64,000 nucleotides of DNA from Thuidium tamariscinum (taxonomy: Eukaryota; Streptophyta; Bryopsida; Hypnales; Thuidiaceae): positions 3,348,001-3,412,000 of the forward strand of contig OX344752.2 in the NCBI GenBank assembly GCA_947034885.2, given 5' to 3'. Shown here piece after piece: positions 1 through 64,000 of this stretch. The first letter of the stretch is position 1; each line of letters begins with the position of its first letter. Below the pieces are notes generated by a model. It did no database searches, was not told the origin of the DNA, and worked only from the letters and a program-made list of their open reading frames with translations. The position numbers and the translations under genes were made by a program.

Positions 1-2301
1 CATTTAGGCACCCAAAATCCATGTGGAAAGTATGATTTTTGAGCACATTATGTGAATGTTGTTAGCTTTGTCATTTTAGATGATTTAAAAGGTGGTGGCA
101 ACAATAGGATGCTAGAAACATGTTGAACAATCTAAATGTTTGCAATATGGAAATCTAGCTTGCTAAATGATCAAAGTTTCTCAGCATTAAAGTGGTCACT
201 AAATGCTTTGTTAACACCATTGTTTGAAGAAGCAATTAGTACAAGGTGCCTTGTAAGGATAAGGCCAATCTTGCAAGGTTAAAAGAATGTTTCTAGATTG
301 TTTCCCTAGCCCCTACGAGGTTGTTCATTGAAACAAATAGTTACTCAATGTTCAAAATCAAGAAATGGACCTTCTTAGAGAGATTGAAATTTTGCCTCAT
401 TTGGACGGTTTCAGTGGGACAAAGGAAGTATGAATTTAGTAGTATTTGGTTTGGAGAAAGATTGATCAAATACTTTTCAATACAAAGCAAATTATTGATT
501 ATAATGGTAATTATACATATAAAAATGTACCATAATTCATATATTATGTCATAATTGAAGAATTATAAGGCTAAATATAGGTTGTATAGAGAGATCTCAA
601 GGACCTTTCGAAGGTTAATCCAATTTTCTAATGCATGCATCTAATGCAATTGAAGTTATTGTCCAAGTGTTTGATATGGCATAAAAAGTAAACAATGGCA
701 GACAATTAGGAACCAATTGTTGAGGTGCAAAATGCCCTTTTGTCCCTTATTTGGGCTTGGACTTGCAAAGGTGGGACTAATAATTGAATTTGGAGGAGAC
801 AATTCAATTTTACTAGATTGTATTCAACATAGCATTTGTGCCACCCCCACAAGAATATTGTTGAATAAGAAAGCAAATTGATACTAAAAAATAATTGTCA
901 TTTATTCATTAGTAAATGATAATAGACTCTTCAAAGAGGTTGGTTGATTGAAAAGATATGGCTTCTTTCCTTCTTTGAAAAATCTCTTTTTTACTAAGTA
1001 GAATTCATTCATGTCATCTACCAAGCCTTTCTTTTATCTTGACAACCACCAATGGTAAATACTCAAGTTTATGACAAATATTGAGACTTTGATGGCCTAA
1101 ATATATAGAATACAAATGACATTTATACCAGGTAAAGATTTTCTATCCAGATAATTAAATTTACATATGGAAATAGAAAAAACAATGGCACTATTTATAA
1201 AATTTAGAATGATTTAGATTTGATTTTTGAGATAGATGGCCAGTGTTTTGATAGATTGGTTGATTAGCATTTAAAAACTAATCTATTAGTTTGAAAGTTT
1301 AACTTTAAGTTCAAAATTTGATCTATTTCAAGTATATATACATAATACCTATTTTGTTTACTTTTACAAAAACTAGCCAATCAATTTAATTCTTGATTGA
1401 TGTGGTTGTACATTCAATAATTCAAACATTACATATTGTATGTACAATGACCAATATATCCTTCAAGTATCAATGAGATTTAAATATGATTTCTATTATT
1501 ATATTTATCGAAAAATATTTTTGAATGTTGACAATTGTAAAAGTATTTCATAGCATATCGATTACAATACTCAAACAAAAAATAGCCAACAAGAAAAATA
1601 GAAAATAATGCAAATCAATGTTTTATAAGCTATATTTTTTGGAAGTAGGTCCTCTGTATGTTCTACAAAAGTAGATTTGCATATGGACTCATTTAAATCT
1701 AACTAACCTATAATATGTTATAGAATATAAGATGTAATTAAGTTAAAGTTTGTATTTAAATTTTTTATGGTTGCAACTCTTTAAAGCCTTAAAAAGCACC
1801 TTCAATGTGACTTTAAAAACCACAACAATCATGAAAATTTTCCATTTAAAAAATTCTAATTCTTTTTATAATACTAATTTCTACTTCCATAAAAATAAAG
1901 ATAAACTCTAATGATAATTTTGATCACATATGAGAAAATCAATAAAAAATGATGGTTTTAGAATAGTCCAATTATTATTGTTTGTTCATTACTATTAATC
2001 CCTTCTATTTGCAAAATAAATGTTTACTTATTCATTGTTTTGTAATCTAGTGTTTTTTTAATTGTATAGTCCCTCTATAAGAAAAGTGGCAACTTCTCCT
2101 TTCGTTTAGGCTTGACTTCAAAGCACCTCACAATTTATATCCTATGTGATGAACGTAGTGCCTTAGGGTGATGATTTGTTTTCAAAAATTCTCATTAATT
2201 GAAAGTAAAGCTTGAATTTTTGACAAATTGTTATCTTTTATGACTAGTTGAGGTAAAAAACAATAATAAGAAAGATAAAAATAAATTACTTTTAATGAAT
2301 C
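1..2301. other. AT-rich intergenic DNA, no gene seen
   Basis: Both strands carry only short open frames with no recognisable domain. There are short A/T runs but no clear terminal inverted repeat or long tandem array. A frame at 321-554 (77 codons) has no family resemblance that I can identify and is probably chance. Confidence 0.6.
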
Positions 2302-2305
2302 TTAA

Positions 2306-3334
2306 CCCTTAAAGGAACAAGATGGTGAATTTCATTAAAATGGTGGTATTCTATATGCCATTTTTCAAACCGCATGGTCTAAACTAAAATCTAGCATGAA
2401 GTATAGGTATAGATTTTCAGACATCTAGGACATATAGATTTAAGAAATCTATGATGTATTTAGATTTGAGATTGTGTAATCTACAACATTTTGGAGAGGT
2501 ATAGATTTTAGACATCTATGACACATATAGATTTCAAAATTCTATGATAAATTTAGATTTTAGACAGCGCGATTTGAATTATAAAAAATGTCAAAGTAAT
2601 GGAATATTGCCATTTTAATGCAATTTGCCATCAAATTGCATTTTGGGGCAACATAGCAATTTTGGGCAATTTACTACGGATGGAGTTGTTGTTTTTCTTT
2701 GAAATTTTCACATGTGTGTCCAAAGAATACCTTTAAAGTCCAACAATTTTCATCAATTTTGAGTATATAGTTAAAAAGTTATGCTTGATATGTTATTTTT
2801 TATTATTTGGCAGGCAATCAAGGCAACTCAAAAAACTTCTTTAAGAAATTTTTTTTTAATTAAATTTTGAAATTGATTCTTTAGATTTATATAGATATAA
2901 AAAGCTTTTAAACATTCCATTTGTATTTAGGAGATGAAAGTTATGAGGAATTTTAGTTTGCAGATAGGTATGGAGTCTTTGAAAATCAAACCTACCCACA
3001 AACAAAAATTCCTCATAACTTTCATCCCCTAAATACAAATGGAATGATTAAAATCTTTCTGTGTCTATATAAACCTAAAGAATCAATTTTAATTTTTAAT
3101 TTTTTTTTCAAAATATTTTTTGAGATGCCCCAACTTCCCATTGAGTAATGAAAATGACATATCAAGCAATAACTTTTTAACCATGTACTCAAAAGTTATG
3201 AAAATTGTTGGGCCTTAAAGATACTCTTTGGATATATGTAAAAATTTCAAGGAAAAAAACAAAAACTCCATCCATAGTAAGCTACCTAAAATTGCTATTT
3301 TGCAAAAAAAAATGCAGCTTGGTCCTTTAGGGAG
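2306..3334. mobile_element. Foldback copy of the TTAA-flanked DNA element (copy A)
   Basis: The left end reads TTAACCCTTAAAGG (2302-2315). The right end reads CTTTAGGGAG followed by TGAT where the other copies have TTAA. The interior is a large palindrome: about 2637-2985 is the reverse complement of about 2990-3320, and both arms match the 3' half of the copies at 49225-50161 and 20886-21807. The 5' half has therefore been replaced by an inverted 3' half. A second MITE (2326-2628) is inserted just inside the left end. There is no coding capacity. The ends are seen directly; the element class is inferred. Confidence 0.65.
2326..2628. mobile_element. MITE of the GTCAATTTCATTAAAATGGC family (copy 1), nested
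   Basis: The left end is TGAATTTCATTAAAATGG and continues GTATTC. The right end is GGAATATTGCCATTTTAATG followed by CAATTT, its imperfect inverse. Related copies are at 51797-51999, 57807-57981 and 59279-59458. Inside are repeated variants of 'atctatgA.ata.agattt', an AT-rich degenerate internal repeat. It lies inside the foldback TTAA element and so is younger than that element. Confidence 0.6.
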
Positions 3335-4347
3335 TGATGACAAGTGCAATATGATTTCAACACACTTTATCATGCATTATTTGAACATTGTATGAATTAA
3401 GTTGTATGAAATTTTAAAAAATTGTTTGTAGATGTACCAAAAATTGATACTAGGCTCTTATGTTATAATTGTTTACATGTTTTGTCATCAATATCTAGGT
3501 TTTACTACCACTTATTGGTACTCATATAGGTGTTATAGTTTAGGATATGATAATTATATTTGCACATACCTTACCATATAGTCTAATAGAGGTAAATTTT
3601 GATTTTGGTTGTTTGAGAGATAAAGTACCGTTTTGACATTATTTACAAGGTTTTAAAGTAGCAAGTTTATAAAGCAAACAAAATCCAAAGGATACTCTTG
3701 ATAGAGAACTACATATTGCATTTTGCAATGCACCAATTGCATTTGTTAATGAACAACCAATAATGAATGTATGAAGGATATAAGACATATTTTGAGCTTT
3801 ATGTGATTTCATGAACTAAAATTCTAATAATATGAAAAAACCTGAATTCCATGTCAATTCTATTTTTCTTTCAAGAAAAAATTGACAAAAAACATATTTT
3901 GTTTTAGAAGTAAAACTCCCTCTAAAAATAAATCACCTAGCAAAATAGTCACATTGAAGATCCTGTTAGAGTGTCTTTGGGCACAATTGTCTAAATTGAA
4001 TTAATAGGGGTCTTGAGGGGACCAAAATATTAAAGGGACTTATTCTAAAAAACTTTAGATGTTTGAATCATGATGTGCAATCCCCTCATACTTTAATAAC
4101 TATTGATATATAACAAACATAGATATCTATTTAGTATGAAATGTTAGTTGATTAGTATGGATCCACTTAAGACCCCTATTCAATGTAGATAGGAACTAAC
4201 TTAACTAAGTTATCATGTTTATCCTTGAAGGATGGACTAGTGGCTATTGAAATCATGCATTTTGATACCACGTGACATCATCTACTTTGAATAAGCCAAA
4301 TATACTCATTGGAAGTCAAAGTACTATAAAAGATCTCCCTTTCCCAC
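3335..4347. other. AT-rich intergenic DNA, no gene seen
   Basis: No open frame of note and no clear repeat ends were found on either strand. Confidence 0.5.
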
Positions 4348-4469
4348 CCATAATACGGAAGATAAATAGTTGCACTTTTGTCCTACAAAGGAAGATTCTT
4401 TGTCATCCATAATACGGAAGATAAATAGTTGCACTTCTGTCCTACAAAGAAAGATTCTTTGTCATCCAT
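4348..4469. repeat. Two-copy 59-bp tandem duplication
   Basis: The unit begins CCATAATACGGAAGATAAAT at 4348 and again at 4407, and is followed by a third CCAT at 4466. The two copies differ at only a few bases (for example ACTTTTG against ACTTCTG), so the duplication is fairly recent. Confidence 0.9.
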
Positions 4470-4687
4470 TAGACCTTAAACATCCTCCATGACGTTTAAG
4501 GGTTAAATTATGTTCCAATGATTGGGATGACCGACATTTTTTGACAGAGAAAAGAAGCTCATTTGATTCATAAGTTGAAAAACTAACATAGAGCAGTTGG
4601 GAGACCTTGACCTACTGGGGCATGACCAACATTTGCAACACTGACCGGACACCAACTTCAAGAGAATAATCCATAATGCTCAGACTT

Positions 4688-4720
4688 TTTTTTTCTTTGT
4701 TTTGAACAAATGGGGGAATT
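4688..4720 (-). mobile_element. Ultra-short (33 bp) 5'-truncated retroposon with TSD
   Basis: On the minus strand the insert reads AATTCCCCCATTTGTTCAAAA and ends in an A-rich tail. It is flanked by the direct repeat CTCAGACTT (4679-4687 and 4721-4729). The tail resembles the 3' end of the LINE at 15.9 kb (CCCCATTTGTTAAAAAAG). A 3' tail plus poly(A) plus target duplication is the expected product of target-primed reverse transcription that stopped almost at once. Confidence 0.6.
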
Positions 4721-4894
4721 CTCAGACTTCTGTGAAACAAAGCTATTGTTTCTCACAACCTGATCAAAAATCAGCTTTCTACATGTACCCACTTTTACAA
4801 AAAGAACGGCATGCCAATCAGGATTCCAAACATGTATGGCTCAGCTCCGCTCCGCGAGGGCCCTGTAACGGTTACTCCTTGAGTCCTGCCTTTA

Positions 4895-5226
4895 GGGCCA
4901 TTTCCCATTGAGCGCCTGGATGTCCGGGTGCTTTCTATTGATGCTCCAGACGGCCTGGACGTCCAGGCGGGGGTCCAGCATCTAGGCGTTGTTTAAAAAA
5001 ATTACAGACCTGGAGGGCCTGGAGAGCGAAGCGGACCCCCCGAATCCTACTACAATCCAAGCCAAGCCGGAGGAAATGGACTCCCAGTGCAGATGCAGGG
5101 AAACGGACAAAGCAAGCACCAGAAGATGTGTACTCCGTAAAGCTCTTCAGAGGATGTGCATATTTTTGGTTCCTTCGGGTCGCCCTCCAACTTCTAAAGG
5201 TCCAGGTGGGCAATGGAAACGGGCTC
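4895..5226 (+). mobile_element. Tourist-like (PIF/Harbinger) MITE, copy 1
   Basis: The ends are GGGCCATTTCCCATTGAGCG and the inverse of GGCAATGGAAACGGGCTC. The flanking trinucleotide TTA is at 4892-4894 and 5227-5229. A 3-bp TWA duplication and ends beginning GGG are typical of PIF/Harbinger-derived MITEs. The element is GC-rich compared with its surroundings and carries CCTGGACGTCCAGG-type palindromes. The copy at 6887-7254 is related in inverted orientation. No transposase is encoded; open frames crossing it are incidental. Confidence 0.85.
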
Positions 5227-5489
5227 TTAGTGCATTGGACACACCGCAAGTGGTGCACAAGAAGCTTATAAGCTTCCTAAGTTTAGGGCCGGCGGCCTCC
5301 ATTTGGTGGAGTGGGGGACTGGGGGCCGCTCAAGCCCTCCACTCACTGGGCAGTGGAATGGGATGGGAGGGGATTGGGAGGTCTTTGTTTTTTTCTCAAA
5401 CTCTCATAATGCCATGGTTGATTGATCAGTGGGCTTCGTCGGCTCCTCAGCTGGCCCTAACGGTCTGGGTGCACTTGGCCCCTCGCTTG

Positions 5490-5885
5490 GCCACTTGGGA
5501 AAATGCTGGAATTTTTTATTTTTCTGCAAATAATTTTTTCTGCAAATTCTGAATTCATATTTGCAATCGAAGGCCCACAATTAGTTAAGAAGAGTCTTCA
5601 AGGTAAATTAGCTAAGCACAAAATAGGGGGCTTTTTTTTGTTTTACTTGAACCCCTAGAATTACTTGAAGTGGCCAAGTGAGGGGGTCAGTTCACCCCGA
5701 TCTCGCTCAACGACACCAAGTCATTCCACAGGTGCAAGTAAAAGCTCCTTATATTGTGCTCTAATCATTTACACAATACCTTCCTTAGCTAATTTGGAAT
5801 CTCTAATTGCAAGTATGAATTCAGAATTTGCAAATTCTATCATACATGGAAAACAAAGAATTTCAACATTTTTCTAAGTGGTTGA
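5490..5885. repeat. Foldback repeat with ~105-bp imperfect arms
   Basis: The left arm (about 5493-5600) and right arm (about 5785-5880) are reverse complements. The strongest core is TTTGCAAATTCTGAATTCAT on the left against ATGAATTCAGAATTTGCAAA on the right. The central part contains GTGGCCAAGTGAGGGGGTCA, related to the element at 43089-43344, so this is a rearranged member of that family. Confidence 0.6.
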
Positions 5886-5979
5886 ACGAGAAATCAATTC
5901 ACTACAGTCAGCCTAACATATTCGTCATCAAACAAGTAAGTGTTTCATAATTCCATAGTTGATCGATGGACTTCACTAC

Positions 5980-6240
5980 GGTAGGTACACCCAAAAGTGC
6001 CATGTTCCTATTAGCATCATCTACAGTGTGCATACATTTCCAAAATCAGTCATGTTCACAGACTGTGGATGGCGCTTTCAAAAACAAACTTTGACTGTTA
6101 ATAACTTTTGCATATGGTATCCAAATCTTGTGTTCTTTGGTGCGTTGGAACATGCTTTCACTTGCCAACAAGATGGCATGAAAATCTGAATAAGCTAATA
6201 ACAGTTTTTAGACACAGTATGAATAAGGGGTGTACCCACC
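5980..6240 (+). mobile_element. MITE with GGTAGGTACACCC ends, copy 1
   Basis: The left end is GGTAGGTACACCCAAAAGTG and the right end is GGGGTGTACCCACC. The body closely matches 7298-7568 in direct orientation, including GTTAATAACTTTTGCATATG and GGTGCGTTGGAACATGCTTT. No coding region is present. The target duplication is degraded in this copy. Confidence 0.75.
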
Positions 6241-6886
6241 CAAACCCTTGACTGTACATGGAAGCTAACCCTAACATAACCTATTATTGACGTTTCAAAG
6301 TTGAAGTGGCACCATCTCATTGACAACCCATCATCATTGCCATTATGAGTTGCAATTCATAATCATCATAAATGAGGAGGAAGTCAAGGACCTGAGAAAA
6401 TAAAGTAGAAAACTCCGTCGTAACATACCATACCAGGTAGGCATGGATCATGGTACCTAGAGCAAGCTTCAGTTGTGTATGGGCTTCGGATTTTGGTGGA
6501 GGGGAGGGAGGGATGCAATTCTTTTAACTTGAGGCCACCGGTGGTTGTTGAATATATATTAAGAAATGAAATACTCCATAATAAAGTGAAATCATGAAGG
6601 AATTTTCTTTGCCACAAGGCAATGAAAAAGAGGGGTGGGGCGGGTCAAGTATGAGTGGGTTTCGGCATGGGTTTCCTATTCACTCATTACTACATTATTC
6701 ACCCTTTGTGATTCTTTCAGTTTGGGAAGTGGCGAATGGGGAGTGGGTTCAGTAGCATACTGGAAAATGGGAAAAAACCAACCAACAAAAGGCTCTTTCT
6801 TGTCTTCCTTGCAGAACAGTGACTTCCAAATAAGTTAAGACTGAGGGACGGGATCACTGCCCTTTGGGGAGTTGATCACACAATAA
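6241..6886. other. Intergenic spacer between MITEs
   Basis: No gene is visible. Near the left edge the words GAAGTGGCACCATCTCATTGACA resemble an end of the GTCAATTT MITE family, but no partner end is evident. Confidence 0.4.
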
Positions 6887-7254
6887 GGGTCGTTTCCCAT
6901 TGAGCGCCTGGACATCCAGGGGCTGGAGGGCCGCCTGGATGGAACAACAGGATCCACATCCTCCAGGCAACTTTCGAGAATCCATATCCTTCGGGTTCAG
7001 CTTGTCCATTTCCACTGGTTTGCTTTGTCTGTTACCTTGGTTTGGCTGGTTGAACTTGCCCCTGTGACGGAAGAATTTGTCCGGTGTCTCAAAACGGAGG
7101 GTCCGGTCCACCCTCCAGACCCTCCAGGTCTATATTTCCTGGGAATAAGACCTGGACGCTGGACCCCCGCCTGGACCACCGCCTAGACGTCCAGGCCATG
7201 TAGAGCGTCACTGGAAAGTGCTTGGACGTCCAGGCACTCAATGGAAAATGGCCC
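6887..7254 (-). mobile_element. Tourist-like (PIF/Harbinger) MITE, copy 2
   Basis: The ends are GGGTCGTTTCCCATTGAGCG and the inverse of CACTCAATGGAAAATGGCCC, flanked by TAA at 6884-6886 and 7255-7257. The terminal inverted repeat runs for about 33 bp and contains GCCTGGACRTCCAGG. In reverse complement the interior matches the copy at 4895-5226, including a CAGGCGGGGGTCCAGC block. The clean ends and intact duplication suggest fairly recent movement. Confidence 0.88.
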
Positions 7255-7297
7255 TAACTTACACCAGTGTGGCATGCTTGGTAATTTGGCATACTAA

Positions 7298-7568
7298 GGT
7301 AGGTACACCCGAAAGCGCCCTGTTCCTAAAAGTGCCATCTACAATGCATATACATTTTCGAAATCAGTCATGTACCCAGACTGTAGATGGCGCTTTCAGA
7401 AACAGACTTTGACTGTTAATAACTTTTGCATATGGTATCCAAATCCTGCGTTCTTTGGTGCGTTGGAACATGCTTTCACTTGCCAACAAGACTACATAAA
7501 AATTTGAACTAATTAATAGCAGGAACTAGGCTCAGTATGAATAAGTGGCACTTTTGGGTGTACCCACC
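7298..7568 (+). mobile_element. MITE with GGTAGGTACACCC ends, copy 2
   Basis: The ends are GGTAGGTACACCCGAAAGCG and the inverse of CACTTTTGGGTGTACCCACC. If the inverted repeat is extended to CTAAGG/CCTTAG, the flanking trinucleotide is ATA on both sides (7291-7293 and 7573-7575). It is direct-oriented relative to the copy 1.3 kb upstream. Confidence 0.78.
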
Positions 7569-8899
7569 TTAGATAGGTAAGCAACAGTTGTGGGCCAGTG
7601 AGTGGGAACCGATTTTATCAACTTTTTTCTCAATCACATTGGTTGCCACCAATTGAAATGGAATCAAGAATTTGTTTGTGGTGACCATTTTCAATAAATT
7701 ACCGTACGTGTAGGTCAGTTTTGTAAATAATTCAAGAAAGTGTCGAAAATGTCGAAAATTTGAAAATGATCTACAACTATTTTTTAAAATCTGAAATTTT
7801 TATTTTTGAGAAAAAATAGAAAAAAAGGAACACAATTACCCGTGAATAGAAATAATCAATCCAAAAGTAGGAGTGTCCTCATAAAGTGCCAAAAAAAAAA
7901 TTCAACCTACTTGCAGAATTCTCGAACTGAGAAAAGCAAACTATTTCAGCATGACTTGTCGAAATAGACCTACACATACAGTAAGTTATATCTTGAGACA
8001 CAAGGTGATGTTGGTTGAATGTGCCAAACAATATGAAGAAACTCAACACAAATACCATACTGTTGTATAGGAGAGGGCTCTGAAACTGAGTAGGCATTTT
8101 CAACTGTCCATTAGAAGCTGTGAAATGGACACTTGAATTGTGAGAAAATGAACTGTGGACTACAGTGGACCTTGATAAGATTTGTTTTTACTTCTTCAAT
8201 AGATGGTTTAAAGAGCCACACTGGTTCATTTCTAACTAAGTGGCTAGGTGTTTATTAGTTTAATTCAAGATAAGAATTCATTGTTCAACTACCTTCTTAC
8301 AAGTATTGAAAAATCTGGAATAATGATTAATTCAAGCATTCATTTCATATTTAGAAAGGGACGCTTTTGGAAACCATTTCTATTGCTTTATACATGTTGC
8401 AATTCTAGTTTTTGAAGAAGCCCTGGGTATTTTTTCAAACTATGCATGGATGGGTTTCCAAGGGCCTATGATCACAAATAGGGACCTATACCAAATTGTG
8501 TTTGAAAATTCATAACTAATTCAATATTGCTTCAAAAAATATGAAACAACTTGTGTGAGATTCCTCATCTATTTCTCTTTGACTAAAAATAAACTAAAAA
8601 TATTTCCATCTTAGGAGATATATGAAAAAGGCACATCAACACTTAAATGATCGCTTTTTGAGCCTCTTATCTTATTCCAAGAGAGAGCCCATTGCAATGT
8701 GTTGGGCACTGACAAAGCTGCCTGTCTCCTATAGGAATATCCCCTCATTATACTGTGGAATAGCCTACATTAAGCTACTTAGTTTTAGTTACAATGCAAA
8801 GTACTGTAAGATTTATCTTCTACTTGGTTACAATGCAAGGCACAATTCCTCACTAGCGTAATACATGGGAAGGTTTTTGGTTGAAGGCCTTCCACTATA
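7569..8899. other. AT-rich intergenic DNA, no gene seen
   Basis: No domain-bearing frame and no clear repeat ends were found. Short frames (for example 8622-8861) have no recognisable similarity. Confidence 0.5.
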
Positions 8900-9069
8900 T
8901 ATAGGTATCTTCAACCATTGATAGTGTTTATAACATAAACATCTAAAATATAGGTATTGAGAATGTAAATGTACCATAATTATAAAATGTTTCTATAATG
9001 TAGACTCTTATATTATAGGTATATAGTCTTTTAGACTCATAGGCTCATACTCTTATGCTCATATAATAG
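8900..9069 (+). mobile_element. Remnant of TAGTATGTGAGC-type MITE
   Basis: The right part, AGACTCATAGGCTCATACTC followed by TTATGCTCATATAATAGC, matches the right end of the complete copies at 62750-62968 and 25879-26098. The interior shares 'tataacataaac...atataggtat'. The left end is not recognisable, so this is a decayed or truncated copy. Confidence 0.5.
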
Positions 9070-9254
9070 CAACTCTCTAATACATGTAGCCAAGATTCAT
9101 GTCAATGACTAACTTTATTCTAATCTTAGATGGAAAAATAGTGGACAAAAATATCCTTAAATTAAAAAAATGTGTAGATAAAACTCACCAATTTTGTAGT
9201 GGAGGTTGATGATAATTTTCATAAAGAGGGAGACATAACGATATATAGATATAT

Positions 9255-9334
9255 CACTAGTGGAAAGGGTCCTTGAGCACGAAGCTATAAAGTCTGAGTT
9301 TGGTGCTCTTGGATGTCCATCCCTTTCTACTAGC
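9255..9334. repeat. Small ~78-bp foldback with CACTAGTGGAAAGGG ends
   Basis: CACTAGTGGAAAGGG (9255-9269) faces CCCTTTCTACTAG (9321-9333), and inside these CCTTGAGCAC faces GTGCTCTTGG. It could be a very small MITE or only a hairpin. No target duplication is clear. Confidence 0.5.
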
Positions 9335-10080
9335 ATCTAGATAGAGATATAGTTGATAGATACAGATGTAGTATGAGATAATCGTAGAGTGTTTGTAACA
9401 CTTCCAACTCATCTTTACAGTTTCACTATATTATCCAAAATGCACAAGTTGTAGGACAAATCCATTTATTTATTTATTTTCAAGGGTGAATATTTGTCCT
9501 TCAAATTGAGTAAGGGAGACATATATTTTTAAATTTAGGCATTGTTTGACTTACAATTTAAAGAAGGGATAGTCTAGAAATTTGGATGAACCTAATTGAA
9601 GAAATTAACTAAAGTATCCTCTAGTTTATAAAAAAAATAACTATGGAAGCTAAAGATTTTAACCTTTCTTTAGAAAATAATATCTTGAAAGAGGTTTAAT
9701 CCTTAAAATATATGAGAACTTTAAGGATTAGTAAAATGATCTTTTACTTCGAATGACCCCTATTTTTGTAGTAGAAAAAGTCATATCTTCACTTACAACT
9801 ATAATTCTACTAGATTATTTTACTTGCAAATGAAATTACAAAGAACTATTGAAGCTTATTGAGAAAAATAATTTGTAGCAACTACTACACATGCTTGCAA
9901 TGAAGAACATCATACCTATTATTGTAAAAAAGAAATATATAGAGACCTAGATTTACTAAAATAATGTGCAATTATATAGTATTTGCATTTTTTTATTATT
10001 TGTCTTCTAATCCATTTGAAATCATCTCAAAAGTCAAAGCTAAATATGAGTAGTACAATATCTAGAATGCCACATAATAC

Positions 10081-10348
10081 CACACAAGACTTTGATTTTA
10101 ATTAGATATCTAAAAAGGGTTTGAAGTTTTTTCATATATATATATATATGAAAAAGATGTATGCTTTTGTAGGAAATGGATTAGAAAAATACTCATTCTT
10201 CAAAGTAGTAAAAAATATCACACAACACTTTGATTTTAATTAGATATCTAAAAGGATTTGAAACTTTTTCATATATATATATGAAAAAGATGTATGCTTC
10301 TATAGGAAACAAATTAGAAAAACGCTCATTCTTCAAAGTAGTAAAAAT
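10081..10348. repeat. Two-copy ~138-bp tandem duplication
   Basis: The unit starts CACACAAGACTTTGATTTTA at 10081 and recurs at 10219. It contains a perfect palindrome of the TTCATATATATATATGAA type in each copy, with different numbers of TA steps. The copies are otherwise very similar. Confidence 0.85.
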
Positions 10349-12118
10349 CATATTTCATATTTTATGAATTATGTCATATTATTTCATTTGTTTGACTTTT
10401 TATAACATTCAAGAGTAATAAGAAGGTTGAATTCTTTTCAAGAATGTCAAGTAGAGATGAAACACCATGATTTTTTAAAAAAATTGTAAATAATAAGGAT
10501 ATTTAAAAAAAAATTACATATACTTTTAAAGACTTATGCAAATTATATAAAAACTCATAAGATTTTACTTTTAATTGACATGAAAATTAATTAGAAATTG
10601 AAATTAATACCAAAATAGAAGAATAAAAATAAAATAATCGATTATATCATTTTTTACATGTATTTTCTTTAAATCATTACATACTTATATTGGATATTCT
10701 TACAAATGGTTAGGAAATTTTGTTTTCATAATGGATTAGATCATTTTTAAAATATTTCATATAGCCTAATCATTTGAACTACTCTTTTTTTCCCCTCTTT
10801 TCTTTCTTGGCATTTTTTTATTCTAAATTTCTATTCAAAAAGATACCAAGAATCATTGTCAAGAAAAAAAAACTCATAATCTATGCATTAATATGATTAT
10901 TTATACAAAAGATAATTGACAAATTGGCACATATTGATTGCTACCATGTATAAATTATTAAATGTCACTTTATCTATGCATATCTTACATTTCTTTATAG
11001 TCCACTTAGTGATTGATAGAAATAGAGTGCTTTTATTGCTTTATAGAAGTGGGGAAGTAACAGGTTCAACAATTCATGTTGGATGTGAAAGAAGTCAACC
11101 ACCTTGTATGAAGTCAAATGCAATAATTGTTTTCATAACTTCAATTAGACCTCATATAAGCATAATAAAATAAAAAAATTCAAAACTTGATGAATTTATA
11201 AAATGTGGGAAAAAAAGTTGAATTTCAGGTTCAAGAAAATTGTTTTGTGGTTTGGAGCCTCTAATCAAAAGTTATGCACAAAGTTTACTAGAAGATAAGG
11301 AAGAAAATTGTTGTACTATATATTGTTTCTTCACTTGTCTAGTAGTTTATACTAGAGACTCCAATTCACAATCAGAGTTTTCTAAGTGAAATTTAACTTG
11401 GTTTCCCATATTTTTTTTTTTATTACATTTTGAAAAAAAATTGATTTACAATTCTTAAATGAAGACTAGGGAGATTAATCCCTCGTTGCTTTTACCTAAT
11501 GTGGATGAAAGGAGATGAATGGAGGCATGTTTATTCCTTTGCACCTTTTGTTTGGTGTTTGTTTCCATAGATCATTTTTGATGTTTGTTCACATAGCCCA
11601 TTCTCAATGCTTATATGAAATAGGTGTTTTTTATTAGAAGAAAGAGGTAACGAGATACTTTCTTTCAAACACATGCATTTTGATAACATCTATGATGCCA
11701 CAAAAAAATTCATAAATTTTCATCCTTTCTAATATTAGTCACTAGTTTTCATTGATAGACTTCAAAAAAATGGTTGAGATGTTCCTACTTCTAATCCAAA
11801 ATAAATGTGTAAAAACACCAATTAGGTTTTAGAGATCATAGAGATTGGGACTTGTATTTGTTGTGGATAGCTATGGGCTATTGGTTTGGCAAGCATGTAT
11901 TGGTCATTGGCTTTTTTTCTACTGTCTTTTACATGGACAACATCCAAATTTACATAATGGCCATCAAATAAGATGCTTGCTCTATCGTGGTTAGCATAGA
12001 TGACCTAAATAGATGGACATGTGTTCACAGGGAGAGAATAGACTTATATGTAAGAATGATATTGATGGTGTTGTAGACTCTCTCTATTGGGCAACATAGA
12101 GCCCCCCCGCAATATGTT
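10349..12118. other. AT-rich intergenic DNA, no gene seen
   Basis: Only short frames are present, with no recognisable domains and no convincing element ends. Confidence 0.5.
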
Positions 12119-12362
12119 GCTATTTTCATACGAAGCTATAGGACTTAGATATATGGTTGCTAACTTCCTAGGTTATAATGTTATTGGCACCTTCTATGGT
12201 TATTTAATATTTATATTATAAATACCTATGTTTTAGGTGCCTATGTTATGAACACCTTCTATGGTTAAAAAGTATCTATGATATAGGTATATATGTTATA
12301 GAGTACCTACTTACACCTAAGCTCAAGGTTTATTGACTCACAAGCTTGGATCCTTGACTCAT
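12119..12362 (-). mobile_element. Decayed copy of TAGTATGTGAGC-type MITE, inverted
   Basis: Read on the minus strand, the sequence has the order seen at 62750-62968: GAGTCA...CTTGTGAGTCAA...CCTTGAGC, then several ATAGGTATCT/ATAAAT blocks, ending in a GTATGAAAATAGCAA-like terminus. The identity is low, so the ends are approximate. Confidence 0.4.
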
Positions 12363-13752
12363 ATATACATCATTTTCTATTAGGAAACTACATATACTTG
12401 CAATAGATGGTATCTATGATACTTAATATGATGTGACAAGTGGGCATATTATTCTACAAGTACACAAGTACTTTGGTGTTACTCTTAAAAGTAATAATAA
12501 AAGGTTGAAAAGGACCACATTTGCAATTGTACACTACGCACTTTGCTACACATTGATGGTTGGATTGATACTAATAGGTCTCACATTTCATCTTGACAAA
12601 GATGTGAGTTGGATAGAAGTTTTAAAGGCATTGCCACAATGGCTTGGTATGATGTCTATTCTACGAGGTGATATGTACAATGTTTTAGTCTACTACTATA
12701 CAATGCCCTTATTGATTAATGGTTGTGTTCACATTGTATCTTGAAAGGTGGTCAATCATTATAGTATTAGGTTAAGTTTTCACAATTGGTGTTTTTAGGG
12801 TCTCATAAAGGGAGTATTGTTTTTGCCATTGTAAAAAGGGCTTTGATACTAGCAAAGTGGGTGAGTAAAGGGGTATAATTTCTAAACTATTCACTAAATC
12901 TATGTACACATGATATGTAGGCATTTATTTATTTTGTTGCTATGAATGTTGTTAATGTAATAGTTTTAAGTGTCAGTAGTGGTGTAAATATTTTTGCATT
13001 TGTATCATTGCTTTCAAAGTCATTTGGGTGACTCTAATAGGTGTAACAAGCCACATAGTATAGTTCCATTGACTCATGGTAGGTATCTACTATGAATTCA
13101 AAACTATTAGGTTGTGGCTTAGAACAATATTTTAGATATTGAAAAATCCTATGTTACATTTAAGATTGTGCATTGTCTTGCAAACCACTCAATGGAGTTT
13201 GTTCATAGTGTTCACATCTTGTTATGTTGAAGTTGATTAGAAGTGAATTTCACCTAATTTTCAAGGGTTAGGCATTGACAAGGTCATTGTCATTGTCATA
13301 GTTGCATCGATATTGTTATTTATTCACACTTGTCACATGTTGCACAATATGCTCTTGGCACAATGTGTATGAATACATTACTCACCAAAAAAACCATTAA
13401 TTTTTATTTTTTTCAAAAATGCATACTAAAATACCTTCACTTTGAAGACATCCAAACTACATAGAAATAATTGTTTTTGTGTTCATCTCAACTTTGACCA
13501 TTAGATTGATTTTAGAGGATCAATGGCTGGCTTTAATAACTATTATTTGCTAGGACCTTTATAATATCTGATTTTTACCTTGCTTTTGAAGTACTATTCC
13601 AATGTCTAATTTTGAATTTTCTTGAAGCTACTCCAAGGTTCTTTCTAATGCGCTTCCAATGAGATAATTTTCAAGTTCGAATTATTTGTTGTTCAAAAGT
13701 TAGTTATATAGGTACTAGGCTATATACCACGACAACATTGAAAATGCCCTTA
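12363..13752. other. Intergenic DNA with one unrecognised short frame
   Basis: A 103-codon frame at 12433-12744 on the plus strand is hydrophobic in its middle (around residues 30-50), but I see no family signature, promoter or splice context. I treat it as non-coding or as a remnant. Nothing else stands out. Confidence 0.4.
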
Positions 13753-14040
13753 GTCTACAACTTCTCCAATGCAATTATTGAGAGGTGAGGAGTTGTTTTT
13801 TAGGTTTTTTTTTAAACACATGGACCATTTCAGTGAGGAGTTTTTTGAAGCAATCAATCAAAAGCTGAGACATTTTATACTTCAAGGGTGTTCATTCAAG
13901 GTGTGTCTACCATTAAATATTCTATATGGAGCTATCATATATTTTCAACTTTGAAAATTTATAAAATATAATTAGAGTGTTGGAAAATTACCAAAGCACT
14001 GGAAGTGCATTTCTTTAGAGTTCAATTATAATCTCATCAA
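13753..14040 (+). repeat. Left part of duplicated segment, copy 1
   Basis: This matches about 17680-17905. Shared landmarks are 'cttcaagggtgt.cattcaaggtg', 'taaatattct' and 'aataatctc.tcaa'. It continues in the other half of the copy at 16000-16760; the LINE-bearing stretch between them is absent from copy 2. Confidence 0.75.
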
Positions 14041-14264
14041 TTTATTTATTTTGCTATTTTTATTTGATTTGATGTGAAACATACGGATGACTATTCTTTG
14101 AAAAGATGCGATCCACCCTAGTTTGCATTTGACCCCCCCTCCCCTTCTCCCAAAATTTATAGGCCATTGATAGTAGTTTTTTTTTAAAATGGTGACCTTC
14201 GAAATCACTGTCAATTTCTCAAAAAAATAACAAGCCGTTGATCTTGTAAGATTTAATCTCAACC

Positions 14265-14560
14265 ATCCAAATATGGATATGGATACAAAATATGGATGTA
14301 AATATTGAATACATATATAATATTGAAATATTAGATATGGATATGGATATAGAACATAATACATATACAATACTGAATATGTATACATTATAGAATATAT
14401 ATAGTATTGAATGCATATATAGTACAATATATATAGTACAAAATATATATAGATAGTACATAATATATATATAATATTGAATACGTATATAGTATTGAAT
14501 ATGTATACAATATTGAATATATATAGTACTAAATATGTATATTGAATAAGGATACAGGTA
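14265..14560. repeat. AT-rich minisatellite (AATATTGAATAYRTATATAGTA-like)
   Basis: Degenerate tandem units built from ATATTGAATA and TATATAGTA fill about 300 bp. Open frames of 120-133 codons on the minus strand consist mostly of repeated Tyr/Ile codons from this array and are not genes. The array is flanked by TTTGCATTTGACCCCCCCTC (about 14126) and its rough inverse (GTGGGGGATGCAAATT, about 14606), so it may be the core of a MITE. Confidence 0.65.
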
Positions 14561-14659
14561 AAATCCCATATGGATTGTCAATCACGGCTTTTGAGAATTA
14601 CAAGAGGTGGGGGATGCAAATTTTTAATTTTTTATCTTAAAATTTAAAAACTTAAAATT

Positions 14660-15976
14660 TTTAATTTTGTTTGTTTGTTTTGAAGGGGGTGGAGGGGGGT
14701 GAGTTAATCATTTCTTTTGGGTGGGTAGTGAGGCATGCCTCACTATCTACTCAAAAGAGAAGTTACACCTCCAACCTACAAGAAGGAAATTGGCTTGGTA
14801 TCTTTGATACCCAATATAACCCAATCCCTTTTATTGTGTGGGAATCCTTCAACTAAGACATTGGGATTCTCAATTTGCGGTGCCAAGATCTCAACTTACC
14901 CACCCACATAGACAAAGCAATTATTGAACCATTATCAAGGCGCTTAATCTACCTCCCCAACACCAATAACCCTTCCTTGTATACAGGTTGTATTGAGATT
15001 CAAAAAGGTAGGAAGCCATTTCTTGACCTCTTTTTTGTAGGAAGAATCCAAACCCTCACTTATGACCTTGGTAGATGGCATTGGAGCAATGGAACTCCTT
15101 TACTATCATACTCTACAACATGTGGCCGCAAATTACTTACACAACATCATAGGCTTCAATGTTCGGTTCCTTCAAAATGGCCTGGTACACTACCTTTGTC
15201 CTTTAGACCTGATTGGAAAGAAGTTTGGCTTAAAACAAGTTCCCCAAAAGAGGCAGCTTTCATGTGGTCTGTTTGGCACAATGCTATTGCTATTCATTCA
15301 TGGTGAGCTCGCATCAATCCTACTATAGACACGCGATGCAATTGTTGTTCTTTGGGGGTTGAAGAGACACCAATACATAGGTTCTATGATTGCCAATGCG
15401 CTTAAGATGTATGGAAATATGCACAATTCATTCTTCATCATCTTAGTGGAACTCCATCGATATTAGGACCTCGTACCCGCTTCCATGCAACACAATGCAT
15501 CTTTGGCTCTACTCTTCCTCGCAGATTTATGAGGATTAAAACCATTTGGTCCATCCTACGTGGTGCATCATTATGGCTAATCTGGATTGCTAGAAACACT
15601 AAGGTTTTTAGTCACATCCAATGGCCTTTAGACTATATCCACCAAGCTCTTTGGGGAACACTTCTTGATGCAGGCCGTGCTACTTTGATGAAGACCCGCA
15701 AAGCAGTTAAACTTCAGCCTCATCAAGCTCCTTCTCTCTGGGAGAATTTTGACAAATGCTGGCTTCAGTCCCTAGTGTTGGCCACTAGACAGGGTGACCA
15801 AATTTATTGGAGTAGTAAAGGCCCTAGTCTTTGTTTATTTAGTTAGTGCTCTCTTTTGTTTCTCTTTTTTTCTGGTTCTTGGTTCTTTGTCCAGCCGTTT
15901 GGCTTGGCTGGTTTTGTATCTTGGTTCTTTTTAATGTAGTGGGGTCTCCCCATTTGTTAAAAAAGAAGAAGAAGAC
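14660..15976 (+). mobile_element. 5'-truncated LINE (non-LTR retrotransposon)
   Basis: The segment holds the C-terminal reading frame of a LINE ORF2 (14671-15846). A T/G-rich 3' untranslated region follows, containing GGCTTGGCTGGTTTTGTATC and TAGTGGGGTCTCCCC, and ends in AAAAAAGAAGAAGAAG. No endonuclease or reverse transcriptase core is present, so only the 3' end survives. Related strings TTTATTTTGCTATTT (14045-14059) and TTTATTTGCTATTT (15998-16011) lie on either side and could be a diverged target duplication. If so, 14.06-14.66 kb would also belong to the insertion. Confidence 0.75.
14671..15846 (+). pseudogene. LINE ORF2 C-terminal fragment with zf-RVT-like domain
   Basis: One reading frame runs from 14671 to the terminal stop at 15844-15846, broken by TAA (14854-14856), TGA (15304-15306) and TAA (15403-15405) but with no frameshift. 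The product resembles the region after the reverse transcriptase in plant LINE ORF2 proteins. There is a tryptophan-rich segment ending PKEAAFMWSVWHNAI (about 15245-15290). A putative zinc-binding block follows, with Cys-x-Cys-Cys near 15335, then His in TPIHRFYDC and a final Cys pair near 15390-15400. Beyond the last internal stop is a DVWKYA segment typical of zf-RVT domains (PF13966). A basic/aromatic C-terminus follows. The three stops can each be explained by single C-to-T changes (CAA to TAA twice, CGA to TGA once). This is inactive and could only be a relic. Confidence 0.75.
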
Positions 15977-15999
15977 AGGTTACAAACAATTACCATCTT

Positions 16000-16760
16000 T
16001 ATTTGCTATTTGACTGTTAACATAGTAAGACCAGGAAAAGTGTTACTTTTAGGCGTTTCAATCTCAAATGGGGGGGCTTTATGGACCTCCTTCTTTACTG
16101 CCAATCAAAATCAAGGCATCCAATGGAAATGGTCCACGTGATTAAAAAAACAAAAACAAAAATCAAGCCACCCTTTATATCAAGAGCAAAACAGGCTGAA
16201 TGGATGAACCCATGGAGAGCAATCAATTCCAAAGAACATCCCAACCAGAATGTGATGCCTTTAATGATAACACATGAGCTCGGCAAATTGGTGGACTGCT
16301 TCTTCCAGCTTTGCAATTTTCAACTGTTTTTTAATTTTTAATTTTTGGAACAAAGGGACAATTCCATTGATTTTCAACTGTTTCTGTATCTGGATTTGGC
16401 ATGATATCATGCAAAACTATTGGATGTTCCTTTGTGTCCAAAAAAAAGAGAGAAAAAGTGGTCCATTTGCTTTTAAAAAAATCCACACGCACCCCTCAGA
16501 AAAACAAACAAACTATTGGTTGTAAAGCCCATATAAAGTAGTCAATCCGATGAAGAAAAGCCAATGTATGTTTTTGGCTAGATTTTTATCAAAGTAACCA
16601 CTAGCACAAGTTACGGAAAGAAACAAAGGAGTGAATTTCTCTTTCAAAATTTTTGGTTGTTTTAAAAGAAAATCAATTGGAAGTATTCTATCAATTTTGA
16701 TGCAAAGAGTGAAGTCAAGATTTATATGACTATTTGTTGTCATTGATGTCAATTTCATTA
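16000..16760 (+). repeat. Right part of duplicated segment, copy 1
   Basis: This matches 17910-18640 over more than 700 bp in direct orientation. Shared blocks include TTACTTTTAGGYGTTTC, 'atccaatggaaatggtcc', CAGAATGTGATGCCTTTAAT, CTGGATTTGGCATGAT and 'gttgtaaagccca'. It differs from copy 2 by the 43-bp retroposon at 16327-16369. Confidence 0.88.
16327..16369 (-). mobile_element. Ultra-short (43 bp) retroposon with 11-bp TSD and empty site
   Basis: The direct repeat ATTTTCAACTG flanks the insert (16316-16326 and 16370-16380). On the minus strand the insert reads CAATGGAATTGTCCCTTTGT and ends in an A-rich tail. The duplicated segment gives the uninterrupted site ATTTTCAACGG at 18218-18228. 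This is direct evidence of a retroposition event that copied only a 3' tail. Confidence 0.8.
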
Positions 16761-16832
16761 ATCTCTTACAGAAAATTTGCTAATAAATAATTTCAAAAAG
16801 CCTAACTTTCTCAAATTCATTTCAAGTCTTAA

Positions 16833-17584
16833 TCCCTAAAGTTTCTTGACTATGTTTTCACTAAAAACGCTCAAAAACGCTCATTTTAAAAATAAGTACC
16901 AAATTTTTGAAAAGAAACTTTTTCTAACTCATGTAACTATAGAATCTTGTATAATGCTAACTTGAAAACATGCCGTAAAAACTTCACACATTTTCACCGT
17001 GTGGATTGAAAGATATAAGCATTCAAATTCACTTAAATCATTCTTTTGGCCCTGCAAAAAATAGGGTAGTTGTACTTTGCAAGCTCACTTTTCTATGAAA
17101 AAATGTCCAAAATGGTGGTGCTTCTTTGGATTCTTTTTCCTAAACAAGTTGTATACATGCTTGAAAATTTTCACATCATTTGGAATTGTAGAATATATAG
17201 GAAAAAAATAGTAAGTAGAGGGTAGTAGAGAATGATTAGAAATACTATATTGTTAAGAATTTAATTATGGAATTGAAAAATGCCAACCCCAATGGTTGCA
17301 ATGTTGTAATAAACAATCTACATTCTATGATTTTTTTTTCAAAAAATATTGATAGAAGTGATTTCTCTGATTTGCCCAAACTGCCCAGTTATAAAAAAAA
17401 GCAACATATAAGGCTATAGCTTTTGACTCTTATTTCCAAATGTCATGAAACTTAGTGCATATGAAAGATATTCCTCGCCCCCACCTTCTACTAAAATTTG
17501 GGCCAAAAACATAGAAATCTCTAGTCACACATATGTGCCCAAAATTTCTATACATCCAAAAAATGCATGTTGGCCTTTTAGGGG
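16833..17584 (+). mobile_element. TTAA-flanked DNA element, copy B
   Basis: Left: TTAA (16829-16832) then TCCCTAAAG. Right: CTTTTAGGGG then TTAA (17585-17588). The interior follows copy D (49225-50161) in the same order: GACTATGTTTTCACTAAAAA, GCAAGATATAAGCATT-like, AATGGTGGTGCTTC, TGGAATTGTAGAATATATAG, CCCAATGGTTGCAATGTTGT. No transposase is encoded. The TTAA plus CCC(C)TA ends are piggyBac-like; the class is inferred from termini only. Confidence 0.75.
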
Positions 17585-17679
17585 TTAATGTACAAACATT
17601 AAAAAAAATAGTATTTTTCATTCTCCAATACCTTAATAATGACCTTGAATGAATACTTCAAAGATTCAAAACCTAAGTC

Positions 17680-18640
17680 TAGAACTTTTCTTGAATGCAA
17701 CCAATGAGAAGTAAAGAGTTTTTTAAAGCAACCAAATAAAGTGGAGACATTTCATGCTTCAAGGGTGTCCATTCAAGGTGAGTCGACTCTTAAATATTCT
17801 GTGTAGGCTATCATATGTTATCAACTTTAAAAATTCATAAAATACTATGAAAGTGTCGAAAAATTACTAAAGCACTTCGATTCGCTAATAATCTCGTCAA
17901 GTATTTTTGGTTATTTGACCATTGACATAGTAGGACCACCAAAAGCGTTACTTTTAGGTGTTTCTACCTCAAATGAGGTGCTTTATGGACCCCCTACTTT
18001 ACTGCTGATAAAAATCAAGCCATCCAATGGAAATGGTCCGTGTGTTTAAAAAAAAAAAAAAATCAAGCCATCCTTTTTATGGCAAGAGCCCAACCGACCA
18101 ATGAATGAGCCCCTGGACAGCAATCAATTCCCAAGAACATCCCCCCCAGAATGTGATGCCTTTAATGATACCAACATGAGCTCAGCAAATCATTGGACTG
18201 CTTCTTTCAGCTTTGCCATTTTCAACGGTTTTTGTATCTGGATTTGGCATGATGTCATTTGAAACTATTGGGTGTTCATTTGTATCCATGAAAAAGAAAA
18301 AGTGGCCCAGTAGTTCCCAAAAAAAAAATTCAAAAATACTACTGGTTGTAAAGCCCATGTAAAGTAGTCAAGTGAATGAAGAGAAGCCAATGCATGTTTT
18401 CGGGTAGATTTTTATCCAAAGTAATCACTAGCACTAGCACAAGTTGCGGAAAGGAGAAGAGCATTTTTTTAAAAATTTCCAAAAATTTAAGTTTCCAAAA
18501 AATAAATAAGAAGATGCAGTAGGTTCTCTCAATTTGTCCTAAATAAATAAATAAATAAATAAGGTAAAGGAATTGTTCTATGCAAAAAGTGTAGTCGAGA
18601 TTCATGTGACTGATTGTTGTCATTGATACTCCATAGCAGA
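17680..18640 (+). repeat. Duplicated segment, copy 2 (uninterrupted)
   Basis: This is the paralogue of 13753-14040 plus 16000-16760. It lacks the LINE-bearing stretch and the 43-bp retroposon, so it shows the pre-insertion structure. It contains a poly(A) run near 18047 and an (AAAT)n microsatellite near 18541-18562. Confidence 0.85.
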
Positions 18641-19539
18641 TAAAAAGAACCTCCTAGTGATTTGTGGTTTGGTAGTGTGGAATTGGTCGGCGACAAAGCT
18701 TTGCAAATGATATTGGACATTTTGGAGAGGGGGGGCAACATTTACCTCCAAAAAATCATGATTTGTTCTGTTTCATTTCAGTCCAAGAAAAACAAAAAGC
18801 AAAAAGCAAAAAGCAAGAACAAAAAGATTCATTCTTGTCAACATTCATCTTTATTTCTTTCATCATATATTAACCTCCTTTATTTAATAAATAATTGACC
18901 ATTTGAATGAGTGAATTTTGCTGCCAACAAGACCAAGACCACGAACTTATCATTACAGAATTGCAAGAGCTATGTGGCTCAGTGAGCACCAGCCAAAAAA
19001 AAAAGAAGGAAGAGGAGCACAAACTTGCTCGTGAATTCATGTTGAAAAAAGTCTTCTTCTAAATGACAACACCTCACTAAAAGTTGACTCATTCCAAAGT
19101 TTTGTGAACAAGAAGTCTACGTGAAATTCCACATCATTCATCAATCGCACTTTTGAATTGGGTTTGAGTGCATAGTTTGAGCCATGGCTTTTTAGAAATT
19201 CCTTCCTAAAAAGGAACTTTGGAATTTGTAAAGGTACTTTTGTAACAATGAGATATCTTAACCGCGAGAGATAAAATAACTATCATTAGTCAAAAGTTCA
19301 TTTTAAAATAACATAGAGTTTGTTGCAGTAGTTTAACTAGTGATGCTTCGTGGGTGTGGATAGCAAGGACTACACTTTGGTGCTTCTATTGTGAAAGTAG
19401 ACTTCATGACATAGATCAACAGTCATGAGAAAAAATAACCTCTATTATGACGAAGGTGTTGGATTGAATAACAAAGTAAGGGTTTTTTTTTGGACTCCTT
19501 CATCTAATGAAATATTCATTACTTTCAAGATTAAAAAAC
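18641..19539. other. Intergenic DNA, no gene seen
   Basis: A short AAAAAGC-rich low-complexity stretch lies near 18790-18820. No recognisable frame or element ends were found. Confidence 0.45.
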
Positions 19540-19650
19540 CAACTACAAGAGAAAGGGGTGTTTTAATTGAGTTTTAAGTATACTCTTAGACATCAAATTA
19601 TAAGTAATGATCTTTCAAGGTGATTTTGAGCAAAAGTTTACTAGAAATAT
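19540..19650 (+). mobile_element. Single-arm remnant of the CACTA-like MITE
   Basis: CAACTACAAGAGAAAGGGGT at 19540 and the following sequence match the left arm of the MITE at 23368-23591. No matching right end was found, so this is a fragment. Confidence 0.45.
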
Positions 19651-20384
19651 ATGAATATATTGTCTTCTACTCACTTGAACACCAAGTAGTTTTTTTAATT
19701 TTCAAATTGTAAAGTATATAATGGAAAAAATTAAACAATTGAAATATTTTATTTCTCTTAAAATATTTGTGGTGTTTTTGTGAGGACTAAGGTATAGCTA
19801 TTGTTTTCATTTTCATGATAATCTCTATATTATGAATCTTCAAAATCAATTTAAGATTTATACTAAAATTACTATCCAAAATACACTAAGTTTTAATAAC
19901 AATTGTTTCTTTACAAGTGTCTTTTAAAGGCATATAGACATTTTAGAAGTATGGCTTACATTTTAGATATTATCTTTCAAGTAGGTCATCAATGTTTTTC
20001 ATCCAAAAATATAATTTGAGGTTCATTTTCAATAATTATCAACAATATTCTAGATGCCATTTCAATGTATTTGTTGAAAACATATAGATATCCTACCTTT
20101 CAATTTTAGGTACTAGACCCTCACCATTTGAATCAGAACTTTCTAGTTGATGTCCATTGCAAAATGAGTTTTTATATTAGAAAAAAGGAATGATTTGATC
20201 TTTACAACTACTGTAGACTCAAACTTATATAATTGGTGCAAGACACTTTCCAACTTAGAAGACAATGCATCTTACAACAATTTGAAAGTTTTTCCTAAAT
20301 CTTAAGATGTAAAGTCTTAATTGAAGTTTGAATTTGAATTATGTTTATCATAGTTGCAAGATCAATCTCTTCAATTGCTAAGCT
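19651..20384. other. AT-rich DNA, no gene seen
   Basis: No recognisable coding signal or element termini. Confidence 0.4.
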
Positions 20385-20729
20385 TTGCATTGCCACAAGA
20401 ACACCTACAAGAAGAAATTGAGTTTTTTTAATCACCAAAGCAACCTTGTATAAAATAACAATTAGATATAAATCTTTAATGTGATGCTCAAGCATTGGTG
20501 ATCTTATTGAAAGTTAAGTGTATTGAAACAAGTAGTAAAGAAGTGACATTTTAAGGATGCTTTGAAGGACTTAATGATGATCAATATTATAATATGGTTG
20601 GACTTATCAAAGATAGTTGTAGGCACCAACAATGGTTAGAAGGTCATGTCAATCATTTGGCTAAGGCAAACTATACAAATTATGCCATAGCTACAATTAA
20701 ACACATCATTAAGTTCTTTCAGATGGAAT
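20385..20729 (+). pseudogene. Decayed paralogue of the 38.6-kb frame
   Basis: From about 20385 the sequence aligns with 38620-38963. Matching blocks are CACCTACAAGA against CATCTACAAGA, CCAAAGCAACCTTG against CCAAAGTAACCTTG, and a protein-level match containing GCFEGLNDDQY (38-kb copy: GCFKALNDDQY). It ends KHIIKFFQME against KHILTFLQIE. The coding frame is broken by several stops, including one immediately before GCFEGL, and by a one-base insertion near 20490. Homology continues about 150 bp past the stop, up to the TTAA element at 20886, and appears to resume beyond it. I do not recognise the family. It could be a gene fragment carried by a larger repeat. Confidence 0.6.
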
Positions 20730-20885
20730 AATGATTCTCTTCAAATTCTATTTTCTTACTTCTAATATACAAATTTTAGATCCTAGTTACTTTTGTTGTA
20801 TATTTAGAGTTATTATTTTCAAAATTTATTTCACATGTTTGAAGTTGAAAGAGACAAGGGTGAAAGAATTTACCTTTTTAGTTAA

Positions 20886-21807
20886 CCCCTCAAGGACCAA
20901 GGGCTTTAAGTTTTTTGGCAACAAAGGAATTTTGGGCATATATGTTTGACAAGAGATTTTATTATTTACCTATAGAATTTGTATACAACATGTGGATGAT
21001 GAATATCTTTAAGGCCCAACCATTTCAATTACTTTTGACTTCATAGTTAAAAAGTTATTGTATGATGTGTTGTTTCATTCTTAAGTTAGATAACATGAGC
21101 ATATTTTTTGAAATCATTTTTTTTAAGAAAAAAATTTGAAATTTATTTTTTAGATTTATATATATGTGGAAAGATTTTAATCATTTCATTTTGAAATATG
21201 AGTCAAAAGTTATGAAGAATATTTGTTTGTAAGTAGTTATGGATTTTCTATCCTAAATAAACTTTGAAGTCCTTTATTTTAACTAAATTTTCAATGTTTT
21301 GGAAAAAAACCCACCAATATGGGCTGTAGATTTTTTATTATATTACAACACTTGGGTTTGATATTTTTCAATTCCAAAAATAAATTCTTTAGAACTTAGT
21401 ATTTTAAATCATTCTCTACTTCTTTCTAGTTACTTCTCTTCCAATATGTTGTACAATTTAAAATGATTTGAAAATTTTCAAGCATGTAGCCAATTTGATT
21501 CAATGAATGAATCTAGAGAAGTACCAACAATATGGACATTTTTTCATACAAATGTAAGCTTGTGAAGTGCAGTTGCCCATTTTCTTGTAGGGCCAAAAAT
21601 AAGATTTTGATCAATTCAAATGTTAATATCTTAAAATACATACTATAGAAACTTCTAAATTTTTCCTACATCTTTTCAAATCAATGTGCTACAAGATTAA
21701 ATGGTTACATGTGTCAAAAATGTTATTTTTTCTAAAATTTGATATTTCATTAGAAATTGCAATTTGAGAGCGTTTTTGGTTTAAATATAGTCAAAGAACT
21801 TTAGGAG
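20886..21807 (-). mobile_element. TTAA-flanked DNA element, copy C (inverted)
   Basis: Left: TTAA (20882-20885) then CCCCTCAAGG. Right: CTTTAGGAG then TTAA (21808-21811). Read on the minus strand it follows copy D through nearly its whole length. It sits in the 3' flank that the 20.4-kb remnant shares with 38.96-39.4 kb, which acts as an approximate empty site. Confidence 0.72.
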
Positions 21808-21811
21808 TTAA

Positions 21812-23050
21812 CTATAGAGATTTGAGATAAAATTAGGATGTAGATGGAGAATGGGAGTTAAAAATAGTAGCCAATTAGAACTAAGAAGCTCATGTGCTTT
21901 AGATATAGGCTGATGTATCTTCCTTGAGGTATGATAAGAACTCAAGGTCTTCTTCTTTTATAGATTAGTTTTTGTTTCTCGTCATGAATTTGGAGAATCA
22001 TAGTTGTTGTGTTGAATATTATATATAAATTTTGAAATGAGTTTTTGGTAAGATATTCTTTTTGTATTAATTTTGAAAAGGTTAGGACTTATTTTGTTTA
22101 GAATTTGTATGTAAAATTTATACATTTAGGATTTAAAGAGGATCAATTTCTAAATAGTTTTGAAGGCAAAAACTTCATGGGCTTATAGAAGTTGGATTAG
22201 AGTGTTTGTGATTTTGAATTTGAATTATATTGTGGATAAAGTTATTATTTCTTAAGGAAGAATATGGAACTCTTAGTTTGGAGTTGTGACAAAAGAGTAA
22301 TCAATTTGGAAGTAAAGGGGGTACAAATTTTCTATCAAATCTAAGACTTAGAGGAAGTCACAACTTTGACAAATTTGAAGATTAACTACATTTTCAAAAA
22401 GGTTTACAAAAGTTTATACTTTTGTATACAACTTATATAGTATTTATACATGGTACATAATTATAAATATGGATATATTTTTGTATATATTTGACTAATA
22501 TATATAATTTGAATATTCATATGCAGTAAGTACACATGCATACAAAATCATCCATCCATCCATCTACTTCTATTTTTTGTCCATTTTCCTACACCCTATA
22601 ATAGTTAGAACTAAGTTTTGAAGCATTAAACATGTCCTCGTTGTAATTTATACATGGTTTTAGGCCTAATTAATATGAGATTTATACTCTAATTACTATT
22701 GAATACAACTTATACAAATATTACATATATCTAGACATCATGTATCAAACAATTCATACAATTGAATTATACATATATATTAGGAGAAAAAACACAAATT
22801 GAAAAAAATATTACAAAAAACAAAAATTCCATGAGAGGCAAGTTTAACTTATTATATTAGCTAAGCTTAACTTAAACAATGCATTCTTAGAAAGCACCTA
22901 TCACAAATTTGAGTTGAAGCAAACAAACTAATAACAAGACAAAATCAAACATTGTTCATTAATTTGTCTATTTGCAAATGAAAAAATGGAATCTTTTCAT
23001 GGGGGCTTTCTTCCTTTTTCAACTACTCTTTCAATAAATAAATAAATTTA
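21812..23050. other. AT-rich flank with weak similarity to 39.2-41.3 kb
   Basis: Short matches such as TCGTCATGAATTTGG (38-kb locus: TCGTCATGTATTTTGG) and TATATAGTATTTATACATG (both loci) suggest the duplicated segment continues here. (ATCC)n is present near 22549. No gene is seen. Confidence 0.35.
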
Positions 23051-23140
23051 ATATATAAATATATATATATATATTTATATTTATATATATTTATATTTAT
23101 ATATACATATACATACATATATATATACATATCAATATAT
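23051..23140. repeat. (TA)n-rich simple repeat
   Basis: Runs of ATATATATAT interspersed with TTATATTTATAT and ACATATACATAC. Confidence 0.9.
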
Positions 23141-23367
23141 GTACTAATATAAAGAATACTAACTATATACTATTGATCATTATTATGTATTGTACAATAG
23201 TTGTCATTCAGCATGCTCTAAAAAATGATGGTATATTGACTTGAATATTTTTTAAATTATAAACTCTTTATTTAAAATATAAAAAAATATTGAAAAGTAT
23301 TTTGAACTATTGTAGCTACAAATTTGATGGCCCTATCCATACTAAACATCTTCATTTTTTGACAATA

Positions 23368-23591
23368 CCTTACAAGAGAAAGGGGTGTCTTAAGTATAGT
23401 CCTAGAGATAAGATTTTAGCTAATGACCTTTTTAGGAGATTTTCAATGAGATATTACTAGCAAAGCGTGTCTTTCTAGTAAAAATTTAGGCATGTTTTTT
23501 TAGTAAATTCTTACTCAAAATCTCCTAAAAAGGTCACTACTTAAAATCTTATCTCTAAACTATACTTAGAACACTACTTTTTCTTGTAGTG
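23368..23591. mobile_element. CACTA-like foldback MITE with 3-bp TSD
   Basis: The right end is the perfect inverse of CACTACAAGAAAAAG. The left end is CCTTACAAGAGAAAGGGG, a mutated CACTACAAG. The trinucleotide ATA flanks both ends (23365-23367 and 23592-23594). The two arms (about 75 bp) are reverse complements: 'agataagattttag.taatgacctttttaggagatttt' faces its inverse. CACTACAAG ends with 3-bp duplications are diagnostic of CACTA (En/Spm) elements. Confidence 0.85.
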
Positions 23592-24623
23592 ATAATAATA
23601 TTGTATAATTTCAAATGAAAAAATATTATGCAATTCTATAATTTTTCATCCCATATTTTAACAAGTGAAAAGTTTAAAACAAAATTTTATTGAAATTTTT
23701 TATTTAACATGTTTCTAATAAAAACACCTTCACTCACTACTTCAATTAGACTCTATTAGAGTCAATAACAATGGAAGGAGTATAAATATTTGTCTTTAAA
23801 TTGGCAGTCAAGCTTTTTTTGAGTAGGGGAGGCAATGAAAAAATTGCTTAGTTCTTTAAGTACATAGAGTTGTAATTTAGTTACATGTAGCTTTAAGCTA
23901 GCCTACACCCATCAACTACCAAATTGTATCATTGAATGTCAAATTGTGGAAAGAAAGTCCTTTTGAGATTATTTGAATTTCAAACCTCAAAATTGGATTT
24001 TAAATTGTAATGTAATTATTAAATTTTTTGATTTGTTATTTTTTGGTCTTCATAGTATTCCATAATTTACTTGTATAGATGTCCTTCATCCATAATCATT
24101 AGAATCCATTCCTAGACCATTGGGATGGTAGAAATTTAAAGTTAGTTTTATTTAAGGGTAGGCGGACCTTATTCTTTTCCTAATCTTAATTATGTACTTC
24201 TAATTTATCTAAAAATAACAACTTTACTACATCATTTTTTATGATCAAAAGCTCTAAAAGGATTGTAATAAGGTCCTCAAACCATCATATGTTTTGTACA
24301 TGAATGTAATTAAAAGACTATCAAATAAATTATATACTTTGGTCAAGTGCCATGTAAACCTTCTATATTGCCTCCACCAATATTTTTGGTTGTGGCTTCC
24401 CTTTCCTTCTACCTTAAACTATCCTTCTCTATTTAAGTAGGTAGGTGCATTCACTAATATTGAAAATATAAAAAACACTTTTGGATTACTTCTACAATGT
24501 GGAATGCATTGTCTCCTTCTCCTTCTTCTGTGCTCACTAATGATTGATGGAACTATTCTCATCTTACTATTCTCGTCTTCTAGTACTTTTAATGCCGACC
24601 AAGCTTCACATGTAAGCCCACAC
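23592..24623. other. AT-rich intergenic DNA, no gene seen
   Basis: No recognisable frame was found. Near 24575-24620 the words CTTCTAGTACTTTTAATGCC repeat part of the right arm of the next element in direct orientation. Confidence 0.4.
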
Positions 24624-24942
24624 TTAGGGCCAACTTCTATGTGAGCTGGGTTGGTAGAATTTAGAAGGGAGTGCTACAGTGAGAAGTGAGTGATGACACT
24701 TCTATGTGGACCTGGTGGGTAGGGAGATATCGAGTAAGAAAAGCACACGTAATGATTCCCTTGAAGTTTGACTAATATTCATGCCAGCCTCCATGAGTGG
24801 AGAAACTTGATATCGGTGAAACTTGAAATCCTGCTTCTCCGCTCACGGAGTCCGGCAAGACAATCGGTGGGAGCTTCTTGTCTTCTAGCACTTTTTCTAT
24901 TGGCCCGACTCACATGGAAGCTAGCCGTTACTTGTGTTCTCT
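24624..24942. mobile_element. Imperfect inverted-repeat element (MITE-like)
   Basis: The left arm, CACTTAGGGCCAACTTCTATG, faces the inverse of CACATGGAAGCTAGCCGTTACT on the right. The arms share ATGTGAG..GGG..AATAGAA...GTGCTA over about 55 bp. The ends are diverged and no target duplication is clear. Confidence 0.45.
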
Positions 24943-25028
24943 AATATTTCACTTGGTGAACTCGGAAAGCCATAGTAGATTGGGGGGTTTATAGTATTTT
25001 ACTATTGCAATGAAATTTCATTCATTTC

Positions 25029-25121
25029 CAAAAATATGTTTCACTGGTTGCCTTTGGTTCTCTGTACTGTTTCCCCTTACTATGGAAATTGTCGTTTGTT
25101 CAAAATAAAAAAATAAAAAAG
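25029..25121 (+). mobile_element. Short (93 bp) retroposon with 12-bp TSD
   Basis: The perfect direct repeat TTCATTCATTTC flanks the insert (25017-25028 and 25122-25133). The insert ends GGAAATTGTCGTTTGTTCAA followed by an A-rich tail. Its upstream part contains GGTTGCCTTTGGTTCTCTGT. The tail is the same family as the inserts at 4688, 16327 and 25351. Confidence 0.82.
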
Positions 25122-25350
25122 TTCATTCATTTCTGTAAAAGCCATAACAGTATAAATAAAATGAATTCAGTCATTTTTGTCCCTTTTATTTCCGTCACAA
25201 ATTAATCTGTGATAATTTTCTGCACTTTTTTTGCTAGAAATGGAAAGCCAACTTTACTACCAAACTGAAGGCTTTGGCTCTTCCTCCAAATTTTTGTCAA
25301 ACCCAACCTTTTAATAAAAAATACAAATCTACCCAATGAACCGACAGACT

Positions 25351-25423
25351 TTTTTTTTTTTTTTTTTTTGAAACACAAGGACAAATTCCATTGCAAGGAA
25401 ACTTTTCTTTTGATAACAAACAT
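25351..25423 (-). mobile_element. Short (73 bp) retroposon with CCGACAGACT TSD
   Basis: CCGACAGACT occurs immediately before (25341-25350) and after (25424-25433). On the minus strand the insert ends GCAATGGAATTTGTCCTTGT followed by GTTTC and about 19-20 A. The long uninterrupted poly(A) suggests this is the youngest of the group. Confidence 0.85.
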
Positions 25424-25433
25424 CCGACAGACT

Positions 25434-25878
25434 TTTTCTTCTTCTATTCATCTGATGGATGTTATACCGACCTACAAACTCAGGCCCAAATGATTACCAA
25501 CTAAAAAAAACTAAAGCAGGACAGGTAGATGAGGGGCTTCTTTGGGGGCAGGAAATCCGGGGCCCAATGCTATTGGAGAATCTCTAAGGAGCACTGTGAT
25601 TGGTTGGGAATAAAAGGAGGGCTACATTCTGCGCTTTCTCCAGACACCTCTCCTGGGCCCCCGGACCTTCATTCGCTAAAAAAACAAATAAAACACATAA
25701 TTAATTACAAGCATCATCTTCAAAGAGTCTCAGTCAATCCACCGGCTAGGAACTGGCCATGTGGATACTATCGATAGCCTCTGTCGTGGACACACTACCA
25801 TCCAATTGGATTTTTCAAATTTTGAAGATTTAAAAAAAAAAATTGGATTTTCAGATTTTTTTTCCAAATCAATGGTGC
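25434..25878. other. Intergenic DNA, moderately GC-rich patch
   Basis: A local GC-richer stretch (25540-25670) carries ATTGG and AATAAAAGG words but no downstream gene. I see no basis for calling a promoter. Confidence 0.35.
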
Positions 25879-26098
25879 TAGTATGTGAGCATGAAAGTGT
25901 GAGCATGTGAGCCTTGAGCATATATATTAGCAGATATCATGCAACCTTTGAAGGTATTTGTAACATAAACGCCTATCATATAGGTATTTATAACATATAT
26001 GCATTATTATTTTAGGAAGTTACTACAATGTAGACACATGTATCATAGGTGTATAGTATTTTAGGCTCATGGGCTGACACTTCTAAGCTCACATAATA
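25879..26098 (+). mobile_element. TAGTATGTGAGC-type MITE
   Basis: The left end is TAGTATGTGAGCATGAAAGT and continues GTGAGC...GTGAGCC. The right end, AGGCTCATGGGCTGACACTT followed by CTAAGCTCACATAATA, is its inverse. The interior has ATATAGGTATTTATAACATA-like blocks shared with 62750-62968. Confidence 0.7.
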
Positions 26099-27914
26099 AC
26101 AATCCTCAATCGAATTCATTGTGTTGTGTGCAAACCCAAGGTCCATTTAAGGGTTAAGATTGGTGGATTGGTGTAAGTCCAGTAGTTGTCACCTAGATCT
26201 TACAATTTTGTTTTTTGTTTTTTGTTTATTTTTAGAGTTATTTTGGAAAAAAAATGTTCATAGAAGGTTTGAAGGAATTCCTACAACAAGGGGAATTAAT
26301 CAAAAATACCTAGGAATGTTCTAAGAACTCCCTAGTACTATTTTTGAAGGTTTCAATAGGTGTTAAAATGTGAATTAGGAGTTTGAGAGAACTTTGAAGC
26401 AAGAAGAGTCTTAATGCTAGATTATTTAGTAGAAAAACACTAATTTTGGCCTTCATTAAAGTTTCCCTCATGAAGAGGGTTTAACATATTCTAGGATCTG
26501 ATAGTAATAGAATAAGTCCTATAAATTTCAAAATTTTCTATAAAAAAATGTCCAAGACATAATCCTAATTGTAGAAGTTGGGGAGAAAAGGTATTTGGAC
26601 ACACTTGCAGGTAAAATCCCACGGAAAAAGACATTTTGTGACCATAGAATCAAGGAAGGTATTTTTAGAATAAGAGCACACTAGAAGCGCAATAGGCAAA
26701 TTCGGATTGTGAAGATTCTTTAACATGGAAATTAGTTCAATATGTGTTAGTTTAATACTTTATTTAGAAAGTACGGATTTCATATGAAACTTTATATTTA
26801 GCCTTTAGGGTTTTTTTAGAGGTTCCCCTAAGAGTTTTATAATTTTATGAATCGCACAAGTGACTCCATGGAAAGTCAACCGCTTTTATCGGCATTTGAA
26901 AATCAATATAAAATTCCTCACTGATGGTATAATCCTACTAAAAATTAGGATATCGTATATTAGCTTAAATAAGGGCCTTTCCAAATTTCAAGATATTCTA
27001 ACATCAACAAGTACTAGAACCACATTGACAACGAATTTTAATGGTTTTACCAAATTCTATATGAGTTGACTGTCGTACGAGTAGTTTATGACTTTAAAGT
27101 GTACAGTTTGAGTCAATTTAGACTCTTTTCTTACATTCTTGGACCTTCACAATAACCTAGGCTAGTCAAAACTTTTAGAAAAAATAATCTTTAAAAGTAA
27201 GATTTTCTACCTTTTTTATTGGTTCTTAATTGATTGTTAGCTTTTGAGCCTAATTTGGCTTTGGGAGTAGGAGGAAGGGGGTTCAATAAGATAATTTGGG
27301 TCTTTTGAAGACAATAGCATTGTTTGTTTTGCGACCGGATCATTTCTCCAAAAGTTAGAATGGTCACAACAATAGTGTAGAATCTTAAATATTAGTTTTT
27401 AGTTTTTCCATAGGTAGTTCAGTAGGTAATTTGAGGAGGGAGAAGGCCTTGGAAATGTATAAGAGACCTCCCCTTCCCCTCACTTCAAACTCCTTTTGCA
27501 TTTTGTTATTTGCACCATATATAGCCACGTTGTCAAGAATTTTTGGTGATTGCCAATTTTTTTTGCTTTCCATTGTAAATTGATTTTTCATCGTGCTTTT
27601 GAGATCATTCAAAGTACATTGGGGTCCCTTTGAAGTACTTGGCAATTGTTTGTGTGTTTTTGAAGTCTACTAACCATTTGCCAATCGTTCTCAATTTTTG
27701 GTACTGATCACTTAATAAACTTGTTGTGTGGGATTTCTTGCTCTTTAGTGGAAGAAAATTCCCCTTGAATTTGCTCACAAACCTTGTTGTTTACATTGAT
27801 TTCTAGAGTTTATATTGATCCCAAGCACATTCCAATTGAATTTTGGCAATGCTATTAGTTGAAATGCCTTGGTATTTGTTTTGAATTTAAATTTGTGAAG
27901 TTCCAACAATTATA
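26099..27914. other. Intergenic DNA, no gene seen
   Basis: Short frames at 26860-27069 and 27385-27645 have no recognisable family. No clear element ends were found. Confidence 0.4.
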
Positions 27915-27922
27915 GTGCTAAC
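27915..27922. repeat. 8-bp target-site duplication, left
   Basis: GTGCTAAC, identical to 36412-36419 across the hAT element. Confidence 0.92.
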
Positions 27923-28089
27923 TAGGGAATTTTTTTTTGGCGAAAAAAAGCCAGATTGCACCCCAAAAAAAACCCTGACGAAACTGCCTGCATGTAACTT
28001 GGTTGGAAAAAGTGGCTTTTTCGCAGATGTGGCGGCTGATGGGGACCACTTTCGGCCAGTTGGCCTCCCATCCCGTCCTCCACTTAGGA

Positions 28090-28310
28090 TTTCTTCGCCA
28101 CTTCCTACATTTACACCCACTCCTTCTCTTGCACTTATCGCTAGTGACTGCAATTTACTCCCACTTTGTTCTTCGGATGCCTGAATTGTTTCGCCATTGA
28201 TTTCTAAATCTTGCGTTCATTTTATCTCCGTGATCGCCAGCTTAGTGGCGTAGTGGTGTGATTATGTCGCCATTACGAATTTTCATTTTTGTAGGATTTC
28301 GCCACCTACT
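28090..28310. repeat. Left subterminal TCGCCA cluster of the hAT element
   Basis: TTCGCCACTT (about 28093), TTCGCCATTG (about 28190), GTCGCCATTA (about 28266) and TTCGCCACCT (about 28300) occur within about 220 bp, with GTGGCG words between them. The matching cluster lies at the right end. hAT transposases typically bind short repeated subterminal motifs, so this is a candidate binding array. Confidence 0.6.
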
Positions 28311-28655
28311 GTGCGAGGGAGTAGCTTGATTTCAACAGGATGAGAGATCGTTATAGGGTGTACGCAATGCTCGGTTGTAATTCCCCCTCTTTGAATTCAA
28401 TTGTCATTCTTTAATTGCTCGCAAGTACTTCAAATGGCGGTGTGGTTCCATCATGGATGTTGTGTTGCTTTGATTTACTTGAAATTTGCTTTCACTGTAT
28501 GTTTTTGCCATGACATCGGTTGTTCTTCTCATTGCGTAATTTTCATTCTAAGTTGTGTGTGTTGCATCAGATTTGTAGTGTGTTGTTTTTTTGCTTTCAT
28601 TCCCATTGTCCATTCTTGAGAGAACTCACCATTGTCCATTCTTGAAAGAGTTGTG

Positions 28656-31600
28656 ATGGAGTCTCCACGTGACGATAGAAGGGAGGATGCAGTTGCGAAA
28701 GCTATTAGGGCTTCTTCTCTTGCACGCAGTGCTCAAAAGAAGGCGGAGAAAGCGGCGAAAGAGGCATTGGAGGTGGCTCGCCGTGAATTGAAACTGAAGG
28801 AGAAAATCATCAACTTGCGCAAGGCCGAAATGAAGAAGAAGACTGTTAATTCGTACTTTCAATCTTCACGAGGCATGGCAGGGGGCAACCGCTTTCTTTT
28901 GTTTTTGATGGTTGCATGCCTGAGGTTCTTGGTACTGAACCCATGTCGGAGGAACAGTATCCTAGCAATAAGGAGGGTGGCCCACTGATCGCACCAAATC
29001 AAAGCATTTCCTTGGCTACGGATACTCATTGCACGCCTGGCTCTTCATTCGGGTCTAGGGATACTATAGTTTTGAGTTGTAAGTCACCGATGATAACAAT
29101 TTCTGAATCCTCCTCCGATAAGGACAATTCACAGTTTGTGGAAGTTCCTATAGAGTTCGAGGGTTCTTCCGACGACTCAGACTTTGAATCTCCTCCCTTG
29201 AAGTAAGCTGGTACAAGTCAAACTAAGTCTTCCAGCTCTCGTTCCAAAGCTTAGAGTCGATATGATCTTCACCGCAAATTTCAAACTATATGGGCTGCGA
29301 AGCTGCCATGGGTGGAGGGCATAATGGGAAACGATGGGATTCTTTACATGGTGAAGTGCAAAGTCTGCAGCGTGATCGACAGAAAGCCTTGTGTGATGGC
29401 ACCAAAGTCTGACACACTTTTTAAGCACGATGGCAAACGTACATTAAAGAAGGACTTACCTCAGTATAAAGTGAAGGCTGGAGAACAATATGTGGCCACT
29501 TAGTGCAAGCATAGGGAAAACATGCGCCTCTATGCTGCAAAGCCTACATCGACAGTGCTTCAACAAATCAATCAGTGCTCTAGCTTGGAGGCACGTAAAA
29601 AGAGGGTACAATTCGCTACATTATTTCAATTGCTTATTGATGGCCGTCTTCTTGCAGAGTTTGAGTCCCGTCAAGCTCTCTACAAGCTTTTGGGTGTCCC
29701 CGACCTTCCTGCTGCACATTGGTGCATTAGTTCCGGCTGGATTATGGCCAAACACATGTACAAATAGGTGGTAGAAGAAACCAAACGCTTAATTGCATTT
29801 CCGAGGTATATAGCTCTCACTGTGGACGAGGTAACTGCGGTTGATAACAACAGCTTTCTTTCAGTCCATGCGTATATTGTGCAAGACTGGGTCCACATTT
29901 CCCTTTTGATCTCTCTTCAGAGGGTTCATTGCTCACCCAACGCGGAAAATATTACGGAATTGATAGTGGGGTCGTTGCATGCTAGTGGGGCCATGGATGT
30001 TGAATCTGTGGCCTCGAAGTTGTTGAGTTTTGGCGCAGACGAGGCCTCCACATTACAAGGAGCACGTACTGGTGTCACTTACCAAATTAAGGAAAAACAT
30101 GCACCCTTCATGATTGGTGTTCATTGTATGGCCCATCGCTATAATTTGGCATTCAAGGCCTTATCTGGGCTTCAAATCTTCTCTGACGTGGAAAAGCTCC
30201 TTTCTGTCACGCACAGCTATTTCTATAAAAGTCTGAAAAGATATTCCGAGTTTAGGCTATTAGCCAAATTGACAAAGACCAAAGGCTTGAAAGTGCTTCG
30301 AAATGTACAAACACGGTGGGTCAGTCTAATTGAGCCCTTGCGCCGCTTACTTTCTAAGTACCGAACGTTGATTTATAAAATGACTGCTGATTTGAATGAC
30401 AACAATAAAGCTGAGGTTCGTTTCTTTTTACTAACTCCTATTCTTGAAAAAAAATTGCTTTATTTTTGTTCTTTTCCTTGACTGAATTATACTATTTACC
30501 TTCTTGATAGATTCAGTTACAATGCTTTATCTTAGTTGCTTCTCATGCTTTGATTTTAGCAATTCTATTTGTGGCTAGCTTTGTCACTATACTAACTAAG
30601 GTGCATGCCTTTCTACAGGTGTGCCTGCAACTCCTCCTTGATCCCTTTACATTGCTCAGGATGTGCGCTCTTCTCCCACTTCTTGAGGCCATTGATACAC
30701 TGGTGCTTTTTGCCCAAAAACGTGACGTGTATGTTTGTGACTTTTTAGCAGCAGTGAAACTATGCCAAGCATCTTTGTACCGAATGTATCAGGACAAGGA
30801 GATGGCCTACAATACTGATGAATTTTGGAGTTTCACAAATCTACTTGACTGTAGTCACAAACAAATCCACATCAAGTGGATTACTAACCATGGTGACGAT
30901 TCAGTTGTGTTGTCTTTTATCTGTCATGGAGAACAGATACATGTGGAGCATAAGGGATCACCGGTGGATAGAGAGGTGTGGGCTACATTACTGGCCAAGG
31001 TCAAATCGGAATGCACTGGTAAGTAAACCTCACCTTCTTTTATCTTCCCACAATGTTTGAAATTCCAAATGTGTGCTTCTGTAATTTCGTTCTGTTTCTA
31101 GTACCTCGATGTTGATGTTTTGCTTTACTTATTTTGGCAGGTGCTGCGGAAGTTCTAGTGGCCGAACTAGATGCCAGATTCCCGGCCCACAACATTATAA
31201 ATGCTTTTGGGATATTCTATCCTCAGTATTGGTGTCAATCAGATGCTGAAGATTCCTTTGATAGCCACTTGCGAACACTTATGGATACTTATGGTCATGA
31301 TAAGATCATAGGTGAAGGTGACAAAAAGATCCTTGTGAAAGCATTGATTGACCGAGAGACCCTCATCTTCCAACGAGCTTTGTTCAAAACGTGCATGAAA
31401 TCTAATGCGTGTGCAGCGATGCTCCCGCCTTTTGATCTGAATCCATTAACAAAAAAATGGCGGGTCCTTCATAGTAATAACAGCCTTACACAAAAAATAT
31501 GTGAATTTGTGAAACTTGCTGAAATGGCAGTGGTTCACGTTCTGGGGTCCGTTGAGGACGAAAGACTCTTCTCCAGTGTCAATTTTCTAAAGTCAAAGTT

Positions 31601-31745
31601 GCGCAATAATCTAGAAGAGCACATTCAGGTAGTGGTGGGAATGTTCTCTTAGAGAATTTTCACACTCGACGACTTTCCCTACCAAAAGGTCTTTGATGAC
31701 TGGTTCGTTGCTGGAGGGTGTGGAAGATATTTAGCTAGTGTTTAG
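28656..31745 (+). pseudogene. hAT transposase pseudogene, three exons
   Basis: Exon 1 runs 28656-30415, exon 2 30619-31018 and exon 3 31141 to 31745. The introns are 203 bp (donor GAG|GTTCGT, acceptor TACAG; phase 0) and 122 bp (donor CTG|GTAAGT, acceptor GGCAG; phase 1). The product would be about 920 residues. Domain order: a Lys/Glu-rich helical N-terminus; an acidic Ser-rich linker; a zinc-finger-like segment with CKVC near 29362 and later His residues; then the RNase-H-like catalytic core. The core shows D1 in TVDEV (29825), D2 in GADEAS (30038), HCMAHRYNLA (about 30122) and RWVSL (about 30314). The hAT dimerisation motif is VEDERLFSSVNFLKSKLRN (about 31551-31607). The order recalls DUF4371/ZNF862-type hATs. 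Disruptions: a frameshift near 28870-28890 and in-frame stops at 29204, 29252, 29501, 29765 and 31650. The true stop may be 31743. Confidence 0.88.
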
Positions 31746-32879
31746 TATAGGCATGACTTGTGTCTCGTAGCCAGGGCAATGGGGTGACACCATCGACAGG
31801 CCTTTGGTAGCTCACTCAATCATTAGGCAGCTGTAATTGGTGCAAAGTAGGTTCATGCACCACTTTTGGTTTTCTCTGCTTTGTGACTTCTTTTCAAAGC
31901 AGACTTCAAATGTGCAGTTGCATCGACCTTGTTTTTCCTTCTTAACTAGTGTTTTTTTATCAATGTGCAGTGTGCAACTAGGTGAATCAATAGGTAGTAA
32001 ATGCAGTTTGGAAAGTTGTATTTGTGAATGTTTGTCTGTTGCTTTGGCCTTGTTTGCTTGTCTGTCCTCCATACTACAGGTAAGGTCTATATCAACCTAT
32101 ATCATTGATTTTCGTTATTTTTTTTTTGGGGAAGATCTTGACTTTGGCATCGAAGCAGGTTTGGGGTAGGCACAAGTGAATGTGGAAGATAGAATCATTC
32201 TCTAACCTGCTACTACTGGAATTAACAATGATTTCTAGTGTTCATTTTATGTTTCCTGGAATTAATAGCAATTTTCTGAAACAACTAACAGTGTTTAACA
32301 GTTGTTTCTAGTGCTCGTAAAAGAGGAAGAGCACCGGAAGGATGGAGATGGGAAGCCCAAGAGTTGATCTAGCTGGCTATCTTGCTGCAACTAACAGCTA
32401 CAAAGGTAAGCCTTCTTTCCATTCCAAAGCTTTTTTTTTTGCCCTAGCTTCGTTGGATTTGGCATCAGTTTGCTCGAAATCTTGTGAGCTAATGACAGTT
32501 CGATTAGGGTGCATTTGGAGAAATTTTAGTTTCGGACCTGAGTTTGTGCATATAGCTTCGAAGTACAAGCTACAACAGAGATCGGGAATCCATGTTGATG
32601 TATCTTCATCTGAAATTTCTCAACATTTTTTTCGGTCAATGAATGGGGTATTTTAGTTCGTCAATTCCTAGGAATTCTTAAGCACCCGATTTGAATTTCT
32701 GTAGATGATTCGTTAGTAAGTGGTGAATTGGGGTAATGTAGTCACCCCTTTTCTTTTGAAATTTTACCAATTGTCTTTTTCAGTGAAAAACTATTAGTTA
32801 ATGTTCAGTTTTGGACCATTGAAAGTAAAAAGATCGACTAATAGTTATAGTTTTTCATTACTGAGTAAATGTTAACTAG

Positions 32880-35510
32880 TAGTTATTAAAACTAATTGTC
32901 TTTGATTGGCTGACCACTAGTCTGCCGGCGGTTCAAGCGGTTTTTCTCTCTCTCTCCCTCGCCGTAGCATATAGTCTTTCAATTTGTTGTTTTCCGCCCC
33001 CACTCTCTCGGTTTTCTCGGTATTCATTTCAGTTTTCAAACAAGTTGTTTTTGTTGTAATGATGAACTCCTTCAATTTTTAATATAAGTATATTTTACAA
33101 GTTGTGTTTGTGTTTGTGTGTCCAGTGATTGGACTTGTTGTTATTTGAGGTGGAGGCTTATTCTAATTGTTTGTTGTGTATCCAGTGATTGGATTTTGAA
33201 GGAGTATATTTTGTGTGATTGTGTTTGATTATTTAACAAGTTGTGAATTACTTGTGTATGTTTGAATTAGTGTGGGATTCTGGTTGTTGTGATTGAACGA
33301 ATTGTCTTGTTGTTTGGATATTGTACCAACCAGTTGTCTTGTGGGTGTTTGTGATTGGAATATTGTGAACCTGGAAAAACCAGTTGTTTATGTGTGCACA
33401 GAATGTGTAGTCAAGTTGTTAATTTACTCGGTGTTTATGTAAAACAATTTGTGCTAATGAGTGATTGTGCTTACTATTTGTTGGCTTCGTTTTGTAAGTA
33501 AAATTCAGTGAGGGAATTACCGTGTCAGGCGAAGTTAAAACAAATTGTGTGTTAAGTCGGTGATGCTTTGGGTGTTATTTTTGTTCTGATTGAACTATTG
33601 GTCGCTGGAGCGCTGGATTGGGTCACGGAGTTGATTAACGAATTGTTGGAGATAGACAAGTTGTGTTGGAGAAGCCGAAGACTTGGTTGCTGTTGAGGCA
33701 AGACGAGACAACAAACTACTGGTCCAACGGTTAAGACTTTGCAGACAGAACGAGTTGTTGGAGATTACCCAAATGAAAGAGGTAAGCAATTCATTACCCA
33801 ATTGTCGTAAGACTATTTCAAAAATCATGGGAATAACAATTGGTTGTTTTTTGAATCTGTGTGTGTGATTTTCTAATTAGTTTTGAAGTCTGCTAAGTAC
33901 AATTTGACAACACTAAATTATTAATTTGATTAATTTACAATTAGTGTTGATTCAATAGTGTTGCACGTATGCATTCACAAACCAGTTGTTGAGATAATAA
34001 ATTCATCCAAAATGGTTGTGATTAACTCTTGGTGAGATTTGTATTGAACGATTAATCAATTTGGAATTACTGGTGGATATACAAATAGTCCAGTGGGGTT
34101 AGCTTTGCCCTAAATACTATTGAAATATCAAACTGGGACAAATTGTAGTTCACAACAGATGTATCAAACCTATTTGTTATGAATGAGATTAATGAGAATA
34201 TTAAAACAAATTGTAATTTGATGGGCTGATACCAATTGATTATTCCTTACGGTTATTTGTTTTGGATCAAATGGATGTTGATAAATCTGATGTATGAATA
34301 AGTTGGGTGTTATTGTGGTTAATTGAAACTAATTGTCTTAGACAGGGTTAATCTATATGCCAAACAATTTGAGTCAGAACATACTTATGTGTGTCGATTG
34401 ATTTGGATGAACTAACTAATTGTTTTGGTTCCTGGTTGTGTGTGTGAGCTGACTTGGAGAATCTGCATCAACAACTGGTCCAATTTATAATTACCTTGTT
34501 TGTTTGGCTGATCCTTGGTGTTTATTTTGTGAATTACAAGTAGTCTGTGTGTGGGGAAATTGTGAGTTAATAAATTATTAAGCATTGGAATTAATCATAG
34601 ACTAATTGTTGTAATGATTTCGAAACCAGTTATATAATATGTAAGTCATTGCGAACCAATTGATCAATTATGGAGATTTTAGATTCACAGCCATAAACGA
34701 ATTGTAAAACTAATGGTTTAGATATTTAAGTTCATAATAACCATTTGTTTTAGTATTTGTGATTTCGAATTAATCATTGTTTCATAATTGCTTAGACTGG
34801 TTTTTGATAGAGTATGGTTGTTGTAAAACAATTAGTAGGACCGAGTAGCTCACTATGCTGGGAGTAACCTGGGAAATTGGACAAATTGTGGGAAGCTATA
34901 TTTGTGATTGATCATTCAGGTTGCCTTACAAACTAATAGTTTTTAATATAATACTTGATAAACCATTTGCGATTAGAAAGGAAATTTGTAAAGAAGTAAT
35001 CAATAGTTGGAATTGTGTGAACAAGTTGTCTTATTAAGATTGCTAGATATGGTTGTTGAGAAGGAAGATTTGGTTTTGGAATGAGATTGTGATTAGAACA
35101 AATTGACTTTAGGCTTGGTGTTTGGTTTTCGGTCTTATCAAGGCTTAGTTCCAACCACTTGTTTGAAATTGGGAATTAGCCAATTAGTAAACTAATCATA
35201 GGATGTTTTAACCAATGGTTGTGAAGTGCAGATAAATAAAGGAGCTTGCATTACACACTCATGCCCTACATTTAGATAGTGACAAATTGTTTTTAGATAG
35301 GACAAGGACTATTTCCTTGAGCATCCTAATTAGTAATTTGGATAGCTAAATAGTGACAGCAACAATTTGTTTGGTAAAAACAATTACCAGTAATTAAAGA
35401 ACCATATGGTTACTCAATTATTGTTATATATATATTTTATATATTTAAATTGCATTTAAGTCTAGATCATGCATGACAAATTGTGGGTCTACACGACTAA
35501 TTGTTTATTA
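32880..35510 (+). repeat. ANTTGT-motif-saturated non-coding stretch inside the hAT element
   Basis: Words such as AACAAGTTGT, AACCAGTTGT, AACAAATTGT, AACTAATTGT and AACGAATTGT recur about every 40-100 bp. By eye there are roughly 35 [A/C/G]ANTTGT hits, mostly on the plus strand. They form no strict tandem period. The stretch starts after a CGGTTCAAGCGG and CTCTCTCTCTC tract (32930-32960). It has no coding frame. A related motif pattern in reverse orientation occurs at 39730-40730. Its function is unknown; it could be a protein-binding array, an inserted element or a decayed satellite. Confidence 0.6.
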
Positions 35511-36139
35511 GGAATTGAGCCACACACTAGTGAAGGACTGTGACTGCATTCATGCGTCCATAGTATTATTAAGGACTGGCCAACAAATTTGTATACTTGG
35601 GAATAAGAATGGATATGAATTGCTTGAAATTGAAGTGTTATTATTGTGTATTTCCTATTCCATTTCTGAATGCAAGTGACTTTAGCCACGATACATTAGA
35701 CTATTTGATCATTCCCCTAGATTTGAACCCCTATACTATAGTCCTGGGTTTTGTGGGATTTAGACAAAACTTAGACTACAGGTAGGCTTGGAGTATTGTT
35801 GTTGTCGTTGTGCTTCAGAGATGTTACATTCTATTTTTGAGCGTGCATTTTCCTTCTCAAGTCTAACATGCTTTCAATTCATCAAGTCTAACAGGATTTC
35901 TGAATTTCGTCACTGCTTTGAATTGATGACTCTCTTGCCTAGCTCTTGGCTTAACTGAAACGCGAGCTTCAACCCCAATGTCTACATATTCTTTTATCTA
36001 ATTTATTTGGTAAAGAATGTTTCTCATTTTGGCATCAGAGGGGGTTTGGATTGGGCGCAGGTGATAGTTCATGTATCTCAAATGTAAGAGTTGGTAAGCA
36101 CAGGCAAATCACTCAAAAAACCCGCATATAGGCTAAAAA

Positions 36140-36375
36140 TTTTGCCAATCGCAAGACACCTTAGTGTTTCAGTTTGCCAAAACAACAACCGAAGCAAGCA
36201 CCCAATCGCCAAAAACAACCTACCCTTGATATAGAATTCGCCATAAATAACATACACTTGCAAATAAATTCGCCATATACTACTTCTTGAAATTATCCTC
36301 ATCGCCACACTAAAACTACCTAAGGTAATAAAACTATTGCCAATTCCACTTGCAGCACATAAGACATGTCGCCTT
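36140..36375. repeat. Right subterminal TCGCCA cluster of the hAT element
   Basis: ATCGCAAG (36148), ATCGCCAAAA (36207), TTCGCCATAA (36238), TTCGCCATAT (36270), ATCGCCACAC (36301) and GTCGCCTTTT (36368) mirror the left cluster in word and, unusually, in orientation. Confidence 0.6.
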
Positions 36376-36411
36376 TTCATTCATTCGTAAAAACTGGAAA
36401 AAAATGCCCTG

Positions 36412-36419
36412 GTGCTAAC
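36412..36419. repeat. 8-bp target-site duplication, right
   Basis: GTGCTAAC, identical to 27915-27922. Confidence 0.92.
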
Positions 36420-38579
36420 CCATTTCCATTAAGCTTTTGTATGGAACCTCCTAACTTTTGTTGGACAAGGTTCCCTTGAAGCCTTGATGTGGAAATTGTA
36501 GGTTCTGAGTATAAATTAAGGTCCTATAAGTCTTCATATAACAAAATTCTTTTGTTTATGTTTCCGAAATCTAGAATTTGAGAAGCTCATACAACAAAAC
36601 TTTGAACCTAAGACTAACTTTTAGTCCTAGAAATTTGGGATGAATTCTGCTGATGGCAAAGCTTCGCTCTTGGTCAAAATTTTCCATTTGTAATTTGTTT
36701 AAGAAGATTCCCATACGGAGATTCAAGAGTGTTGGTTTGTCACCAAAATTGGGAGGCAATAGCCATAGGTTTTGTGGAACAAAAATTCCAAAGTTTTTAG
36801 ACCAACCAATGAACCAACATCACTAAGTAACGGAATGGATACCAACCATGAGGCCCACCGACAACTATTGGTAGCCAACCTAGCAGTGCACAACAATAAA
36901 AACATCAATAAAAAGCTATTTAATTAAACTAGCTCCCCCCAAAAATCACAATCAGTGGAAGAGCGGGGGACTAGCCCAATTTTTGAACTTCCATGCATGT
37001 AGAGTAGACAAATTTCTTTAAAACTCAAATTGGACAACTATGAGTGACTTTTGGTTTTTCAAAAAAGAGTGTAGAGTTGCCAAAGAAAGATTAACTTTCA
37101 TTTTTCTAATTTGAAGGTAAAAAAGGAAGTTTGCCAAGGAGAGTGAACCATAATTTATAAGAGAGAAGGTTGATCTAGGAGGTTGATTTTTACATAGAAA
37201 TTGTATAGCTAGAAAAGATGGACTTATTACAAAAATTTAGATTTAGAGAAGAACCACTATACCAAATTTCTAAAGTAGGCCTAGTATCAAATTATCAAAA
37301 GTCAACCAGGTTGACTTGGGAGGCTTGTTAACAAGCATACATCTATAATCTCTTGCTCTATTTATGAACTCTTGCTCTTTGGTTCTATTATGTCTCTCAA
37401 AAGTTGCAAATTCATAATCACAAATTCAAAACGAAGTGTTGAAATGAAGTTGTGAAGTTGGAGGTTGGAGATTAGGGGGGACGATAAAGTATAACATACT
37501 ATTAGAATATTAATCCAAATTCAAAGGTTTCGACTTTGTATTAAAGACAAATAAGAAAAAACAAAAAGAGGTAATAGTTTACCTTTGGAGATCCTCAAAT
37601 TAGTTATTGGGAGAAATATTCCTAAAGCAAATTGTCCTCGAGCACTTGTTTTATTTTTGATAGAATCTAGCAAGAATTTAGCCAATATTTAGGAATAGAT
37701 TTAAATTAGAATTAGTAATAATTTCATTTTCAAAATATATTTGAAAAAGAAAAGAAAAATATAAAATCAAAGAAGGTACCTTTCAAAATATATATATAAA
37801 AGAAGAAAAGGAGAAGAAAGGGAAGAAAAAAGAAAAGATTAGTTACTTCAATATTTCCAAACAAAGCACCAATTGGAAGCATGGAGGTTGTGCAACACTA
37901 CAAGGTTGAGATTATGGACATGGAAGTCACAATTGTTGAGGTTGGTCTCTAAATATTTTCCTCTTACTTTCTTTTCTGCAAAAAACACTTGAATTAGAAT
38001 TGGGAAGTGATAAATCAAAGTTAGACTATTAAGATCCTTAGAAAATTAGAAGCATTAATTGGAAGTCGTTAGAAAATTAAATTAGCTTTCCAAAAAGACC
38101 TTACAGTCAACTAGAAATGGGACAAAAACTATAGAAGTTATGGACGAATAAAAATTAGTTTAAAAATTGGATGAAAGTCAAAATTCATCTTAGAAGAATA
38201 TTAAAAAGAATCTAGAATTTAGAGATGAAGAAGTGAAATACTAAATATAAAGTAAGTCAAAGATAAAGAAATTAGCATGTAAATTTTGATGAATTGGTGT
38301 CACATTGTAAATGTATGTAATATATAAAATAAGGTTTTATTTGAGTTTTATTAAAATATTATAAAGAAGAAAGTGACGTCAGTTGGAGTGGCTTCAAAGA
38401 GAAGCCTTTTTTAATTTATTATAATGAACAAACTATAAAGAGGAGGAGATTGTCCTAGAACTTCAACAATTTAATGTAGTTTTTTTCTTTTCATTTTGAA
38501 TTTTGATATGTCAAACCGGAGGTGTTTTTTTGAGTTTCAAGATGAAGAGCTTGAAGCATAATGTGAATTCAAGTTTTTG
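36420..38579. other. Intergenic DNA upstream of the 38.6-kb frame
   Basis: No recognised genes. Around 38090-38230 the words ATTGGATGAAAGTC and AGAAGAAT recur near 42047-42110, hinting that the 38.6-kb frame sits in a larger repeat unit. No confident promoter was found. Confidence 0.35.
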
Positions 38580-38963
38580 ATGTTGCAATCGCCGGCTCAA
38601 CCTCTTGTGCCGCTAAATCTTAAATTACTGCATGAGCATCTACAAGATATTGCTGAGCCATCTATCCTCCAAAGTAACCTTGAGTTAAGAAGTCTTGACA
38701 TGGGAACTTGCAACATAATACTCATGATGGTGATTTTACTGCAAGTTGATTGTGTCGAGCCCAACACCAAAGATGTGACATTTGAAGGCTGCTTCAAGGC
38801 TCTTAATGACGACCAATATTTTTGTATGGTTAGGTCAGTTGGAGGAAGTCAAGGCCATAAATGTTGGTTAGATGGTCCGGTCAATCCTTTACTTAAAGAA
38901 AACTGTGCAGAATATGTTGCTGCAATCGTTAAGCACATCCTCACATTTCTACAAATCGAGTGA
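38580..38963 (+). CDS. Unrecognised 127-aa frame, paralogue at 20.4 kb
   Basis: The frame starts at ATG 38580 and ends with a TGA stop at 38961-38963. The product is mixed-composition and probably soluble, with no signal peptide or membrane span. It has an N-terminal Pro/Gln/Leu-rich part, a LLHEHLQDIAEPSIL helix-like stretch, a central GCFKALNDDQYFCM block and a C-terminal amphipathic end (VKHILTFLQIE). I cannot assign a family. It is real enough to have a second, decayed copy at 20385-20729 with the same protein-level blocks and a shared 3' flank. It may be the last exon of a gene or a coding remnant inside a repeat; no upstream exon was identified. It could be intact only by chance. Confidence 0.4.
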   Translation: MLQSPAQPLVPLNLKLLHEHLQDIAEPSILQSNLELRSLDMGTCNIILMMVILLQVDCVEPNTKDVTFEGCFKALNDDQYFCMVRSVGGSQGHKCWLDGPVNPLLKENCAEYVAAIVKHILTFLQIE

Positions 38964-39729
38964 TGTTCCTTTTCAAACTCTAGTTTTTAATCTCTAAGAG
39001 ACATATTAGATCCTTATTTCTTTGATTTCTTTGTCTAATAACATTTCAAAAATTAAATTATAGGCTTGAAGTTGTAGGAAGAAATAATGAAGGTAATTTA
39101 CTTTTTAGTAGAAGTTTAAGGTTTTCAATCTTTAAGGTTTGAATAGTAAGTTAGTGGTAGGATCTTATATGTTGGTCAATGGTTGTTAAGATGTCTTTGG
39201 GTTAATGTATGAGTTGAAATCCACTTGGTTGGGTGGTGGAAGTTGAAGATAAGATGGGGGTTAAGAAGGAGAGTCTTCTTCTTCCTTCTCTTAATTGTAG
39301 AGTAGGGGCCGAATGTTGAATTTATGAGCCATATCGTCATGTATTTTGGGAATTTGATAATAAAATTTTATGAGTGTGTTCTTCTTCTTCTTCTTATGAT
39401 TCTATGAAGCTATTATTTGTTGCATTTGGAGTTAGTATGCAAATATTGTGCTTATTGGAGTAGAAGAGGTTTGTTTGTAGTAAAGTTTGAAAGCAACCTT
39501 TTTTTGGGCTACCATAATTAATATGTTAGGAGGTTTCTAATTTTGATTCTTTGTATATTTGTGTATTGAGTTGTTAATTTTTTAAAGAGCTATCATACAC
39601 CTTGTTTGGAGTTAAAGAGTGAAAGTTATGTACTTGTGAAGTAGAATAAAAGAGAGTTGTTTTTTACTTAAAGAGAATAATTTTTAAATGACTATTGTAG
39701 ATAAGCTTTGGAGCTAATATTTAAATTAA
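38964..39729. other. 3' flank of the 38.6-kb frame, shared with the 20.4-kb locus
   Basis: 'ttagatcctt..tt.tttg' and 'aatttac.tttttag' match 20776-20881, which runs up to the TTAA element insertion. (TTC)n is present near 39381-39395. No further gene is seen. Confidence 0.45.
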
Positions 39730-40730
39730 ACAAACCCAAGGCTAATAGTATGATTCGTTCCTAGGGAGATGGTTAAGTAGGATTAATTTGCTAATAGGAC
39801 TAATTCCTAAAATAGGAAATTCAATCTTCAAATAGAAAACCAAGATCCAATTTAGAAATTTAGCAATCATTGAGACTACAACGACATCACAAAATAAATT
39901 CACATAGATCAAATTGATTGTTCCAAGCTCACATGACAACAAATAATATTCAACTAGTTGCATCGACAATCCTCAACAACCAATCATACAACTCGGATTC
40001 ATCATTATCCAACTCACACACACTTGACACCAATTCACCTGAAATATATTTCCATTAAAATTCCGAATTGGTAATTAAATCACCGTTTACAGATTCCACA
40101 ATTTGGTTCATTTCTAACTTTTGATCTATCTATTAAGCTTTGATCCACTCCAACTAAAACATCTCATCGTCATTACTCAGCAAATCCAACTAGGACACAA
40201 ACACAACATTCAAACACTCCGACCAACTTGAACTGACACGGATAACATTCCCAATTGGAAATCACACACGAACACAAGAACACACAAGAAAACAAAATAC
40301 ACAGCTTGACCGACTGGGACACGCAGTGGACTTTCACTCAACAGCCGGTAAAAGAAAAATGAATAAAAAATGAGACCAAATAGGAAAGAGGAAGATGGAG
40401 ATCAACCGCCTCAACCGACTCAGCTGAACTTCCCATTCAACTGAAATTCCAACTAGGACAAACTAAGCACCACATTACCTACTTGGACTAAATTGCAACC
40501 CAACCACTACTACTTGAATTTAACAATTTCAAAAATTTACTCAAAAAGTCACTCCAACTTGATAAAAATATATACAAAAACAACAAATTGGAACACAAAT
40601 TCTATAAAAAGCATACCAATCACTCTCAAAAAATACAAAAATATCCATACAAAAAATTTAAAAACAAATCCAACCAGACTATCTACAACTATAATAGTTG
40701 GACAATATGTAGTTTGAGTTTGAGATTTTG
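39730..40730 (-). repeat. Reverse-oriented motif-rich stretch related to 32.9-35.5 kb
   Basis: On the minus strand CTAGTTGG, CCAATTGG, CAAGTTGG and CAGTTGG words recur, and a GTCGGTTGAGGCGGTTGATC tract (about 40396-40420) recalls CGGTTCAAGCGGTTTTTCTC at 32931. The direction and order relative to the tract are the same as in the hAT-internal stretch. The similarity is in motif style more than in continuous alignment. Confidence 0.4.
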
Positions 40731-40837
40731 AGGGATTCTATAAGTTTGTGTAAGCTTTATATAAAGTTTTTACATTCTTCGTTTAAAGTTTTGATATGAA
40801 AGTTATAGAGTTTGGAGTGAAAGTATATTCAACTACC

Positions 40838-41235
40838 TTTCAAGTTGAGGCTACCAACTTCAACAAGCTATTACTTTTGGGCAGTATCTTTTTTGGTTTT
40901 GAGATTTAGACTTTAGAGGTATTATGGAGATTTGTTATTATCTTTGTATAAAGGTAAGATCCATCTGATTTGCAATTTTGAAGCAAACATGACACTCATT
41001 CAAAGTCAAACTTCATTTTCAAGGGTTTTGAGACACTTTTCTATTTGAGTTTGAGGCTGCCAGCTTCAACAAGCTATAACTTTTGAAAAGTATCTTCTTT
41101 GATTTTAAAATTTAGAGATATTATGAAAAATTTTATTATCTTTGTATAAAGCTAAGATTCGTCTGATTTGGAGTTTTGAGTAAATATGACACTCATTCAA
41201 AGTTAGACTTCATTTTCAAGTATTTGAAAAGATAC
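40838..41235. repeat. Two-copy ~200-bp tandem duplication
   Basis: The unit contains CTTCAACAAGCTATWACTTTTG, TTATTATCTTTGTATAAAG, CATCTGATTTG or CGTCTGATTTG, and ATGACACTCATTCAAAGT. The copies begin near 40838 and 41043. Confidence 0.8.
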
Positions 41236-43088
41236 TTAAAACATATTGTATATTTATATGGTATAACATATGGTCTATATAGTATTTATACATGTTTGTA
41301 TATATATAAATATACATATTTGTATTGTATACTCATACGCATATTTTGATACATTATATTATGCGTCTTTATATTGATTGCACTTCTACTTATATAAAAT
41401 GATATACTATTTATATTCTTTATATGAAGTTTGTACAGCAAATGTTATACTCATACTAATATGAAGTAGTATGTTGTGTTTCTTATCACCTTGTACTTTT
41501 TTGTATCTTCATATTCTTTGACCTATATTCATTTGCAACCAGAAACTTTGGGTTTTCCTAAAGCAAATTCTCTCGCCACAACATTGGTCAACATTTAAAA
41601 TTTATTCATAAAAAGTTTTTATCAAGAAGTACAAAATCAAAAATTTACCTTCTAGAAAGTAAGAGCCAAAAAGTGAAAGTCAAAGTGATTTTAGATCAAG
41701 AAGGTAAAAAAATTTGACAAATAAATTTTGATGAATTGGTTAACAATCAAAATTTATCCATGAAAATCGCATTTATCTAGAAGTTTTGAAGTCTAAAGGT
41801 TTTACTTTCATATATGGGTAAAATCAGACCCTTTAAAAAGATAAAATCAATTTAATTTAGAAAAAAAAGGAAAATTCCAAAAATAATAGCCATGCCAATA
41901 GGAATTTATCATTTAGAGAAAACAATTGTAAAAAAAGAAATTAGGATTGAAAGTAGCTAGGTTATTTTATAATCTTTTGTAAACTATCTTACACTTTGAA
42001 ACAAAGAAGTAAGATTTGGATGAAGTTTGGGATAAAATTAATTGAAAATTGGATGAAAGTCGACAAAAATTGACCAAAGTCCTTCAAAGTCAAAACTTGG
42101 ATAGAAGAATAGAAACTCAAAATTATAAAACAAACCAAATCAAATTTCAATAGTTAGAATAATAGAAATCAATGGATGAAGTTTTAAAGGACAAATTTAG
42201 AGTCAAACTTCATCTACCGATATCTTTCAGGAAACAAGCTTGGAAGGCTAAATTGGATTATTGCTTAGACACTTGTAGGATTTGAATTACAAATTATGAA
42301 CCTAATTGTGTATACTTTATTCCAGGAGTGTAAGTAAAGTGCCCACAATTGGTTTAGATTTACTAGTACTTTTAGCAGCAAGAATGATGCAAAAGGCTCA
42401 GCTAATCAATGCCATTTACCGTGCATTCATTTGAAATAAATAAATAAAAAGAAACTTAAGCCATGAGTTGTTGACATTAGAGAAAATTTGGACTCTTCAG
42501 AGGGGCCACTAAGAAGTGGCGGAAGGGACCCCTCATTACATTTATTTAGCATGAGGCAGAATGTTTCCCCTGTAGCTATGATGTACAAGTATTATGTGCT
42601 CAATAGTGCAACCAAACATCAGAGCTTTGAAATACAAGCTCTTCAATTTCATTGGACGAAAGCTATAAAAAACTGACATTTTCTACATGGCAGTGAAGAT
42701 ATTCACACAAGTTGAATGACATCTTCTATTAGGAATCGGGCATTTTATACAGAAATTGGACTTACACAAAAATCTTTACATAGACCGGCTTTTCAAAGTT
42801 AGGCGGCCCTTTGGAAAGTCCAAATTTCTCTAATGGTGGTTATCATTTTTGTAACCTGTGAGGAGTGCCTTGCTACTTGTGCTTCAAGGTTGACAAATTG
42901 GCATGTCCTGAGTAAATTTACATCCAAAGTCCGGATGCCTAGATGTAGTAGACGCATCATATGATGGACGGTAGATGGACAATTAGGGTGTTGAACAAGC
43001 TATTAACTGATCGGTTGCACAAGTGGTCGGACAAGGGGGGGCAAGCGGGAAGGCAAGTGTTATAGGGGACAAAAGATTGAACAAAGGG
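41236..43088. other. AT-rich intergenic DNA, no gene seen
   Basis: (TA)-rich words occur near 41250-41400. A 62-codon frame at 42488 has no recognisable similarity. Confidence 0.4.
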
Positions 43089-43344
43089 CTGGGGTGAAGA
43101 GGCCCCTTCTCTTGACTACAATAAGTCATTCCAAGGGGTGCAAGTAAAAATAGAAGCACCCTATTTTGTACCCAAGGAACTTACCCAATGCACTTACCTT
43201 GGCTAATTCGGGGCCTTTAGTTGCAATTTTTGCAAACTTGAATTGAGAATTAAAATTTTTTATTATGGGTGGAAAACAAAAATTTCATCATTTTCTGGCG
43301 TGGCCAAGCAAGAAGGGGTGAGTTCACCTTGAATGGACAACATG
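43089..43344. mobile_element. MITE-like element with GGTGAA/CCCCTTCT ends
   Basis: The left end, GGGTGAAGAGGCCCCTTCTC, is the rough inverse of AAGAAGGGGTGAGTTCACC on the right. The interior ('aagtcattcca.aggggtgcaagtaaa' and 'cttggctaatt..gg') matches the foldback at 5490-5885. Confidence 0.55.
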
Positions 43345-44235
43345 GATAGATACTTCAAAGAATGAATAATAAAACTTGTACTACAATGAAAGGGTTAAGT
43401 TATCAATTAACATTAAATGAATAGATGCTCTACATATCATGAGCACTTCAACACCTAAGCGTACATCATTTTCACTTCTAAGGCTTGTAATCACTTTCTT
43501 ATGTTTTTTTAACACAAGTGACTGGTTCTAGTTTCTTCTTTAAAATAGATTGACATGCATCAAGGGAAATTCTACTATGAAAGAACAATAATCTAAAATT
43601 TCACAACCTCAATCTTCAACTCTCAAACTTGACAAAGTAGTAGGATTCAAAGCCACCTCAAGTTTGCCTACTATACTCTCTAGTCCAAAAGAACCACACC
43701 CTTGGTATTACAAATCCACAACAAAAACATACAAGTGAACTGCACAAAGCATTTCTAAGCAAAAAGGTCACTCAAATGAATATCTTCCAACTCAAAATAC
43801 AAGTAAAGAAAAAATAATGACTAATCACTCTAATGACCTCCAAGGGGGAAAGCCAACCTTTAAATATCCTTCAAAGGGGTATCAAGGTTCCAAACCATAT
43901 GGCACAAATGCCAATCTTTCTAAGCCCTAATCTCTTCACAAGACAAAGTACAAAAAACCTAACCTCATAGTGAGAATAATCCTAACCCTCCTACACTTTG
44001 AATTCTACTTGGAACAAATTTAGATGCCTTAATTCACTAGTAGATGGCCCACATCATGACAACATCTATGTTAATGGTCATCAACATGAAGATATTTTTC
44101 GGTTCTTAAAACTCTTTATATAATCCATGTTGTTGTTCAATAGAATCTCATAGTAGAGGTTTCTTCAAATGCAAGTAAATTTGAAAGTTGCATCACCCTG
44201 GATCAAGTAGAAGGATTCATTGATTGTATTCGTGG
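43345..44235. other. Intergenic DNA, no gene seen
   Basis: No recognisable frame or element termini. Confidence 0.35.
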
Positions 44236-44720
44236 TCAGAAGTTATACTTTCCACAATTCCAAATCATTTTGTAAAATCTAGAGCTCATTAGTGAGTGAC
44301 ACTCGATATAAATCAAACAAACGAGTATTGTTTTCACAATACATGTGATATGGAAAGTGTGGCAATATTGGCCTATTATTGAAGTTCTCTTAAAGCCAAA
44401 AGCACATTGGGAAAGGCTACAATAAGCCTTTAAGATTTCACAAGGAGGATCACAAGTATACACTACTATCTTTTCATTCTCCTTGATGTATATTAAAAAA
44501 GTGTTGTAAGGCACCTATCTTTCTTCAAATTTCAAGGCCCAGTTGATGAGAGAAAACTCTTTCTTCTTTGTGTAGTTCAAGCGCTCGATCATCCTTTGCC
44601 AAAACATTGGATTCTAAAATGCATTGAAAGCGTGATATTCAATGAGGTAGATAATGGCTCGACCTCCAAACGTGACATTGGATGTTGTAGCACTTTATTC
44701 CCACCTTTGGAATGAAACAT
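44236..44720 (-). pseudogene. Possible decayed coding remnant
   Basis: On the minus strand the stretch from about 44700 to 44520 reads as protein-like sequence (an INWALKFEER segment preceded by RMIERLNYTKKKEF) with isolated stops. From 44514 to 44236 a 92-codon frame follows with CDPPCEILKAYCSL and further Cys residues. The composition looks more coding-like than its surroundings, but I cannot name a family. It could be a fragment of a transposon protein. Confidence 0.2.
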
Positions 44721-44959
44721 ACACAATTGGGCTCTAAATATTCTCTAACTCCTCTCGGTGTCTAAGCGTCAATCCATTGTATCTTCTAATCAATGCGGAT
44801 CTTTTTCCTACCTATCTAATTTGCCAATGGATTGGGCAATCAATCCAAACCTAGTTACTTTCAACTACTTGGATTTGCTCCCTAACTTCCAATCAACTTA
44901 AATAACTCCCCTCAAATCGTACCACCTCCTTGGGTGGACTTCAACTTGATAATTCTATC

Positions 44960-45075
44960 TTAATTTAACCTATTTGCCTTGCTAATTCTATTCACCTTCT
45001 AATTCTAATTTATTTTAATAATCCTACTTATCTTGCTAATTTAATTCATCTTCTAATTCTACTTTGATTTGCTAA
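44960..45075. repeat. Short degenerate tandem (CTTGCTAATTCTATTCACCTTC)
   Basis: Two to three units of about 50-55 bp built from CTTGCTAATT, TTCTAATTCTA and ATTTTAATAATCC. Confidence 0.55.
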
Positions 45076-45795
45076 TTCAACTTCCCAAAGTTAATGCAAA
45101 GGAAGAGGGACTAGGGGCCTATCTCTTACGTCTTTGTGCTTGGAGCTTCCATTCTAATGTCTTTCCACACCATGTAGGTTTTTTGCAATCAATTGTGGGG
45201 TTAAAGGTTTCCCCCCTCGGTCTCCCTTGCCGCTCTCGCCTTGAATGGCCCGTTCTTCAATTATTCTAATTTTCTCCTCCTTCCAACTATTCTAATTTTT
45301 TCCAAGCCTACCTAATTTCCCTTAAGTCGTGGTTTTTGTGTTGGACCCCCCAGTTTTAGATTCCAACTCTAGACCCAACCCTTGCTACCCAGCCACCTAG
45401 CGGTCCTATTGGCCTTCGATGGGATTTGGGGGTCTACTAGGAAGTTTGGAGGTTTACTAGAGGGTCTATTAGGGTGCTATGGGTGTTGTGGGGTCCTAAC
45501 CTTGGTTTTTTGGCATACAAATTGCTATAATTTGGAGAAATAATTCACTACTATTTGGTAAAATGATGGGAGGCTTTGTACTATTGTAGTTCCTCGCCTT
45601 CTTTTCTATCATTCTCCAAAATAATGGGACTTTCTAAATTTTTGGATACAAAACCTTGGATAATTTCAAAAACATTTCAGAAATTAAATTCCTTAGAACT
45701 CAAATTCCAAGTAAGACTTTTTTGCCGCTAAAGGGGTTCAAAGCTTCGTTAACATATCCGTTTTGACACACTACTAAGACCTTAATAAAGTAATT
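45076..45795. other. Intergenic DNA, no gene seen
   Basis: Short imperfect repeats (GGGTCTAYTAGG) occur near 45430-45475. A 66-codon frame at 45069 is unrecognised. Confidence 0.35.
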
Positions 45796-45986
45796 TGACC
45801 CTTAGGGGGTTCAAAGTTCTGCCATCCCTATGGAACTCACTCAAAATTTCCAAACAAAGAGAGGAGGGAGAAGAGAAGATACTAAGTGATATGACCCCTA
45901 AGGGGTTCAAAGATTCACCATCCCCATAGGACTCAGTTAAAATTTCCTAATAAGAGAGGATGGAGAAGAGATGTTGCTAAATGAAC
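45796..45986. repeat. Two-copy 96-bp tandem duplication
   Basis: TGACCCTTAGGGGGTTCAAA at 45796 and TGACCCCTAAGGGGTTCAAA at 45892 start the units, which share GAACTCA.T.AAAATTTCC and AGAGAGGA..GAGAAGAGA. A third partial start (AAGGGGTTCAAAG) lies near 45736. Confidence 0.85.
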
Positions 45987-48059
45987 ACATGACAACTACC
46001 TTTAACTGGTCACTCATAAATCACCTTCACGAACTAGAGGCTCCCAAAGCGACATCAACAGGACATAAGGTAGAAGGCTTAGAAACCGCTCATCTAAGGG
46101 CTAGTTCGCATTTTTACAGTATTTCTTTAGATGGGAACATTTTTAGCTCATTTTTCAGACCAAGAAAAATTGATGGAAAATCTAGCCCAAGTGGTTTCAT
46201 ATTTTTTGAAACATTATTGAATTACTTATGAATTTTCAAAGGAGATGTGTCCTAGGTCCCTATTTATGTTCCTAGGTCCTTCATATAGTGTTCACTTGCA
46301 ATTCTAAAGAAAAATGGGGAAAGCAAAGACAATGATTGGCTCTTGCGATAAAGAATGCTTTTTCCTTCACTTCATTCAATGACTCGTGAGGTCAATTTAT
46401 AAACTGCATCATGTCCATTCTACAACCAGTTATAGGGGCGGTTCTTAATGCCCGAACTGTTTTCGAGCCCTCTACCTTAAGGGAGACACTTTAGGATTAG
46501 TACATCACTCCAAAGTCACTCAACCTCAATGTAAATCCACTCAAATCACTCTTCGATTTTCCAAACACATAGTAAACACCAAGGGATTCACCAAATTGCA
46601 CCCAAGAAAGACTCTTAAGCCTCCTAGGGTAGAAATACACAACACAATGGTTCTAAAAGACCTCCAAAAAATCATCAAAGGTTTCTTGAATTTTCTAACT
46701 AAAAAACCTAGATGCAAAATTAAGCCTTGGCTAAACTTAAACCTCATCTAAATCTAAGTTCCAGCCCAAAATCTATGGGTTTGGGGCCAAATTCAAATCC
46801 TACCTAATTTACTTATACATTCTAATAAGCCACCTACATTTAACTTTTTGAAATCTACCATGTTCATAAGTTTCCCACTTATTCCTGTGCACCTACCTAC
46901 CTAGGGGCTAACAACTCATTCAAATTCAAATTATTTATACCTAAATGACTTGGAATTTACACTGTCTTGGTTCTCGAGATGTCCTTGCAATCTCAAGTCA
47001 CTCCTACGGTTCCTCAAATGTTCCTTATAGATTTTGATAGCCCTTTTATCTATTTTCTAATTAGGGACCCCCCAAACCAAATTTCCACCTTGTGTATTAG
47101 TCCATTTTTGTAACTTTTGGAGAATGACTCCAAATCACAAACGGATTGTGCCATTGGAACTAAAAGACCATTTTTAGTCTACTAGAATCCTTCTTCTTCT
47201 ATGTCAAAAGTCTCAAAGAAACCTAATGTAGGTTGGATGCCAATTTGGATAAAAAATCCAACTTTTGGAATTTGATCTTTTTGCCAAAAATAACTTCATG
47301 AGGCTCTAAAGTAGATGTAGGGGGGGGGGGAAGACCTAATATTGGTCTCATTCCATCTACCTAAGCTCCCAACATGCCTATCAACTTTGCCACAACTTTT
47401 GAATGTGCTACTTGTCAAAGAATCTTGTCGCCTCAGGTCCTTTCGATTATTAGAATGTTGTGAAACCAACTAGGGATGTTTAATTGTTTTAAAATAGCCT
47501 ACCCTAATTTTTAGTGGAATTTTGTCGCACCCTAGGAATTTTCTAGGAATTTTCATCAGAAATCTATGATTGACCGCACAAAAAGGCATCTTCTGGCTAT
47601 CAAAAAATTCCAAGACTTTTAGAAGACTTCCCATGGAATCCTTCAAAGTAAGGGTAGGTTCATATCATCGACCTACACCTTTAAAAAACGAGGATGAAAA
47701 TCCCAATCCCTTCAGTTGAGCCCGATAATTTGGAGAATCTTTTTTGCCAAGGGAATCTTAGGGGGATTGATCCCGCCATCGGGTTTTTATATACTTCTAC
47801 TTTTTGATTGCCAGATTAGGTAACTAAATGTCCTCCATTGGCTTGGCTTGGGTGGTCAATATTTGCATATCAACAATCGAGATCTTGTACTTGATCGATA
47901 CTATGGAAAAATTAGAATCTTTGCATAGGTCCCTATCCTAGATTAAAACTAGGGCTCTTACAAACCAAATAGCCAAGTTTAGTTGCATGCAAAGCTTATA
48001 ACCCACTTTCCCTATCTTTCACTCTAATTCTTAGCTTCCAACCTATTTAGAGTAGTTTT
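45987..48059. other. Intergenic DNA, no gene seen
   Basis: No recognised gene. An 11-base poly-G run lies at 47320-47330. Short frames are unremarkable. Confidence 0.35.
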
Positions 48060-48350
48060 GAGGCGGTTCCTACGCATAAATACTAAATTGAAACCTCAAA
48101 CCAATTTTTGATAATAAAATTCAACTTGATTATTCAGCTTTTTGTAGTGCTAAAGTTTTTGGAAAAATGATTTTTTTCTGTACCTAAATGAGATTTGAAA
48201 TTTGTTCTTTTAACACAATGTTTGCATTTTCACTTAACTTTATAAGTGACTTCACTTTTATAAACAAAATTAAAAAGTTTTGAATATGGTACAATTATAA
48301 TCATGGAAATTTTCTACTTGAATGAATTGTGGAGAATTTTTTAGGAATAT
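48060..48350 (+). repeat. Dispersed repeat arm (copy 1 of three)
   Basis: It contains AAACCTCAAACCAATTTTTG, CTTTTTGTAGTGCTAAAGTT and TACCTAAATGAGATTTGAAA. These recur directly at about 50805-50965 and as reverse complement at about 50450-50720. Confidence 0.6.
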
Positions 48351-49068
48351 ATATATATTCAAATTTCGATCAATGTACCAATTCTTTTTAATTTTCAACA
48401 TATAAATTTTTTTTTCTAAAAATGTGTATAGCTAAATCACTTTCACTAATAAAATTCAAAGTGATTATATGTGAGATTGTACGAGTGTGTTCTTTATATG
48501 AAAGGTCACAATAGAAGGAATACATTGAATATTGTTGCATTTCTTTACTTTTATTTTTCATAATTTGACAAAATTTCTATTTAACTCAAAAGTCACTATC
48601 ACTCATAAGCATTACAATTATAATATGTCGGTCTATCATTCTTGATATTAATAGTTGCAACAGAGAGGTGATGATATAAAAATTTATGATGAATCTCTTT
48701 CCTTTCATTTATGAGTTTAAACCAAAGTTCTATTAATTTTGAAGGCACACATTTTCAAAGATTTTTTTTTGAATGTACATAATCTAGTTGAAATACAATC
48801 TATGATCTTCCACTCCCACCATTGAATGATTTTCTAATTTTGACAAAATATCTCCAGTCTAATTGAGAACACAATTGTACAATTAATTTCTACTTCATTT
48901 TGTTGGTATCAATATTGATAGAAAAAAGCTTGAAATCCATTGCATCTAGCTACAATATTTAAAGCATTAAATGGTTAAAAACATATTATGTTTCATTCTT
49001 CTATCAGAAAGACTACGAATTTAACTCATTCTAGAATTTATTTTTTTATTTTTTTATTTTATTTACAA

Positions 49069-49115
49069 ACACACACACACACACACACAGATATATATAT
49101 ATATATATATATATA
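49069..49115. repeat. (AC)n(AT)n microsatellite
   Basis: An AC run to 49089 is followed by an AT run to about 49114. Confidence 0.95.
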
Positions 49116-49224
49116 AATAACCTATTTACATAAAATGATGTTTCAAGAACTAAATCTAGGATAAAGTAGATTCAAATCATTTATAAAATTTTCCTTCAAT
49201 GCATGAAATGCATCCATGCTTTAA

Positions 49225-50161
49225 CCCCTAAAGGTTTTTGACTACGATTTCACCAAAAATGCTCCAAAACTGCCATTTGTAATACAAGTGAATTAAAAAT
49301 TTTTTTTTGACTCATGTAACCGTAGGATCTTGTAGTAAGGTGGTTTGTAAACATGTGGAGAAAATTCCAGAATTTTCCATCGTGTAGATTGCAAGATATA
49401 AGCATTTGAATTGACAAAAATTGTTTTTTTATCCCTGCAAAAATCTGGGCAGCTGCACTTCACAAGGTCACATTTGTATGAAAAAAAATTCAAAATGGTG
49501 GTTCCTCTTTGAATTCATACTTCAATGCAAGTTGGATACATTTTCAAAAATTTCAAACCATTTGGAATTGTACAACATATAGGAAAAAATAAGTAAGTAG
49601 AAAGAAGTAAAAAATGAGCCAAAATACTAAATTGTGAACATTTTATTCATGGAATTGAAAATTTTCAATCCCAATGGTTAAAATGTTGTAATAAACAATC
49701 TACACCTTTTGTTTTTATTTTTTTCCAAAAATATGAAAAATTGAATTAAATGAAGAATTTCAAACTTTTTTTGTACTGTAGAGATTCTGTAACTGGCCCT
49801 AAACTGCCCCAAATTCAAAATCTTCATAACTTTTGACTCATTGATTGGAATGGATTGATTCAAAGCTTCCCATGTCTGTATAAATCTAAAGAACCAATTT
49901 GAAATTTCACTTTCTAAGAAAATTTTTTTTTGAAGAAGTTTTTTCAGCTGCCCGGTGTGCCCGCCGAGTAGAGAAAACAACATATCCTGCCATAACTTTT
50001 TAACTGTGAAGTCAAAAGTTATGAAAATTGTCGGGTCTTAAAGCTACTCCTTGGGCACACATTGTATTAAAAGGTCAAAGAAAAAAAAAGAAAAATTCCA
50101 TCCGTAGTAAGCTGCCCAAAAAAATTATAATCTCAAAAAACACTGTTCAGGGCTTTAGGGG
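49225..50161 (+). mobile_element. TTAA-flanked DNA element, copy D (best preserved)
   Basis: TTAA (49221-49224) is followed by CCCCTAAAGGTTTTTGACTA. The right end is GGGCTTTAGGGG then TTAA (50162-50165). Length is 937 bp. The inner words are shared with copies B, C, A and E/F. No reading frame suits a transposase. The TTAA target and CCCCTAAAG/CTTTAGGGG ends resemble piggyBac elements, in which TTAA is duplicated and ends start CCC. No internal protein is available to confirm this. Confidence 0.75.
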
Positions 50162-50439
50162 TTAACTCATGCGGGCTTCTATATTTTGCAAAGTGACCTT
50201 TTCCTAGTAATTACAGCTAAAAGTATTCCATTGTACAATTACACATTGTCCCTATTTGTGAAATTGCCAATTTCTTATTGGATCTTGTAAAAGTCAATAG
50301 AATACTTTAGCTAGAATCACTAAAATACATTATTTAGACAATGTATAAATAAATTATGAATTTCCACAATGCTAAAAACTAGTGTTCCTACAAGAATATT
50401 GTACATATTAGATAGAAATTTGAAGGGGGGTGCATAAAA

Positions 50440-50965
50440 AAAAGAATAACAATCATTTAATCAAGTAAAAAATTCTCCACAATTATGATTGTACCATATT
50501 GAATTTTTTTTACTGAAGCCACTTATAGAGTTCAGTGAAAATGAAAAAATTTGTGTTAAAGAACAAATATTAGACCTCATTTAGGCATAGTAGAAAATAA
50601 TTTTTTCAAAAAACTTAGAACTAAAAAAAGTTGGAGAATGAAGTTGAGTTTCATTTCCAAAATATCAGTTTAAGGTTTCAACACTACATTCCAAAGTTAT
50701 GGATAAATTTCAAAGAGGGGTTGGAAGGGTCATTTTTTTGGACATTGTTAAATAACTTCTTTGAATTTTATTAATAACTTTAGGGTGGAGTGTTGATTGT
50801 TGAATCTTCAAACCAATTTTTAGACATAAAAGTTAGTTTGATTTTTAAACTTTTTGTAGTTCTAAATTTTTCCAATAAGTTGTGTTATCATGCCTAAATG
50901 AGGTCTGAAATTTGTCCTTTGGTATATTTTCTGTAGTTTCACATAACCATGAGTGGCCAAGCTTT
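50440..50965. repeat. Foldback of the 48-kb dispersed repeat
   Basis: About 50450-50720 is the reverse complement of 48060-48340 (AAAATTCTCCACAATTATGA faces TCATGGAAATTTTC...TGTGGAGAATTTT). About 50805-50965 repeats it in direct orientation, so the two halves make a hairpin. It may be a foldback transposon, or two ends of nested elements. Confidence 0.55.
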
Positions 50966-51796
50966 CAACTTGAAATTATCTTATATTCTTTGAGATTCAT
51001 GATAGACAATGCATCACTCTATAAGAGTAGCTTCTTCACCCTTCTTCCTCATCAATTACCAATGAAAAAAGTCTTTTACAATTTACATTCTCACATGTCA
51101 ACAAAAATTCTTAATGACAATATTGAAAACATACTTCATTGACATCTGCTTTATATTCCACAACTTGGATAGAGCTCAAATAACATCTAAGTTTAAAGTT
51201 TTCAAGACCCTAAAAAATTGCATCACAATACTATAATTTTGATTATTGAACACTTAAACTTGGATTTCTAGTTGTTGAGAGTCTACAAATTGATGGAAGG
51301 TGAGTGAGAATAGGGGAAAAGGACCTTTGCTAACCCCTAAAGCCTTGAGTTGCATTTTTTTGGCAACATAGCAATTTTGGGCAACAAACTATGAATAAAG
51401 TTTTTGTTTTTTTTCTTTGAAATTTTCACACAAGATGTGCCCAAGGAATAGCTTCAAGACTTCAGAGCCCAACAATTTTCAAGACTTTTGGCTTTGTGGT
51501 TAAAAAGTTATGGCATGATATGTGATTCTTTTTGTTTAGTAGGCAGTCTGGGCAACTAAAAAAACTTCTTTAAAAAAAACTTTTTTTTAAAAGTGAAATT
51601 TGAAATTGATTCTTTAGGTTTATACAAACATGGGAAGCTTTGAATCATTCCATTTGGATTAAGGAGATGAAAGTTATGAGGAATTTTAGTTTGCAGGTAG
51701 GTATGGTTTTCAGGATTGTGGAGTAGCCCTCTCCACTTTACAATCTACAAGCTTCACATTTTCTCTAATGTTTTCTTGATGGCATTTTGAATGTAT

Positions 51797-51999
51797 GGTC
51801 AATTTCATTAAAATGGCATGACATTCCGTTAAAATGGCACATTTTCTTCCTCTACCACTAAGCCTCTATGTCAAAATGGTACTTGAAATTTGTCAAAGTG
51901 GCACATGGAATATGTCAAAATGGCATTGAAATATGTCAAAATGGCACTGGAATTTGTCATAATGGCACTTGGAATACTGCCATTTTAATGAAATTGACA
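51797..51999. mobile_element. GTCAATTTCATTAAAATGGC-family MITE, copy 2, nested
   Basis: The left end is GGTCAATTTCATTAAAATGG and the right end is the inverse of TGTCAATTTCATTAAAATGG. It lies in the middle of foldback E/F. Its interior is largely a minisatellite (51870-51975). Confidence 0.75.
51870..51975. repeat. Five-unit ~21-bp minisatellite inside the MITE
   Basis: Units follow TGTCAAAATGGCACTGGAAT with small variations, five in a row. The unit resembles the terminal repeat of the host MITE (AAAATGGCAGTATTCC), suggesting expansion from an end sequence. Confidence 0.8.
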
Positions 52000-52951
52000 T
52001 ATGTGAACCCGTAGATAAAAGTTGCACTTTATGATGCCTTCATCTAGAAGTTGCATATGTAATTGCACAATGATTTGGGTGCCCTAGCTATCGCAAGGGT
52101 GGTGCAATAATATAATTTGTAGTCATTCTTCACTGAAACTGGAGTACCGGACATCCAATCATTCTTTGCAATCATTTTTATCCTTTTTTTTGTAGTGCAA
52201 AGAATGATTCAAAATACTAAATTGTAAACAATTTATTTATGGAAATGAAAAATGCCAATCCCATTGTCCCAATGGTTGTAATATTGTAATAAAAAATCTT
52301 TACCCAAAGTAAGTTTTAATTTTTTTCAAAAAAACTAAAAATCAAATCAAATAAAGGATTTCAAACTTTTTTTTGTAGAGTAGAGATTCTATAACTACGT
52401 ACCCGCAAACTACCCCAAACTAACACTCTTGATAACTTTCATCTCATTAATGAAATGGAATGATTCAAAGCTTTACACATAGATATACATTTAATAAACC
52501 AATGTCAAATTCCTATTTTTTTTCAAAGTAATTAGTAAAGAAGTTTTTATAGTTGCCCCAGCTACTCACTTCAGCAATGAAATTTACATATTATGCCATA
52601 ACTTTTTAACTAATGTAGTTAAAAGTTATGAAAATTGTTGAACCTTAAAAATACTCCTTGGGAAAATGTTGTGTGAAAATTTCAAAGAAGTAAAAGAAAA
52701 TCTCCATTTGTAATGAGCTGCTCGAAGTCACTATTTTGCCAAAAATCACAGTTTAGGGCTTTTGGGGTCAGGGCAAGCAAGAATATAACCCACCAGTTTT
52801 TCTTTGCCCTGGTTGCTGGGGGTTCCGAACTTTATTCTCCCTGGTTCGGTGGTTCCATGAACCTATCTATTAAAGTTATTAAAAATTGATCAGGAAAGTT
52901 TGGTTTAAGAAAAAAAAAATCAGGGAAAAAAAACTTATTAAAAAAACTTAT

Positions 52952-52974
52952 AATAAATAAATAAATAAATAAAT
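52952..52974. repeat. (AAAT)n microsatellite
   Basis: Run of AAATAAATAAATAAATAAAT. Confidence 0.9.
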
Positions 52975-54971
52975 ATTTCCAAAGAACATGCAGGATATTC
53001 ACAGAGTAGCTTAGTAAAACTAAATGCGTGCCTCTGTGGATAATTACCAGCATCACCAGGAAAGTTCGGACAGAGAGCAGATGATACTCATCCAAAAGGG
53101 AAACGAAAAGCAGACGCAATTCATTCAAAAGCGAAACAGAAAAGCGAAAGCCAGGAGCTGGGCGAAAACGAAGCAGCCGGTGACGGAGGCTGTACAGCAA
53201 GTTTGCGGTTCCGCGGATGCGCAAGAACTCGCGCTCGCATTCATCAGCCATCAATTTGCGTAAATCTCAGGGTTCAGTAACTCAATTTTCGCAGTCAAAA
53301 TAAATTCAATGCCTAGTGAAGGTGTACTTTGACCAGCCTAATTGCAACCCCTGCCTTCCACCTTATTGCATCACAATGCATACCCATCTACATCTGAGAA
53401 CCTAAACATAGATTCAAGAGATGTCGTTTTCTCCTCTTCATGTGGCACAAATCAAATACGGCAAGAGTGACTATCCTACGTTTAAGTTCTGAAATAAACA
53501 AAAGACGGGTGTGCATGGTGATACAATTAGTTGGAGGTTACAATTCAGGAGGTGTAATTACTTTACTGTGCAGGCGTCAAAGGGTACTCCACCGAGAGCC
53601 TCATCATTTCCTTTTCTTTGAAGGTTGATTTGTACTAGACGGAGAAACGAAGAAACCAAGAAAAGCTAAGGAAGTACAAGCTACAACCCGGATCCGAAGT
53701 TTCGCTTCCTTTCCTTCCCTTTTCATCACCGCAAAACCCACGAATTGGACTGTCCCTCAAAAGAACTTTCCTTTTTTGAAAATCATCATAGCAGCCCTCA
53801 CCTCGCCCGCTGCCCCGCCTCGGCTTCTTCTCGCCTCGGCAGTCGTCGTCGCGCCGGAGCCCGTCTCCGCGTCTATGGGTCTTCACGGCCCATCCGCCAA
53901 TTCGGCATTGCGATGAATGTGAATAGCCTGCGAATCAGCGACTGATCGACTGATTTACTTGATGAGCCCGGGCGGTCCTTGAATGAATTCCAGCCAGCGA
54001 TGGACGACAACCAAACAAGCAAGGCCTGCCGTGGTGATCGATCGACGACTGAAGACTGACGTGGGGCCGCCGGACGCCACTCACTCGCCCCCGGCACTCA
54101 ATACCATATCCTCCCTCAGAACCTTTATATACCGCCCTCCAATTGCCATTTTCACTCATCGATCTCACCTGGACTTCACTCACTCACTGGGGAGCTTTCA
54201 CTACCGCCATCCGGTCCCCATCGGTCCCCGTCCTGTGAATGCTGGCCACCTGCTCGTGGCCAGCCGCCTTCCGAACCGTTTCTTCCCGTCCGTTCCTCGC
54301 ACTGGGTGCAGCGCTGGTTGGGCAGCAGCTCCTCGCTCTACGTCCTCGATCTAGCTCATCTTCCCGATACATGTAGTTTCTTCGTCCTTCTCGTCGGTGG
54401 CAGTGTAGTTGCGTACGTGCAAGTAATGAGTCATGGCCTCACGCTTTAAACTTCGACGCACCCTGCAAGAGTGCAAGCACGTACGTACATCGCTAACTCC
54501 GCCAGTCTTGCAGTCTCTAGCTATCTTGTTTCCCGAGATTCAACCAGCTAGTGATCCAGTGACGGACCCATACCATCCCACACAGTACTACCAGTACTGA
54601 TATCGATCTATCTACTGGTGCACTGCCTTCTATTTGCTAGTGTACTGATTTCTATCGGACTCCTCGTGGCCATCCCCTCTCTCTCCGTCGACGTAGAGAT
54701 ATATTTCTGTAGAGTCCACGGTTCCGTGATTCAACCTGAAGCGATGTCGTCCTCGTCCTGCTTCAGGAGGAGGGGCGTTCCGCTACTCAAACAGCCAAGG
54801 ATAGACAGTAGACGGTTCTGAATCTGTGGGCTTGCTGTCAGAGTAGACGCGGGTCGTACTTAGGAATAGCTGGAGATAAATAACTTATTATTGGGAAACT
54901 AGTGCCCCGCTTGCCCGACCTGCCCGCCTGTACGTCAGGAGTTTATCGGGTGAAATTAATTATTTCATTCA
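52975..54971. other. Start of GC-richer island, no gene identified
   Basis: Composition shifts to more GC, strongest near 53800-54360. Several overlapping frames of 60-140 codons exist on both strands, none with a recognisable domain. A small hairpin, CCTGAAGC...GCTTCAGG, lies at about 54736-54769. This could be a regulatory region, a non-coding transcript or a degenerate element. Confidence 0.35.
54124..54131 (+). promoter_or_regulatory. TATA-box-like sequence in GC-rich context
   Basis: TTTATATA followed by CCGCCC, with ACTCATCGATCTCACC about 30 bp downstream, looks like a plant core promoter. No coding gene follows, so this is weak support only. Confidence 0.25.
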
Positions 54972-55051
54972 GCTCACTTAGTGGTGCAGTGGCTGAGAAG
55001 GTAGCTCTCGAGACCAACTCTAGAGTGGTACGAATCTACGCTGCGTTGAGC
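54972..55051 (+). mobile_element. tRNA-derived SINE-like head (pol III A and B boxes)
   Basis: An A-box-like TAGTGGTGCAGTGG (54979-54992) and a B-box-like GGTACGAATCT (55027-55037) are separated as in tRNA genes. The flanks do not fold into a full acceptor stem, so this fits a SINE head better than a functional tRNA. The 3' limit is unknown because MITEs follow immediately. Confidence 0.4.
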
Positions 55052-55065
55052 AGAACGTTAGCTCT

Positions 55066-55202
55066 GCTGCAATGTCATGTATCTGCATCTGCACCTGCAC
55101 CGCAGTTAGTGACCGTGAAGCTCAGCTCCCATGTCCGAATGGGAAGCTGGCGGGACGCACAGACGTCGGTGCAGTGCTTATGCAGAGGCGTTACATTGCA
55201 GC
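55066..55202. mobile_element. Palindromic MITE with GCTGCAATGT ends, copy 1
   Basis: GCTGCAATGTCATGTATCTG and then CATCTGCACCTGCACC faces GGTGCAGTGCTTATGCAGAG and then GCGTTACATTGCAGC, an inverted repeat of about 36 bp. It is related in direct orientation to the copy at 55294. Confidence 0.7.
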
Positions 55203-55293
55203 TGCTGACCCACACATCCGCAATTATTCCGTCACCCCGGCCACGCACTCATTGTCACGTACACACCAAGTACTCCTGCATGTCGATTGAGCT

Positions 55294-55453
55294 AGTTGCA
55301 ACGTCACGTCTCTGCATCTGCACCTGCACCAAAATGCAATCACAAGGCCGTGCGTGATGGAATTGTACAGTCATGTCCAGATTCTGGCAATGACTTGCAG
55401 TCACATTCTTGCGTACTGGTGCAGTGCTCATGCAGAAGCTTGGCGTTGTAGCT
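55294..55453. mobile_element. Palindromic MITE with GCTGCAATGT ends, copy 2
   Basis: AGTTGCAACGTCACGTCTCT and then GCATCTGCACCTGCACC faces GGTGCAGTGCTCATGCAGAA and then GCTTGGCGTTGTAGCT. It is more diverged between arms than copy 1. Confidence 0.68.
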
Positions 55454-57557
55454 GAATCCAAATCGACAATGGTGCATGCTTAAAGCTTCAGAAATTTTAT
55501 TTTGCTTAAATTCAGTTGGGATTAGTTGACATCACACACGCATGTACGTCTTGAACTTTTGGGAATTTGCGTGTGAATGTGTTGGAGCATCTATGGAAAC
55601 AGCCTCTGGAAAATATCATATCATGGGGTTCTGGAAACCCGGCCAGAGCTTTAACAGCATTCAGTTTGCGGGCGGTACGTATTCTGCTTGAACACAACGC
55701 GTCATGAGTGTAGCACCGACCCCTTGTGGTTTGCTGCCTTTTCTGGACGGTACGTATTCTGGGAATGATATGTAGCCAATGACTGGTGCGGCGGTGGCCA
55801 CCTTTGTTGGAAGTAGCCAATGAGGCCGTAACCTCCGTTCCAATTAAATAGTCTTCGTCACAGCTTGAGATACTTGGGACGGAAGTCCAGGCGACTGCCG
55901 AAAGGTAATGTCGTACATCAAGGGCATTGAATAGTGCATGCAAAGAATTAATAAGAAACATAAAAAGGTTCAGGAGAAAAGAAGAATTAAATAATTGCAA
56001 TGTCATTTTCGTACCTCTTTCCTATTGTGGAATCACAGCTCGCCCCAGTCTAGCTTCAGCACGACAATATCTATCTATCCTCCACCTCTCTTTTTTTCTA
56101 GTGACAAGGACGTGAATGTAATGTCTCTGTCCAGAAATAGTTCCAAGCGTGATTGAGCTTTTGGTAATGAAAGGGTTGAAATTAAGTAGACATGAACATA
56201 CATTGTCATGACATAATTGGCCAGCTACGGATTTTTTTTGAGTCAGCTATCCCCCATTCACTAGTACAATGATTGCTGCAATTTAGTAACTCTTGTTTCT
56301 CTAAACAACACCCTTACTGATATTGCTTGATGATCAACATTTTATCCAGGGATTGCATTTGTCACTACAAACCATACGGAACCGTAGAAAGAGATGTGAA
56401 ACTGACGAGCTGCAAGCCATTGCCAGGCAGTAGCAACGCACTAACCATGACACATATCCTTAAATAAGTTATTAAGTACCACCGGCAATTCACAATTTTG
56501 TAGGATGGCGATCGACTTCAGACGACTTCAGTACTTCTCCACCATTTATTAATGTCACGTCAATCACATCAGCTGTACAAGTGTACAGTGCTTCCGGCCA
56601 ATACGGAGAGATGTAACCCTCAATCAAACTTTCCATAACATGATTGTACTGGCCAGACTGACAAGTTATCCCATACCTTCAAACTTGGACTGGCAAGCAG
56701 CCTTTGAATTGGATTGGACCTGAGGATCGAGCCTCACTCAGGTTAAGAGATATTCTACCTACCGCTCATTCGATTAACTAAAATAGAGTTTTAGACAGAT
56801 TGCCCGATTAGCCTTGAGTTCCTTGTTCACATATCGATGGTTAGGATTTAGTAAGTCGGGTCTCAAAATCAGCGCTGCATATTGGCATAGGTACCTGGTG
56901 GGCTGGTGGTGATCGAGCTCCACTATTTGTCGATCAGCTAGATCGAACTGACGCTGCCTAGCTAGCTTTAATTTGTGGGCTCAGATTGTTTCTGTGAACT
57001 TTAAGACTTTAGAAGCCAGTGATCCTTTGAAAGTCTCTGTCGATAGCTAGACTTGGTCTTCTTTCTGTTTGTGAACTGCCGGAGAGCTTCCTCAACTTTC
57101 TGCATATTATCTATCGATAGGCGCATACGATAGTTTCACATGTCGACCACACATTGTGATAGCTAAGACTAGTGACTAGACAGGATTGATGTAACATTGA
57201 AGACTTTTGCTTGACCCAAACGAGTCTTTTCAAGCTCACATGCCGATGTTGTCAAGTAATCAAGCTAGCTAGCTAGGGGAGAGGACGTAGTACTACAAAG
57301 CTACTCAATTGTTCTACTGCACTATTCTGCCGGTGCCGGTCAGTCGGTCACAGTACTGATTTTTAAAGCTCAGATGTGTTTCATTCGTCGAAGTTAAATA
57401 ATTATGGAACGAATACGGTCAGTGAACCACATCTGCTGGGCAAATGGTATGCAGGTCCGCCATACTAGGAAAATTCAAGTTTCGAAGAACTGGTCTGCAT
57501 CTAACTATCTCCGATTCTGAATGACTGAACCAGATTGCTGCAACCAGCTTTGGCTTT
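55454..57557. other. GC-richer island continued, no gene seen
   Basis: GGTACGTATTCTG occurs twice (about 55673 and 55750). Repeats of AGCTAGCTAGCT and CGATCAGCTAGATCG type are present. No domain-bearing frame was found, and a 164-codon minus-strand frame (55512-56006) is unrecognised. Confidence 0.35.
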
Positions 57558-57806
57558 ATTGATATCCTCTCACCCACGGACTTTCCTATTATAGACCACT
57601 GGTGTCTAATTATATACTCAGTGGTTCCAAAACTGGTTAGGTTGGCGCTTTCGATGTCAATGTGAATTTCGTTGATTTGAAAGAACTCCATGAAAATGGC
57701 GTAGTGGACCCCCAAAGATAGCACAGGAAGTGATTTGGGGAGTTGAGATATCCTAGCTGAATTGAAAATCGTAGATTAGCGGTGTGCAATATAGTGTATG
57801 AAATAT

Positions 57807-57981
57807 CGTCAATTTCGTTAAAATTGTTGATATTCCACAACCCCAAAATTGTGCCATACCGCGGTTCTGGTCTTCAGAACGCGCGGTCTGAAATCAAAAT
57901 CTATACCAGTCCAAATTTGTGGCCCGAAATTAGACCTTAAGTTTGTGAAGTTATGGAATATCGCCAATTTAACAAATTTAA
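57807..57981. mobile_element. GTCAATTT-family MITE, copy 3
   Basis: CGTCAATTTCGTTAAAATTG then TTGATATTCC faces the inverse of GGAATATCGCCAATTTAACA then AATTTA. A further related word (ATTCCGCCAATTTTGACGG) at about 58049 may be part of another copy. Confidence 0.65.
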
Positions 57982-58084
57982 GTTAAATGAAGTCTGCACA
58001 CTCATTTGCATACCAGTTAGGCCAAAAAGCAAAAGAGAAGTATCATGAAATTCCGCCAATTTTGACGGAACTGGCCTTTTACAT

Positions 58085-58475
58085 TGCCACTCACTGATTT
58101 CCGGCGGCGGAATCACAAATAATTCACCTTGAACCCGAGTGCTGTTAATTTTGGCTCCATTGATATCCGCTCACTGTTTTCTCCGACTGCAGAATTATAA
58201 TTAATTTTCAGTACTGAATCAGAGTGCTGTTTCGGCACTATTGAATATTGATATCCGTTCCCCTACTGATTTCTCCGACTATGAAATCATTATTTCAGTA
58301 TTGAACCCGGGCGAGTGTTGTTTAGGCTGTGTTGATATCCTTCACACGCTGAATGATAAAAAATTTCGACTGCCAAATTACAATTCCAGTACTGAACCAG
58401 AGCTAGCGCTATTTCGGCCGGCACTATTGATAATACAATATCCTTTCATACACTGATTTCTCCGACTGCAGACTT
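58085..58475. repeat. Degenerate tandem array, ~80-105-bp unit
   Basis: ATTGATATCC recurs at about 58159, 58248 and 58332 (variant near 58427). CTGATTTCTCCGACT recurs near 58094, 58173, 58265 and 58451, and CAGTACTGAACC or CAGTATTGAACC recurs between them. An isolated outlying unit (TTATTGATATCCTCTCAC) lies at 57557. About five units can be recognised. Confidence 0.75.
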
Positions 58476-58633
58476 CCGTAAGCACTGAGCTCCTTCAACG
58501 TGATAGAGCCATCGATTGTGTGTGCCGCTGATCGAGAGGACTTCTGCGGGGTTGATCGATCGATCAGTTGGCGTTTCGGAATGGATCCAAGTTGGACACC
58601 ACACCCTCGATCTGGACATGCGGGCATGGTACC

Positions 58634-58653
58634 CGATCGATCGATCGATCGAT
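58634..58653. repeat. (GATC)n microsatellite
   Basis: Five CGAT steps, with a second short run at about 58554-58566. Confidence 0.9.
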
Positions 58654-59278
58654 TTCAAAGATGGGAGTACTGTTAAGATTGTTTGCATGCCCGACAGAGG
58701 CCGAATGATTAATACCGTCAAAAGGTTGGCAAAAGGCGCTGGATTGATGCAGCTGGTGCGCTGGTACCGGTAACTAGAACTTTACCAACTTGCATCGAAA
58801 GAGACAAAGGAGAACTTTCGCATCCAACTTGCCCCGTTGCACTTCGCTTTCGTGTCCTACCTATAGGGCTTCGATGCAGACTGGTGGATATTTTGAGCAG
58901 GGACAGGCCCCGGGACAGCCGCCCACTTGACCTCTAGTTTCATCTGCATCTCTGATCTGGAGCTGGTACGTGAACCTCTCGATCGGATCAAGTCCTCCCT
59001 TCCCTCGGGGTTTAGAGCCACCCAGGGGGTTGCAATCCTCACCTCATGATTATGATCATGAACCTGCCTCTTATTACATTTTAACTTCCCCTGAAAGGCT
59101 ATAATACATGCATGCACTTCGAAGTTGAAAACTCCTGACAGTAAATAATTAAGCCCGTTTTTTAACTCTCTAAAAAAATATGCTCCCACCTAGATGCACT
59201 GATGAAATGAAGCCTATAAAGTTAATGAAGTCGAGACCCTACTGCAAGTCTGCAAGTTCAGAAAATTTGATACTTAAA
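58654..59278. other. End of GC-richer island, no gene seen
   Basis: Composition returns to AT-rich near 59200. No recognisable frame or element ends. Confidence 0.35.
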
Positions 59279-59458
59279 TGTCAATTTTGTTAAATTGGTG
59301 GTAATCCTATATTCCTATTATTCCTATAATTTGGCACCTTTCGAAACAGTTGTTCTAAAATATAAATCCATATCTATCCTAAATTTAGTAAGACCTACCT
59401 ATATATATGGGTTTCAATTTTTGGTGTTGAAATGGTGCCACTTCAAAAAAAATTGACA
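59279..59458. mobile_element. GTCAATTT-family MITE, copy 4
   Basis: TGTCAATTTTGTTAAATTGG then TGGTAATCC faces AAATGGTGCCACTTC then AAAAAAAATTGACA. Length is 180 bp. Confidence 0.65.
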
Positions 59459-60369
59459 TTTTTTTGTAGCAATTTCAAACTGAAGCCCGTGGATATAGGG
59501 TTTAGGGATTTTTTAATCATAAGATGACATGAGATTTTTACTTAAATTGAAATATACACTTATAATACTGGTGAAATTTTTTCAAACTTTTCTTAGTTCT
59601 ATTTTCTATTTGACATTATAGAACTTCAATTTTGGAAGAAAATTCAAAGTAATTTCAAATCATCATAAGAAAATCTGAAATTTTCATATTATAATGAAGA
59701 CATGTGATATTGTGATTTCATTTTTGAAAAAAAGACTATGAAAACCCTTTCATTCATGGAAATAAAACATTTAGAGCTAACAATGTGAAGAAACTTCAAG
59801 GTCATAGTCTCCATCCTTATAAGGTTATTATTAGAAAGACACCACAAATACTAAACGTATGATGGGTGGACATCAGTAGAGACTAGAAGATGAAAAAAAT
59901 ACTTTTTTCATCCAATACTTATTTTTAAAATTACTTAAGTGTGTTTTTAGTAAATAATATACTAGTATTGCAAATTAATTCCTCATTATGATATTATTGA
60001 ATTTTTAAAAGAAGAAGATGCTTAATCCACATATCACAATTATGACCGCATTGTAGTGTGTTTTGGTCATTTATTGCCAATTATTCTTGATTTGAATTTT
60101 AACCATAAAAATGATATTTTTAGAATTTAAGATTTTATGAATGTGTTATGGATTTGGTATGGATTTTCTTCATTGAAAAAAAAAATCATAGTAACTTCAA
60201 ATTTTTCCCAAAAAATTTAAAAATTTCTTTGACTTGTAGTACTAGACATGCAATTTCATACAAAATTTAAATATAAAATTTTTCATTCATCTCTAGTTGC
60301 AAAATGATAACAAACAAATTGATGGACAATAACACTTGAAATCAAATTGAGGTCATGGATGCATCCTTC
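59459..60369. other. AT-rich intergenic DNA, no gene seen
   Basis: No recognisable frame or repeat ends. Confidence 0.4.
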
Positions 60370-60657
60370 CCAAGTTAAGAGTGGTGTTAGTAAAATGTAC
60401 TGCTCAAGCCCCAATGTGTGTCTAAATTAATCCCTTACTATTGTGCCTTCTGTTGTTGCCACAACCAAAATTAAGCAGTTTTCTAATTTTTTTAATTCAT
60501 AAAAAACTCAAAATTCAAAAACTTTCACACCAAAGGTCCAAATGCCATGAAATCAAGCCCCAACTTAAGAGCGGTGTTAGCAAAATGTATTGAGCCGGAA
60601 GGTGTATCTAAATTCACTCCTCTCGCCCTTGCTAACACCAAAGAGAACAGAGACTAC
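60370..60657. repeat. Two-copy direct repeat, ~190-bp period
   Basis: CCAAGTTAAGAGTGGTGTTA at 60370 and CCAACTTAAGAGCGGTGTTA at 60560 start the units. In the second, GGTGTTAGCAA (60573) faces TTGCTAACACC (ending 60639) as an 11-bp perfect inverted pair. Confidence 0.65.
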
Positions 60658-61025
60658 CTCCACTAGCAAGCCACATGTCTGCTGGTTTCCAAAGTTCTAA
60701 ACTGGCTGGAGCAACTTGCAACCCACTTGCAAAGCCGGCTGCTTCAACTGGATCATGACAATAATCTCCATTTGGTGGAAAGAAAATGTGGAAAAGTGCA
60801 TCATGGAAATATATGGGAGGTTCTAATAACTTTGGACTTCATTGTACAGTACAGTAAGTTACCAGAGGCGTAATACTGTAAATTCAAAACTTCACACTAC
60901 AGTAGTAGGGTTTTAAATATTCTTCTCTTCACTTAATCACTTATAGAATGTAATTAATAATGCATAGGCTTCTCAACTTGTCTACATTGACATGACCTCA
61001 ATCATTGTTCAAAGTATTCATTGCC

Positions 61026-61755
61026 GGGTGAATGCAAGAAACACTTGTACTATTTGTTGCGTTTTACTACAATAGTAACAGTACTCATGACTTTTTCTGG
61101 AGTACTTTAAAATTAGAAAATTAATTTGAAGTTTTCTCGAAAAATATGAACAATGTGTATACTTCTAAGATGAAGGTTTTCACCGAAGGAAATTGATAGA
61201 AAAATTCTCTAAGTAGGAGAACTTAAAAAGCGCCAAACCTCAAGAAAATACATATCTTCATGTTTTAATTTGGGAAAAATAGTAAAAATAAGTAAATACA
61301 AAAAATAAAAAGTGTGCATTTGCAAAAATTCTGTAGAGATGGTCATTCAACAATAAAACCACCAAAATAATATTTTATATGTTTTAAAATTCAAGCAGAA
61401 AGAACCTCACTTTGTAGACATCCACACCACATAAAAATAACTTTTTCAAAATCCCTCATGTGGAACGATGTAAGTCTACTAGAAGACCATCTCATACAAA
61501 TTTCATCTCAAAATCATTGAAAAAAGGTACTCCTTAGTACTAAAAACCTCCAAATTCTCATTTGTGACATTTAATCACCAGTACTATTTTAGTATTAAAA
61601 TATTTTTGAAAATTATGTAAGGTGTATGATAGACATGAGTACCTTCTCTAGAAATCTTGAGTCATTTCGAGCAAAAATGCAAAAGCTATGGCCAAAAAAC
61701 AGATCAACACTTAGATTGTGACGAAAAATAGTACAAGTGTTTCTTGCATTCACCC
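61026..61755. mobile_element. 730-bp DNA element with perfect 30-bp TIRs
   Basis: GGGTGAATGCAAGAAACACT then TGTACTATTT at the left is the exact reverse complement of the last 30 bp. Immediately inside, the arms diverge. No transposase frame is present, and no clean target duplication could be read. If extended by two bases the ends are CCGGG and CAGGG, which would resemble hAT ends. Confidence 0.8.
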
Positions 61756-61775
61756 TGACATTTTCTTAGTTCTTA

Positions 61776-61865
61776 CTCCCTAAGTCCCACTCAAAGCTTC
61801 ACAAATTCTTCCTACAAAGACTGTAAATCAACCTAATTAGGAAGTTTTTAGTGGGACAGAGGGAG
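61776..61865. mobile_element. Stowaway-like MITE (Tc1/mariner type)
   Basis: CTCCCTAAGTCCCACTCAAA at the left faces TTTTAGTGGGACAGAGGGAG at the right, flanked by TA (61774-61775 and 61866-61867). Ends of the CTCCCTCYGTCCC type with TA duplication define Stowaway MITEs in plants. Length is 90 bp, short for the family. Confidence 0.9.
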
Positions 61866-61930
61866 TACAAGATTGACAGTGGAAGACATGATTCAAGCTC
61901 TACTCCAATTGGAGCTATATATATATATAC

Positions 61931-62018
61931 ATTTTTATTTTTATTTTTTTTATTTTTATTTTATTTTTATTTTATTTTTTTGTTTTTTGTTTTTTGTTTT
62001 TTTATTTTTTATTTATAT
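61931..62018. repeat. T-rich low-complexity tract
   Basis: TTTTTATTTTT and TTTTTTG runs fill about 90 bp. Frames crossing it are artefacts of this composition. Confidence 0.95.
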
Positions 62019-62334
62019 TGATATTGAAACAAATGAAACAGAGCTGTATATTTTGAATATGTGTGAATGACAGTCAGTTCACATATACCCTGCAAAAATG
62101 ATTCAGAGAAAATTATGGGCACAGCTTCTTCCCTGATAATTTGTCTGTTTAGAGATTATTAAACTAAAATCCCTGCATATTGTAATAGTGACATTTGACT
62201 GAAGCAATTCCATACATGAATTTTAACCTATATGCACCCTACGATGTATGTGGCTATGTGCATCAACCAAATGGCACAATGTGGATATGATAAGTCTATG
62301 AATGGATAATTATATAAATTATTTACCTTATCAA

Positions 62335-62711
62335 ATCACACTATTAAAAAAATCCATATTTTATGTGACATTTTCATCATTTCTTATGACAAATTTTAGT
62401 AAATGTTTAATAAAAAAAACTTATGTTTTTATGCAAGGTTGTCACATTGGACAAGTTACTATTCATTTCTTGTCCAATTGGACAAGTCTCTAGTTCATTT
62501 CTTGTCCGATTGGACAAAAAATGAATAGTAACTTGTCCAATTGGACAACCCTGTTTTTATGTCAATAATAGCACCCAATGTAAAATTCAAATGTTATATT
62601 AGATGTTATTATTGATATAAAAACACAAGTTGTTTTATTAAATGTCCTCTAAAATTTGTCTCAAAAAATAATGAAAACATTGCATAAAACAAAGATTTAT
62701 TATAGTGTGAT
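62335..62711. mobile_element. Foldback MITE with ATCACACTAT ends
   Basis: ATCACACTATTAAAAAAATC at the left is the rough inverse of the right end (rc ATCACACTATAATAAATC). The arms share ATTTTCAT.ATTT.TT..GACAAATTTTAG and AATAAAA. CAA flanks both sides (62332-62334 and 62712-62714). The left arm is interrupted by the insertion at 62434-62551. Confidence 0.65.
62434..62551. mobile_element. Palindromic MITE with 10-bp TSD, nested
   Basis: The direct repeat TGTTTTTATG flanks it (62424-62433 and 62552-62561). The insert is nearly a perfect palindrome: GGTTGTCACATTGGACAAGT then TACTATTCATT faces AATGAATAGTAACTTGTCCA then ATTGGACAACC. A 9-10-bp duplication with ends beginning G is most like Mutator-type elements. 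Confidence 0.8.
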
Positions 62712-62749
62712 CAATATGTCATTGACCTCATTATTCTAAGCAATGACAT

Positions 62750-62968
62750 TAGTATGTGAGCATAGAAGTATGAGCTTGTGAGCCTTGAGCCTAAGTATAA
62801 GTAAGTATCCTACACTCATTGAAGATATTTATAATATAAACACCTATAATATAGGTATTTAGAACATAAATACACTATAACCATTGAAGTGTCTATAATA
62901 TAAACACTTATATTATAGGTTTATAGAATTCTAGGCTCATAGGCTCAGACTTTCTATGCTCACATACT
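62750..62968 (+). mobile_element. TAGTATGTGAGC-type MITE (best copy)
   Basis: TAGTATGTGAGCATAGAAGT and then ATGAGCTTGTGAGCC at the left faces GGCTCATAGGCTCAGACTTT and then CTATGCTCACATACTA at the right. The interior has three ACACCTATAATATAGGT-like blocks. Relatives: 25879-26098, 8900-9069 and 12119-12362. Confidence 0.78.
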
Positions 62969-63748
62969 AGCAACCATGTTATTCTAAGGAGGCGAGCCAA
63001 GCCAGACTTGTTCAATCATTGGGTGTCTTGACAACCTTGGAATTTATCCATATTCACTCAAATCTAACTAACTAGAAAGCATATGCCTATATCCGTTTAG
63101 GATATTGCTAAATGGAGTGTAAATCAAAATTAACTTGCAAATCTAACAAATACACAAATATATTACAAATATATTACAATTAAAAAGCTTTCGTACTAAC
63201 TTTGGATTACAAGATGATATATTTTGGCTATAAAAGTTGATTGAAAGAATTGCATGTACACAAAACCTACCAAAAGTAATAAATTATGGCAATATCATTG
63301 AAAACCCTAGAAAGAAAATCCACAACATTCCACCCCCAAATGCCTACTTCCCAAACCACCAAACCACCATATCACAATATTATTGCAAATTTCCAAAACC
63401 ACTGTGCAAATCTCACTGTCTGAGTGCCTTGTTTTTCGCATGGGATTGACTCAAAACTCAAGGCATGCATTCTTCATCAAAATATCAAAGCATAGAAAAA
63501 AAATTAGAGGCCAAGACCAAATGGGATCAGATCAAGCACTACCCATGTCCCCTATTTGTGTGAAATAGCCCAACAGGTTCCAAAACAAAGGCAACCTTCA
63601 CTCAGACATTAGACAAGCTTTGGCCTCATCCCAATGACGAGAAATTATTGTCTTGGAATTCGTGAATTCCTATGACCCCTTGATGTCCACAGCGGGGCAC
63701 CCCATGTACCTACAGTAGAGAATATTTCTAGAGGCCAAGCCAAACTTA
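62969..63748. other. Intergenic DNA, no gene seen
   Basis: Two overlapping 60-70-codon frames near 63237-63568 have no recognisable family. Confidence 0.35.
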
Positions 63749-63887
63749 GGGGCATTTCATACTATAGCCGTCCAAGTCGAGAGGCCATGGTTTTTTCAAA
63801 TCTAATTGATGAAAATCATGGTTTCTTAAATCTGATTGGTGGAATCGATGGCCTCTCAAATTGGACAGCCGTAATGTGAAACACCCC
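63749..63887. mobile_element. Tourist-like MITE with TTA TSD (third member, different sequence)
   Basis: GGGGCATTTCATACTATAGC then CGTCCAAGTCGAGAGGCCAT faces ATGGCCTCTCAAATTGGACA then GCCGTAATGTGAAACACCCC. TTA flanks both ends (63746-63748 and 63888-63890). Length is 139 bp, with a degenerate internal repeat (AAATCTRATTGRTGRAA). Confidence 0.85.
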
Positions 63888-64000
63888 TTAATGTTAAACT
63901 CATATGCCATGAGACCAACCTCGAACAAGTCCCGGTTATTACTATTTACTTTTTTATTTTAAAAATAAATAAATTTCAATACAAATGGAAGTCCCAGTTA

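Follow-up and report, generated by a model that had tools for sequence, protein, structure and literature searches.

The 8.5-kb interval at 27915-36419 of the window (the whole 64,000-nucleotide stretch analysed here) is a composite, in which a hAT-type element carries a nested non-coding unit, probably a solo LTR with an array of selected sites in its U3 region. What an earlier description took for an unusually long hAT element is a member of an ordinary small family into which another unit has inserted, and the spurious 'giant hAT' disappears. The surprising part is the array; the hAT element itself is ordinary. The features of the hAT-type element are as follows.

27915..27922, no strand: left 8-bp target-site duplication, GTGCTAAC
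27923..27936, + strand: left terminal inverted repeat, TAGGGAATTTTTTT; the sister copies start CAGGGCATTTTT
27938..28304, no strand: six TCGCCA words (five +, one -) clustered near the left end
28656..31745, + strand: broken transposase gene, with relatives in alignments A1 and A2
31746..32501, + strand: 3' part of the element, common to both sisters
35781..36411, + strand: 3' terminal part of the element
36206..36307, + strand: four TCGCCA words spaced 32 bp apart near the right end
36398..36411, - strand: right terminal inverted repeat, inward reading CAGGGCATTTTTTT
36412..36419, no strand: right 8-bp target-site duplication, GTGCTAAC

The perfect duplication encloses a body of 8489 bp (27923-36411) with TAGGG...CCCTG termini, and the left end and the reverse complement of the right end are alike at 12 of 14 positions. 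By itself the octamer is unremarkable, with 2 copies in the window versus 1.13 ± 0.99 in shuffles. The window contained one pair of YAGGG...CCCTR ends no more than 20 kb apart with a perfect 8-bp duplication, where 100 first-order resamplings averaged 0.06. Relaxing the pattern to YARNG...CNYTR gave 9 pairs where 8.16 were expected by chance, and among these only the pair of this element had an inverted repeat of at least 11/14 (chance 0.01). Both boundaries proposed in the earlier note were confirmed at their exact coordinates, the combination of ends and duplication being beyond chance. Ten of the window's 14 TCGCCA words are located inside the element, all close to its ends.

Two copies in the same 363-Mb genome, L047 and L048, have both ends in common with the window copy, and a genome search with the 3' end of the element returned three places, the window copy included. 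The 8-bp duplications of all three copies are perfect and all different (GTATAGAT and GTATAGAC in the sisters), which is the family with shared ends that the earlier note had envisaged. Both sisters read CAGGG...CCCTG, the first base of the window copy being T instead of C, and TCGCC(A) subterminal clusters occur near both of their ends as in the window copy. The unusual length did not survive this comparison. The sisters measure 5678 and 7646 bp, and nearly all of 32502-35780 is absent from them: in both, a match ending at 32501 is followed across just 10 bp by a match starting at 35781, and their uninterrupted site GGGGTAGGCTT has a single GGTAG where the window has GGTAA...GGTAG. The extra length of the 8489-bp interval comes from inserts and is not a property of the hAT-type element, which without inserts is about 5.2 kb long. 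That 4.7 kb of non-coding DNA follows the gene is descriptively correct, but the greater part of it is foreign to the element. Between 35879 and 35902 the window copy lacks about 430 bp that both sisters have.

The transposase gene is broken while the termini are intact, as had been claimed. It has a frame change near 28885 and in-frame stops at 29204, 29252, 29501, 29765 and 31650, and two GT-AG introns were predicted at 30416-30618 and 31019-31140. At L006, a sister locus, the first exon is covered by a single open frame of 626 codons. The D, D, CxxH and E stretches are conserved in alignments A1 and A2 and were read by eye as what we take to be hAT motifs. Searches of Pfam-A and PDB sequences gave no hAT match for the transposase pieces, the read-through, the relatives or two profiles, and four scans of viral_contigs and genome_contigs gave no confirmed match to the transposase. 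The putative assignment of the gene to hAT rests on the ends, the duplications and the by-eye motifs. The element resembles the hAT superfamily (Ac/Ds, hobo, Tam3, Hermes) in its 8-bp duplications (T at position 2, A at position 7), its CAGGG-type ends, its short subterminal repeats and, as read by eye, the putative D, D, CxxH and E stretches; it is unlike the superfamily in that the window's transposase pieces and the scanned relatives have no hAT-type Pfam-A match. Among the best 150 of 714 candidates scored, PF05699 (Dimer_Tnp_hAT) does match elsewhere in this genome, at some loci within open frames of more than 1000 codons. A single-sequence structure model of 29768-30418 had a mean pLDDT of 39.8, too low for use.

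The following features were found between the two 3' parts of the hAT-type element and at their junction.

32502..32718, no strand: 217-bp extra piece, unclassified, absent from both sisters
32732..32736, no strand: left 5-bp duplication GGTAA of the nested unit
32737..35780, + strand: the nested unit, 3044 bp of non-coding DNA with ends TGTAGTC...GACTACA, read as most likely a solo LTR
32762..35508, no strand: array of 57 sites (45 on +, 12 on -), consensus AACNANTTGTT, mean spacing 49 bp
35425..35450, + strand: TATA-rich stretch of the nested unit, in all 11 aligned copies
35781..35785, no strand: right 5-bp duplication GGTAG of the nested unit

The nested unit belongs to a family separate from the hAT element. 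Among the best 40 of 165 candidates scored it is also present at 38 other places, none of them a sister locus, and all 11 fetched copies match from its first base. The 13 other units with both ends read all have TG...CA ends; their 5-bp duplications are perfect in 11 cases and agree at 4/5 positions in two, as in the window copy. The terminal inverted repeat is only 7 bp long. No long gene was found, the longest open frame being 90-173 aa across 11 copies. A search of Rfam gave no match. Private differences at conserved end columns amount to 1.4-2.6% in 10 of the 11 copies. The TATA-rich stretch is located near the end of the array, with two sites after it, and some 330 bp short of the unit's end.

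The unit most likely represents a solo LTR from a Gypsy-like retrotransposon. The TGTAG at its start fits TGTNR, given as the end type of Gypsy LTRs in the available part of PMC2836005. According to the same text Ginger DNA transposons also have TGTNR ends, with inverted repeats of 40-270 bp or 50-180 bp; the 7 bp of the nested unit are unlike these repeats of at least 40 bp. Rice Retrosat2, a Gypsy family with LTRs of more than 3 kb, is similar in LTR length (about 3 kb), in TG...CA ends that carry a short inverted repeat, in its TATA box and in its many solo LTRs, as far as the accessible portion of PMC3485330 describes it. By that portion, Retrosat2 differs in having its TATA box near the 5' end of the LTR and a 2-kb R region, whereas the TATA-rich stretch of the unit is near the 3' end; no complete element was found for the nested unit among the scored places, and no such site array is described in that portion.

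We word the solo LTR assignment as most likely because no complete relative with two LTRs, a primer site and gag-pol was found among the scored places. Neither the best 40 of 66 5'-end candidates in the genome nor the best 40 of 221 3'-end candidates had a partner on the same strand at 20 kb or less; this pairing covers scored candidates only, and a lower-scoring partner could be missed. A pattern of the unit end with a primer site, limited to the tRNA-iMet type, had 2 matches, both in unrelated coding-like DNA. In the part of PMC3485330 at hand, solo LTRs outnumber complete elements 2.6 to 1 in a rice family whose LTRs measure 3.2 kb, and by this ratio about 11 of 40 units here would be complete. 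With the 3'-end pattern, one same-strand pair within 20 kb (C3:40286551 and C3:40300978) was present among the 100 of 120 places listed. A complete retrotransposon at C3:40286551-40305776 was rejected, because a CCCAT duplication flanks the unit ending at 40300978 by itself. Another candidate, C5:20924486-20933250, was also rejected: the 8.8-kb span is one interrupted unit with the duplication AGATG. Its sampled middle (20927250-20930450) does not match the unit except for one 24-base piece at chance level; a DDE_Tnp_4 protein (E 4e-30) is encoded there on one strand and a Myb/SANT-like protein (E 1e-6) on the other, and samples flanking it match unit positions 842-1113 and 1407-1809. We read this insert as a putative further DNA transposon nested in the unit. 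Within the window, 32097-32179 and 35982-36064 (65% over 84 bp, E 0.03) were rejected as LTRs or primer sites, the similarity being weak and both stretches hAT DNA outside the nested unit.

The array consensus is an imperfect palindrome. One gapped word had 48 matches versus at most 18 in 200 resamplings, and matrix sites of at least 8 bits numbered 57 in a 3.2-kb stretch versus 68 in the remainder of the window. The genome search and the sister copies ruled out that the 57 sites are part of the hAT element; they belong to the nested unit. The coefficient of variation of the site spacing was 0.46 versus 0.83 for random placement with a 7-bp exclusion (never below 0.53 in 5000 trials); with a 17-bp exclusion the random mean was 0.63 and the minimum 0.42, which makes the observed value less striking. 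The flanks of the sites are mutually unrelated, with a similarity of 0.275 versus 0.280 ± 0.004 at random places. TRF found no period at a score of at least 40 in 32762-35418, and helical phasing of the sites gave no peak.

Across the ten other copies, with the window copy left out, identity was 94.4% for motif letters, 84.5% for spacers and 83.0% for free positions; in the fast-changing centre of the unit motif letters reached 92.9% versus 79.8%. When the sites were shifted circularly, 0 of 2746 shifts attained the observed conservation with the window copy included, a copy at which conservation carries some selection bias because the sites were picked there. The distant copy L063 retains the array though its centre is 39-69% identical. 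It contains 36 ACNANTNGT versus 1.3 (maximum 6) in 500 resamplings, and 22 of 44 window sites fall in the same alignment column. We read the array as a selected, putative binding-site array in U3.

The interval arose as follows. A cut-and-paste hAT-type element of about 5.2 kb without inserts entered GTGCTAAC, its gene now being broken, and the 3044-bp non-coding unit of the other family later entered the hAT 3' region at GGTAG, where the 217-bp piece sits beside it. The solo LTR would have been left when the two LTRs of a Gypsy-like retrotransposon recombined. The long U3 of this LTR would be the array of about 57 palindrome-like sites reaching the TATA box, and a dimeric DNA-binding protein, whether the host's or the retrotransposon's own, may occupy many of these sites at once. 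Such occupancy could drive transcription from the TATA box and keep silencing out. The sites would be kept while the spacers turn over because selection acts on many moderately spaced sites and not on the DNA between them.

Other explanations were weighed against this composite. A single 8.5-kb hAT element owning its long 3' non-coding region would account for the ends and the perfect 8-bp duplication, but it is refuted by the sisters without nearly all of 32502-35780, and the nested unit comes with separate ends and a separate duplication and recurs at 38 other places scored; we give the single-element view practically no credence. It is unlikely, though worth serious attention, that the unit is no LTR but a non-coding mobile element standing alone, with TG...CA termini, a 7-bp inverted repeat and 5-bp duplications, and moved by the integrase-like transposase of another element. 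Every scored unit end is without a partner, the sole listed C3 pair is not one element and the C5 span is one interrupted unit, which would all suit this origin, and the copies are fairly young by their private differences, for which reason complete parents might be expected. The inverted repeat is, however, far shorter than those cited above for Ginger (PMC2836005, available part), the TATA-rich stretch and the size suit an LTR, and a high solo-to-complete ratio is reported for Physcomitrella in the accessible text of PMC7251063.

The array itself has also been considered in other ways. By analogy with VANDAL elements it might be a target for sequence-specific anti-silencing, with a putative binder coded by a missing autonomous relative; we hold this to be doubtful, at about the same level as the stand-alone element. 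The gathering of a short motif in the non-coding part of a mobile element, amid rapidly changing sequence, is what the available parts of PMC5735166 and PMC10398659 describe for Arabidopsis VANDAL/VANC, where the motif is 9 bp long (YAGTATTAY for VANC21, PMC5735166). Against this, VANDAL motifs are often in tandem repeats by the same portion of PMC5735166, whereas the sites here are outside recognisable tandem repeats and have unrelated flanks; the unit has no long gene; and motif and element class differ from those of VANDAL/VANC (PMC5735166 and PMC10398659, parts available). A functionless remnant of an old tandem repeat seems improbable. Arrays of similar words usually come from tandem duplication and the site density is above chance, but there is no TRF period, the flanks resemble one another no better than random places do, change is slower in motif letters than in spacers and the array is kept in L063 with a largely changed centre.

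Beyond the preferred composite, the sequence comparisons leave room for a broader reading, which we hold to be less likely than not. A mobile non-coding unit, either an LTR family persisting without complete copies or a stand-alone element, may be mainly selected for about fifty palindrome-like, putative protein-binding sites at a mean spacing of about 49 bp, with the sites and their rough number kept and not the intervening DNA. The array could serve as a sequence-specific anti-silencing or insulating platform, an independent counterpart of VANDAL in another element class. The array offers one motif in many copies with a built-in selection test of sites versus spacers, and makes it testable whether mobile elements other than VANDAL use dense site arrays against silencing. 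An open-access keyword search gave no comparable array in hAT or LTR elements by title or start of abstract, which does not imply absence from print. Repeated factor sites in or near an LTR are known from the U3 activator repeats of Tnt1, Tto1 and ONSEN and from the Su(Hw) sites of Drosophila gypsy; those arrays hold a handful to about a dozen sites, versus about fifty in the nested unit.

The element of 8.5 kb that the earlier note had assigned to the hAT superfamily occupies positions 27923-36411 of the window. Its boundaries and 8-bp duplication were correct, as GTGCTAAC direct repeats bracket this interval exactly. The octamer alone is weak evidence, with two occurrences in the window against 1.13 expected; YAGGG...CCCTR ends combined with a perfect 8-bp duplication occurred once, against a mean of 0.06 in 100 first-order resamplings. 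The terminal inverted repeat is alike at 12 of 14 positions. Of the 14 TCGCCA words in the window, ten lie within the element (six in its first 400 bp and four in its last 210 bp).

Searches of the genome with the left 200 bp gave matches at three places besides the window copy: 93% and 89% in the two good ones, and a weak 80% over 60 bp in the third. The right 200 bp gave three places, the window copy and the same two loci that matched the left end well:

L047, on contig C4: sister locus with both ends and a perfect duplication, body 5678 bp
L048, on contig C1: sister locus with both ends and a perfect duplication, body 7646 bp

Since both good relatives carry both ends and their own perfect duplications (GTATAGAT and GTATAGAC for the pair), copies sharing both ends with different 8-bp duplications, as sought in the earlier note, do exist. 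The hAT-type family is real, ordinary and small. The unusual length claimed for the element turned out to be an effect of nesting: the sisters lack the nest, and 10 bp join their matches to window positions 32501 and 35781. The two sisters share ca. 430 bp absent from the window copy between 35879 and 35902, and L048 has ca. 2 kb of extra DNA between matches to 28337 and 29584, which we read as a further nested insertion or a replacement.

The transposase gene was delineated from sequence as follows:

28656-31745, plus strand: protein-coding gene with two inferred GT-AG introns

The window copy is broken by a frame change near 28885 and five in-frame stops ahead of the final one. A 217-residue piece of the transposase had relatives at at least 150 scored places in the genome, window copy included (804 candidates), the others ranging from 91% down to 41% identity. 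Two alignments of relatives from this genome were made, A1 with 10 rows for the first exon and A2 with 12 rows for the last. In the first exon an initial part with many charged residues and alanines is followed by a Cys/His-rich stretch and then by TVDEVTAVDN, SFGADGASTLQG and GVHCVAHRCNLA, and the last exon contains LGSVEDERLFSS; these four may correspond to the hAT transposase stretches with D, D, CxxH and E. In Pfam-A, no hAT family matched the window pieces, the read-through of the gene, eight frames from six relative loci, or any of the 12 A2 members. Nothing was found in the PDB with a sequence or with the A1 profile, and the A2 profile returned only serine palmitoyltransferases (E 0.6-0.7). 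Dimer_Tnp_hAT had at least 150 scored matches in the genome (714 candidates), many within open frames of more than 1000 codons and with identical scores; they apparently belong to a different, recently multiplied hAT group.

The nest was located by comparing junctions. L047 and L048 match the window as far as 32501 and resume at 35781, and their junction reads GTTCAGTGAGTTGGGGTAGGCTT. In the window GTTC is followed by 217 extra bases, AGTGGTGAATTGGGGTAA, TGTAGTC...GACTACA and GGTAGGCTT, which defines the nested unit:

32737-35780: nested unit of 3044 bp, duplication GGTAA/GGTAG

The 217-bp piece at 32502-32718, which starts GATTAGGGTGCATTTGG, is in neither sister and had no match among the fetched loci beyond the window's own. 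The nested stretch searched alone matched 38 other places (165 candidates, of which the best 40 were scored), and neither sister locus was among them. Ten of the fetched copies have both ends inside the locus and measure 2.9-3.1 kb, except L037 (4.0 kb, insertion); all start TGTAGTC, finish GACTACA and are bordered by 5-bp duplications that differ between copies, perfect in nine cases and matching at 4/5 in one. An eleventh, L045, has its 3' end outside the locus and was left out of the alignment. Three further units bring the total to 13 besides the window's, with the duplication perfect in 11 and 4/5 in two. The three are:

L063: nested-unit copy, duplication 4/5
C3:40300978-40305776: nested-unit copy, ends TGTAGTC and GACGACA, duplication perfect
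C5:20924486-20933250: nested-unit copy, duplication perfect

The TG...CA termini, a start of TGTNR type, the 5-bp duplications and the TATA-rich stretch that all 11 aligned copies possess suggest a solo LTR with Gypsy-like ends. A 3'-end pattern gave 120 matches, 100 of them listed, and 34 in a reversed control, so part of the matches is due to chance; the sole close same-strand pair among those 100 was not one element. The only long span considered as a possible complete element, the C5 copy, we read as one unit into which another kind of DNA transposon has inserted. At C5:20927250-20929899 (L068, L070) it contains frames for a DDE_Tnp_4 transposase and, on the opposite strand, for a Myb/SANT-like protein, a combination known from PIF/Harbinger elements. 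That the unit is a stand-alone element rather than a solo LTR we regard as unlikely. A solo-only LTR family is possible, because a high solo-to-complete ratio is reported for Physcomitrella (PMC7251063).

The putative LTR carries a dense motif array. A matrix search seeded with ACNANTTGT settled on 57 sites at 32762-35508, 45 on the plus and 12 on the minus strand; with the cut at 8 bits, 68 were counted in the remainder of the window, which is 19 times as long. De novo counting in the array recovered the same motif as the top gapped word, with 48 hits against a maximum of 18 over 200 resamplings of the same DNA. Among 23 equally large segments of the window it came first in one; in the other 22 a different word was on top, with 5 to 32 hits, and every such word above 12 hits was A/T-only. 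The motif word occurs 44 times in the 3044 bp of the unit (14.5 per kb), against a background of 0.29 per kb in 224 kb of other loci, L057 included, which overlaps the array. The flanks of the sites resemble one another no more than random places do, so the array is no recognisable tandem repeat. Spacing averages 48.75 bp with a CV of 0.46, compared with 0.96 for random placement, 0.83 with 7-bp exclusion and 0.63 with 17-bp exclusion; given the last value, simple exclusion could account for part of the evenness.

Conservation was followed in an alignment of 11 copies, the window's and ten others. Without the window copy, identity in 100-bp bins was 91-97% at the two ends (first 600 bp, last 640 bp) and 74-90% in the centre. 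Since private differences at conserved end columns were only 1.4-2.6% in ten of 11 copies (8% in L043), most of the central difference appears to predate the insertions and to have arisen in active lineages. Again without the window copy, identity was 94.4% for motif letters, 83.0% for the two free positions within the motif and 84.5% for spacers; in the centre motif letters reached 92.9% versus 79.8% for spacers. When the window copy was included, the excess held for every base taken on its own, and all 2746 circular shifts of the site set fell short of it. ACNANTNGT is kept at the same columns in 36-45 of the 57 sites per copy. The distant copy L063, 39-69% identical in the centre, has 36 sites against an expectation of 1.3, and 22 of the 44 window sites fall in the same column; sites are lost and gained while density remains high.

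The palindrome-like site with its asymmetric seventh position suggests binding by a dimeric protein with some orientation. The array takes up the presumed U3 and extends to the TATA-rich stretch, which would fit control of an LTR promoter, and dozens of sites might provide occupancy over kilobases, as needed against nucleosomes or silencing. VANDAL elements (PMC5735166) are the nearest published analogue, but their motif and element class differ. It is the nested unit, rather than the hAT-type element, that merits follow-up.

Elsewhere in the window, pieces at 2636-3332, 16829-17349, 20983-21811, 49221-50164, 51331-51712 and 52199-52768 are related (69-81% identical, both orientations). An open frame at 14857-15303, whose zf-RVT match is weak (E 0.1, below the Pfam cut-off), is possibly a non-LTR retrotransposon remnant. 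The GC-richer 5-8 kb region contains an inverted (7095-7257/4892-5042, 74%) and a direct (5975-6230/7293-7548, 85%) repeat pair.
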